A DNA stretch of 39,809 nt from Azoarcus sp. (GTDB lineage Bacteria; Pseudomonadota; Gammaproteobacteria; Burkholderiales; Rhodocyclaceae), in assembly GCA_031265765.1 (NCBI GenBank), contig JAISCE010000020.1, positions 1 to 39,809 on the forward strand. The letters run 5' to 3'. The position numbers and the translations under genes are program-made. The notes beneath the pieces were generated by a model. The model saw nothing but the letters and a program-made list of their open reading frames with translations. It ran no database searches and was not told the origin of the DNA. Positions 1 through 39,809 of the stretch are shown one piece after another (within the stretch, counting starts at the first letter, position 1; the number at the start of each line of letters is the position of its first letter).

Positions 1-125
1 CCCGCGCGGCAGGTATCGGCCCGGTCATGCTCGACCGCCTGACCCTGACCGAAAAGGGCGTCGAGGCCATGGCCGCCGGACTGGAACAGATCGTCGCGTT
101 ACCCGATCCCGTCGGTGAAGCGTGA
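1..125 (+). pseudogene. proA: Truncated gamma-glutamyl phosphate reductase (ProA) fragment
   Basis: Reading frame 3 is open from the left edge and encodes about 40 residues that stop at the TGA at 123-125. The peptide contains [16 protein letters not shown] and ends in LPDPVGEA, which matches the ProA segment just before the NADPH-binding aldehyde dehydrogenase core (E. coli ProA has MLDRLALT and LADPVGQ at the same places). ProA normally continues for more than 300 residues after DPVG, including its catalytic Cys, and none of that follows here. The frame ends directly in the next gene, whose GTG start overlaps the stop. I read this as a proA 5' remnant created by a rearrangement or deletion. 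Its own start lies outside the window, and an intact copy may exist elsewhere because proline synthesis needs one. Confidence 0.7.
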
Positions 126-1150
126 GCCGGACGCTTTTCTTTCTCGCCCTGCCACTGGTTTTTGCCTGCGCGCCCTTGCGCGCCGAAGTCATCGCCGTGG
201 ATGCCGCCGGGCATACCGTGAAGCTGGCGCGCCCTGCCGAACGCATCGTCAGCCTGGCGCCTCATCTGACCGAGCAGCTTTTTGCCGCAGGCGCGGGCGG
301 ACGCATCGTCGGGGCGGTGGATTTCAGCGATTATCCCCCCGAAGCGCGCGCCCTGCCCCGCATCGGCAATTACACCAATCTCGATCTCGAAGCGATCGCC
401 ACACTCAAGCCCGATCTGGCACTGGCCTGGCAAAGCGGCAGCCACCCCGGACAACTCGAACGGCTGGCGGCGCTGGGCGTGCCGGTTTACGTCGATGAGC
501 CGCGCTCGCTGGAAGATATCGCCCGCAATCTGGAAACGCTCGGCATACTGGCCGGCAGTTCCAGTACGGCGCGGCAAGCGGCGCGGGATTTCCGCGCCCG
601 GCTGGACGATTTGCGACGGCATTATGCGGCGCGGCCCCGTGTGCGCACGTTTTATCAGGTGTGGAACCAGCCGCTCCTGACGGTCAATGGCCGCCATCTG
701 ATCAGCGCGGTCATCGACCTGTGCGGCGGGGAAAACGTTTTCGCCGCATCCGGCCCGCTCACGCCGACGGTTTCCACCGAGGCCGTGCTCGCCGCCCGCC
801 CGGAAGCCATCGTCGCCAGCGGCATGGATGAAGCGCGCCCGGAATGGCTCGATCAATGGCGGCGCTGGCCGGAACTCGCGGCGGTGAAGGCGGACAATCT
901 GTTTTTCATCCCGCCCGACATCATCCAGCGCCACACGTCCAGACTGCTCGACGGCGCGGCCCGCATGTGCGAACAACTGGAACAGGCCCGCAGCCGCCGC
1001 ACGGGCGAAAAACCCAGACGGCGCGAACTATCTGTTAGTCGTATGCCGTTCGGGGATCATGTCCAGTACGTCGTCACAGAAGCGCGTCGCCTCGTCGAGA
1101 TCGGCGCCGATGGCCGCCTTGTTGATCGCGCGGACGAACTTCAGCCATAG
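122..1150 (+). CDS. btuF: BtuF-like cobalamin (vitamin B12) ABC transporter substrate-binding protein
   Basis: This is a 342-residue periplasmic binding protein of the FecB/TroA-like class III fold. Residues 1-21 form a signal peptide ([16 protein letters not shown], cleavage before EVIAVD). The family pattern is clear: an [19 protein letters not shown] block, a DFSDYPPEA block, [20 protein letters not shown], and a C-lobe LCGGENVF segment typical of BtuF. It should deliver corrinoid to a BtuCD transporter, but no btuC or btuD is in the window. The start is the GTG at 122, overlapping the ProA-fragment stop. The family-like part ends near [11 protein letters not shown]. The last 40 or so residues are antisense to the convergent gene's 3' end and look like read-through after loss of the original stop. 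Other cluster-A ligands (heme, siderophore) are less likely. Confidence 0.85.
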
Positions 1151-2380
1151 CCTGCCCTGCTCGCCCGTGGCATCGAGGACGCGCAGCATGATTACGCGAT
1201 TACTGTGTTTGCTCAGGCGCACGATTTCCACGGGCAAGGTACAACTCTCGTGTTCGCCCAGATCCACTTCGGCTTCGCCGCGCATGCCCGTCCGCAAAGG
1301 GCGCTCGCAATGGGCGCAGAAAACCATTTCCGAGCACTCATAGACGACCAGCGCCACGGTATGCCAAACGCCGCCCAAATCGATGCGCAGGCGGGCCGGA
1401 CACCTGACCGGAAAACGGCGGCTATGGGTCCGACCGCCTTTTTCGTCCGGCGCGACCGAGGATAGCGGCGGCAGGTAATGCTTGTATTCGGGCAAATCGT
1501 AAAGCGCGTGCAGTAATTGGGTTTCCCGCGTATTCAAGGTGAGAAACAGCTTCGTGCGCTCCCTGAAAAAATAGTCAATCAGTTCCGGAGTCATGACCGG
1601 ATCCGTCGTGGTATGAAAGCGCCGGTGCGGGAACTGGCAATTGGGCAGCGAAGCCGCGGTGAAATAATGATAGAGATTTTTCTCGGCCGGCAAATGGCCA
1701 TATCTTTTCTGGAATATTTCCTTGGCTTTCACCAGATCGAGATGGGCGCCGGCCGCGGGCGCGCCATTTACGAAATCATAATGCCCCACCCTGTGCGGAG
1801 AAAGCCGTCTGAAACACAGAATATCTTCATAAAACCCCATGTGGCGCGGATGGGCGGCAATGACCAGATGTTGTGTGTCGAAACGATATTCCGCATATTC
1901 ATACAGGAATTTCAGCATCGGCATCAGAATTCTGTTCCTGACCATGCGAAACTGTTTGCTGATCGCCAGCGCCGATACTTCGGCTACATTGCCGCCTTTC
2001 TGGAAAACTTCATCCAGATCGAAGACCTGTTGCATGGGGAAACCCAGTTTGTTCTCGCGGATCAGCGAAACCGTCCCGATGACCTTCGATTCATGACGGC
2101 ACATCAGCATCGATGTCGTCGGCAAAGCATGATGGAAGGTTACCCGCAATCCGGACGGATCGGGCTTCATGGTTCCCGCGTCGACATATTCGTCGTGCAG
2201 CAGCCGGAAACACGCTTCCAGTTCTTCTTTCGTTTGCGCAAGCTTGAGGACGAATTTCTTCGATAGCGGCTTATCGAGCCTCAGGCCATGGCCATATACT
2301 TTCGTTCGCAAGCCTTCCGGCAGGAAATCGATAATTCGACCGGCAAAGCTTTCGCCCATATCTTGCAGCATATTATTCAT
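1028..2380 (-). CDS. N-acyl amino acid synthase (FeeM-like) acyltransferase with PilZ-like C-terminal domain
   Basis: The N-terminal ~270 residues match the GNAT-like FeeM/N-acyl amino acid synthase family, which uses acyl-ACP to acylate amino acids and often occurs with PEP-CTERM/exosortase systems. Supporting blocks are FRLLHDEYVDAGTMKPDPSG, VTFHHALPTTSMLMC, VIGTVSLIREN, EVSALAISKQFR and HPRHMGFYEDIL. After a linker, about residue 330 onward, a RRFPVR motif followed by beta-rich sequence resembles a PilZ domain. The second PilZ motif (D/NxSxxG) is poorly kept (CSEMVFC), so c-di-GMP binding is uncertain. An in-frame GTG at 2416 would add 12 residues; I prefer the ATG at 2380, though neither has a clear Shine-Dalgarno. 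It converges on btuF with a 123-nt overlap. An exosortase is encoded 23 kb away. Confidence 0.75.
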   Translation of the reverse strand: MNNMLQDMGESFAGRIIDFLPEGLRTKVYGHGLRLDKPLSKKFVLKLAQTKEELEACFRLLHDEYVDAGTMKPDPSGLRVTFHHALPTTSMLMCRHESKVIGTVSLIRENKLGFPMQQVFDLDEVFQKGGNVAEVSALAISKQFRMVRNRILMPMLKFLYEYAEYRFDTQHLVIAAHPRHMGFYEDILCFRRLSPHRVGHYDFVNGAPAAGAHLDLVKAKEIFQKRYGHLPAEKNLYHYFTAASLPNCQFPHRRFHTTTDPVMTPELIDYFFRERTKLFLTLNTRETQLLHALYDLPEYKHYLPPLSSVAPDEKGGRTHSRRFPVRCPARLRIDLGGVWHTVALVVYECSEMVFCAHCERPLRTGMRGEAEVDLGEHESCTLPVEIVRLSKHSNRVIMLRVLDATGEQGRLWLKFVRAINKAAIGADLDEATRFCDDVLDMIPERHTTNR

Positions 2381-2500
2381 CGGTAAATCCAGCGCGCATT
2401 CCTGCGTATCGACCACGGCGCCGGATTCTGTTCAAGACAAGAAACAGCCCGCTGCTCTTGGGCAAGCCTGGCAATGCGTCACGGCTCCTTTCGCGCCCCG

Positions 2501-3646
2501 TTATCGGCTCTGGCTCTTGTTGTTATGTTTATGTCCTCGTCGGACATCCTTGTAGATAAGTTGCCAATCCGAACGCACGTCCTGCCACCAGACGCGATCG
2601 AACGCCCAGGCCAAGGGCAGCAGCAGCGGCGCGAAATAATGCGTCGCCGCCGAAGGCAAGTCTTCGGAAGACGTTTGCGGCAGTACACGCAGCGCGCTCA
2701 GGCGCTCCCTGGTCGTCGGATGCAGGGATTGCGGCGAATTGTCGCCAACCAGCGCATCGTCCCGCGCGTCGCGCAGAAAGCCGACCGCCATCCCCAGGCC
2801 AAGATCGCGGTATGGCCGTATCAGCGGTCTTGCCCGCACTTTGCTCTGGGCCAGCACCCGCGGCCAATAATCCCGCATCAGGAAGCGTTCCTTGAGCGAA
2901 ACTTCGATCAGGGTTTCGCCAAGCAGGCTGGCATCGACGAGCCGCGTTGCCAGGGCGTCGGCCTCGAACTCCTCGATACGCGCCAGACGCGCCATGTTGC
3001 TGTAAAACCCGTGAAGCCACCGGTCGGCCTGCGCACCCAGGATAGGAAAGACCTCTCCTATTTTGTCGAGCGCCCGCAGCCACCAGGCCCGCAGCAAGGC
3101 GCCGTGTTTGCCGAATCCCTTGCGCTGCACGGCGAGATGGGCGAATTCATGCGCCAGCACCGCCACCAATTGCGAGCACGTCACGCTATGCGCCAGCGGC
3201 AGGCCGATCAGAAGATGCGTCTCGATCCGCCCCAGATAGCCCCAGCGGGAGCGTTGCAGGACGGCGGCGTTCATGTCGGGCGTCACCCATACATAGTCGA
3301 TGCTGTCGGATTCGAGCGCCCAGGCCATGCCTTCGATCAGGCGGTAGAAATCGCGGGCGTCTTCCTGCGATATCCGGACGCCTTCCGGCGCAGGCAAGGG
3401 CACGAACAGCACGGACAGCAGCCGCACCGTCATGTATCCCCCGCCCGAGAACGCCAGAGCCGCGCAGCAGAACGCCGCCAGCGGCCATTGCGCTCCCATC
3501 CCCTTCCAAATGCCGAGTGCGGCAAACGCGCCGGCCCAGAATACCAGTCCCGCCAGCAGGGGAATCGAAAGCAAGGCCACTGCCGCAAGCATGGCGAGGC
3601 GCGACGCCAGCCGTTCCCGCAAGGCAAACAGCCGGGGGTGTGGCAT
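2501..3646 (-). CDS. M48-family membrane zinc metalloprotease
   Basis: This is a 381-residue protein. Two hydrophobic segments lie near the N-terminus (about residues 18-45 and 54-80), followed by a catalytic domain with the zinc motif HEFAH (about residues 166-170) and a downstream EEFEADALA stretch supplying the third ligand, Glu. That arrangement is typical of M48 (HtpX/Ste24/Oma1-like) proteases, with the active site placed by the membrane. The substrate is unknown; M48 proteins commonly act in membrane protein quality control. The ATG at 3646 (MPHPRLFALRE) is preferred over an in-frame TTG at 3673; neither has a convincing ribosome binding site. The gene is co-directional with the FeeM-like gene downstream (120 nt gap). 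Confidence 0.85.
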   Translation of the reverse strand: MPHPRLFALRERLASRLAMLAAVALLSIPLLAGLVFWAGAFAALGIWKGMGAQWPLAAFCCAALAFSGGGYMTVRLLSVLFVPLPAPEGVRISQEDARDFYRLIEGMAWALESDSIDYVWVTPDMNAAVLQRSRWGYLGRIETHLLIGLPLAHSVTCSQLVAVLAHEFAHLAVQRKGFGKHGALLRAWWLRALDKIGEVFPILGAQADRWLHGFYSNMARLARIEEFEADALATRLVDASLLGETLIEVSLKERFLMRDYWPRVLAQSKVRARPLIRPYRDLGLGMAVGFLRDARDDALVGDNSPQSLHPTTRERLSALRVLPQTSSEDLPSAATHYFAPLLLPLAWAFDRVWWQDVRSDWQLIYKDVRRGHKHNNKSQSR

Positions 3647-3812
3647 GCGAAGAAGAAAAGCAGAACTATTCAAGGGTTCGACAACTCATATAAGAGTACG
3701 AGAGCGATTTTACGACATTACTTCAAAACGTCGACCACGCAAAGAAGACGAAAGCGGTCCGCCGCAACATCGCGCCAAGCCATACAGCCAAACCATGATC
3801 GCGTTGATAACA

Positions 3813-3890
3813 CTATTTTCTTGCTTCCGCCACCACGGATATCACGCATAGAAAAAGGATGGCCATCGGCAAATAGCGGACATTCATCAT
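3813..3890 (-). CDS. Possible 25-residue single-pass membrane peptide
   Basis: The 308-nt gap between recD and the M48 gene contains a short frame with a near-ideal ribosome binding site: GGAGGCG lies 5 nt upstream of ATGATG. It reads MMNVRYLPMAILFLCVISVV then AEARK and stop, a short basic N-terminus followed by one hydrophobic helix. This looks like a small membrane protein or a signal-peptide-like leader. I recognise no family. The rest of the gap shows no other convincing gene. The main support is the quality of the SD and the hydrophobic composition; with so short a frame, chance cannot be excluded. Confidence 0.35.
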   Translation of the reverse strand: MMNVRYLPMAILFLCVISVVAEARK

Positions 3891-3954
3891 AAAATCGCCT
3901 CCGGCATTTCTAATTTAAAGTAGATTCAAATAAATCGGGGCCGCTTCACGGGCT

Positions 3955-5859
3955 TTATCCTCGCAGCTTGTCTCCCAATCCGCTGAATCGTTCTCCGCGC
4001 GCCGCGCAGGCGGCGGTGAAAACCGGATCGACACCGGCGATCGTGACTCGCCGTGTCGCGCGGGTGATCGCGGTATAGAGCAATTCGCGGCTCAATACGC
4101 GCGACGGGCGAGCGGGCAGCAAGAGCAGCATCTCGGCAAATTCCGACCCCTGGCTTTTGTGCACGGTCAGGGCGAAGGCGGTATCGTGCTCCGGCAGCCT
4201 TTGCGGCGGCAAGGAACGATGACCGCTGTCGGCTGCGGGGAAGTACACCCGCGCCGCGCCGCCGGCATCGGGCAGGCACAGGCCGACGTCACCGTTGAAA
4301 AGCCGTGTGACGGGATCGTTTTCCAGCACGATGACCGGCCTTCCGGCCCAGAACGGCCCGGCGGCAAGGTCGACGCCGAGCGCGGCGCGCGCACGACCGG
4401 CGAGGTGCGCATTGATCGCCGCCAACCCGCATGGGCCGCTGTGAACCGCTACCAGTACACGAAAACGCTCGAAAGCGGCAAACACTCTGGCCACGCGCGC
4501 CGATGGCGGTTCGCCGGGAGGCATTTCCCGGAGCGCCGCAAAATAGGCGGCGTAACCGTTTTCCATCGCCGCCAGCGCGGCAGCGGAAGGCCAGGCGCGC
4601 GGCGTCGCATCTCCAGCCACACCGGCCTGGACGCTTTCGCCCTCGATCCAGACTACATCGGGGTCGACGCCGGTTCTCATCCACCCGAGCGCCGCCGCTC
4701 CCTCGCCAGCGTTGATTTCGCGCGCCAGACGGCCAATGCCGGAATCCGCGCGGAAGCGGTGGCTTTCGGTGAGCCAGACCACGCTATCGGCGAGCGTTGC
4801 GCCCTGCCCTTCGTCCGATCCTTGCATCAGCACTCCGACCGGTACATCGGTCAATGCCGAGAGGCGGGCCGCCCATGCCTCGCCGAAGCGCCAACCGGCG
4901 GAGAGATCGGCAAACACCGCCCCCGCTTCCACGGCGGCGAGTTGATCCTTGTCGCCGAGCAGCACCAGCCGGGCGTGCGCGGGCAAGGCATCGAGCAGCG
5001 CGGCGGCGAGCGCGAGATCGAGCATCGACGCTTCGTCGACCACGAGCAAGTCGAGGACGAGCGGATTGACGGCATGGTGGCGGAAATGCCCTTGCTCCGG
5101 GGTCGCGCCAAGCAAACGGTGAATGGTGTGGGCCTCGCCCGGCAATTTCGCGCGCACGGATTCCGGCAACCCGCGCGCGCGCGCCGCCAGCGCCTCGCGC
5201 ATCCGCGCCGCGGCTTTGCCGGTGGGCGCGGCAAGCGCAATGCGCAGTTCCGGTTCAAGTTCGAGCAGGCAGGCGATGAAGGCGGCGACGGTAGTGGTTT
5301 TACCGGTGCCGGGGCCGCCGCTGATGATTGTCAACCGCCGGTTGGAGGCAAGCGCCGCCGCGACTTTCTGCCAATCCGGCCCGGCATCCGGACGCGACGG
5401 AAAACGGGCGTCGAGCACGGCCCGCAGGCGTTCGACCGGGGCGGTATCGACGGGCGGCGCGGCAGCCAGTGCTGCAAGCGCCGCGGCGAGGCGGGTTTCG
5501 AGATCGAAGTAGTAACGCAGGTAAAGGCGGTCGCCGTCGATGACCAGCGGCCAGGCGGCGGTAGACAGGACACGCGAACCGGCTTCGACCGCCACGCCGC
5601 TGGCGAGCAAGGCGCGCCGCGCGGCTTCCGGGTCCGTTCCGGGCAATTCCCGCAAAGGCAGGCAGACATGCCCGTCGCACGAAGCCAGGGCCAGTTCGCG
5701 CGCCGCATGCTTCAGGAATGCGATTTCGGCGGATGCCGCGCCTGTCCGTTCCGCCCAGTATCCGATCCGGACGGCAAAACCCTCGGCAAGCGCGTTGCGC
5801 GCGGCTTGTGGCGAATCGCGCGGGCCGACCGGCGAAGGCAAGGTTGCGCCCGCACTCAT
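3955..5859 (-). CDS. recD: Exodeoxyribonuclease V alpha subunit (RecD helicase)
   Basis: This 634-residue SF1B 5'-3' helicase is the fast motor subunit of RecBCD, which processes double-strand DNA ends for recombination. The Walker A motif GGPGTGKT is at residues 181-188. Motif II follows with LLVVDEASMLDLAL, then LLGDKDQLAAVEAG, and motif V/VI near the C-terminus with FALTVHKSQGSEF and LLYTAITRATRRV. The N-terminal ~150 residues are the RecD-specific domain that contacts RecB and RecC. The start overlaps the recB stop by ATGA (5856-5859), which implies translational coupling. Length is close to E. coli RecD (608 residues). Confidence 0.96.
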   Translation of the reverse strand: MSAGATLPSPVGPRDSPQAARNALAEGFAVRIGYWAERTGAASAEIAFLKHAARELALASCDGHVCLPLRELPGTDPEAARRALLASGVAVEAGSRVLSTAAWPLVIDGDRLYLRYYFDLETRLAAALAALAAAPPVDTAPVERLRAVLDARFPSRPDAGPDWQKVAAALASNRRLTIISGGPGTGKTTTVAAFIACLLELEPELRIALAAPTGKAAARMREALAARARGLPESVRAKLPGEAHTIHRLLGATPEQGHFRHHAVNPLVLDLLVVDEASMLDLALAAALLDALPAHARLVLLGDKDQLAAVEAGAVFADLSAGWRFGEAWAARLSALTDVPVGVLMQGSDEGQGATLADSVVWLTESHRFRADSGIGRLAREINAGEGAAALGWMRTGVDPDVVWIEGESVQAGVAGDATPRAWPSAAALAAMENGYAAYFAALREMPPGEPPSARVARVFAAFERFRVLVAVHSGPCGLAAINAHLAGRARAALGVDLAAGPFWAGRPVIVLENDPVTRLFNGDVGLCLPDAGGAARVYFPAADSGHRSLPPQRLPEHDTAFALTVHKSQGSEFAEMLLLLPARPSRVLSRELLYTAITRATRRVTIAGVDPVFTAACAARGERFSGLGDKLRG

Positions 5860-8800
5860 CGCGGCCCCGCGCCGGAGCCGACGCCCGATAGCAGCGCGTC
5901 GAGCGATTCAATGGCCGTTTTCGCGGCGCGGTGGCGGAATACCCCGGTCTGTTCGCCGTCGACTCGCCAGCCGGGCCGCACGCCGCGCACGAAAAGGTAG
6001 AGCACGCCGCCGAAATGGCGCTCGTAATCGTAGCCGGGGAGGGTGTCCGAGAGATGGCGATGCAGGGCGACTGTGTAGAGCAAATGCTGGAGGTGATAGC
6101 CGTGCCGCGCCATCACCGCCGCCAGCGCCGCGGACGCATAGGCCGCCGGGGTGTCGCCGAGGTGATTGGACTTCCAGTCGAGCGCCCAATAGCGCCCTTC
6201 GTGCTCGAACACGAGGTCGATGTAACCCTTGAGATAGCCGGTGAGATCGCGCTGGGCCAGCTTCGGCGCGCCGTAGCCATGGCCGGCGAGCCAATCGCCG
6301 AGGGCGGCGGCGGCAAGACGCGGCGTCGGCAGGTAAAAACCCAATTCGGTCAAACGCCGTTCCATGGGGACGGTTTCCAGCAGCAAGACCGCGCCATCGC
6401 CAGCGGCAAGCGGCGTGGAAAGTACGTCATCGGCGAGTTTCGCCAACATGCGCGGCAAAAGCGCGGGGTTCCCTTCCGTCGCGGGCGCATGAACGGCAAG
6501 CGCCCTGCCGATGGCCGCGGCGCGGGTCTCGTACCGGGTGAAGTCGATGCCCTCGAACACGGCATGCACGCAGTCGCCCGCTACGGGGCCGCGGGGAAAA
6601 CGCAGGATATCGTCATCGGGCGGGGGCGACGTCGCGTCCGTCTCCACAATGGTATCGGCGAGTCCGGCACGGGCGTCGTGATCCCGCGCCGCGCCTTCGT
6701 GTACCGCGTCCGACATCAGGGCGCTGAAGCTGCCCAACCGCCAGCCGCCCGGCACTTTCGGCGCGCGCGGGGCGGAAAATGCCAGCCGCTCCGCCTCCAG
6801 GGCCAACGATTCACCCTCGCCCGAAGGGAGATCGTCCAGCGTCATCGCGCCGCCGCTCGCGGACGCCAACCTGCGCCAGCGCGCATCGACCTCGGCTGGC
6901 GAATAATCTTTTTCCTGCCAGGCAGCAACCGTGGCATCGGCGCCCGTCACCAGCCAATTGAGCAGGCTATGGGCGCTCTCCCTGTAATTCCCCCCGCTTC
7001 TCGCGCCTTTGTCGTAACAGCCGACGGCCAGATAGCAGCGATGCACGGCCCGGGTCAGCGCCACATAGACGAGGCGCAGCGTTTCGGCATCGCGTTCGCC
7101 ATCCAGCTTTTCCTTGATGCGGTCTTCGCCGCCCGGATCTGCGCGCCAATCCGCCACCTGTCCGCCAGTTTCGTCGTGCCAGAATCGCATCGGCCCGCCG
7201 CGATGGCTCGCGGCATAGCCATCGAAAAGAAACGGGCAAAACACGATGCCGTACTGCAACCCCTTGGCGCGGTAAATCGTGACGATCCGTACCAGATTGC
7301 GGTCGGACTCCAGCCGCAGCAGAGCGTCGTCGCCCCCGCCGCCCTCGACGCGGCGGCGGGCGAGAATCCCAAGCAAGACGGCAGGCGAGGCGCGACCGGC
7401 GTCCCGTTGCAAAAGCTCGGTCAGGTGCAGCAGATTGGTCAGCCGCCGCTCGCCGTCATCGCGAGCAAGCAGCCGCGACGCCACCCCGGCATCGTTCATC
7501 CATCGCCACGACATGAAAGCAAAACCGTGTCGCAACCAGTCCTCGCGCCAGCCGGCAAAACGCCCGAGTTGTTCGACGAGTCCGTTATCGTCGCTCGCCA
7601 GCCGCGCCAGCGCGGCGGCATCCCACCCCATCAGACCGGTTGCTAGCGCGGCTTTGATCCGGCGTTCACGCGCCGGATCGGCTATCGCCAGCAAAACCCG
7701 CTCCAGTTCCCCGGCTTCGCCGGAAGCGAAAACGCTGCTTTGCGACAGTTCGACGCTGCCCACGCCCTTTTGCGCCAGCGCCGCTTTCATGCGTGCGCCT
7801 TCGTTGTGCGTGCGTACCAGCACCGCGACATCGCCCGGCGCCAGGGCGCACCCGCCGATGTGGATCTCGCCCCGTTCGCCTGCCGCGAGCAGGCGGGCAA
7901 TCTCGGCGGCGCTCGCCGCCGCCGCACGGGCAAGCGCCTGTTTGCGGCTCAGGCGCTCGCCGCCCGCGCCGTTTTCATCGCTACTATCCTTGTCTCCTTC
8001 AATGCTCTCGCCGCGCGGGATGCGCCACAGCCGCAAACCGGCTGCGCTGCTACCCGAAGGCGTCCGGTCGTCCAAGCATTGCGACGGCTCATGCGCCCGC
8101 ACGGGCCGGAAGTCCAGCCCGGCTTCCATGAAAGCCGCGCCATTCGCACCGAACAGGGTATTGCAGGCCACGACCAGCGCCGGCGCCGAGCGGCGATTGA
8201 CATCCAGGGTGTAGCGCGCATCGGCCAGCGCGCGCGCATGAAGGTAGGTCTGGAGATCCGCGCCGCGGAAGCTGTAGATCGCCTGTTTGGGATCGCCGAC
8301 GAGAAAGAGGCTGCCGTGACGGCCATCGCAATCGTAAATATGCTGGAAGATCGCCAGTTGCAGCGGATCGGTGTCCTGGAACTCGTCGATCAGCGCCACC
8401 GGGTAGCGCGCGTGCAATGCCTTGGCAAGCCACGGTTGACGACCGGAGGCGAGAGCATCGTGCGCGTTCCACAGGATGTCGTCGAAAGCGACGCGGCGCT
8501 CGCTTTGCTTGCGGCGGCGCAATTCGACGCCGGCTTCCTCTATGAAACGGCGCAACAGGCCCAGCCGCGCCGTATCCAGCGCCGCGATGAATTGCCGCCG
8601 CACGGCCAGCAGATTTTGCGCGGCGGTGAAAAAGGGATGTTCGGGCGGGGTATGCCCTTTATTCGTCCGGCCCGCGAGCGTCGCGGCACCGAGAAGATCG
8701 CGTTTGTCGCCATCGCCGGAACCGGGTTCGGCACGCGCATCGCCCGCCGCCAGCCACGCCGTCCATTGCCGGAACGCGGCATCGACCGCCGCGGTTTTGT

Positions 8801-9569
8801 AAACCCCCTTGTGAAGCCCGGTAGCGGCATCGAACGCCTGCCGGACGGCAGCGCCATCGCCCCAGAGGCGGCGGGCTTCGTCATACCCGGCATCGAGCGC
8901 CGCCAATAACGCGCCGGGGCCGCTCCCGCCGGTATCGCCGTCCTCATCCCACAACACTCGCGCCAGAGGACGCGCCTGCGCTTCCTTGAGCCATTGCGCC
9001 CAGCGTTCGGGACTATCGCGGCACGCCAGCAAATGCCCGGCCAGCGCCGCGTCGATACCCGCAAGCTCGCGCCGCCAGAAATCCCGCGCCGTTTCGAGGC
9101 GCAAATCGCTGTCGTCCTCGTCCACATCGAGCACATAAGGCAAGCCCGCGGCAAAAGGCGTATCGACGAGCGCGCGCTGGCAAAAACCGTGGATCGTGAA
9201 AATGGCGGCTTCATCGAACGCCGCCAGCGCCCCCTGCAAACGTCGGCGCATGGCGGACTCTTCCACGCCCGCCGCCCGCGCCGCGTCGATCAGGGCGAAA
9301 ACGAAAGAATCGTCACCGGAATCGCCGCCATCGAGCGCCCGCAAAACAGCGACGATACGCTCCCGGATGCGGGCGGAAAGCTCTGCCGTGGCGGCGCGCG
9401 TAAACGTCACCACCAGCAGGCGGCCCACCGGCAAATCCTTTTCGAGCAACTGCCGCAGGTAAAGGCCGCAGATGTTCCAGGTCTTGCCAGTGCCCGCCGA
9501 AGCTTCGATCAGTGCAATGCCGTCGAGCGGACAGGCGAACACATCGAATGCGGACGACGCCAACTTCAT
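5856..9569 (-). CDS. recB: Exodeoxyribonuclease V beta subunit (RecB helicase-nuclease)
   Basis: This 1237-residue SF1A 3'-5' helicase also carries the nuclease domain of RecBCD. Walker A (ASAGTGKT) is near residues 24-31. UvrD-type motifs follow: VALIDEFQDTDPLQLAIF, GDPKQAIYSFRGAD, the VTIYRAKGLQYGIVFCP block and LRLVYVALTRAVHRCYLAVG. The C-terminal RecB nuclease signature is intact: YIDLVFEHEGRYWALDWKSN, with the Asp and Lys of the D-(D/E)xK active site, then a Tyr-containing helix. It sits 15 nt downstream of psd and overlaps recD. recC, normally beside recB, is not in this window. Confidence 0.97.
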   Translation of the reverse strand: MKLASSAFDVFACPLDGIALIEASAGTGKTWNICGLYLRQLLEKDLPVGRLLVVTFTRAATAELSARIRERIVAVLRALDGGDSGDDSFVFALIDAARAAGVEESAMRRRLQGALAAFDEAAIFTIHGFCQRALVDTPFAAGLPYVLDVDEDDSDLRLETARDFWRRELAGIDAALAGHLLACRDSPERWAQWLKEAQARPLARVLWDEDGDTGGSGPGALLAALDAGYDEARRLWGDGAAVRQAFDAATGLHKGVYKTAAVDAAFRQWTAWLAAGDARAEPGSGDGDKRDLLGAATLAGRTNKGHTPPEHPFFTAAQNLLAVRRQFIAALDTARLGLLRRFIEEAGVELRRRKQSERRVAFDDILWNAHDALASGRQPWLAKALHARYPVALIDEFQDTDPLQLAIFQHIYDCDGRHGSLFLVGDPKQAIYSFRGADLQTYLHARALADARYTLDVNRRSAPALVVACNTLFGANGAAFMEAGLDFRPVRAHEPSQCLDDRTPSGSSAAGLRLWRIPRGESIEGDKDSSDENGAGGERLSRKQALARAAAASAAEIARLLAAGERGEIHIGGCALAPGDVAVLVRTHNEGARMKAALAQKGVGSVELSQSSVFASGEAGELERVLLAIADPARERRIKAALATGLMGWDAAALARLASDDNGLVEQLGRFAGWREDWLRHGFAFMSWRWMNDAGVASRLLARDDGERRLTNLLHLTELLQRDAGRASPAVLLGILARRRVEGGGGDDALLRLESDRNLVRIVTIYRAKGLQYGIVFCPFLFDGYAASHRGGPMRFWHDETGGQVADWRADPGGEDRIKEKLDGERDAETLRLVYVALTRAVHRCYLAVGCYDKGARSGGNYRESAHSLLNWLVTGADATVAAWQEKDYSPAEVDARWRRLASASGGAMTLDDLPSGEGESLALEAERLAFSAPRAPKVPGGWRLGSFSALMSDAVHEGAARDHDARAGLADTIVETDATSPPPDDDILRFPRGPVAGDCVHAVFEGIDFTRYETRAAAIGRALAVHAPATEGNPALLPRMLAKLADDVLSTPLAAGDGAVLLLETVPMERRLTELGFYLPTPRLAAAALGDWLAGHGYGAPKLAQRDLTGYLKGYIDLVFEHEGRYWALDWKSNHLGDTPAAYASAALAAVMARHGYHLQHLLYTVALHRHLSDTLPGYDYERHFGGVLYLFVRGVRPGWRVDGEQTGVFRHRAAKTAIESLDALLSGVGSGAGPR

Positions 9570-9584
9570 CGCGTCCTCGCCGCA

Positions 9585-10436
9585 TCAAGCCGCGCCGAGG
9601 CTTCCCATCGCCTCGCCCATGCGCACAGCCTGCCCCGGCATCCACACCGGCGCGAAACGCAGCGCGGGATAGGCAAAAAGCGCCACCACGGTCGAACCGA
9701 GCAAAAAACGCCCCATTTCCGCGCCCTGCGCCAGTTCGACGCTCGCTTCCTCGTACTGCCAGATACTCTTGCGGCGATGGCGCGGCGGCGTCACCACGCC
9801 ATGCCAGGCAGTCGCCACGCTGCCGACGATCGCCGCGCCGACCAGCACGAGCGCGAATGGCCCCGCAGCCGACTCGAATACACACACCACCCGTTCGTTA
9901 CGGGCAAAAAGCCCCGGCACCCGCCGCGCCATGACCGGATCGACCGAAAACAGGCTGCCCGGCACATGGATCATGCGGCTGAGACGCCCGGCGCAAGGCA
10001 TGTGAATGCGATGGTAGTTGCGCGGACTCAGGTAAAGGGTCGCGAAGCCGCCGTTTTCAAAACGCGCCGCCAACCCGGCATCGCCGCCAAGGAGGGCGAG
10101 CGTGGAATAGTGATGCCCCTTGGCCTGGAAAATCTGTCCACCCGCGATAGCGCCGAACTCGCTGATCGCGCCATCGACCGGACAGACGAGATCCGCATTG
10201 GCAAGCGGCCGCTGGCCCGGGCGCAAAGCGCGGGTAAAAAAATCGTTGAAACAGGCATAGGCGCGCAAATCGGGCTCGTCGGCCTCGCTCATATCGACGC
10301 CATAACGGCGCGCGAAAGCGGAAATCGCCGCCGTCGTAACCGCTCCGCCCCGCCAGGAAGCCAGCTTGCCCGCCAAACGCGTCAGCAGACGCTTGGGCAG
10401 CAGATATTGAGACAAGACGGCGAGAGACTCGGGCAT
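9585..10436 (-). CDS. psd: Phosphatidylserine decarboxylase proenzyme
   Basis: This inner-membrane enzyme converts phosphatidylserine to phosphatidylethanolamine. It is made as a proenzyme that self-cleaves at a serine to form a pyruvoyl cofactor. The self-cleavage motif is LGST in GRFLLGSTVVALF near the C-terminus. Other family blocks are FNDFFTRALRPGQRP, the VCPVDGAISEFG aspartate segment and YHRIHMP with its histidines. The ATG at 10436 (MPESLAVLSQYLLPKR) fits family N-termini better than the in-frame TTG at 10451. A CATAAT hexamer on the minus strand (10466-10471) could be a -10 box, without a good -35. The neighbours are recB downstream and divergent pldA, so two phospholipid enzymes lie back to back. 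Confidence 0.96.
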   Translation of the reverse strand: MPESLAVLSQYLLPKRLLTRLAGKLASWRGGAVTTAAISAFARRYGVDMSEADEPDLRAYACFNDFFTRALRPGQRPLANADLVCPVDGAISEFGAIAGGQIFQAKGHHYSTLALLGGDAGLAARFENGGFATLYLSPRNYHRIHMPCAGRLSRMIHVPGSLFSVDPVMARRVPGLFARNERVVCVFESAAGPFALVLVGAAIVGSVATAWHGVVTPPRHRRKSIWQYEEASVELAQGAEMGRFLLGSTVVALFAYPALRFAPVWMPGQAVRMGEAMGSLGAA

Positions 10437-10553
10437 GATCGACCCCGGCAACGGAACGAACGCCGATTATGCCCCACCCCGATGCACGGCATGGCATTGC
10501 CAGACGGCAACAATACCGTTTCCCCGACATGATTTTCCCGGCAAGCTTCCAAA

Positions 10554-11831
10554 ATGCGTAGGATTGGATGCTTCGGAACTCTTGATGGGCGAATCGTGCC
10601 GATACCCAGGCAGAATCATGCCTTGTATGGCATCTTCCTGCTGCTGGCAGCAGCAGGAATGTCCGCGCACGCGGCGGACTGCAACGACGACGCTCATACA
10701 CAGGAAAGAGAAACGGCGCTGCCCGCGCGCACAGCGGACTGGCTGCTGGCCGCCCCCACCCCGAGAGTCTCGCCCGGACAGGCATTCGAGATCGTCGTAA
10801 CCGGCGAGCCGGGCGAAGCGGGCTGGCCGCCCCGCTTATCCGCGCTGATCGAACTACGCGGCAACTGTCCGCGCATGGCGCTGGAACTGACGGCGATAGG
10901 CGCTCCCAGCCTGTCGAGGCAACGCTATCTCGGGCACTGGCCCATCGAAGCCATGGGCGTAACCAGACTGACGCTGGCCAATGCCGCCCATGCCAGCCTG
11001 CTGCTCGAAGCGGCCCCGACGCCTTCCGGGCCTTCCTTTTCCGGAGACGGCCAAGCCGGAAGCGCCGCCGACCCCAGCCTCATCTCACCCGCCGATACGG
11101 CGGACACCATCGTCGAGCCGACGGCGCTGGATTTCCATGAACCCATGTACATCGTATTCGGCGGCAAACACCCGAAATCGGCGCGCTACCAACTCAGTTT
11201 CCGCTACCGCCTGTTCGATACTCAAGGCATCGTCGCCCAAAACCTGCCGGTGACACAGGGACTCTACTTCGCTTTCACCCAGACCTCGATATGGGATCTC
11301 GAATCCGAATCCAAGCCATTCCGCGACACCAGCTTTCGCCCGTCGCTGTTTTTCCAATGGAAAGCCGTCAACCCGCCCCTTGGCGATTCCCTGACGCTGG
11401 CAGGCGGTTACGAGCATGAATCCAACGGTCGCGACGGGCCGGATTCGCGCAGCATCGACACCTGGTTCGCGCGCGCCGACCTGCGCTACCACCTGCCCGA
11501 CGGCAAGACCTATATCGGCATCGAGCCGAAGATATGGCAATACATGGACAAAAGCGATAACGCCGACATCCATCGCTACCGCGGTCATGGTCAACTCGGG
11601 CTACGCATCGGGCGCGACTCCGCCCTGATGCTCACCGCAATCCTGCGGCGCGGCACCGCCGGGGTCGGCAGTACCCAGTTCGACCTATCCTACCCGATAC
11701 GGAAAAACATCTTCTCGGGGGTCGGCACTTTCATCCACTTGCAGTATTTCAATGGGTATGGGCAGACCTTGCTCGAATACAATGAATCGAGTTCGCCGCA
11801 ATTCAGGATTGGGGTGTCGCTGGTGCGGTGA
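10554..11831 (+). CDS. pldA: Outer-membrane phospholipase A (OMPLA)
   Basis: This 425-residue protein has a signal sequence ending at about residue 40 (GIFLLLAAAGMSAHA, then ADC), a soluble N-terminal part of roughly 150 residues, and a C-terminal 12-strand barrel starting near FHEPMYIVFGGKHPKSARYQ. The catalytic HxSNG motif is present as YEHESNG (His288, Ser290). In E. coli OMPLA the third catalytic residue, Asn156, lies in SRSWN; here the aligned sequence is SRSID, placing Asp302 at that position. The enzyme normally hydrolyses phospholipids in the outer leaflet when membrane asymmetry is lost, as a calcium-dependent dimer. The true start may be downstream of the listed ATG (an in-frame GTG lies at 10596), because the first 20 residues are not signal-like. 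Confidence 0.92.
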   Translation: MRRIGCFGTLDGRIVPIPRQNHALYGIFLLLAAAGMSAHAADCNDDAHTQERETALPARTADWLLAAPTPRVSPGQAFEIVVTGEPGEAGWPPRLSALIELRGNCPRMALELTAIGAPSLSRQRYLGHWPIEAMGVTRLTLANAAHASLLLEAAPTPSGPSFSGDGQAGSAADPSLISPADTADTIVEPTALDFHEPMYIVFGGKHPKSARYQLSFRYRLFDTQGIVAQNLPVTQGLYFAFTQTSIWDLESESKPFRDTSFRPSLFFQWKAVNPPLGDSLTLAGGYEHESNGRDGPDSRSIDTWFARADLRYHLPDGKTYIGIEPKIWQYMDKSDNADIHRYRGHGQLGLRIGRDSALMLTAILRRGTAGVGSTQFDLSYPIRKNIFSGVGTFIHLQYFNGYGQTLLEYNESSSPQFRIGVSLVR

Positions 11832-11876
11832 GAGCCTGTAAGCATGATAAACAGGTGCAATCGCCCTGGGAAATGG

Positions 11877-11894
11877 GCGGGGTGATGACCCCGC
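11877..11894. terminator. Hairpin between convergent pldA and the antitoxin gene
   Basis: GCGGGGT and ACCCCGC form a perfect 7-bp stem with a GATG loop in the 88-nt gap between the two convergent stops. Neither strand has a good T-run after it, so it is at best a weak, possibly bidirectional, terminator. Confidence 0.35.
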
Positions 11895-11919
11895 GCGCCT
11901 TACGCCACTTGCCGGGCTG

Positions 11920-12210
11920 TTACACCGAATGCGCTTCCAGCCATTCGCGCATGGTGTCATTGACCCTTGTTTGCCACCCCCTACCTGTGGCTTTCAGCCG
12001 CGCCAGCACATCCGGATCGAAGCGAATGGCGGTTTGCACCTTGGGGGAAGCCTTGACGCTTCCAACGGGTCTGCCACGCCGTCTGGCAACGATGTCGGCA
12101 GGCGTGGAAACCCGGGCGTATTCGCCGCGCCGCGCTTCCTCTACTGAACGCAGTAGCGCCTGCTCGAAGGCGTCCATTTCCGGATCGGGATGGGGGGGAA
12201 GTTCAGACAT
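11920..12210 (-). CDS. BrnA-like antitoxin
   Basis: This is a 96-residue protein. Its C-terminal half carries the BrnA-type ribbon-helix-helix signature: TAIRFDPDVLARLKATGRGW, then QTRVNDTMREWLEAH. The GRPVGSVKASPK segment before it is common in antitoxins paired with RelE-superfamily toxins. The N-terminal half is acidic and probably wraps the toxin. It is encoded second, overlapping the toxin stop by 8 nt (12203-12210), so the two are translationally coupled. The toxin-first order is like higBA. The protein would neutralise the toxin and, through its RHH domain, repress the shared promoter. Confidence 0.85.
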   Translation of the reverse strand: MSELPPHPDPEMDAFEQALLRSVEEARRGEYARVSTPADIVARRRGRPVGSVKASPKVQTAIRFDPDVLARLKATGRGWQTRVNDTMREWLEAHSV

Positions 12211-12514
12211 CGTAACGCTCCTTCAAGTGCCGCAAGAACTCCGGGCGCAGATTGTCGAATTTGGCCTTGGCATACACTAGCAGCAAGACAACCAGCCCTT
12301 CCTTGTCGCGCAGGTAATAAATCACTCGCGCCCCGCCGCGCTTGCCCATGCCTTGCCGGGAAAAACGCACCTTGCGCAACCCGCCTGCATGCGCAATGAC
12401 ATCCCCGGCATCCGGGTGTTGGGAAATCCAGTCGACGAAGGCGTCACGCTCATCGTCCGACCAGACGTGCGGATACCAAGCGAGGAATTCAGGGGCTTCG
12501 ACAACAGTCAACAT
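12203..12514 (-). CDS. RelE/ParE-superfamily toxin, HigB2-like
   Basis: This 103-residue protein has the pattern GDVIAHAGGLRKVRFSRQGM followed by GKRGGARVIYYL, closely like HigB2-type mRNA interferases (GDVIxGTGGLRKIR, GKGKRGGxRIIYY). These cut ribosome-bound mRNA. The C-terminal part, VVLLLVYAKAKFDNL, forms the last strands of the RelE fold. It is the first gene of a two-gene module with the BrnA-like antitoxin. The assigned -10 box lies only 6 nt upstream of the ATG, so the transcript may be leaderless; no Shine-Dalgarno is visible. The module sits at the junction of GC-rich backbone and AT-rich polysaccharide island. Confidence 0.87.
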   Translation of the reverse strand: MLTVVEAPEFLAWYPHVWSDDERDAFVDWISQHPDAGDVIAHAGGLRKVRFSRQGMGKRGGARVIYYLRDKEGLVVLLLVYAKAKFDNLRPEFLRHLKERYDV

Positions 12515-12520
12515 GAATTA

Positions 12521-12549
12521 ATTGTAGAACCAAATAAATCGAAAAACAA
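12521..12549 (-). promoter_or_regulatory. Sigma-70-type promoter of the toxin-antitoxin module
   Basis: On the minus strand TTGTTT (12544-12549) is separated by exactly 17 nt from TACAAT (12521-12526), which lies 6 nt before the toxin ATG. Transcription would begin at or within a nucleotide or two of the start codon. Confidence 0.6.
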
Positions 12550-12570
12550 GTCGCGCGCGCCGTCCGCGAC
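12542..12570 (-). terminator. Rho-independent terminator at the end of the polysaccharide operon
   Basis: Read on the minus strand, GTCGCG pairs with CGCGAC (6 bp, 9-nt loop, 12550-12570) and is followed at once by TTGTTTTT (12542-12549). It lies 42 nt past the last polysaccharide gene. Its T-run doubles as the -35 region of the toxin promoter. Confidence 0.6.
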
Positions 12571-12612
12571 ACGCGACACAGGAGACGGTCGCCTTTTCGA
12601 GATATCGCCGTT

Positions 12613-13440
12613 TCAGGCTCGCCTGATAGTATTGACGTCAGGCGGTACAAGCAACGGCACTCTGTATTTGCGAGCGAAGGTAAAAAGACTTTTGAGATGT
12701 GTCCGTCCAGCCCAGCTAAAAGGGCCAGACGCGCTTGAACGTTGATGGTGATGGACAAGACGCGCGCCCGGCACACACACTACACGCGATCCTGAAGACC
12801 ATACGCGAGCACATAAATCTACGTCTTCCATATAAAGGAAATATGAATCATCCATCCCCCCTATACGCTGAAACAGATCGCGCCGAATAATGAATCCGGT
12901 ACCCATGACCCAATCGGCATCGAAAGGTTTACCATCTTCCCAAGACGAAATCATCATGTGCTTATCCAGCCTCCCTTTCATCGGCCAATAATGCCCAATC
13001 GGCGAGCGGCGGCAGATAATATCGAGGATGCTATAAAAACGTCGCGCGGAGAATTGACGGCGGCCATCCGGATATATCAGATCGAGGCCAATCAACCCGA
13101 CATCGGGTCTTTCGTCCAGCACCTGAAGGGCTAGCTTGATAGTGTCATCTATAAAGTAGGTATCGGGATTGAGTATTAATAAATACTGTTCTAGCGTCTC
13201 CTTTACTCCAATATTAACGCCATAAGAAGCGCCACCGTTACGTCCGGTATCCAGCACTTTTATTCCACATAACTCTGCACGTAATTGCGCAAACGAGCCG
13301 TCTGGAGAGGCGTTATCCACAACAATAATTTGATCGTCACCTGCGACCTGCCAATCACGCAGCGACTGAACGCACGTTTTGACCAACTCCGGCGTACAAT
13401 AGTTAACAATTACTACGCTTACTTTGTTTTGGATATCCAT
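12613..13440 (-). CDS. Family 2 glycosyltransferase (rhamnosyltransferase-like)
   Basis: This is a 275-residue inverting GT-A enzyme. It opens with VSVVIVNYCTPELVKTCVQS, and has DQIIVVDNASPDGS (nucleotide-sugar binding), NGGASYGVNIGV, a DxD-like LILNPDTYF, and the acceptor-side GTGFIIRRDLF and YMEDVDLCARV (catalytic Asp of the ED motif). The NPD and ED patterns resemble WbbL-type rhamnosyltransferases, but the sugar cannot be read from sequence. It is cytoplasmic and acts on a lipid-linked repeat unit. It is the last gene of the minus-strand polysaccharide cluster. Its N-terminus is strikingly like the remnant found on the upstream acyltransferase. The 120-nt spacer upstream holds a GGAGG 12 nt before the ATG and no further gene. 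Confidence 0.9.
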   Translation of the reverse strand: MDIQNKVSVVIVNYCTPELVKTCVQSLRDWQVAGDDQIIVVDNASPDGSFAQLRAELCGIKVLDTGRNGGASYGVNIGVKETLEQYLLILNPDTYFIDDTIKLALQVLDERPDVGLIGLDLIYPDGRRQFSARRFYSILDIICRRSPIGHYWPMKGRLDKHMMISSWEDGKPFDADWVMGTGFIIRRDLFQRIGGMDDSYFLYMEDVDLCARVWSSGSRVVCVPGARLVHHHQRSSASGPFSWAGRTHLKSLFTFARKYRVPLLVPPDVNTIRRA

Positions 13441-13560
13441 GTCAATGTACAGCCTCCAAAGAAATCGATCACTCGGCCCAGCCCCGACCGTTTCGTCGCT
13501 TCACAAAGGAGGAGACAGCCGCCGTTTCATTCTGAATGCTAAAACAACTTCAGCTTCCAT

Positions 13561-14643
13561 TCACTGCGAAGGTTTAGCCAAATAATGACTATTTTTAAAT
13601 AAAAATCGTTTTTCAACAAGATGCCACATCAAATACCCCCCGAAAATAACAAGGACTGTAGCCACCAACAAACCGCCCCATCCAGAATACCTAAACATAC
13701 CCAAGCTGATCAGTACTTGTAAGATAGGGAAATGTACAATATAAACCCCATAAGAAAGATCACCAATTTTACTCAGATTAATGGCAGGAAGACAGAAAGC
13801 GAAAAAGCAAAGCACCAAAGCCAAGGAAGCTGGATATAGCATGTCGCTTACTCCTGTATAATGTAATGAAAATCCTAAAGCCACGACTACCAAGCAAAGC
13901 CGACCGGAAGCTATAACTTTATCATAAAAGTAATAAATCGCCATTCCAGATGCAAAAAACTGCAACTGCCCCGGCAGTTGCTTCGCAAAGATTGCAGCAT
14001 GTGTCCAATTAAGGTTTTTCATCAAAACAGAGTATAAAAAACCAGTTATATATAAAAGCAAGAGGATGAGTGCAGGGCGACTTCTTTTACACAACCATGC
14101 AACAATAGGGACACATACATAGAACATAACTTCTATCTTAATAGTCCACATGGCACCATTGACTGCGGGGATAAGATTATTTTCAAAGACCCCGGGGATA
14201 GAAGGCGTGATAAAGTTTAAAAATACAGCATTGATGGCCAAATATTTTATATAGCCCAAAGAAGTGAAAACTCCATAGGAAGTGCACTCAATTATAGGAA
14301 GCAGAATTGCAAAAAATAAAAGGGATGCTATATAAGCAGGATATATTCTTCTAATCCTTTTTCGTGCATAACTCGACAAAGTCTTACTTCTCTCATAACT
14401 CATAATAATCAAGAAACCACTAATCACAAAAAATGATTCGACAGCAACTTTAGACGACAAGAAATACGTAAGCGACTCTAAATCATTTGAATGTGATAAA
14501 TCATACGAATGCACAAGAAATACTATAAATGCCAATATCAAACGAATAATATCAAAATTATTTTCCGATGACCGAACATATGTCTTGGTTAGATCAGGTG
14601 TATGATAATTGACAACAATGGCGCTTAACTTTTGCACGCTCAT
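13561..14643 (-). CDS. Membrane O-acyltransferase (acyltransferase 3 family) with a GT2-derived N-terminal leader
   Basis: From about residue 24 this is an AT3/OafA-type integral membrane acyltransferase: ENNFDIIRLILAFIVFLVHS, FFVISGFLIIMSYERS, RKRIRRIYPAYIASLLF and about ten hydrophobic segments, with the conserved His in FLVHS and the R/K-rich RKRIRRIYPAY loop. Such enzymes acetylate sugars of surface polysaccharides. The first 23 residues (MSVQKLSAIVVNYHTPDLTK, then TYVRS) are instead the N-terminus of a GT2 glycosyltransferase, joined in frame to the normal AT3 start. There is no Met at the natural AT3 start, so the leader supplies initiation. I chose the ATG at 14643: it has AGAGGA 9 nt upstream and overlaps the GT4 stop as ATGA. 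Confidence 0.9.
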   Translation of the reverse strand: MSVQKLSAIVVNYHTPDLTKTYVRSSENNFDIIRLILAFIVFLVHSYDLSHSNDLESLTYFLSSKVAVESFFVISGFLIIMSYERSKTLSSYARKRIRRIYPAYIASLLFFAILLPIIECTSYGVFTSLGYIKYLAINAVFLNFITPSIPGVFENNLIPAVNGAMWTIKIEVMFYVCVPIVAWLCKRSRPALILLLLYITGFLYSVLMKNLNWTHAAIFAKQLPGQLQFFASGMAIYYFYDKVIASGRLCLVVVALGFSLHYTGVSDMLYPASLALVLCFFAFCLPAINLSKIGDLSYGVYIVHFPILQVLISLGMFRYSGWGGLLVATVLVIFGGYLMWHLVEKRFLFKNSHYLAKPSQ

Positions 14644-15716
14644 AATCTGCATTCCTCTAAGCGCGGCTCAACGTTCAACAATGCACTCTCAAGCGCTTTA
14701 AGAGCGTTCTCCCAAGTAAATTTAGACAGCCGCATTTGACCCATTTCCATGCAATTGTTTACTTTCTCAGGCAAAGACAGCAATCGGAATGCTTCGGCCC
14801 AACTTTGTGGATCACCAAGCTTTACGAAAAATGCAGCATCACCCAACACCTCACGATGTGGCGGAATATCTGAAGCAATTACTGGCGTACCACACGACAG
14901 CGCTTCAAGCGGGGGGATACCAAACCCCTCCCAACACGAAGGGTATACTAATGCACTCGCACTTTGATAAAGATACAGCAATGCTTCACGTGATACGTAA
15001 TCCTTAAATTCAACCCTGTCATCAAGCCCAAGATGACGAACTTTCTGTGCGAGCGCTTTCCGGTACGGGCCATCGCAAGAAGTAATGATTAGTCTATAAT
15101 TCTCTTGCCAACATGGAGCCATATCCAACACTTCATGCACATTCTTATGTGGATATCGCGCTCCGACCATCAATAAGAAACGACTCCCTGAATGTGCACC
15201 AGAAGCAGGCGGAAAGGCGCTCTGATCAACTCCATTCGGCACAACAAAAATACTTTCCAAAGGGAAGGCATAAGTCTTGGCAATATCATGGCGTGTAGTT
15301 TCAGAGACCGTAAAAACCGCGCGGCACTTTTTTAATAGGTGTGGCAAGCCAAAACGAAAAAAAAGGTATTGCGAAAAATGCTGTGCAGGAAATCTCAAGC
15401 TGATAAGGTCATGCACGGTGATGATCTGCCCAACCTGATTAGGCAGTCCGTGATGGGTCGGCGAATACATAACTTGATCAGAATTAAATTGCACAGAACG
15501 TAGCCACCATTGCCGCCGCAGCGCAGCAAGTTTGCCACTACCAATAGCAACTGAATCAGGTGCCTTAACCACTACTTCGCCATCTGGAAGGTATCCATTT
15601 CCGGCAATCAATCCAAGGCGAAAGCGCTGTGCCAAACCTGAAACGCAGTGCTCGGCGTAAACACCCAAACCTGTGGGATGTCTACCAAGCATAGAAAGAT
15701 TACAAATCAGCTTCAT
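14640..15716 (-). CDS. Family 4 glycosyltransferase (mannosyltransferase-like)
   Basis: This is a 358-residue GT-B retaining enzyme. It starts MKLICNLSMLGRHPTGLGVY with the glycine-rich N-lobe loop, continues through ITVHDLISLRFP, AVFTVSETTRHDI and FVVPNGVD, and has a C-lobe beginning LLMVGARYPHKNVHEVLD. The donor-site motif is ALVYPSCWEGFGIPPLEALS then CGTPVIASDIPPHREVLGDA, the classical E(x7)E region. It resembles WbaZ/WbdB-type mannosyltransferases, but the sugar is an inference. An in-frame GTG at 15749 would overlap the upstream gene; the ATG at 15716 fits the family N-terminus. It overlaps the downstream acyltransferase by ATGA. Confidence 0.92.
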   Translation of the reverse strand: MKLICNLSMLGRHPTGLGVYAEHCVSGLAQRFRLGLIAGNGYLPDGEVVVKAPDSVAIGSGKLAALRRQWWLRSVQFNSDQVMYSPTHHGLPNQVGQIITVHDLISLRFPAQHFSQYLFFRFGLPHLLKKCRAVFTVSETTRHDIAKTYAFPLESIFVVPNGVDQSAFPPASGAHSGSRFLLMVGARYPHKNVHEVLDMAPCWQENYRLIITSCDGPYRKALAQKVRHLGLDDRVEFKDYVSREALLYLYQSASALVYPSCWEGFGIPPLEALSCGTPVIASDIPPHREVLGDAAFFVKLGDPQSWAEAFRLLSLPEKVNNCMEMGQMRLSKFTWENALKALESALLNVEPRLEECRL

Positions 15717-15735
15717 CACGTATGGCAAAGCTTGT

Positions 15736-18597
15736 CTACTTACCAGCACACGCGCTTATATAACAAGTTGAGGTTGAATGTGATGACCATTTTTTTTCAC
15801 CATTTTTTGCATATACAACAAGCTCACCATTATCTTCCAATGTGACTCTGTCGCCACTTGTACGTGGTATTGTATCCCATTTGAGCGCCCAAACAATCTG
15901 ACCACTACTGTCGTAGCAGCGTGCATTTCTATCCTGTCCCAACACTAACTTGAATCTACTATTTTCAGACACCAACTGCTGACCCGTTTTTACGGTATAA
16001 GGGAGAAAGTTCTCTCCAAAGTTTAGTGTCGAACCAGATTGTAGCCATTCGACAGTTTCAATTCGGAACCCCAACTTACCAGGGTGACCAGCATAAAAAG
16101 CACCTCCTATCAATATCCTGGTAACGTCTATTAAATCAAGCCTTTTATTTCCAACTCCACCTTCTAACTGATTTTTTACATCCCTGAAAAGGCCGATATA
16201 GCTACCATCTGCAGTTTTGCTAAGGTTCAATAGCCATTTCTCACCAGATGGCCATTTCTCCCAGAGTGTCACTTGCAGGGGAGCACGCAGCCCCCCCCAA
16301 CCAAGAATGTCATTAATCCTTACACGTATGCCACTTCGAGTGGAAAGCATAGTCTGCGGCGTTATCGCCAACCAGGGGAAAATCCAAATATTGCCTATTT
16401 CTTTGAACTCACTTTTCACTGTAACTGCGCATGTACCATTTTGTTGATAAATCTCTGTCAAAGCTTTACTAGAAGCCAACTTGCTCCATGTACCACAGAA
16501 AGATTTAGCAACCGGTGGATAAACCCGCAAGGCTACCCGTACTGTATCGGACTTATTGCCTGAATAAGCATTAATCGTAGCGTAGCTACCACCAGCAAGC
16601 GATGAGCCAACAGTAAAATGACAGGAATATTGATCATCTTGCCAACCTTCATAACTTACATCAAGACTGGGCCCCGGTACACATTGAAATTTGTAAGCTT
16701 TACTGTTGGTGGAATTACCATCATGAGCGCGCACGGCAAGCTCCATAACCTGTCCAGCTTCGACTATAACCTCGGAAAGCGATTGATGATTTCTAGAAAG
16801 AATTTCTCGGCCAGCGACTTTCACACGCGCCTCTAACCATAGAGGATTTTTTGGTAAAGAAATAGATTTAGGCAAAGTCACAGGCATAACCGCTGAAGGC
16901 AGCGCTCTAATATTTGAAACTAACAGCGGCATTTTTTCTGAATCTGTATTTGGCAATGTTACCTCACGGCCAAAAATATCGCGCACAGTAATGCTTGGCA
17001 GATTGAGCACATTGGAATTACCCCCCCAAGTAACAGCAACTATAGATGCATCTGCACGGCGAAAATAAACAGTGCGCCCCTGAGCGCCATGCTTTTCGAC
17101 ACCTACAATGGATGCACCGTTCAAATGTCTAGTTAGCAGAGCAAGGGCAAAATACGCCGGGCGAGGAGAAGCATCACAACGGGTTATACCCCATATTTGA
17201 TATTTCTTTTGCCCCTGTGCTTCTTGTTGTTCTATAGGGGGAATTCCGATACCGTTAATACATTTCCAATTAGTAAAATTCTGTTTCTTCCCTCCAATAT
17301 AATATGGCATTGCATTTTCAACAAGATACGGCCAAAAAAAGTAGAAAACACGTTCATATCCACTTGCGAATCCCGTGACATAAGTCCTAACAAGATATTG
17401 CGCCTGTAAAATCTCGAATTCTCTATTACCATCCTCACCAGTAAAGAATCTATAACCAGTTTCAGTAAGCCAACCTGGACGGTCATTTATCATATATTGA
17501 CGTTCAATTTCCGCAAAATTCCTGCTGTAAAAGGTATCGAAAAGCGTCAACTCGAGCTTTTTTCCATACGCTTCTTTTCTATCACGGTAGTAATGAGCAT
17601 TACGCAGGTCAAAAAAATTTGCGACATTATTAGCAAAAGTTTCTTCTTGAAATAGCAAAGATTGATGATCATCAACACCAAGAAAAGGGTCACCAGCAGC
17701 GAGTGAACCAAGAAGGATTTTTATTTTTGGATCAACAGATTTAACACCGGCGCTAAATGCTTTGAGACCACTTGCATATTGAAAAGGATAACCGTCAAAA
17801 TACGTATGAAGGTTTTGCTCGTTCCAATATTCGACACTACGGGCCTTTCTACCTAAACCAAGTGCATACTGACGACCGAATTCAAATACTTTAGCATAAT
17901 CCAATGGTGGAGCCGCTTTGTGGTCCATTTTCAATTCTGGATATATCCAAAAAGGTGCTGCATCAACTATTTGTACAAGATCAAGACCTTTTGCTAAAGC
18001 TTTATCTGCCATACTGCTAAATATCCCCCAATTGATAGGAGTGTTTTCATTTTTTTGCAGTTTCCACCATCCCATGCGGTCGCGCACGCTCCGGATCCCG
18101 GCAAGTTTCATCATATCAAATGATCGATCAGCAAGGATAGATGGATCCTGGCTGTACTCGCCACCGAATTTCCAGCTAACCCCAGCGTCCATTCCAAAGC
18201 GTTCTTCCTGCGGAGGATCACCGTCTGGTAAAACGACCAAAGAACTTTTCCACAAGAACTGCGTTTCAGAATAAAGCTCTAGATCATAATAACCGACAGA
18301 CAATCCATTTGCAGTGATAATTAACGATGAGTCAGTATCGTCAAGCTGCGAAATTTTTTTCACTATCTCCCCTTTCAGGTTGCGAAAAACAAAATTATAT
18401 ATGCTTTTTTTGCCGTCTGAGTTGATCTTGAAATGCCAAGTGGCACTTTCAACACAGGTAATTACTTTAGTGTTGCGCTCAATTGTATTAATAAGTATAA
18501 CTTCGTCGGCAAGTGCCATTTGTTGAATACATAACATATACAAGGCAAGCGCAAGCACAACGATTCTATGTAAATCATATCTAACGCATGGATTCAT
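15736..18597 (-). CDS. Secreted clan-A-like glycoside hydrolase with C-terminal bulb-type (B-lectin) domain
   Basis: This is a 953-residue protein. A signal peptide (HRIVVLALALYMLCIQQMAL, cleaved near ADEV) directs export. A beta-rich N-terminal domain of about 130 residues precedes a TIM-barrel region similar to GH39/GH5-like enzymes. The expected acid/base is Glu260 in YWNEQNLH and the nucleophile is Glu379 in WLTETGYR, both at strand ends as in clan GH-A. After ~residue 560 come beta-sandwich segments. The last ~90 residues (QLVSENSRFKLVLGQDRNAR, DSSGQIVWALKWD, LEDNGELVVYAKNGEKKW) match the mannose-binding bulb lectin fold, though the QxDxNxVxY sites are degenerate. No PEP-CTERM or membrane anchor is present. 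A role in trimming or releasing the locus polysaccharide is inferred from context. The ATG at 18597 has GGGGGG 8 nt upstream. Confidence 0.8.
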   Translation of the reverse strand: MNPCVRYDLHRIVVLALALYMLCIQQMALADEVILINTIERNTKVITCVESATWHFKINSDGKKSIYNFVFRNLKGEIVKKISQLDDTDSSLIITANGLSVGYYDLELYSETQFLWKSSLVVLPDGDPPQEERFGMDAGVSWKFGGEYSQDPSILADRSFDMMKLAGIRSVRDRMGWWKLQKNENTPINWGIFSSMADKALAKGLDLVQIVDAAPFWIYPELKMDHKAAPPLDYAKVFEFGRQYALGLGRKARSVEYWNEQNLHTYFDGYPFQYASGLKAFSAGVKSVDPKIKILLGSLAAGDPFLGVDDHQSLLFQEETFANNVANFFDLRNAHYYRDRKEAYGKKLELTLFDTFYSRNFAEIERQYMINDRPGWLTETGYRFFTGEDGNREFEILQAQYLVRTYVTGFASGYERVFYFFWPYLVENAMPYYIGGKKQNFTNWKCINGIGIPPIEQQEAQGQKKYQIWGITRCDASPRPAYFALALLTRHLNGASIVGVEKHGAQGRTVYFRRADASIVAVTWGGNSNVLNLPSITVRDIFGREVTLPNTDSEKMPLLVSNIRALPSAVMPVTLPKSISLPKNPLWLEARVKVAGREILSRNHQSLSEVIVEAGQVMELAVRAHDGNSTNSKAYKFQCVPGPSLDVSYEGWQDDQYSCHFTVGSSLAGGSYATINAYSGNKSDTVRVALRVYPPVAKSFCGTWSKLASSKALTEIYQQNGTCAVTVKSEFKEIGNIWIFPWLAITPQTMLSTRSGIRVRINDILGWGGLRAPLQVTLWEKWPSGEKWLLNLSKTADGSYIGLFRDVKNQLEGGVGNKRLDLIDVTRILIGGAFYAGHPGKLGFRIETVEWLQSGSTLNFGENFLPYTVKTGQQLVSENSRFKLVLGQDRNARCYDSSGQIVWALKWDTIPRTSGDRVTLEDNGELVVYAKNGEKKWSSHSTSTCYISACAGK

Positions 18598-18632
18598 ATC
18601 ATTCACCCCCCAATAGGTAAAGTAAAGGTCTG

Positions 18633-18645
18633 TGACCTGCCCCCA
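18633..18645 (+). repeat. Solitary IS-type terminus (TGACCTGCCCCCA)
   Basis: These 13 bases are identical to the terminus of the IS3-family element at 39214-39226 and start with the TG expected of IS3 inverted repeats. The following ~65 bases up to the wzy stop at 18712 (AAATGGAGTAGCAGATG onward) are non-coding and could be left-end IS sequence. No transposase frame remains. It lies between the polymerase and hydrolase genes, inside the island. Confidence 0.5.
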
Positions 18646-18711
18646 AATGGAGTAGCAGATGATAGTAGAGTCTGCTCATGCCTGACACTCCAGATTTTCC
18701 GGAAAAACACC

Positions 18712-19968
18712 TCATCTCTTGCTTTGCATTGATCTCATGCAAACATAACCAAGCAATATTCCTAGAAAAAATGATGACCCAGGCAACTCAAAACCAGTTT
18801 CCATTGAGCCATAAATCGCTATAAATACAGATAAAGTTGGTATCAAATAGCTTTCTGTACATTTAACCCTTGCGGCTTGTACAAGTACAACGGAAAATAA
18901 TATGATAGGAATTACACCTCCTATCAGGAAAGCGTATACAGCCCAATTATCACAAAACCCGCCACCTAAATGACTCCATGGGTCAAACATAATTTGCGAA
19001 CCACCAACTGCCCCCAATCCCCCGCCCAACAAATATGACTTATTGCTCGCAAAGGCATGCGGCCAAGTATCCATTATTCTAATCGCGAAAGAAGCAAAGG
19101 GAGAATTTAAAAGATTTTTTATATAGCCCGAGTATGACACTGAACCAAAAGAAAGAATAAATGGCAACCCCACTCCAAGGGCAACAAATATAGTTGTTGC
19201 ACAAACAATAATTTTTTCCCATACATACGGCAAAAACCTAAATATATCACACAAAGAAATTATTATTAAAGCCAGCAAAATGCTTCTTATACCAGTCAAC
19301 CAAATCGCTATAAATGTCATTATTAGCAGCAGTAATTTTGCAAAAGACCACTTCGCATAAGAACATGAATATAATAAATAAAATATAATAGAATACGATG
19401 CTGCCGGATTAGGAGCCAAACTAAACCCATGATGACGCATACGTTCCCCCAAGACTTGCGCCGTCTTTCCAATTGCTTTTTCGTGTCCCCCAACATTGAT
19501 TACCATATTCCTCCAAGGAAAACCCAAAGTGCTATCGACGACTAACCCAACAAAAATCAAGAAAGATACAATATAAAATACCCTCCTCCAATGAATCGCG
19601 CATTCGGTAAAATCTCTCGAATACGCAACACCCAATATAAAGAGAAGAAGTATTTTTACTGCAAAAAGAACCTGAATAATACTCTCAGTAAACACTGAAT
19701 AGAAGAATAAAAATCCAAAATAAATCCACAACAATATACCGTTCGCATTAACTTTACAGCCTGTCAGAAACCTTAAAACAGGTCTCATAATCATTATTAT
19801 AACAAGCGGGTCTCTGATATAAATCAAAAAACCCATACCGATAAGCGAGAGCAGCCAGCGTAGCAGCCCCTCAAAAACATAACTACACGCACATACTAAT
19901 AACGCTATTCTTATCCACAGTGGGAAAGGGTCTTTGAAATATTTATTCTTATAATCAAATATATACAT
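18712..19968 (-). CDS. wzy: O-antigen/exopolysaccharide polymerase (Wzy/WaaL-like)
   Basis: This 418-residue protein is almost entirely hydrophobic, with roughly ten to eleven membrane segments and one larger periplasmic loop (about residues 150-195: MVINVGGHEKAIGKTAQVLG then ERMRHHGFSLAPNPAA). It ends in short charged residues. This layout, together with a cytoplasmic-side SKLLLLIMTF-like block and WLTGIRSILLALI, is that of the Wzy_C/O-antigen ligase superfamily, which polymerises undecaprenyl-linked repeat units at the periplasmic face. Polymerase rather than ligase is chosen because a flippase and several GTs lie in the same cluster. Sequence conservation in this family is low, so the assignment rests on topology and context. 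No Shine-Dalgarno is seen before ATG 19968. The 260-nt AT-rich gap upstream holds no recognisable gene. Confidence 0.82.
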   Translation of the reverse strand: MYIFDYKNKYFKDPFPLWIRIALLVCACSYVFEGLLRWLLSLIGMGFLIYIRDPLVIIMIMRPVLRFLTGCKVNANGILLWIYFGFLFFYSVFTESIIQVLFAVKILLLFILGVAYSRDFTECAIHWRRVFYIVSFLIFVGLVVDSTLGFPWRNMVINVGGHEKAIGKTAQVLGERMRHHGFSLAPNPAASYSIIFYLLYSCSYAKWSFAKLLLLIMTFIAIWLTGIRSILLALIIISLCDIFRFLPYVWEKIIVCATTIFVALGVGLPFILSFGSVSYSGYIKNLLNSPFASFAIRIMDTWPHAFASNKSYLLGGGLGAVGGSQIMFDPWSHLGGGFCDNWAVYAFLIGGVIPIILFSVVLVQAARVKCTESYLIPTLSVFIAIYGSMETGFELPGSSFFLGILLGYVCMRSMQSKR

Positions 19969-20228
19969 ATTATTTATAGTAGGGCAGCTTCAACGTCAAA
20001 GCGCAACACGTTGATGCCGACTATCCTATTAACCTGGCAATATAATATCGAACATGATGAGTTTACAAAACACTGTTATTTATTAACCCGGCAATCAACT
20101 ACAATATAAAGAGGCGTATTGAACATTGGCATGTTTGAAATAGGAGATGACCACTCCGCCTGGCTCTCAAAAAGTAGTTACACAGTTTAATTTACAGACT
20201 CAGTTTGATCCGCCCAGCCTAAAATTCA

Positions 20229-21104
20229 TCAACGGAAAACGGCATAATAGTGTCCTTTTCTGAACGTCCACCCCAACATCCCCTCTAATCTCCCCACAAA
20301 TCCCCATCCTCCATCTAAGATTTCATACTCTGGATGACGAATACCTTTAGTAGCGCCACCAATCAATGTTTTTAATTTCCACCAAAATGGATAATTATGC
20401 TGGCGCGCCACCCAACCTAGACCACGACTATAAGCAAGAAGTTTTTGCCGCCTTTCAGCTTTATTTAGGCCATATGTTTCAGTAACACCACCCAAAGCAA
20501 TCGAATTTGGCAACCACAGGAATTCATGCGCAAGTGATGGACTCTCGGCAAGAGCGCGCAGAAGCAAATCGGCAGCCTCACCGGATTGCCAAGGCGTACT
20601 AGCTCCTGTACCAATACTTGGATCGAAACCACCAAGTCGTGCAAAATCACTGCGGCAGACCAGCAACCCCATTTCTATAACTTTCCATACAGTGAATTTG
20701 TTCAGCAAAGAACTAGGTGGAGGAATGACGAATTTTGAACCTTCTTCATCAATTACCGTCATCCCTCCGAAGCGAAATTTTATGGGCGCAACCGCCGAAC
20801 GCATATGCGAGACAACTCCATCAGGAAACCAAGTTGTGTCGTTAGGAAATTGCAAAACAAAATCACCTTCCGGCAATGTTTGAACACCGACATTCCGCCC
20901 AAGCGCTGCGCCTCTATCAGATGTAGTAACAGTTATAGGCAACAAATTAAAGCTACCCACTAGATCTTGAACTTGGTCAACATTTCTTTGCGTAACAATA
21001 ACAATCTGATCGCCAAGAATAAGCTGACCTATCAAAGAAGTCAGTAATTTATTAAGTGCTTGGACTCTACCCAAGGTGGTAACAACAAAGCCAATATTGC
21101 GCAT
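20229..21104 (-). CDS. Family 2 glycosyltransferase
   Basis: This 291-residue GT-A enzyme begins MRNIGFVVTTLGRVQALNKL, followed by DQIVIVTQRNVDQVQ, RGAALGRNVGV and FVLQFPNDTTWFP (a ND in place of the usual DxD-type metal site). Later motifs are LLVCRSDFARLGGFDPSIGT and GEAADLLLRAL at the acceptor side. The donor and acceptor sugars are unknown. The start at 21104 is favoured because TGAGG, which includes the LicD stop codon, lies 5 nt upstream; an in-frame start at 21140 would overlap licD. It is the last gene of a tightly packed run from the exosortase gene; a 260-nt gap separates it from wzy. Confidence 0.85.
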   Translation of the reverse strand: MRNIGFVVTTLGRVQALNKLLTSLIGQLILGDQIVIVTQRNVDQVQDLVGSFNLLPITVTTSDRGAALGRNVGVQTLPEGDFVLQFPNDTTWFPDGVVSHMRSAVAPIKFRFGGMTVIDEEGSKFVIPPPSSLLNKFTVWKVIEMGLLVCRSDFARLGGFDPSIGTGASTPWQSGEAADLLLRALAESPSLAHEFLWLPNSIALGGVTETYGLNKAERRQKLLAYSRGLGWVARQHNYPFWWKLKTLIGGATKGIRHPEYEILDGGWGFVGRLEGMLGWTFRKGHYYAVFR

Positions 21105-21111
21105 TTTAACC

Positions 21112-21957
21112 TCATTTATGGATATAAGGAGAGAGATCAATACGCAATATCGCGTGGTGAGAGTAACGTTTATCAGGCGGCGGAGGTATCATATAATCAC
21201 CATAGATTCCTTTAAGATACTCATCATATCTCGCCGGAGCATTAACTTCAAATGTTTCAAACTTAAGTTTTATTGACTCATCAAACAGATGTTTTCTGCA
21301 AATTTCTTTATATCCCCATGCACCAACAAAATTACCTATGTAACTTGCATTACCAAATTTTTTAATCTTAAGAATCATCGTAATCAAAAAATTAAGCATA
21401 GCTGAAGAAATTGGAATAAACTTATGAATTAGCCACTTAAATTTTCGTTTAATCAAATTTTTAGGTATTGGGAATCCTCCTGATTTGATAGCACATAAAA
21501 TAATTAGTCTTCTTATTATGTTGAAATGTATTTTCCGCAAAAATGGAGTGGTAAAGGTTGCATCTAATGGGAAAATATCAACCCAGAGCCCGCGTGTAAA
21601 TTCATTTATAAAATTTTCTGTCACCGTAGTTTGCGTATCATAAGATTTTGCGAACTGATAAAAATAACCTTCATCATTACCGGTATGGCAAATTTTATAG
21701 CGCCCATTAGTTTTATCGCAGAACTTATCGGCAAGTTCAAGTAACCGATCATAGTCTGGGCGTGGTATCCCAATATCAATATCGTCGTCCCAAGGAATGA
21801 AACCTTCATGCCTGACAGCGCCAATGAGTGTACCGCCTATAATGTAGTATCTTATATTATTGTATTCACAAAACTGATGCAAAGCATAAAAATTTTGTAA
21901 AATATTTTGCTGAATCTCTATTAGAGACGGTGAAGAATTTGATATGTTTGTTGGCAT
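21112..21957 (-). CDS. licD: LicD-family phosphotransferase
   Basis: This 281-residue protein has the LicD nucleotidyltransferase-fold signature GGTLIGAVRHEGFIPWDDDI then DIGIPRPDYDRLL at about residues 41-70. LicD enzymes move a phospho-alcohol (phosphocholine in Haemophilus and pneumococcus; phosphoribitol or phosphoglycerol in fukutin-like relatives) from a CDP-activated donor onto a sugar. The next gene upstream encodes a cytidylyltransferase/dehydrogenase fusion that could make the donor. The ATG at 21957 has AAGGGA 9 nt upstream and is preferred to the in-frame TTG at 21993. Strong AT bias and many Ile/Lys/Asn codons set it apart from backbone genes. No membrane segment is obvious, so it probably acts in the cytoplasm on lipid-linked sugars. 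Confidence 0.92.
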   Translation of the reverse strand: MPTNISNSSPSLIEIQQNILQNFYALHQFCEYNNIRYYIIGGTLIGAVRHEGFIPWDDDIDIGIPRPDYDRLLELADKFCDKTNGRYKICHTGNDEGYFYQFAKSYDTQTTVTENFINEFTRGLWVDIFPLDATFTTPFLRKIHFNIIRRLIILCAIKSGGFPIPKNLIKRKFKWLIHKFIPISSAMLNFLITMILKIKKFGNASYIGNFVGAWGYKEICRKHLFDESIKLKFETFEVNAPARYDEYLKGIYGDYMIPPPPDKRYSHHAILRIDLSPYIHK

Positions 21958-22014
21958 GCTTTTATTCCCTTCAGGCTGCAATAGCATTTTCAAAAATACT
22001 CAATAAAAATAAAG

Positions 22015-23352
22015 TTAACCAAAATACTCCGAGTTAGCACGTGCTGTTTCAATGATACCGGCTATGGCTATAGATTCTTCGGGACGGAGCTTGAAAGATT
22101 CCAGAACTCCATTACGAATCATCCACACGAATTCGGCTAATTCATAGCGCAGGCCGTCACCATCGAATTTGTAGTAATAACGCTTGTTCTGCCGGCTGTC
22201 TTCAAAGCGTGTTTCAAAATATTCTGTCAACCACCAAGGAGCAGGGACATAAACATAACCTTTTTCACCTGCAACGATCAGTTCCCCCTCGGCTTTTACC
22301 CCGATGCCAGTGCGCGCAGAGGCAACACTGTGTAGGTAGCTAAGGTCGATGCGAGAGAAAATCTCAACCTCATCCCCTTCGCGTTTGAGTGAGTGAGTGC
22401 AGATACGCGAATAATCGGTGCCAACCAATTTCACTGCGGCAAGCAATGGGTAAGTAGCCAACTCCGAAATGCTGCCACCATCCAGACCTTCGAGTTCTCG
22501 ACCAACGTTCACCAGCTTGGTAAAGGTAGCATCCACCGAACGGATACGACCGATAAAACCCATGCGAGCCACAGCTACCATGCGCTGAAAACCAGGAGAA
22601 AAGGCTGTTTTTACCGCTTCGAGTAAAACTACTCCGCGCGCTTTAGCCAAACTGAAAAGTTCCTCCGTCTCAGCCTTGGTGAGCGTCATCGGTTTTTCGC
22701 ACAAAACATGAACCCCTGCTTCAATAGCTCGCTTAGCGTAATCAAAGTGAGTAGTATGTGGGGAGGCAATGTAAATCGCCTGGACATTCGAGAGCAACTC
22801 TTCGTAAGTCGTCACGGCAGTCTCCAACTCCAAGCGCTGGACAAATGCTTGGGTCGACTCAAACCGCCTAGAGTAAACGGCTTCGATGGAAACTCCGGAA
22901 ACAAAACGCGCTTCGGCAACAAAACGGGCTGCGATGCGCCCAGAGCCAACGACACCGAGTTTGATTACTCCGCTTTCATTGCGTAGTTGGGTAGACGAGA
23001 CCCCCTTGGTACGCTCCAAATAAACCACTTTACAATAGTCGTTTAGATAGTCGAATTTGCTTACCCAGTCAGAGCCAATAGCAAAAATGTCTACACGGTA
23101 TTTTTGAATGTCGTTAACTTTCTGCCCTTCATACTCTTCGATGATAACTTCGTCCGCCAAGCCGGAACTTCGCACGTTCTGGATGCGCTCCATCAACGGC
23201 TGCATCACATTGAGCTTACCCCTGGCATCATCGAAATTTTCAGTGGTGACTGCAACGATCAAGCGATCACCAAGTGCTTTGGCTCGCTCCAGCAGGCGGC
23301 GATGCCCTTCATGGAATAAATCAAATGTGCCGTAGGTAATAACAGTCGTCAT
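22015..23352 (-). CDS. Cytidylyltransferase (TagD-like)/Gfo-Idh-MocA oxidoreductase fusion
   Basis: This is a two-domain protein of 445 residues. Residues 1-127 are a TagD/GCT-type nucleotidyltransferase with GTFDLFHEGH (residues 8-17, the HxGH motif) and RTKGVSSTQLR (114-124, equivalent to RTxGISTT). Residues 130-445 are a Gfo/Idh/MocA dehydrogenase with NAD(P)-binding GVVGSGRIA (133-141) and the catalytic-Lys motif CEKPM (218-222). The first domain would form a CDP-alditol from an alditol phosphate. The second would oxidise or reduce a sugar or polyol. A plausible reading is that the two steps make and activate the group that LicD, 57 nt downstream, transfers. The starting compound (glycerol, ribitol or another polyol phosphate) cannot be read from sequence. 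It sits 6 nt after the flippase gene. Confidence 0.9.
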   Translation of the reverse strand: MTTVITYGTFDLFHEGHRRLLERAKALGDRLIVAVTTENFDDARGKLNVMQPLMERIQNVRSSGLADEVIIEEYEGQKVNDIQKYRVDIFAIGSDWVSKFDYLNDYCKVVYLERTKGVSSTQLRNESGVIKLGVVGSGRIAARFVAEARFVSGVSIEAVYSRRFESTQAFVQRLELETAVTTYEELLSNVQAIYIASPHTTHFDYAKRAIEAGVHVLCEKPMTLTKAETEELFSLAKARGVVLLEAVKTAFSPGFQRMVAVARMGFIGRIRSVDATFTKLVNVGRELEGLDGGSISELATYPLLAAVKLVGTDYSRICTHSLKREGDEVEIFSRIDLSYLHSVASARTGIGVKAEGELIVAGEKGYVYVPAPWWLTEYFETRFEDSRQNKRYYYKFDGDGLRYELAEFVWMIRNGVLESFKLRPEESIAIAGIIETARANSEYFG

Positions 23353-23358
23353 GATTCG

Positions 23359-24651
23359 TTACTTGCCGCCAGTCTGGATTAGAGTCGTCTGACTTGGCAC
23401 AGACTTAAATGGTGCCGAAACCAGCTTTTTAAAATACGGAATCGCATATTTAATACGATATAAAAATACGCAGATTTCGGCTATAAGGACTGTCGACACA
23501 ACAGCGACCGCCGAAAACAGGCCCATAGAATACAAAACGATCATGGCAATGATTTGTATACCTCCGGCGAGAAGAACGCTACGATTAGCCGCTGTCGCAT
23601 TACCCATGGCACCCAAGAATGGATAACCCAAAAGAATTGAAGGAATGGCTACCGCAAGCGCAAGCATAAAAAACAAAAATACGCTCACACTGTCTGTATA
23701 CGCTTTTCCGAAAATCAGTTCGATCAACCAGCTGCCGGAAAGCAGGCCTATCACGATTCCAGTAAATGCCACTAATAGTGCAACCTTAAAGATTTTTTTG
23801 AAAAAGAACACATCCCTGTACCTTGCCATATGGGGGTACAGTACCGCAGTCAAAGGGGCATACACCGCGAGCGCAGCACGATAAAACTGTTCTGCAACAG
23901 AATATGTGGCAACTTGGGCAGGGGTCGAGAATGTGCCAAGAAAAAACACAGCGCCGGCTCCATAGGCAGCGGCAGCTATTCGTGACCAAAAATATTCGGT
24001 GGAGGATTTAAACACATCGCGGGCATAGCGGATGCTTGACCATTTTGGCCATACCCCGACTTTGTGAACGAAATGAAGCCCTAACCCCGCAGCCAGTAGA
24101 TGCGTTATTCCATTGAAGAAAGCAGCGTATTCCAGATCATCCTGGTTTTTTACAAAGATCAGCGTTAGGAAAACATATGATAACCGGGATGCAACAATGC
24201 AGACGGTTATTTTCCACATTCGTTCCAGCCCCTGGAACAGCCAAATCGGTTGCAATGTCATTCCAATGACTGAAAGCGACAATATCCAGAAATAAACTTT
24301 ATTATCTGCATAATCCTGATTCAGAGATGGATATAGAAAAAGAAATAATACAGCAAAAATGCAAATTAGTATTTTACAGATATATACTGCTCCAACAATT
24401 TTCCGAATTTCCAACATATCCCCATCAGCGCGAGCTATTTTATAAACAGCGGAAAGGCTAAAGCCATAATCGGTAAGAATGGCGGCAATCTGGATAAATG
24501 AAAGGCCAAAAGCATACAGCCCGTAATTTTCCATACCCAATGTGCGCGCAAGATAAGGGGTGAGCAACAATGGCATTAACGCCAGTGCAAGCTGACTTAC
24601 CAACATTGCACCGGCATTGCCGGAAATTTTCTTCAGAGCCGTATCTTTCAT
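23359..24651 (-). CDS. wzx: Wzx-type polysaccharide flippase
   Basis: This 430-residue integral membrane protein of the MATE/PST superfamily has about twelve predicted membrane segments. The N-terminus ISGNAGAMLVSQLALALMPL then LLTPYLARTLGMENYGLYAF is the typical Polysacc_synt pattern. It continues with a basic cytoplasmic loop and FFLGTFSTPAQVATYSVAEQ in the middle, another frequent Wzx motif. It would move undecaprenyl-PP-linked repeat units across the inner membrane to the Wzy polymerase encoded at 18712-19968. It starts 20 nt downstream of epsI and ends 6 nt before the fusion gene, so all three are probably on one transcript. Confidence 0.93.
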   Translation of the reverse strand: MKDTALKKISGNAGAMLVSQLALALMPLLLTPYLARTLGMENYGLYAFGLSFIQIAAILTDYGFSLSAVYKIARADGDMLEIRKIVGAVYICKILICIFAVLFLFLYPSLNQDYADNKVYFWILSLSVIGMTLQPIWLFQGLERMWKITVCIVASRLSYVFLTLIFVKNQDDLEYAAFFNGITHLLAAGLGLHFVHKVGVWPKWSSIRYARDVFKSSTEYFWSRIAAAAYGAGAVFFLGTFSTPAQVATYSVAEQFYRAALAVYAPLTAVLYPHMARYRDVFFFKKIFKVALLVAFTGIVIGLLSGSWLIELIFGKAYTDSVSVFLFFMLALAVAIPSILLGYPFLGAMGNATAANRSVLLAGGIQIIAMIVLYSMGLFSAVAVVSTVLIAEICVFLYRIKYAIPYFKKLVSAPFKSVPSQTTLIQTGGK

Positions 24652-24671
24652 ATAAAACTATTATAAACAGA

Positions 24672-25400
24672 TTAACTTTTTGTGGACGGACTATAAGATA
24701 AGGAACCAATCAAGGCTTTCCTTGTTTCCAAAGGAATATGATTTAATAAATCAATTATAAATTCGTCTTGCAAAGTAAAAGATTGCTGTGTGTCTGCGTT
24801 GACTTCAGACACACGAACCAGAACCCCATCCGGAATAATGCCTTGCAGGCCGTAACGAATGCGTGCAAGTGATTGTTCAATGGAACCCCTTATCATCGTG
24901 TCTCCAAACCGTATCCAATAGGTAAGAGGCTCGTTACGATTGCCTGCTTTAGCAACAAGCCGCATGACTGGCATATCCATGCCTCCCTTATTGATTACGT
25001 CTTTTCTTTGGCTAGTCAGCGAAAAACCTTGGGCGGGATAACATACCTCCGGCCTGTGGATGCGATTTTCATTGGACTGATCTGCTCCATAGGCAATGGA
25101 CAACATGATGCGCCGCCCTTCACGATTGATATAAGTACGTGACAAAGTTTGTGAGTATATACGCACCAAAGTTTCTTGCAATCGTGGATTAATTATCTCA
25201 AGAACAGTACGTTCATCCATATACCATTCGCCGAATTGGCGTGGTATAAGGTCTTCGAGATCAATAGAACCCGCCTGTGTCGAATCCATCCTTGTTGTGA
25301 TTTTGGGCGTTAACAAGTATGCCAGAATGGCAGCAGTAAACATCAAAACCGTCATAAGGGAAGCACGACGAAGCAGAACAGGAAAAGTGCATGCGCTCAT
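24672..25400 (-). CDS. epsI: Exosortase-associated protein EpsI
   Basis: This 242-residue protein has one N-terminal membrane helix (ASLMTVLMFTAAILAYLLTP) and a periplasmic EpsI domain. Diagnostic blocks are DLEDLIPRQFGEWYMDE near the start, YSQTLSRTYINREGRRIMLS, IAYGADQSNENRIHRPEVCY then PAQGF with the conserved HRPExCYxxxG, and TYWIRFGDTMIRGS. EpsI proteins occur only with exosortases, either as a separate gene or fused to the exosortase C-terminus. Their molecular role is not settled; the family is linked to exopolysaccharide production. The start overlaps the exosortase stop as ATGA (25397-25400). Confidence 0.94.
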   Translation of the reverse strand: MSACTFPVLLRRASLMTVLMFTAAILAYLLTPKITTRMDSTQAGSIDLEDLIPRQFGEWYMDERTVLEIINPRLQETLVRIYSQTLSRTYINREGRRIMLSIAYGADQSNENRIHRPEVCYPAQGFSLTSQRKDVINKGGMDMPVMRLVAKAGNRNEPLTYWIRFGDTMIRGSIEQSLARIRYGLQGIIPDGVLVRVSEVNADTQQSFTLQDEFIIDLLNHIPLETRKALIGSLSYSPSTKS

Positions 25401-26311
25401 GCTGTTACCCTGATCTCTTTGCGTATAAACATCGTCCTGGTAAGCGAATCAAATCCGATGATCAATATCAGCGCGCTCAAGAAAAGCACCATGCCGGCAA
25501 AGCCATGTAAAAAACCTTGTCCGACCTCGTCACCCCAATAGTACGTAATCAGGACAAGCAGCATCACACGGATAACATTGGCAGTATAGGAAATCGGCAC
25601 AATGAGAATTGCCAGAATTGTATTGCGCATTATCGATTCATGCCGTACAAGATTGAGGTATAAAAGTCCCAATGATTCAAGCGTAAAAAGAGTCTGCAAT
25701 CCAGCACAGGCATCCGCTACAAGCAGCTGATATTGGCCAATTTGCAAAATGACGCCAGAACGAGCTATCGGGTAACCCGCACTATATAGCAAATGTTCGA
25801 CAGCCCAAGAAACCGCTATCTTCATCGGCATGGTAATGCTATCCACAATCACAGCGGGGATTGGAACCATGAACAGCATGAAGAAGAGCGGAAACCAGAC
25901 AAGCTTGATGGCTTTCTTGCCTAAAAGACCCAAACCCAGCGATACCAGAATCAGGATGACGGATACTACTTCAAACGGAACGACTGACTGCGAACGCCCC
26001 ACAATGTAAAATAGCAACCCTATTGGCAGAATTACCCACCCCATGACAGTGCGCGGAGCTTCTTCACGAGCAGCCATGACTTCCGGCCATTTGCGGTAGA
26101 GAAGCCAAAGCGCAACAAACAGCACTATCGGGCCATGTTCTTCACCAGAACTCCACGATCCATGGAACAAGCTCCAAAGAGTAGGGACGTACATGACGCA
26201 CAGCCCCGCCAACACGATGATCCATGGCGCCCATTTTCCGATTTTGCCCGGAACCGGGTTACCGCTGCCAGCCGGGCACGAAGCGACAGCCGTCGCGTTA
26301 TCTTCGGTCAT
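25397..26311 (-). CDS. xrtB: Exosortase B (EpsH-type membrane transpeptidase)
   Basis: This 304-residue protein has about eight membrane segments. The three exosortase active-site residues are present in order: Cys202 in VADACAGLQTLFTLE, Arg248 in SYTANVIRVMLLVL and His269 in GFLHGFAGMVLF. Exosortases cleave C-terminal PEP-CTERM signals on the periplasmic side. The gene context with epsI and polysaccharide genes, and the ~300-residue length without fused EpsI, match the B subtype found in betaproteobacterial EPS clusters (Methylobacillus EpsH). It is the first gene of the island operon. A possible promoter lies 160 nt upstream. No PEP-CTERM protein is encoded in the window. Confidence 0.93.
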   Translation of the reverse strand: MTEDNATAVASCPAGSGNPVPGKIGKWAPWIIVLAGLCVMYVPTLWSLFHGSWSSGEEHGPIVLFVALWLLYRKWPEVMAAREEAPRTVMGWVILPIGLLFYIVGRSQSVVPFEVVSVILILVSLGLGLLGKKAIKLVWFPLFFMLFMVPIPAVIVDSITMPMKIAVSWAVEHLLYSAGYPIARSGVILQIGQYQLLVADACAGLQTLFTLESLGLLYLNLVRHESIMRNTILAILIVPISYTANVIRVMLLVLITYYWGDEVGQGFLHGFAGMVLFLSALILIIGFDSLTRTMFIRKEIRVTA

Positions 26312-26389
26312 GGCCGGACACCCTGGCAGTCACAATGGCGGTCTAACGCCTGTCCCAGCACAATGTTCTCAACAGGCTGCGAACGCCAG

Positions 26390-26421
26390 GATTCGACAAA
26401 ATCGGGATTCAACAAAATCCC
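26390..26421 (-). repeat. Two tandem similar hairpins in the exosortase operon leader
   Basis: Two adjacent 16-bp copies, GATTCGACAAAATCGG (26390-26405) and GATTCAACAAAATCCC (26406-26421), differ at three positions. In the minus-strand RNA each folds as a hairpin with the same type of six-base loop (UUGUYG): a GGGATT/AATCCC stem in the first and GATT/AATC in the second. They lie about 80-110 nt upstream of the exosortase start and could be an operator or an RNA-binding site. Confidence 0.45.
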
Positions 26422-26470
26422 AGGCATGCTACCGCCCTGCAACGTCGCAAGCAGACAAGCGTATTGCATA

Positions 26471-26499
26471 AAAATAGACTACTATGGAAGTCGACACAA
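26471..26499 (-). promoter_or_regulatory. Candidate sigma-70 promoter of the polysaccharide operon
   Basis: On the minus strand TTGTGT (26494-26499) and TATTTT (26471-26476) are 17 nt apart. Transcription would start near 26464 and give a leader of about 150 nt before the exosortase ATG. Both boxes are imperfect, so this is tentative. I saw no sigma-54 (GG-N10-GC) site here. Confidence 0.35.
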
Positions 26500-26762
26500 T
26501 TAAATCGGTGCAGACTCTACCAGCTAAACCCAAAGCAAGCTATCCAGTTTTGCAAAGTTTGTTCCGCCTGGTTGAGCAGTGCTACCCATCCAGTGTCCGC
26601 CTTGGCTCCGGCGCATCCTCCATGAATAAATTCAGCAGTATGGAGGTATGCGTCATCACATTGAAAAACAAGGCATTCATCCAGCGAACCTCGATTCAAC
26701 TGGCGTTACCCCTGCCCCCATAGCAAAATGCAAACTCCGCACACGAGCCCCGGTATTACGCC

Positions 26763-27116
26763 ATGCTTTCAACCGATGCCCTCCTCGTCCTCACCACCCT
26801 GCCCGACGAAGCCCACGCCCGCGCACTGGCGGAAAAGCTCGTCTCGGAACGGCTGGCGGCATGTGTGAACATCCTCGCGCCCTGCACGTCGGTGTATCGC
26901 TGGCGGGACGCGGTGGAAAGCGCCACCGAAATCCCGCTGCTCGTCAAGACCACCCGCGCCCGCTATCCGGCGCTCGAAGCGGCGGTGCGCGCCGTTCATC
27001 CGTATGAACTCCCCGAACTGATCGCAATTTCCATCAATCACGGACTGACGGGCTACCTCGACTGGCTGGCGGATTCGGTTACGATCCCGGTTTCGTCCGC
27101 GCCCGACGCTTCCTGA
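26763..27116 (+). CDS. cutA: Divalent-cation tolerance protein CutA
   Basis: This is a 117-residue small trimeric ferredoxin-like protein. Family blocks are VLTTLPDEAHARALAEKLVS then ERLAACVNILAPCTSVYRW (Cys-rich ACVN motif), ESATEIPLLVKTTRARYPAL and the signature VHPYELPELIAISINHGLTG. The length is typical. The physiological role is unclear; E. coli CutA is linked to copper and other divalent cation tolerance. It is 3 nt upstream of dsbD, a conserved neighbour pair (cutA-dsbD also in E. coli). Confidence 0.96.
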   Translation: MLSTDALLVLTTLPDEAHARALAEKLVSERLAACVNILAPCTSVYRWRDAVESATEIPLLVKTTRARYPALEAAVRAVHPYELPELIAISINHGLTGYLDWLADSVTIPVSSAPDAS

Positions 27117-27119
27117 GCC

Positions 27120-28940
27120 ATGCCGATCTCTGCTTCCTTCCGCTTGCCGTCCATTCTTGCCGTGCTCTTGCTGGCGCTGTTGACGATGCCCGCACGCGCT
27201 GCCGACCCAATGGAGGCGGAAAAGGCTTTCGCCATGCGCGCCCGCGCGATCGGCCCGAATGCGGTCGAGCTCGTCTTCGATGTCGCGCCCAAGTACTACC
27301 TTTATGGCGAACGCTTCCGTTTCGAGACGGAGCCGCCCGGAATCGAACTCGGCGAGCCCGAACGCCCTCCGGGCGAGCGCAAGACAGACCCTTTTTTCGG
27401 CGAAGTCGAGACCTACCGCGGTCAGTTGCGCATGCTGCTGCCCGTCCAGGCGCAGCCGGAAACCAAACGCTTCACGCTCATCGTGACCAGCCAGGGCTGC
27501 TGGGATGGCGGCGTATGCTATCCGCCCACGACGCAGCGCGCCAGCATCGACCTTACAGCCAGTTCGGGCGATGCCGCCAACGGCCTTGCCGGACGCCTGC
27601 TCGAGATCGCGCCCGATTCGCCGCCTCCAACCGCCACGCCGACGCCCAATGATGGCGACGAGAGCGGGCGCATCGCCAGGCTGCTTTCCGCCGCCAGCAC
27701 TCCGCTGGCGCTGGCGGTTTTTTTCGGTCTCGGCCTTTTGCTGGCGTTTACACCCTGCACGTTTCCGATGATCCCGATCTTGTCGGGCATCATCGTCGGC
27801 ACGGATCGCCCGGTGTCGCGCGGACGCGCATTGGCGCTGTCGCTCGCTTACGTGTCTGGCATGGCATTTACTTACGCCGCAGCCGGAATCGCCGCCGGGC
27901 TTACCGGAACCCTGCTCGCCGCCGCGTTGCAAAACGCCTGGGCGCTCTCGGCATTCGCCCTCCTTTTCGTGTTGCTGGCCTTGTCGATGTTCGGCTTCTT
28001 CCCCTTGCAATTGCCGTCGGCGTTGCAAAGCCGGCTCGCCGATACCGCCAACCGGGAAAAAGGCGGCCATCTCGGCGGCGTGGCGGCGATGGGGGTCTTG
28101 TCGGCGCTGATCGTCGGTCCCTGCGTAACGCCGCCGCTGGCGGGAGCCTTGCTTTATATTGCCCAGACCGGCGATGCGGCGCTCGGCGGCTGCGCATTGT
28201 TCGTTCTGGCATTGGGCATGGGCACACCGCTCGTTGCCATGGCGCTGGCGGCGCGTTCGGCGCTGCCCAAGGCCGGACCGTGGATGGAAGGGGTGAAAAA
28301 GGCGACGGGCGTGCTGTTGCTGGCTGTGGCGCTGTGGGTGGCAACGCCGGTACTGCCCGCGCTCGCGGTCATGCTCGGGTGGGCGGCATTGCTGCTGTTT
28401 TCGGGGGTGTTCCTCTCCGCGCTCGATGCTTTGCCTCACGCGGCCCAAGGCTGGCAGCGATTCTGGAAAGCCATGGGGGTGATGTTGCTTTTCGGCGGGG
28501 TGGCGATGTTGGCCGGGGCGCTGGCCGGGTCGCGCGATCCGCTTCAGCCACTCGCCGTTTTTCATGCCCGCGCCGCCCTTTCCACGCCCCCCGCTTTCGA
28601 GCGCATCGGCTCGATGGATGAACTCGATGCCCGCCTTGCCGCCGCCGACCGGCCAGTGATGCTCGATTTCTACGCCGACTGGTGCGCGACGTGCAAGGAG
28701 ATGGAACGCGATACATTCAGCGATCCGGCGGTGGCCGCGCGCATGGGGCGGATGCTGTTGTTGCAGGTCGACGTCACCGCCTATGGCGAGGCGCACCGCG
28801 CGCTGCTGCAACGCTTCGGCCTCGTCGGCCCGCCGGGCATCGTGTTTTTCGACGCCGCCGGCCAGCTGCGCCCCGGTCTGCGCGTCGTGGGTTTCATGGC
28901 CGCCGATGAGTTCGCGGCCTTGCTCGATCGCGCGCTGTAG
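27120..28940 (+). CDS. dsbD: Thiol:disulfide interchange protein DsbD
   Basis: This 606-residue inner-membrane reductase brings electrons from cytoplasmic thioredoxin to periplasmic DsbC, DsbG and c-type cytochrome maturation. All three domains are present. The signal peptide ends at about residue 27 (MPARA). The periplasmic alpha domain has the redox pair in GCWDGGVCYPP (Cys127, Cys133). The eight-helix beta domain has its two membrane cysteines in FTPCTFPMIPILSGI (Cys213) and VGPCVTPPLAGALL. The thioredoxin-like gamma domain has DWCATCKEME (Cys522, Cys525). Length and order are as in E. coli DsbD. It starts 3 nt after cutA, so the two are likely co-transcribed. Confidence 0.97.
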   Translation: MPISASFRLPSILAVLLLALLTMPARAADPMEAEKAFAMRARAIGPNAVELVFDVAPKYYLYGERFRFETEPPGIELGEPERPPGERKTDPFFGEVETYRGQLRMLLPVQAQPETKRFTLIVTSQGCWDGGVCYPPTTQRASIDLTASSGDAANGLAGRLLEIAPDSPPPTATPTPNDGDESGRIARLLSAASTPLALAVFFGLGLLLAFTPCTFPMIPILSGIIVGTDRPVSRGRALALSLAYVSGMAFTYAAAGIAAGLTGTLLAAALQNAWALSAFALLFVLLALSMFGFFPLQLPSALQSRLADTANREKGGHLGGVAAMGVLSALIVGPCVTPPLAGALLYIAQTGDAALGGCALFVLALGMGTPLVAMALAARSALPKAGPWMEGVKKATGVLLLAVALWVATPVLPALAVMLGWAALLLFSGVFLSALDALPHAAQGWQRFWKAMGVMLLFGGVAMLAGALAGSRDPLQPLAVFHARAALSTPPAFERIGSMDELDARLAAADRPVMLDFYADWCATCKEMERDTFSDPAVAARMGRMLLLQVDVTAYGEAHRALLQRFGLVGPPGIVFFDAAGQLRPGLRVVGFMAADEFAALLDRAL

Positions 28941-28991
28941 ACGCTTTCGGCATACAATTCGACTTTTTCCAACCTGGCTCTTTTTCCTCCC

Positions 28992-29606
28992 ATGTTCTCC
29001 GGCATCGTGGCCGCGGTCGGCCATATCGAACAGACCGAGCCTTTGGGCGACGGATTGCGGCTCACTGTCGACGCCGGCGGCCTCGATTTGAGCGATGTTG
29101 CCATCGGCGACAGCATCGCCAACAGCGGTGTATGCCTTACCGTGATCGAACGCGCGGGCAGGCGGGTGAAGTTCGATGTGTCGCGCGAAACGCTCGATTG
29201 CACGATCGGTCTCGACCGCGTCGGCAACGAGGTCAATCTCGAAAAGGCGCTCGCGCTCTCCGACCGTCTCGGCGGACATCTCGTCACCGGGCATGTGGAC
29301 GGCATCGGCGAGGTCGTCAGGTTCGCGCCGGTCGCCGAGAGTTTCGAGCTGGCGGTGCGCTCGCCGGAAGCCATCGCCGGTTATATCGCGCGCAAAGGTT
29401 CGATCACCGTCAATGGCGTAAGCCTGACGGTCAATCAAGTGCGCGGACGCGAGTTTTCGATCAACCTGATCCCGCACACGATCGAGATCACCAACCTCAA
29501 AAATTTGAAAGCGGGTAGCAAGGTCAATCTCGAAATCGACCTCATCGCCCGCTATGTTGAACGCATGATGGCGTGGCGCGGCGGAGAAGGCGCGGTTTCT
29601 CCCTGA
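28992..29606 (+). CDS. ribE: Riboflavin synthase, alpha subunit
   Basis: This 204-residue enzyme dismutates two 6,7-dimethyl-8-ribityllumazine into riboflavin. It has the expected internal duplication. The N-half begins MFSGIVAAVGHIEQTEPLGD and contains GDSIANSGVCLTVIE. The C-half has GGHLVTGHVDGIGEVV and GSITVNGVSLTVNQV. The C-terminus LIPHTIEITNLKNLKAGSKV then NLEIDLIARYVERM is standard. It heads the riboflavin block ribE-ribBA-ribH-nusB; ribD is not next to it, and dsbD precedes it by 51 nt. A TACAAT at 28953-28958 could be a -10 box but lacks a good -35. No FMN riboswitch is visible upstream. Confidence 0.96.
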   Translation: MFSGIVAAVGHIEQTEPLGDGLRLTVDAGGLDLSDVAIGDSIANSGVCLTVIERAGRRVKFDVSRETLDCTIGLDRVGNEVNLEKALALSDRLGGHLVTGHVDGIGEVVRFAPVAESFELAVRSPEAIAGYIARKGSITVNGVSLTVNQVRGREFSINLIPHTIEITNLKNLKAGSKVNLEIDLIARYVERMMAWRGGEGAVSP

Positions 29607-29733
29607 TGGGGCAGTTTTCGCCAATCCGCCTGCCTCCGCCGTTCTTCCATGGTCGAAGCTCGGTTTCCCCATCGGCGCATCGATGTTCGTTTTTTCTTGG
29701 AGAGCCAAGTTTCAAACAGGAGCCTGTTCCACG

Positions 29734-30948
29734 ATGAGCGCACAAGCCCAGTCTTTTCCCATCCCGCTCGCTCTCCAGACGCCGGAATGCAGGAAATCCG
29801 CCACCCTGGCCCCGATCTCCGAAATCATTACGGAAATCAAGGCCGGGCGCATCGTCATCCTCGTCGATGAGGAAGACCGCGAGAACGAGGGCGACCTGTT
29901 GATGGCCGCCGAATTCGTCACGCCGGAAGCCATCAATTTCATGGTCACGCACGGACGCGGCCTCGTCTGCCTGACGCTCACCGCCGAACGTTGCCAGCAA
30001 CTCGGACTAGAGCAGATGGTGAGCGACAACCGCACCCCGCACGGCACCGCGTTTACCGCCTCGATCGAAGCCGCCACCGGCGTAACCACCGGCATCTCGG
30101 CCCACGACCGCGCCCGCACGGTACAGGTAGCCGTCGCTCGCCACGCCAGGCCGGAAGACATCGTGACGCCCGGCCACATTTTTCCGCTCACCGCCAAAAA
30201 CGGCGGCGTGCTGATCCGCGCCGGCCACACCGAGGCCGGATGCGATCTCACCCAACTCGCCGGGCTGGAACCGGCTGCGGTGATCTGCGAGATATTGAAG
30301 GAAGACGGCACCATGGCGCGGCTGCCCGATCTGGTCGATTTCGCCCGCAAGCACGGTCTCAAGATCGGCGCCATCCGCGATCTCATCGAGTACCGCGCCG
30401 CCACCGAACGCCTGGTGGAGAAAATCACCGACAAGGAAATCGACACGCCCTATGGGCGTCTGCGCCTCGCGGCGTTCCGCGACACGACCTCGGGCGATGT
30501 GCACTTCGCGGTCTACCACGGCGACATCCACCCCGAACGCGAGACTTTCGTCCGCGTGCACGAGCCGGTTTCTTTCGTCGACTTTCTCGACGCCACCAAC
30601 GCCGGTCATACTTTTCCCATCGGCCAGGCGCTCGCCGGGCTGGCCGAGGCCGAAGCCGGCGTGATCGTGCTTCTTTACCGCCCGCAAAGCGGACAGGAAT
30701 TGCTCGACCGCCTCACCGGCCAGGGCATGCCACAAGCGCGCTGGGATGCGCGCCTGTCCGGCGTCGGCGCACAAATCCTGCGCAGCCTCAACGTCGGCAA
30801 GATGCGCGTACTGGCAAGCCCGCGCAAGATCCCCAGCATGGGCGGTTTCGGCCTCGAAATCACCGGCTTCCTCGCGCATCTGGCGCCGGAAGACGATAAA
30901 GAGACCATCGTCCGGATCGATCCCGCCAATCCGGGCAAATCCGCCTGA
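29734..30948 (+). CDS. ribBA: 3,4-dihydroxy-2-butanone 4-phosphate synthase with degenerate GTP cyclohydrolase II domain (RibBX type)
   Basis: This is a 404-residue two-domain protein. The RibB half is intact: [20 protein letters not shown] (metal-binding acidic loop), [34 protein letters not shown] and [20 protein letters not shown] then EAGCDL. It forms dihydroxybutanone phosphate from ribulose-5-phosphate. The RibA-like half lacks the GTP cyclohydrolase II zinc site: where active RibA has a SECLTGDxxGSxRCDC stretch, this protein has [18 protein letters not shown] with no cysteine. It should therefore not act as a cyclohydrolase, and a separate ribA is needed. The ATG at 29734 has ACAGGAG about 11 nt upstream and is preferred to the in-frame ATG at 29683. 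Confidence 0.94.
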
Positions 30949-30979
30949 CCGCATCCACTCTTTCTCTGCACGGAACATC

Positions 30980-31450
30980 ATGGCTCATCACAACGGCATC
31001 GCCGAATACAATATCGACGCCAATGGCCAGGGGCTGCGCATCGGCGTGGTTATGAGCCGCTTCAACCGGGAAGTGGGCGACGGATTGCTGTCGGCCTGCA
31101 TCGACGAATTGCTCGCCCTCGGCGTTTCTTCCAAATCGATCCTCACCGCCACCGTTCCCGGCGCACTCGAAATCCCGCTGGTGTTGCAGCGCCTTGCCCG
31201 CAGCGGCAAGTTCGACGCCCTTGTCGCGCTGGGCGCGGTGATTCGCGGCGAAACCTATCACTTCGAGTTGGTTTCCAACGAAGCCGCCGCCGGCATCACC
31301 CGCGTCTGCCTCGATAGCGGACTGCCGGTCGCCAATGGCGTGCTGACCACTAATGACGACGATCAGGCGCTTGCGCGAATGCGGGAAAAGGGGCGCGATT
31401 GCGCGCGCGCGGCAGTGGAAATGGCCAATTTGCAAAAGGTATTGCCATGA
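30980..31450 (+). CDS. ribH: 6,7-dimethyl-8-ribityllumazine synthase
   Basis: This 156-residue enzyme condenses the RibA/D-derived pyrimidine with dihydroxybutanone phosphate. Family motifs are [20 protein letters not shown] (Phe substrate stacking), [35 protein letters not shown] with the catalytic His, and [18 protein letters not shown]. It forms icosahedral or pentameric capsids in the family. The true start is the ATG at 30980 ([11 protein letters not shown]), not the longer upstream frame, which overlaps ribBA. Its TGA overlaps the nusB ATG. Confidence 0.96.
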
Positions 31451-32013
31451 GCCGCGCGGGATGGCGGGAAATCGCAGCCCGACGCCGGGCGCGCGAACTG
31501 GCGCTGCAAGGGGTATATCAATGGCTGCTGCACAGCGCGCCGGCAAGCCGGACCCGAACGGCGGCGGAGACGCCCTCCCCTGCCTCGCACACTTCCCTGG
31601 CCGGACAGCCCCCGCAAGTTCAACTGCATGCCATCGAAGAACTCCTGGCCAGCGCCGCGCCGGAAGATAAAGAAGAAACCGGCGCGAGCACATCGGCCGA
31701 CGCCGGTTTTTTCACCACTTTGCTGCAAGGCGCGGCCAACGAGGCCGAAGAACTGCGCGCGCTTTTCGCTCCGCTACTCACACGCGCCGTTACAGAATTG
31801 TCGCCGGTCGAACATGCGCTCCTGCTCTTGGGCGCTTTTGAATTGCGCCACGACATCGAAACGCCTTACCGTGTAATCATCAACGAAGTCGTCGAACTGG
31901 CGAAAAAATACGGCGGCACCGACGGCTACAAATTCGTCAATGGCGTGCTCGACCGGCTGGCGGCCGGCATCCGTCCCGAGGAAGTGAGCGCCACGCGCAC
32001 CGCCCGCAAATAA
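31447..32013 (+). CDS. nusB: Transcription antitermination factor NusB, with an inserted linker
   Basis: This is a 188-residue all-helical RNA-binding protein that joins NusE (S10) on boxA in rRNA leaders. The N-terminal helix has [18 protein letters not shown]. The C-terminal half is highly typical: [40 protein letters not shown] and [20 protein letters not shown]. Between helices 1 and 2 lies a low-complexity stretch (about residues 32-80) rich in Ala, Pro, Thr and Ser, making it about 40 residues longer than E. coli NusB. It overlaps ribH by ATGA, a conserved ribH-nusB arrangement, and ends 1 nt before the convergent purL stop. Confidence 0.95.
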
Positions 32014-32014
32014 A

Positions 32015-35000
32015 TTACCCCAGCCATTTCCGCGCATTCCGGAACATCCGCAGCCATGGCGAAGCGTCCGGGCTTTCGTCGACAAGCCATTGCGGCGCCC
32101 AGGACATTTGCAGGGTGCGCGCCGTGCGCTCGGGGTGCGGCATCATGATCGTGAAACGTCCGTCGGGCGTGGTAAAGCCGGTCGCCCCCCCGGGCGAGCC
32201 ATTGGGATTGGCGGGATAACGGATCGCTGGCGCACCATGGTTGTCGATGTAGCGCAGCGAAACGAGCGCCGCCTGTTGTACGGCGTCATCGCGGAAGACC
32301 GCCCTGCCCTCGCCATGGCTCACGACGATGGGCAGACGGCTGCCGGCCATGCCGCCGAGAAGGATGGAAGGGCTTTCCAGCACCTCCGTCATGACAAAAC
32401 GCGCTTCAAACCGCTCGCTGCGGTTGTGCCGGAAAACCGGCCAGTTTTCCGCGCCGGGAATGATCGGCGCAAGGCAGGCCATCATCTGGCAGCCATTGCA
32501 CACGCCGAGCGCAAAGGTGTCGCCACGGGCGAAAAAGGCTTCAAACTGCGCCCTGAGCGCCGGATTGAACAGGATCGACTTCGCCCATCCCTGCCCCGCG
32601 CCGAGCACATCGCCGTAGGAAAAGCCGCCGCAGGCCGCGAGTCCCTGGAAACCGGCGAGATCATGCCGCGCCGCTTGCAGGTCGGACATGTGTACGTCTA
32701 CCGCCTCGAAGCCCGCGCGGGTGAAAGCCGCCGCCATCTCGAACTGCGAGTTCACGCCCTGCTCGCGCAGGATCGCTATCTTCGGACGCACGCCGCCAGC
32801 GATGAAAGGCGCGGCCACGTCCTCGCGCGCATCGAACGCGGCGTGCAGCGAAAGGCCGGGATCGGTCACGTCGGAAAGCGCATCGAATTCTTCCTGCACG
32901 CAGCCGGCATCGTCGCGCAGACGGGCGATGTGGTAGCCGGTTTCCGACCAGGCGCGCAGCCATGCGGCGCGCGGCGCGGCCAGCATCAACCGGGCATTGC
33001 GGCGGAAACGGATCTCGTCCTTGTCGTTGGGTTCGCCGATGAAGTGGTAATCCAGCCCGGCGCCGTTCAGGATCGCGCCGACCGGCGAGCGGTCGCGACG
33101 GCGGATTTGCACCACGGCGCCGAGTTCCTCGGAGAACAGCGCGCCAACCAGGCGATCGTCGAAACGGCCCTGGAGTAGTTCCGGGTTCTTGTCGAGGCCG
33201 TCGGCGTCATTCATCGCGGCATCGAAGCACACGGTATCGAGCACCAGCGACAGCCCGCAGCGGCTGGCGAAAGCCATTTCGCATATCGTGGCGAACAGGC
33301 CGCCATCGCTGCGATCGTGATAGGCAAGGATCAGACCGTCGCGGCGCAGGCGCTGGATCGCGCCGAAAAACGCCGCCAAGTCTTGCGGCGAAATGTCCGG
33401 CGCATGTTCGCCGACACTGCCGTATACCTGCGCCAGCACCGAGCCGCCAAGGCGGTTGGCCCCGCGTCCGAGGTCGATGAGGATGAGTTCGGTTTCCTCG
33501 CCTTCCGGAAATTGCAGTTGCGGCGTCAGGGTGCGGCGGATGTCCGCGACCGGCGCGAAGGCGGTGACGATCAGCGACAGCGGCGCAACGACCTGCCGCG
33601 TCTCGCCGCCTTCCTGCCATGCCGTGCGCATCGACAGCGAATCCTTGCCCACCGGAATCGACAGCCCCGCAGCAATACAGAACGCCGAAACCGCCTGCAC
33701 GGTTTCGTAAAGCCTGGCGTCCTCGCCGCGGAATCCCGCCGCCGCCATCCAGTTGGCCGAAAGCTTCACTTCGCCGAGCGTATCTATATCGGCGGCGGCA
33801 AGGTTGGTGACGGCTTCTCCGACTGCCACCCGTCCCGAGGCGGGCGCGTCCACGCAGGCAAGCGGCGTGCGCTCGCCCATGGCGAAGGCTTCGCCCCGAT
33901 AACCGGCAAAGCTCATGGCCGTCACCGCCGCGTCGGCCACCGGCATCTGCCACGGCCCGACCAGCTGGTCGCGCGCAGTCAGGCCGCCCACGCTGCGGTC
34001 GCCGATCGTGATGAGAAAACGCTTGCTCGCCACCGCCGGGTTGTGCAATACCCGAAGCGCCGCCTCGGACAGATCGAGCCCGGTCACATCGAACGGCGGC
34101 AGATGCACGGCGCGGCGCGATGCCTGCCGCCGCATCTTCGGCGGCTTGCCGAGCAATACCTTCATGTCCATGTCGACCGGCGCGTTGCCGAAATGGCGAT
34201 CGCTCACCACCAGCCGTCCGTCGGCGCTCGCCGCGCCGAGCACGGCGAACGGACAACGCTCGCGCGCGCAGATCGCGGCAAAGGTATCGAGATCGGCGGG
34301 CGCAACCGCCAACACGTAACGCTCCTGCGCTTCGTTGCTCCAAATCTCGCGCGGACTCATGCCGGGTTCTTCAGTCTTCACCTCCCGCAATTCAAAATGC
34401 GCGCCAAGTCCGGCATGATCGGCAAGTTCGGGCATGGCGTTGGACAACCCGCCCGCGCCGACATCGTGGATGGCGATGATCGGATTGGCCTCGCCGCGCT
34501 GCCAGCAGGCATCGATCACTTCCTGGCAACGGCGCTGTATTTCAGGGTTGCCGCGCTGCACCGAAGCGAAATCGAGATCGGCGGCGTTCGTCCCGGTCGA
34601 CATGCTGGAAGCCGCGCCGCCGCCCAAACCGATCAGCATGCCGGGGCCGCCGAGCTGGATCATCAGCGTCCCCGGCTGGAACCTGGGCTTTTCCGCCTGC
34701 CGCGCCTGGATGTTGCCGATGCCGCCCGCGACCATGACGGGCTTGTGGTAGCCGCGCACCTCGCCCGCGACGGTTTGCTCAAAAGCGCGGAAATACCCGG
34801 CAAGGTTCGGGCGTCCGAATTCGTTGTTGAACGCCGCCGCGCCCAGCGGCCCTTCGATCATGATGTCGAGCGCCGAGGCGATGCGCGCCGGCTTGCCATA
34901 GGGTTTTTCCCAGGGTTGGGGAAAATCCGGGAACGCGAGATTGGAAACCGAGAACCCCGCCAGCCCTGCCTTGGGCCGCGCCCCGCGTCCGGTCGCGCCC

Positions 35001-35947
35001 TCGTCGCGTATCTCGCCTCCCGCGCCGGTCGCCGCGCCGGGAAACGGCGAAATCGCGGTCGGGTGATTGTGGGTTTCGACCTTGGCGAGAATATGGGTCG
35101 GCTCCGGGTGAAAGCGGAACACGCCGCCCGCATCCGGATAAAAACGCTCGGTCTCGCAACCCGCGATCACCGAAGCATTGTCGGCGTAAGCCACGACCGT
35201 GCCTTCCGGATGCGCGCGATGGGTGTCGCGAATCATGGCGAAAAGCGACTTCTCCATCGGGCGCGCGTCGATCTCCCAATCGGCGTTGAAAATCTTGTGC
35301 CGGCAATGCTCGGAATTGGCTTGCGCGAACATCATCAGTTCGACATCGGTCGGGTTGCGTCCCATGCGGGTGAAATTATCGTCCAGGTAAGCGATTTCAT
35401 CGTCGGAGAGCGCCAGCCCCAGATCGGCATTGGCCGCCAACAGCGCCGCGCGTCCGCCGCCGAGGACATCTACCGCGGCAAACGGTCGCGGCGCGTAATG
35501 ACGGAACAACGCGCCGGCTTCGTCAAACGCGGCCAGCACCGATTCCGTCATGCGATCGTGCAGCGCGGCGGGCGCAACCGGCAAGGCGTCGTCGCCGCCT
35601 TCGATGAAATACGCAATCCCGCGCTCGACGCGCGCCACCTTGCCGAAACCGCACTGGCGGGTAATGTCGGTCGCCTTCGACGACCAGGGCGAAATCGTGC
35701 CGGGCCGCGGCGTCACCAGCCGCAATGTCCCGGCGGGAAGATCGTCCCCCGGCGCGCGGGCGTCGAGCAGTTCGCCAAGCCGCGCTTCTTCTTCGGCGGA
35801 AAGGTCTTCCCGGATTTCGATGAAATACCAGTATTCCGCGACGATGCGGCGAAGGCCGGGCAGGCCCGCGGCAAGATCGCGGGTCAACCGGTCGAGACGG
35901 GAAGAAGAAAGCGCGGATGCGCCGCGAAATTCAAGAATCCGGTGCAT
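32015..35947 (-). CDS. purL: Phosphoribosylformylglycinamidine synthase (single-chain PurL)
   Basis: This 1310-residue cytosolic enzyme performs the fourth step of purine synthesis, using ATP and glutamine. The N-terminal PurS-like domain is followed by the linker ([15 protein letters not shown] with the catalytic His), two AIRS-type ATP-binding halves ([20 protein letters not shown], then the pseudo-nucleotide half starting at [14 protein letters not shown]), and a C-terminal glutamine amidotransferase. The latter has [17 protein letters not shown], the nucleophile Cys in GVCNGCQMM, and the His-Glu pair in [13 protein letters not shown]. The ATG at 35947 ([20 protein letters not shown]) matches family N-termini; the frame is open for 62 more codons upstream but without homology. 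Monofunctional large PurL is typical of beta- and gammaproteobacteria. Confidence 0.97.
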
Positions 35948-35992
35948 ATTGGTCAGGGAAACGGGCGCGAGCGGCGGATGGAAAGGCCATGG

Positions 35993-35998
35993 ATTATA
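35993..35998 (-). promoter_or_regulatory. -10 box of the purL promoter
   Basis: A perfect TATAAT on the minus strand, 45 nt upstream of the purL ATG, in GC-rich surroundings. No good -35 is seen at 16-18 nt, so an activator or weak basal promoter is possible. I could not identify a PurR-type operator. Confidence 0.45.
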
Positions 35999-36304
35999 CC
36001 CGGCTCCCGCTAGCCGTCCCGCCAGCGGCAAACGGCGATGCCGCTGCGGAACGCCCATATAACGCCAATGCAACCGGCATTGAAACGAATTGCGCGGATA
36101 CCCCTCAAACGATATGGAACCGAAGGACTTCACAGCAGTCCGGGAGACTTCCCCAAATTCCCGGCGGTCGTTCGCGCCCGCTTTTTCGCCTGTTTCATCA
36201 AGCGGATTTTTTATCGTCGCCCACCCAATTTGCTGTCATCTAGCGGCACTGAAGGTGTTTTCTCGTATTAAACTACCTCCCGTAACAGGGCGAATCCCGA
36301 AACG

Positions 36305-36324
36305 GCTCGTACACGCTCGTACAC
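36305..36324 (+). repeat. Perfect 10-bp tandem repeat upstream of ETF-QO
   Basis: GCTCGTACAC occurs twice in direct succession, 50 nt before the ETF-QO start codon. Spacing of one helical turn suggests a possible site for a transcription factor acting on ETF-QO, but this is only positional evidence. Confidence 0.4.
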
Positions 36325-36374
36325 CACAATGACGCATACCGCACAAAGGTAGCGCGAACCAAGAGGAGAAAGGG

Positions 36375-38018
36375 ATGGAACGCGAATCAATGGAATTCGA
36401 TGTCCTGATTGTCGGCGGCGGCCCGGCGGGACTGGGAGCGGCAATCCGGCTCAAACAACTCGCCGCCGAGCGCAATCATGAAATCTCCGTATGCCTGATC
36501 GAGAAAGGCGCGGAAATCGGGGCGCATACGTTATCGGGCGCGGTGCTCGACCCCAAATCGATTGCAGAGCTTTTTCCGGACTGGAAAGAGCGCGGCGCGC
36601 CGCTCATTACGCCGGCAACCGAAGACCGCGTCATGTACCTTACGGAAACAAAGGCTTATGTCTTTCCCAATGCCATTTTGCCGGACTGTTTCGACAATCA
36701 CGGCAATTACATCGTTCGCATGGGCAACATCACCAAATGGATGGGCGAACAAGCCGAGGCGCTGGGCGTGGAAGTCTATCCGGGCTTTGCGGGCGCGGAT
36801 GTGCTGTATGACGAAAATGGCGCGGTCAAGGGCGTCGTCACCGGCGACATGGGCGTGAGCCGCGATGGAACACATGGCCCCAATTACCAGCCGGGGATGG
36901 AACTGATCGCAAAGTACACGTTCTTCGCCGAAGGCTGTCGCGGTCATTTGGCCAAGCGCCTCGAAGCCAAGTACAAACTGCGCGAGGGAATCGACCCGCA
37001 AACCTACGGCATCGGAATCAAGGAGCTATGGGAAGTGCCGGTCGCCAATCACCGGCCCGGGCTGGTGGTGCACACGGCTGGCTGGCCGCTCACCAGCGAT
37101 GTCTATGGCGGCGCTTTTCTCTATCATCTTGAAGAAAACCTTATCGAAATCGGTTTCGTGGTAGGGCTCAATTACACCAATACTTTCCTGTCGCCGTTCG
37201 AGGAAATGCAACGGCACAAGACCCACCCCGAGATTCGCAAATTCCTCGAAGGAGGCAAGCGCCTGGCCTATGGCGCGCGCGCGATTGCCACCGGCAATAT
37301 CCAGAGCCTGCCGCGGCTGGTATTCCCGGGCGGGGCATTGATCGGCGACGATGCCGGTTTCCTCAACGCCGCGCGGATCAAGGGCAACCACACCGCGGTC
37401 AAGTCGGGGGCGCTGGCCGCCGAGGCCGCATTCGAGGCGATCGCCGCCGGACGCCAGCGCGACGCGCTCACCGCCTTCCCGGTCGCGTTCCGCGAATCGT
37501 GGCTCTACACCGAACTTTACAAGACGCGCAACTTCAAGCCGCTGATGAAAAAATCCTTCTGGCTCGGCTCCACCCTGTTCGGCGCGGATCAGAAACTGTT
37601 TTTTGGCAAAGGGCCATGGACGCTCCACAACCACAGCGACCACGACAAGATCAGGCCGGCGGCGGAATGTCAGAAGATCGACTATCCCAAGCCCGACGGA
37701 ACGCTTACATTCGACCGCCTGTCGTCGGTTTTCCTCTCCAATACCAACCATGAAGAAGACCAGCCCTGCCACCTGCGGTTGGAAGACCCTGAAGTGGCCA
37801 TTGCCATCAATCTGGAAGTCTACGACTCGCCCGAACAGCGATATTGCCCGGCCGGGGTATACGAGATCGTGCACGACGGCGAAGACGGCAAACCGCGTTT
37901 GCAGATAAACAGCCAGAATTGCCTGCACTGCAAAACCTGTGACATCAAAGACCCGAAACAGAACATCGACTGGGTTACGCCGCAGGGTGGCGAAGGGCCG
38001 ATTTATCAAGGGATGTAG
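36375..38018 (+). CDS. Electron transfer flavoprotein-ubiquinone oxidoreductase (ETF-QO)
   Basis: This 547-residue inner-membrane-associated flavoprotein passes electrons from ETF (fatty acid and amino acid oxidation) to the quinone pool. The FAD-binding Rossmann motif VLIVGGGPAGLGAAIRLKQL is at residues 10-29. Also present are GAHTLSGAVLDPKSI, the central block FAEGCRGHLAKRL, and GALIGDDAGFLNAARIKGNH. The C-terminal 4Fe-4S site has its four cysteines in RYCPAGVYE and NCLHCKTCDIKDPKQNIDW, ending in the family's VTPQGGEGPIYQGM. AGGAG lies 6 nt before the ATG at 36375. A strong hairpin follows the stop, so it is probably monocistronic here; etfAB are not in the window. Confidence 0.97.
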   Translation: MERESMEFDVLIVGGGPAGLGAAIRLKQLAAERNHEISVCLIEKGAEIGAHTLSGAVLDPKSIAELFPDWKERGAPLITPATEDRVMYLTETKAYVFPNAILPDCFDNHGNYIVRMGNITKWMGEQAEALGVEVYPGFAGADVLYDENGAVKGVVTGDMGVSRDGTHGPNYQPGMELIAKYTFFAEGCRGHLAKRLEAKYKLREGIDPQTYGIGIKELWEVPVANHRPGLVVHTAGWPLTSDVYGGAFLYHLEENLIEIGFVVGLNYTNTFLSPFEEMQRHKTHPEIRKFLEGGKRLAYGARAIATGNIQSLPRLVFPGGALIGDDAGFLNAARIKGNHTAVKSGALAAEAAFEAIAAGRQRDALTAFPVAFRESWLYTELYKTRNFKPLMKKSFWLGSTLFGADQKLFFGKGPWTLHNHSDHDKIRPAAECQKIDYPKPDGTLTFDRLSSVFLSNTNHEEDQPCHLRLEDPEVAIAINLEVYDSPEQRYCPAGVYEIVHDGEDGKPRLQINSQNCLHCKTCDIKDPKQNIDWVTPQGGEGPIYQGM

Positions 38019-38027
38019 CCGTTCCAA

Positions 38028-38063
38028 CCCAAGCGGCGGGATTCCCCCGCCGCTTGGGCGTTT
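38028..38063 (+). terminator. Strong hairpin after ETF-QO
   Basis: CCCAAGCGGCGGG (38028-38040) pairs perfectly with CCCGCCGCTTGGG (38046-38058) over 13 bp with a 5-nt loop, 9 nt past the stop codon. Only a short CGTTT follows, so the T-run is weak, but the stem is very stable. It lies between convergent ETF-QO and lptG and may stop transcription from both sides. Confidence 0.75.
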
Positions 38064-38092
38064 CACCGGCGACCGAGAAATCGCGGAGATAT

Positions 38093-39175
38093 TTACCGCC
38101 GCTCCACCATATAAAGCATCACCGCCGCCGCGGTCAGGAACAGCAGGCTCGGCGTAACCGCCGCCATCAGCGGCACCCATGAATTGATGACCCCGAGACT
38201 GGAAAACAGTCCGTTGAGCAAATAAAAAGCAACGCCAAGCATCACCCCGAGGAATACCTTGACGCTCACCCCGCCGCTACGTTCATGCGTGAGCGCGAAC
38301 GGCAGCGCCAGCGCCAGCATCACCAGCGAAGCAAAAGGGGCGAGGAGTTTTTTCCACAACGCGATTTCATAGCGATCCGCGCTTTGCTGATTGTCGCGCA
38401 GGTGCCGGATATAGGCCCATAAATTGGCGACGGACATCCGTTCGGGCTGTACCATCAGCACGCTCAATACTTCGGGCGTCAGCGTCGATTTCCAGACCAG
38501 TTCGGAGGGCGTGCTCAACGCAGCGTGATCGTCGAAAAAATCGGTCTGCGTCACATCGGTAAGGCGCCAGTAACCGCCTTCTTCCCTGATGTATTTGCCA
38601 TGCATGGCATCCGAAATCGCGCGCAGCGCCCCGTCGTCATCGAAGGTATAGACTCGTACTTTCTCCATGCTGCGATCCGGCAGCAGAGTGCGCACATTCA
38701 CCATGCGCTGGCCGTCCTTGACCCACAGCCCCGAACGCAATTGCTGCGAAACCGTCGAATTGGTCGCGGTGAGCCGCCATTGCTGCGCCGCGCTCTCGGC
38801 GGGCGGCGCGATGTATTCGCCAAAGACGAACGTCAACGCCACCGGCACGCAGCCGACCAGCCCGAGCATCCACAACATTGTCACCGTCGACAGCCCGGAA
38901 GCGCGCATGACCGTGATTTCGGAATGGCGGGCGAGCGTGGTCAGGGCATAGAGCGAACCGATCAGCACTGCCACCGGCAGCAATTCGTATACCCGGCCAG
39001 GCACGATCATCGCCACGTAGAGCAAGGCATGCTGAACCTGGTAGCCGTCCTTGCCGATACTGTCGAGTTCATTGACGAAATCGAAAAAGGCGAACAACCC
39101 CAGGAAAGCCAGCAACACCATCAAGGTCGCGCCGTAGATTTCACGCGCAAAATAACCGAGCAGGATGCGATTCAT
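38093..39175 (-). CDS. lptG: LPS export ABC transporter permease LptG
   Basis: This 360-residue protein is one of the two permeases (LptF, LptG) of the LptB2FGC complex that extracts LPS from the inner membrane. Three N-terminal membrane helices (ATLMVLLAFLGLFAFFDFVN, LLPVAVLIGSLYALTTLA, MLWMLGLVGCVPVALTFVF) flank the coupling-helix motif ARHSEITVMRASGLS. A periplasmic beta-jellyroll domain (about residues 130-260) follows, then three C-terminal helices. Normally it follows lptF in an operon; here an IS3-type element ends 38 nt upstream, so lptG is cut off from an adjacent lptF. The ATG at 39175 (MNRILLGYFAREIYGATLMV) is the family start; the frame stays open into the IS. GGAAG is about 12 nt upstream. 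Confidence 0.96.
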   Translation of the reverse strand: MNRILLGYFAREIYGATLMVLLAFLGLFAFFDFVNELDSIGKDGYQVQHALLYVAMIVPGRVYELLPVAVLIGSLYALTTLARHSEITVMRASGLSTVTMLWMLGLVGCVPVALTFVFGEYIAPPAESAAQQWRLTATNSTVSQQLRSGLWVKDGQRMVNVRTLLPDRSMEKVRVYTFDDDGALRAISDAMHGKYIREEGGYWRLTDVTQTDFFDDHAALSTPSELVWKSTLTPEVLSVLMVQPERMSVANLWAYIRHLRDNQQSADRYEIALWKKLLAPFASLVMLALALPFALTHERSGGVSVKVFLGVMLGVAFYLLNGLFSSLGVINSWVPLMAAVTPSLLFLTAAAVMLYMVERR

Positions 39176-39182
39176 CACAAAA

Positions 39183-39809
39183 CTAACTTCCGGCGGCAGT
39201 GAGAATGTTGCATTGACCTGCCCCCATCTGACGTACCACTGATAACCAGAGTCCAAGGTTAAGATTACAGCACATCGGGCGATGCAACGCGGCGAATTGC
39301 GCCGGGGGAATACGCCCCACGGAACTGTGGGGACGCACTTCGTTGTAATCGCGCCGCCAGCGGGCGATTTCCTGCCGCGCCTGGGCCAGCGTCCGGAACC
39401 ACTGCTCGTTGAGGCATTCGTCGCGGAATTTGCCGTTGAAGCTCTCGATATAAGCGTTCTGCGTCGGGCAACCCGCTTCGTTCAACAGGTGTTGGACGCC
39501 ATGATGCGCCGCCCGATCCAGCAGGCGCGTCACGTATTCACCGCCCATGCCGTGATCGACGGCAAGCTCCACACATTCGCGGCTGAAATCGTCGACTACC
39601 GTCAAACACTTGATGCATCGCCCGTTCGAGAGAGCATCCATCACAAAGTCGGCGCTCCAGACTTCGTTTGGCCGACGACTGCACGCCAGGGATTGCCGCT
39701 CTACCGCCACCCGTTTCGTTTTACGACGTTTGCGTACAGACAGACCCGCCTGTTTGTATAACCGCCAGATTCGTTTGTGATTCACTTGCCAGCCCTCCCG
39801 CGCCAGTAG
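39183..39809 (-). pseudogene. IS3-family transposase OrfB, internally deleted and cut by the window edge
   Basis: The frame enters from beyond the right edge (EGWQVNHKRIWRLYKQAGL) and carries rve-domain blocks NEVWSADFVMDAL (first Asp), TVVDDFSRECVELAVD, and NAYIESFNGKFRDECLNEQW (catalytic Glu). Between RLLDRAAHHGV and QHLLNEAGCPTQNAYIES roughly 25-30 residues are missing compared with intact IS3 transposases. That segment normally carries the second catalytic Asp (DQGPEF/DNGPEF). The deletion is in frame, so a protein could be made, but it should be inactive. The frame runs through the IS end at 39214 and stops in flanking DNA. Confidence 0.8.
39214..39809 (-). mobile_element. IS3-family insertion sequence, one end
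   Basis: The element runs from its terminus TGACCTGCCCCCA (39214-39226, with the TG start usual for IS3 inverted repeats) off the right edge. It contains the 3' part of the transposase gene on the minus strand. Its end lies 38 nt upstream of the lptG start codon. The other end, orfA and any target duplication are outside the window. Confidence 0.75.

Follow-up and report, generated by a model that had tools for sequence, protein, structure and literature searches.

The CDP-2-glycerol pathway of pneumococci is encoded by gtp1-3. For Streptococcus pneumoniae 23F, the accessible part of the source lists gtp1-gtp2-gtp3 and wchX, associated with glycerol-2-phosphate, as dehydrogenase, nucleotidyltransferase and putative glycerol phosphotransferase genes (PMC3493582). 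CDP-6-D-glucitol and CDP-mannitol are described for two enzyme pairs, HS5.18 and HS5.17 of Campylobacter jejuni and Mnp1 and Mnp2 of S. pneumoniae, in the excerpted text of PMC10918830. The type 3 and type 7 capsules of Actinobacillus pleuropneumoniae involve GCT, the LicD-family protein CpsC and the PF04464 protein CpsA, as given in the available portion of PMC11666461.

The window analysed here is a stretch of 39,809 nucleotides from Azoarcus sp. (contig JAISCE010000020.1). Like the fusion protein as we interpret it, the glucitol and mannitol pairs unite a cytidylyltransferase with an NAD(P)H reductase and provide a CDP-alditol for a surface polysaccharide; they differ in consisting of PF01128 and an SDR (PF01370) on two proteins that handle a hexitol, whereas the window carries PF01467 and PF01408 on one chain (PMC10918830, in excerpt). 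As in the window, a cytidylyltransferase, there for glycerol-3-phosphate, accompanies a transferase of the LicD family in the teichoic-acid-like capsules of the Gram-negative A. pleuropneumoniae, but the accessible sections make no mention of a fused reductase (PMC11666461). Furthermore, a PF04464 polymerase/primase of the teichoic-acid-like TagF type is absent from the 11 locus genes of the window (12613-26311), which belong to an exosortase/Wzx locus. The resemblance to pneumococcal 23F lies in a dehydrogenase gene next to genes for a nucleotidyltransferase and a putative glycerol phosphotransferase; there, the genes are separate and a third encodes a phosphotransferase (PMC3493582, in part). 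An earlier sequence-only reading of this DNA had likened the pair to teichoic-acid-like chemistry in a Gram-negative exosortase locus. Such chemistry in a Gram-negative is already published, since a LicD-family protein and a glycerol-3-phosphate cytidylyltransferase are reported for a Gram-negative teichoic-acid-like capsule, in the portion of PMC11666461 available, and the same holds for pairs of reductase and cytidylyltransferase (PMC10918830, excerpt).

Organization of the exosortase locus

Transcription along the minus strand runs from XrtB through EpsI, Wzx, the fusion and LicD to the probable glycosyltransferase, and continues as far as position 12613 with additional genes, several of which are polysaccharide genes (Table 1). 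This agrees with the sequence-only reading, which had placed the fusion gene, followed by LicD, in an exosortase locus: both exosortase-associated proteins score above their cut-offs, and the surrounding EPS locus is AT-rich. The G+C content of the 11 locus genes (12613-26311) is 34-49%, compared to 58-65% in the four flanking genes measured, with the LicD gene showing the lowest value of the locus (34.2%). Such a low G+C content would be expected of an exchanged polysaccharide cluster.

Table 1 Features of the Azoarcus sp. locus and domains of the fusion protein.
Feature	Coordinates	Strand	Evidence and remarks
Exosortase B (XrtB)	25397..26311	-	TIGR03113, 383.3 bits, cut-off 275
EpsI, B type	24672..25400	-	NF045609, 271.4 bits, cut-off 220
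Wzx-type flippase	23359..24651	-	PF01943; directly upstream of fusion gene
TagD-type cytidylyltransferase - Gfo/Idh/MocA reductase fusion, 445 aa, ATG	22015..23352	-	PF01467 + PF01408
Cytidylyltransferase domain, residues 1-128, RGKxN subtype	22969..23352	-	Alignments; nearest solved structures by sequence 1coz, 2b7l
Gfo/Idh/MocA reductase domain, residue 130 onwards, CEKP lysine Lys220	22015..22965	-	PF01408, motifs, 3e9m/3evn
LicD-family phosphotransferase, 293 aa from TTG	21112..21993	-	PF04991, 148.2 bits; GGTLIGAVRHEGFIPWDDDID motif
Probable glycosyltransferase, called from TTG	20229..21140	-	Weak EPS_EpsD match, 22.4 bits

The gene directly downstream of the fusion proved to be LicD as claimed, far exceeding the PF04991 cut-off of 22.6 bits. 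Its PWDDDID stretch meets the DDDxD motif, and the protein matches fukutin-related protein (PDB 6kaj, E 7.9e-7). Judged from the sequence GAAGGGA that precedes it, the ATG at 21957 is more likely to be the true start than the TTG. As called from its TTG, the glycosyltransferase frame shares 29 bases with the 3' end of LicD; it has no Pfam match. We consider it quite improbable that LicD attaches the group to an acceptor other than the exopolysaccharide (EPS), for example to an exported protein or to a lipid or glycolipid. Its best NCBIfam match is a diacylglycerol cholinephosphotransferase, though far below the cut-off (75.8 vs 225 bits), whereas the gene is situated between the Wzx and fusion genes on one side and glycosyltransferase genes on the other, and in Ruminococcus albus 7 fusion and LicD are also located among polysaccharide genes.

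Architecture and distribution of the fusion protein

The claim of a single polypeptide with both domains holds: the 445-residue frame is uninterrupted and contains PF01467 at residues 5-124 (75.1 bits, cut-off 21) and PF01408, the Gfo/Idh/MocA Rossmann domain, at residues 130-244 (91 bits, gathering cut-off 24). Within the first half, HEGH (residues 14-17) and RTKGVSST (residues 114-121) correspond to HxGH and RTxGxSST, which we take to be nucleotidyltransferase motifs, and are accompanied by GSDW. Motifs and sequence similarity are shared with glycerol-3-phosphate cytidylyltransferases of the Bacillus subtilis TagD and Staphylococcus aureus TarD type (1coz, 2b7l). These are stand-alone chains; the window protein, in contrast, is fused, carries RGKxN with one extra residue and stays below the cut-off of TIGR01518, the equivalog for true glycerol-3-phosphate cytidylyltransferases (108.3 vs 165.4 bits), which is why "TagD-type" is the right term and "TagD" the wrong one. 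The second half is related by sequence to Gfo/Idh/MocA proteins of known structure (3e9m, 3evn), and a sugar 3-ketoreductase is also found among the PDB matches. GSGRIA (GxGxxA) and CEKP (EKP), presumably the NAD-binding and catalytic motifs of this family, are both intact. Rossmann strand beta-2 ends in SRR, as in 3e9m, which suggests NADPH as cofactor and hence a reduction.

A search of genome contigs yielded 16 homologues that cover both domains with 47-55% identity to the window protein. Since these match over both domains, and more occur in other genomes, the fusion is not a product of chance or faulty assembly. The nearest relative by identity (54%) belongs to a Clostridium sp. genome (L001) whose family we read as Lachnospiraceae, and 10 of the 16 are named Lachnospiraceae. 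Of 250 genomes in the L001 family, 24 match; in 21 the alignment begins at position 1 or 2 of the profile, and in three it involves the second domain only. Among 40 relatives of the window's organism, own genome included, only the own genome carries the fusion, and within its phylum only two of 398 sampled genomes do, again including its own. The second carrier, G148, belongs to a family in which four of 140 genomes, G148 among them, hold the fusion; genomes of this family measure about 2 Mb. This patchy distribution makes horizontal acquisition of the window's fusion gene the most likely explanation. At least three of 398 Bacilli genomes carry the full fusion, all three with CEKP; they came to light once the counts were complete and are additional to the 42 fusions compared below. 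Inspection by eye of the matches listed for the 398 Bacilli revealed no split pairs, in which two adjacent genes would encode TagD and Gfo separately, so that side lends no support to a coupling of the two functions. On plasmid pRUMAL01 of R. albus 7, a copy annotated only as "adenylyltransferase/cytidyltransferase family protein" lies between a class-V aminotransferase and LicD.

When the 250 L001-family genomes were searched with a profile of the first domain alone, the matches fell into two separate groups. All 23 matches of at least 219 bits lie in frames of at least 409 residues, and the second domain was confirmed in 21 of them, with G623 and G796 judged on length alone. The others reach at most 153 bits and lie in frames of 132-181 residues, except for two of 492 and 493 residues. 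RGKxN is invariant in the rows aligned, and no short stand-alone frame of this subtype was observed in the 250 genomes. A dehydrogenase is thus an unusual partner for a TagD-type enzyme, as had been remarked, but in this subtype a conserved one, all 23 matches being of fused length. We also considered whether a second TagD-like gene present in four loci (L015, L122, L124, L125) might be the true TagD, implying another product for the fusion. This was rejected: all four genes score best to a heptose adenylyltransferase domain, below both cut-offs.

Reductase motifs and neighbouring genes

We aligned 42 fusions, namely the window protein, the 16 first homologues, the R. albus copy, four from G148's family and 20 from that of L001, with L001's own genome counted once and L138, L143 and L144 left out for want of an open frame carrying both domains. 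The set holds two near copies, L118 and L119. GxGxxA and EKP are intact in 26 of them, the window included ("live"), a figure that contains the 16 first homologues, all live and all found with the window protein as query. In the remaining 16 ("dead"), the glycine motif is changed and S, A, F, N or T stands in place of the EKP lysine. The cytidylyltransferase half is kept in dead fusions (mean pairwise identity 0.73, compared to 0.71 in live ones), whereas the Rossmann part is looser (0.39 vs 0.54). At least two changes of state are required by the tree, one for a clade of 15 dead rows and one for L121, which appears as sister to live L120 on a long branch and with a placement flagged as unsure. 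We call these changes losses because the motifs are typical of the Gfo/Idh/MocA family; the count of changes by itself fits loss and gain alike. The window protein, itself live, is placed beside the clade of 15 dead rows (95/81), apart from the other 24 live rows in the main group. When only the first domain is used, the tree is poorly resolved, with 6 of 38 inner branches starred.

A survey of LicD-fusion neighbourhoods had been proposed, and LicD is indeed commoner around fusions than around other genes drawn from these loci. It lies within one gene of 14 of the 42 fusions, against a random-gene mean of 3.7 and a maximum of 11 (5000 draws from the same loci), and within two genes of 21, against a mean of 7.1 and a maximum of 15 (5000 draws). 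With the window left out, the one-gene count is 13 of 41 against a random mean of 3.6. When PF04464 and PF04464-like genes are added to LicD, the counts rise to 24 of 42 within one gene (random mean 6.4, maximum 15) and 30 of 42 within two (mean 12.3, maximum 22); this mixed control is not blind, as the additional families were picked because they had been seen as neighbours. The LicD-only control is the fairer one, yet its HMM includes the window's LicD and neighbours. LicD genes are present in 15 of 26 live and nine of 16 dead loci, that is, without difference between the two states. A protein of about 850 residues neighbours seven live fusions at offset 1; it has no convincing Pfam match, and its residues 247-426 align with PF04464 proteins (hhalign probability 91.8, E 7.5e-7). 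The locus of live L120 holds three PF04464 genes, and no LicD was found in it.

The two states differ in other neighbours, as detected with HMMs that were built from fusion neighbours (PLP models from dead, glycerophosphodiesterase models from live fusions) and then run on all loci. A class-V aminotransferase occurs in seven of 16 dead and none of 26 live loci (Fisher p = 4e-4, relatedness ignored). A PLP enzyme, either class-V or HisC/CobD-like, is directly adjacent to 10 of 16 dead fusions and to one of 26 live fusions, L129 (Fisher p = 5e-5, relatedness ignored). In dead L133 the PLP enzyme is three genes away, and dead L132 has an iron alcohol dehydrogenase directly downstream and a TPP enzyme also beside the fusion; the scanned parts around dead L130, L135, L140 and L141 contain neither a PLP enzyme nor an iron alcohol dehydrogenase. 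Conversely, a glycerophosphodiesterase (GDPD) gene is near 14 of 26 live and none of 16 dead fusions (Fisher p = 2e-4, relatedness ignored). In tree-based pairs, the PLP enzyme behaves as expected in 1.6 of 2 on average and never in the opposite way, and GDPD is mostly without difference; with two independent losses only, a sign test on the tree cannot reach 0.05 for either contrast. The GDPD genes near live fusions point to glycerol phosphate, an argument that may not carry to the window, as the 11 locus genes scanned there (12613-26311) include no GDPD and the protein groups with the dead clade.

A PLP enzyme beside a dead Gfo domain looks like the replacement of one step of one pathway. This bears on whether the two halves instead serve different products of the same polysaccharide, the first making CDP-glycerol from glycerol-3-phosphate and the Gfo half oxidising or reducing a sugar or nucleotide sugar. 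Sugars are substrates of many Gfo/Idh/MocA enzymes, a sugar 3-ketoreductase matches the window protein, and the dead clade keeps the cytidylyltransferase without the dehydrogenase motifs. We nevertheless regard separate products as unlikely, given the fused-length frames of all 23 subtype matches in 250 genomes and the PLP genes beside 10 of 16 dead Gfo domains, which resemble an exchange within one pathway. A model for the dead branch is offered by the PLP enzymes Cj1437 and Cj1436 of the C. jejuni capsule, which provide amino-alcohol phosphates by converting DHAP to serinol phosphate and serine phosphate to ethanolamine phosphate (PMC12409886, PMC12096443, both in excerpt). There, the use is a different one, as the available text has serinol and ethanolamine phosphate serving the amidation of glucuronic acid.

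The neighbours of dead fusions also raise the question of whether the pair activates a phosphonate and not a phosphate: PhnW-like aminotransferases adjoin dead fusions, and L132 stands beside a TPP enzyme and an iron alcohol dehydrogenase. We rejected this pathway as having next to no likelihood. PEP mutase (TIGR02320) is absent from the window's genome, from the genomes searched for dead fusions (15 of 16, all but R. albus) and from all 21 genomes searched of the window's genus, its own included; two of 28 genomes matched TIGR02320, both with live fusions. The TPP enzyme of L132 has acetolactate synthase as its best-scoring match, and the aminotransferases reach 139 and 147.8 bits against a PhnW-AepZ cut-off of 360.8.

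Proposed pathway and its significance

The domains, the intact motifs, the gene order, the conservation of the fusion and its clustering with CDP-donor-type transferases are observations; the direction of the reaction, the substrate, the order of the reactions, the acceptor and the presence of the product in the EPS are our inferences. In the reading that we favour by a modest degree, the fusion is a bifunctional reductase-cytidylyltransferase whose CDP-alditol is used by LicD for a phosphodiester on the EPS repeat unit. The Gfo/Idh/MocA half would use NAD(P)H to reduce a small carbonyl phosphate, likeliest that of a triose (dihydroxyacetone phosphate, for instance), or the CDP-linked counterpart. 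The TagD-type half would couple the reduced product to CTP, giving a CDP-alditol, likeliest CDP-glycerol or an isomer. LicD would attach the alditol phosphate to the lipid-linked repeat unit through a phosphodiester, and Wzx would then flip this unit. Of the reduced or oxidised polyol phosphate suggested originally, we keep the reduced form, together with activation by CTP and a CDP-dependent transferase, in line with the intact reductase motifs and the LicD clustering. Supply by a GpsA-type enzyme would make a dedicated glycerol-3-phosphate reductase redundant, which counts against this reading. No member of the fusion family with a known activity was found.

A C3 glycerol-like unit is our favourite, though unproven, donor moiety. 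TagD-type enzymes with characterised substrates handle small alcohol phosphates, the GDPD and PF04464 neighbours of the relatives indicate glycerol phosphate, and the PLP enzymes that appear to replace the reductase match the serinol and ethanolamine phosphate routes of C. jejuni. In addition, glucitol and mannitol donors come from other folds, according to the accessible text of PMC10918830.

Within this bifunctional scheme, the order of the two steps may be fixed, with a CDP-ketose formed first and the reductase acting on the CDP-linked carbonyl. We hold such an order to be possible but doubtful. The fusion would favour hand-over between the sites, whereas TagD-type enzymes with established substrates use alcohol phosphates. 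Cytidylylation does come first in the glucitol and mannitol work, but by enzymes of the PF01128 and SDR (PF01370) types, not TagD and Gfo (PMC10918830, excerpt).

A broader interpretation, which we put forward only tentatively, sees the fusions as a modular platform for CDP-activated C2-C4 decorations, either alditols or, with the reductase as a scaffold, CDP-amino-alcohols such as CDP-serinol. In dead fusions, the decayed reductase would persist as this scaffold, and the substrate would come from the adjacent PLP enzyme or, in one case, from an iron alcohol dehydrogenase. In the window, the platform would make an undescribed CDP-alditol in one chain, for example the CDP form of the sn-glycerol-1-phosphate or glycerol-2-phosphate isomer, and lead to an alditol-phosphodiester exosortase EPS. 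The donor made by the window enzyme may be new, as suggested earlier.

A limited search of open-licence literature returned no paper on a TagD-Gfo fusion or on an exchange of reductase and PLP enzyme. The fusion offers a testable case of CDP-alditol synthesis with both steps on one chain, a type of which we found no description. If the exchange between live reductase and PLP enzyme is real, one residue and one neighbouring gene would predict in which bacteria surface polymers are decorated with an alditol phosphate and in which with an amino-alcohol phosphate.

Composition of the window locus and its lectin-like protein

The polysaccharide locus of the window (12613-26311, XrtB included) has a far higher A+T content than its measured surroundings: G+C amounts to 34-49% per gene inside the locus, vs 58-65% in four genes that flank it. 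Its 956-aa protein yielded no match in a Pfam search, and a C-terminal stretch at about residues 870-949 weakly resembles B-lectins (pyocin L1, putidacin, plant lectins), an odd feature for an EPS locus.

Neighbours of the fusion in other genomes

The ~850-aa proteins adjoining live fusions, those with intact NAD-site and EKP-lysine motifs, perhaps represent an undescribed phosphotransferase family. Their middle part resembles PF04464 (TagF-type), and their C-terminal part is possibly propeller-like, as suggested by weak PQQ/Kelch matches in single members. Second Gfo/Idh/MocA domains are fused to a glycerophosphodiesterase (GDPD) in two fusion loci; others have a second Gfo as a gene of its own, with EKP intact (e.g. 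L011, L013, L015, L127). The enzyme set beside a dead fusion, one lacking these motifs, is perhaps a route to an unusual diol. The additional cytidylyltransferase-like protein of L166 differs in its C-terminal part, which is predicted from its appearance to bind nucleotides.

Features of the window and of fusion and related loci (L-numbers, other genomes)
Feature	Position	Strand	Remark
~850-aa protein	L004:7424-9964		adjoins live fusion; relatives in L005, L006, L008, L125, L126, L128
956-aa protein	window:15736-18606	-	weak C-terminal B-lectin similarity
Second Gfo/Idh/MocA domain, GDPD-fused	L010:11344-13152		same locus as fusion
Second Gfo/Idh/MocA domain, GDPD-fused	L016:15303-17162		same locus as fusion
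Different TagD-superfamily gene, start only	L158:4151-4348		~370 bases past Wzx; cut by contig end
Iron alcohol dehydrogenase, acetolactate-synthase-like TPP enzyme, 4-hydroxy-2-oxovalerate-aldolase-like enzyme	L132:7208-12379		beside dead fusion
Additional cytidylyltransferase-like protein	L166:719-1504		directly upstream of live fusion; Bacilli genome

The position after Wzx

In the same-genus genome G005 (locus L158), the XrtB-EpsI-Wzx orthologues share 71-79% identity with the window, and the fusion is absent after Wzx, where a different TagD-superfamily gene begins. This fragment matched five plasmid records; the top one by E-value (39.7%) is annotated aepX (PEP mutase), and two of the five are annotated tagD. 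A PEP mutase was not found in the G005 genome, which is 72% complete. The position after Wzx may serve as a swap point for CTP-activation cassettes.
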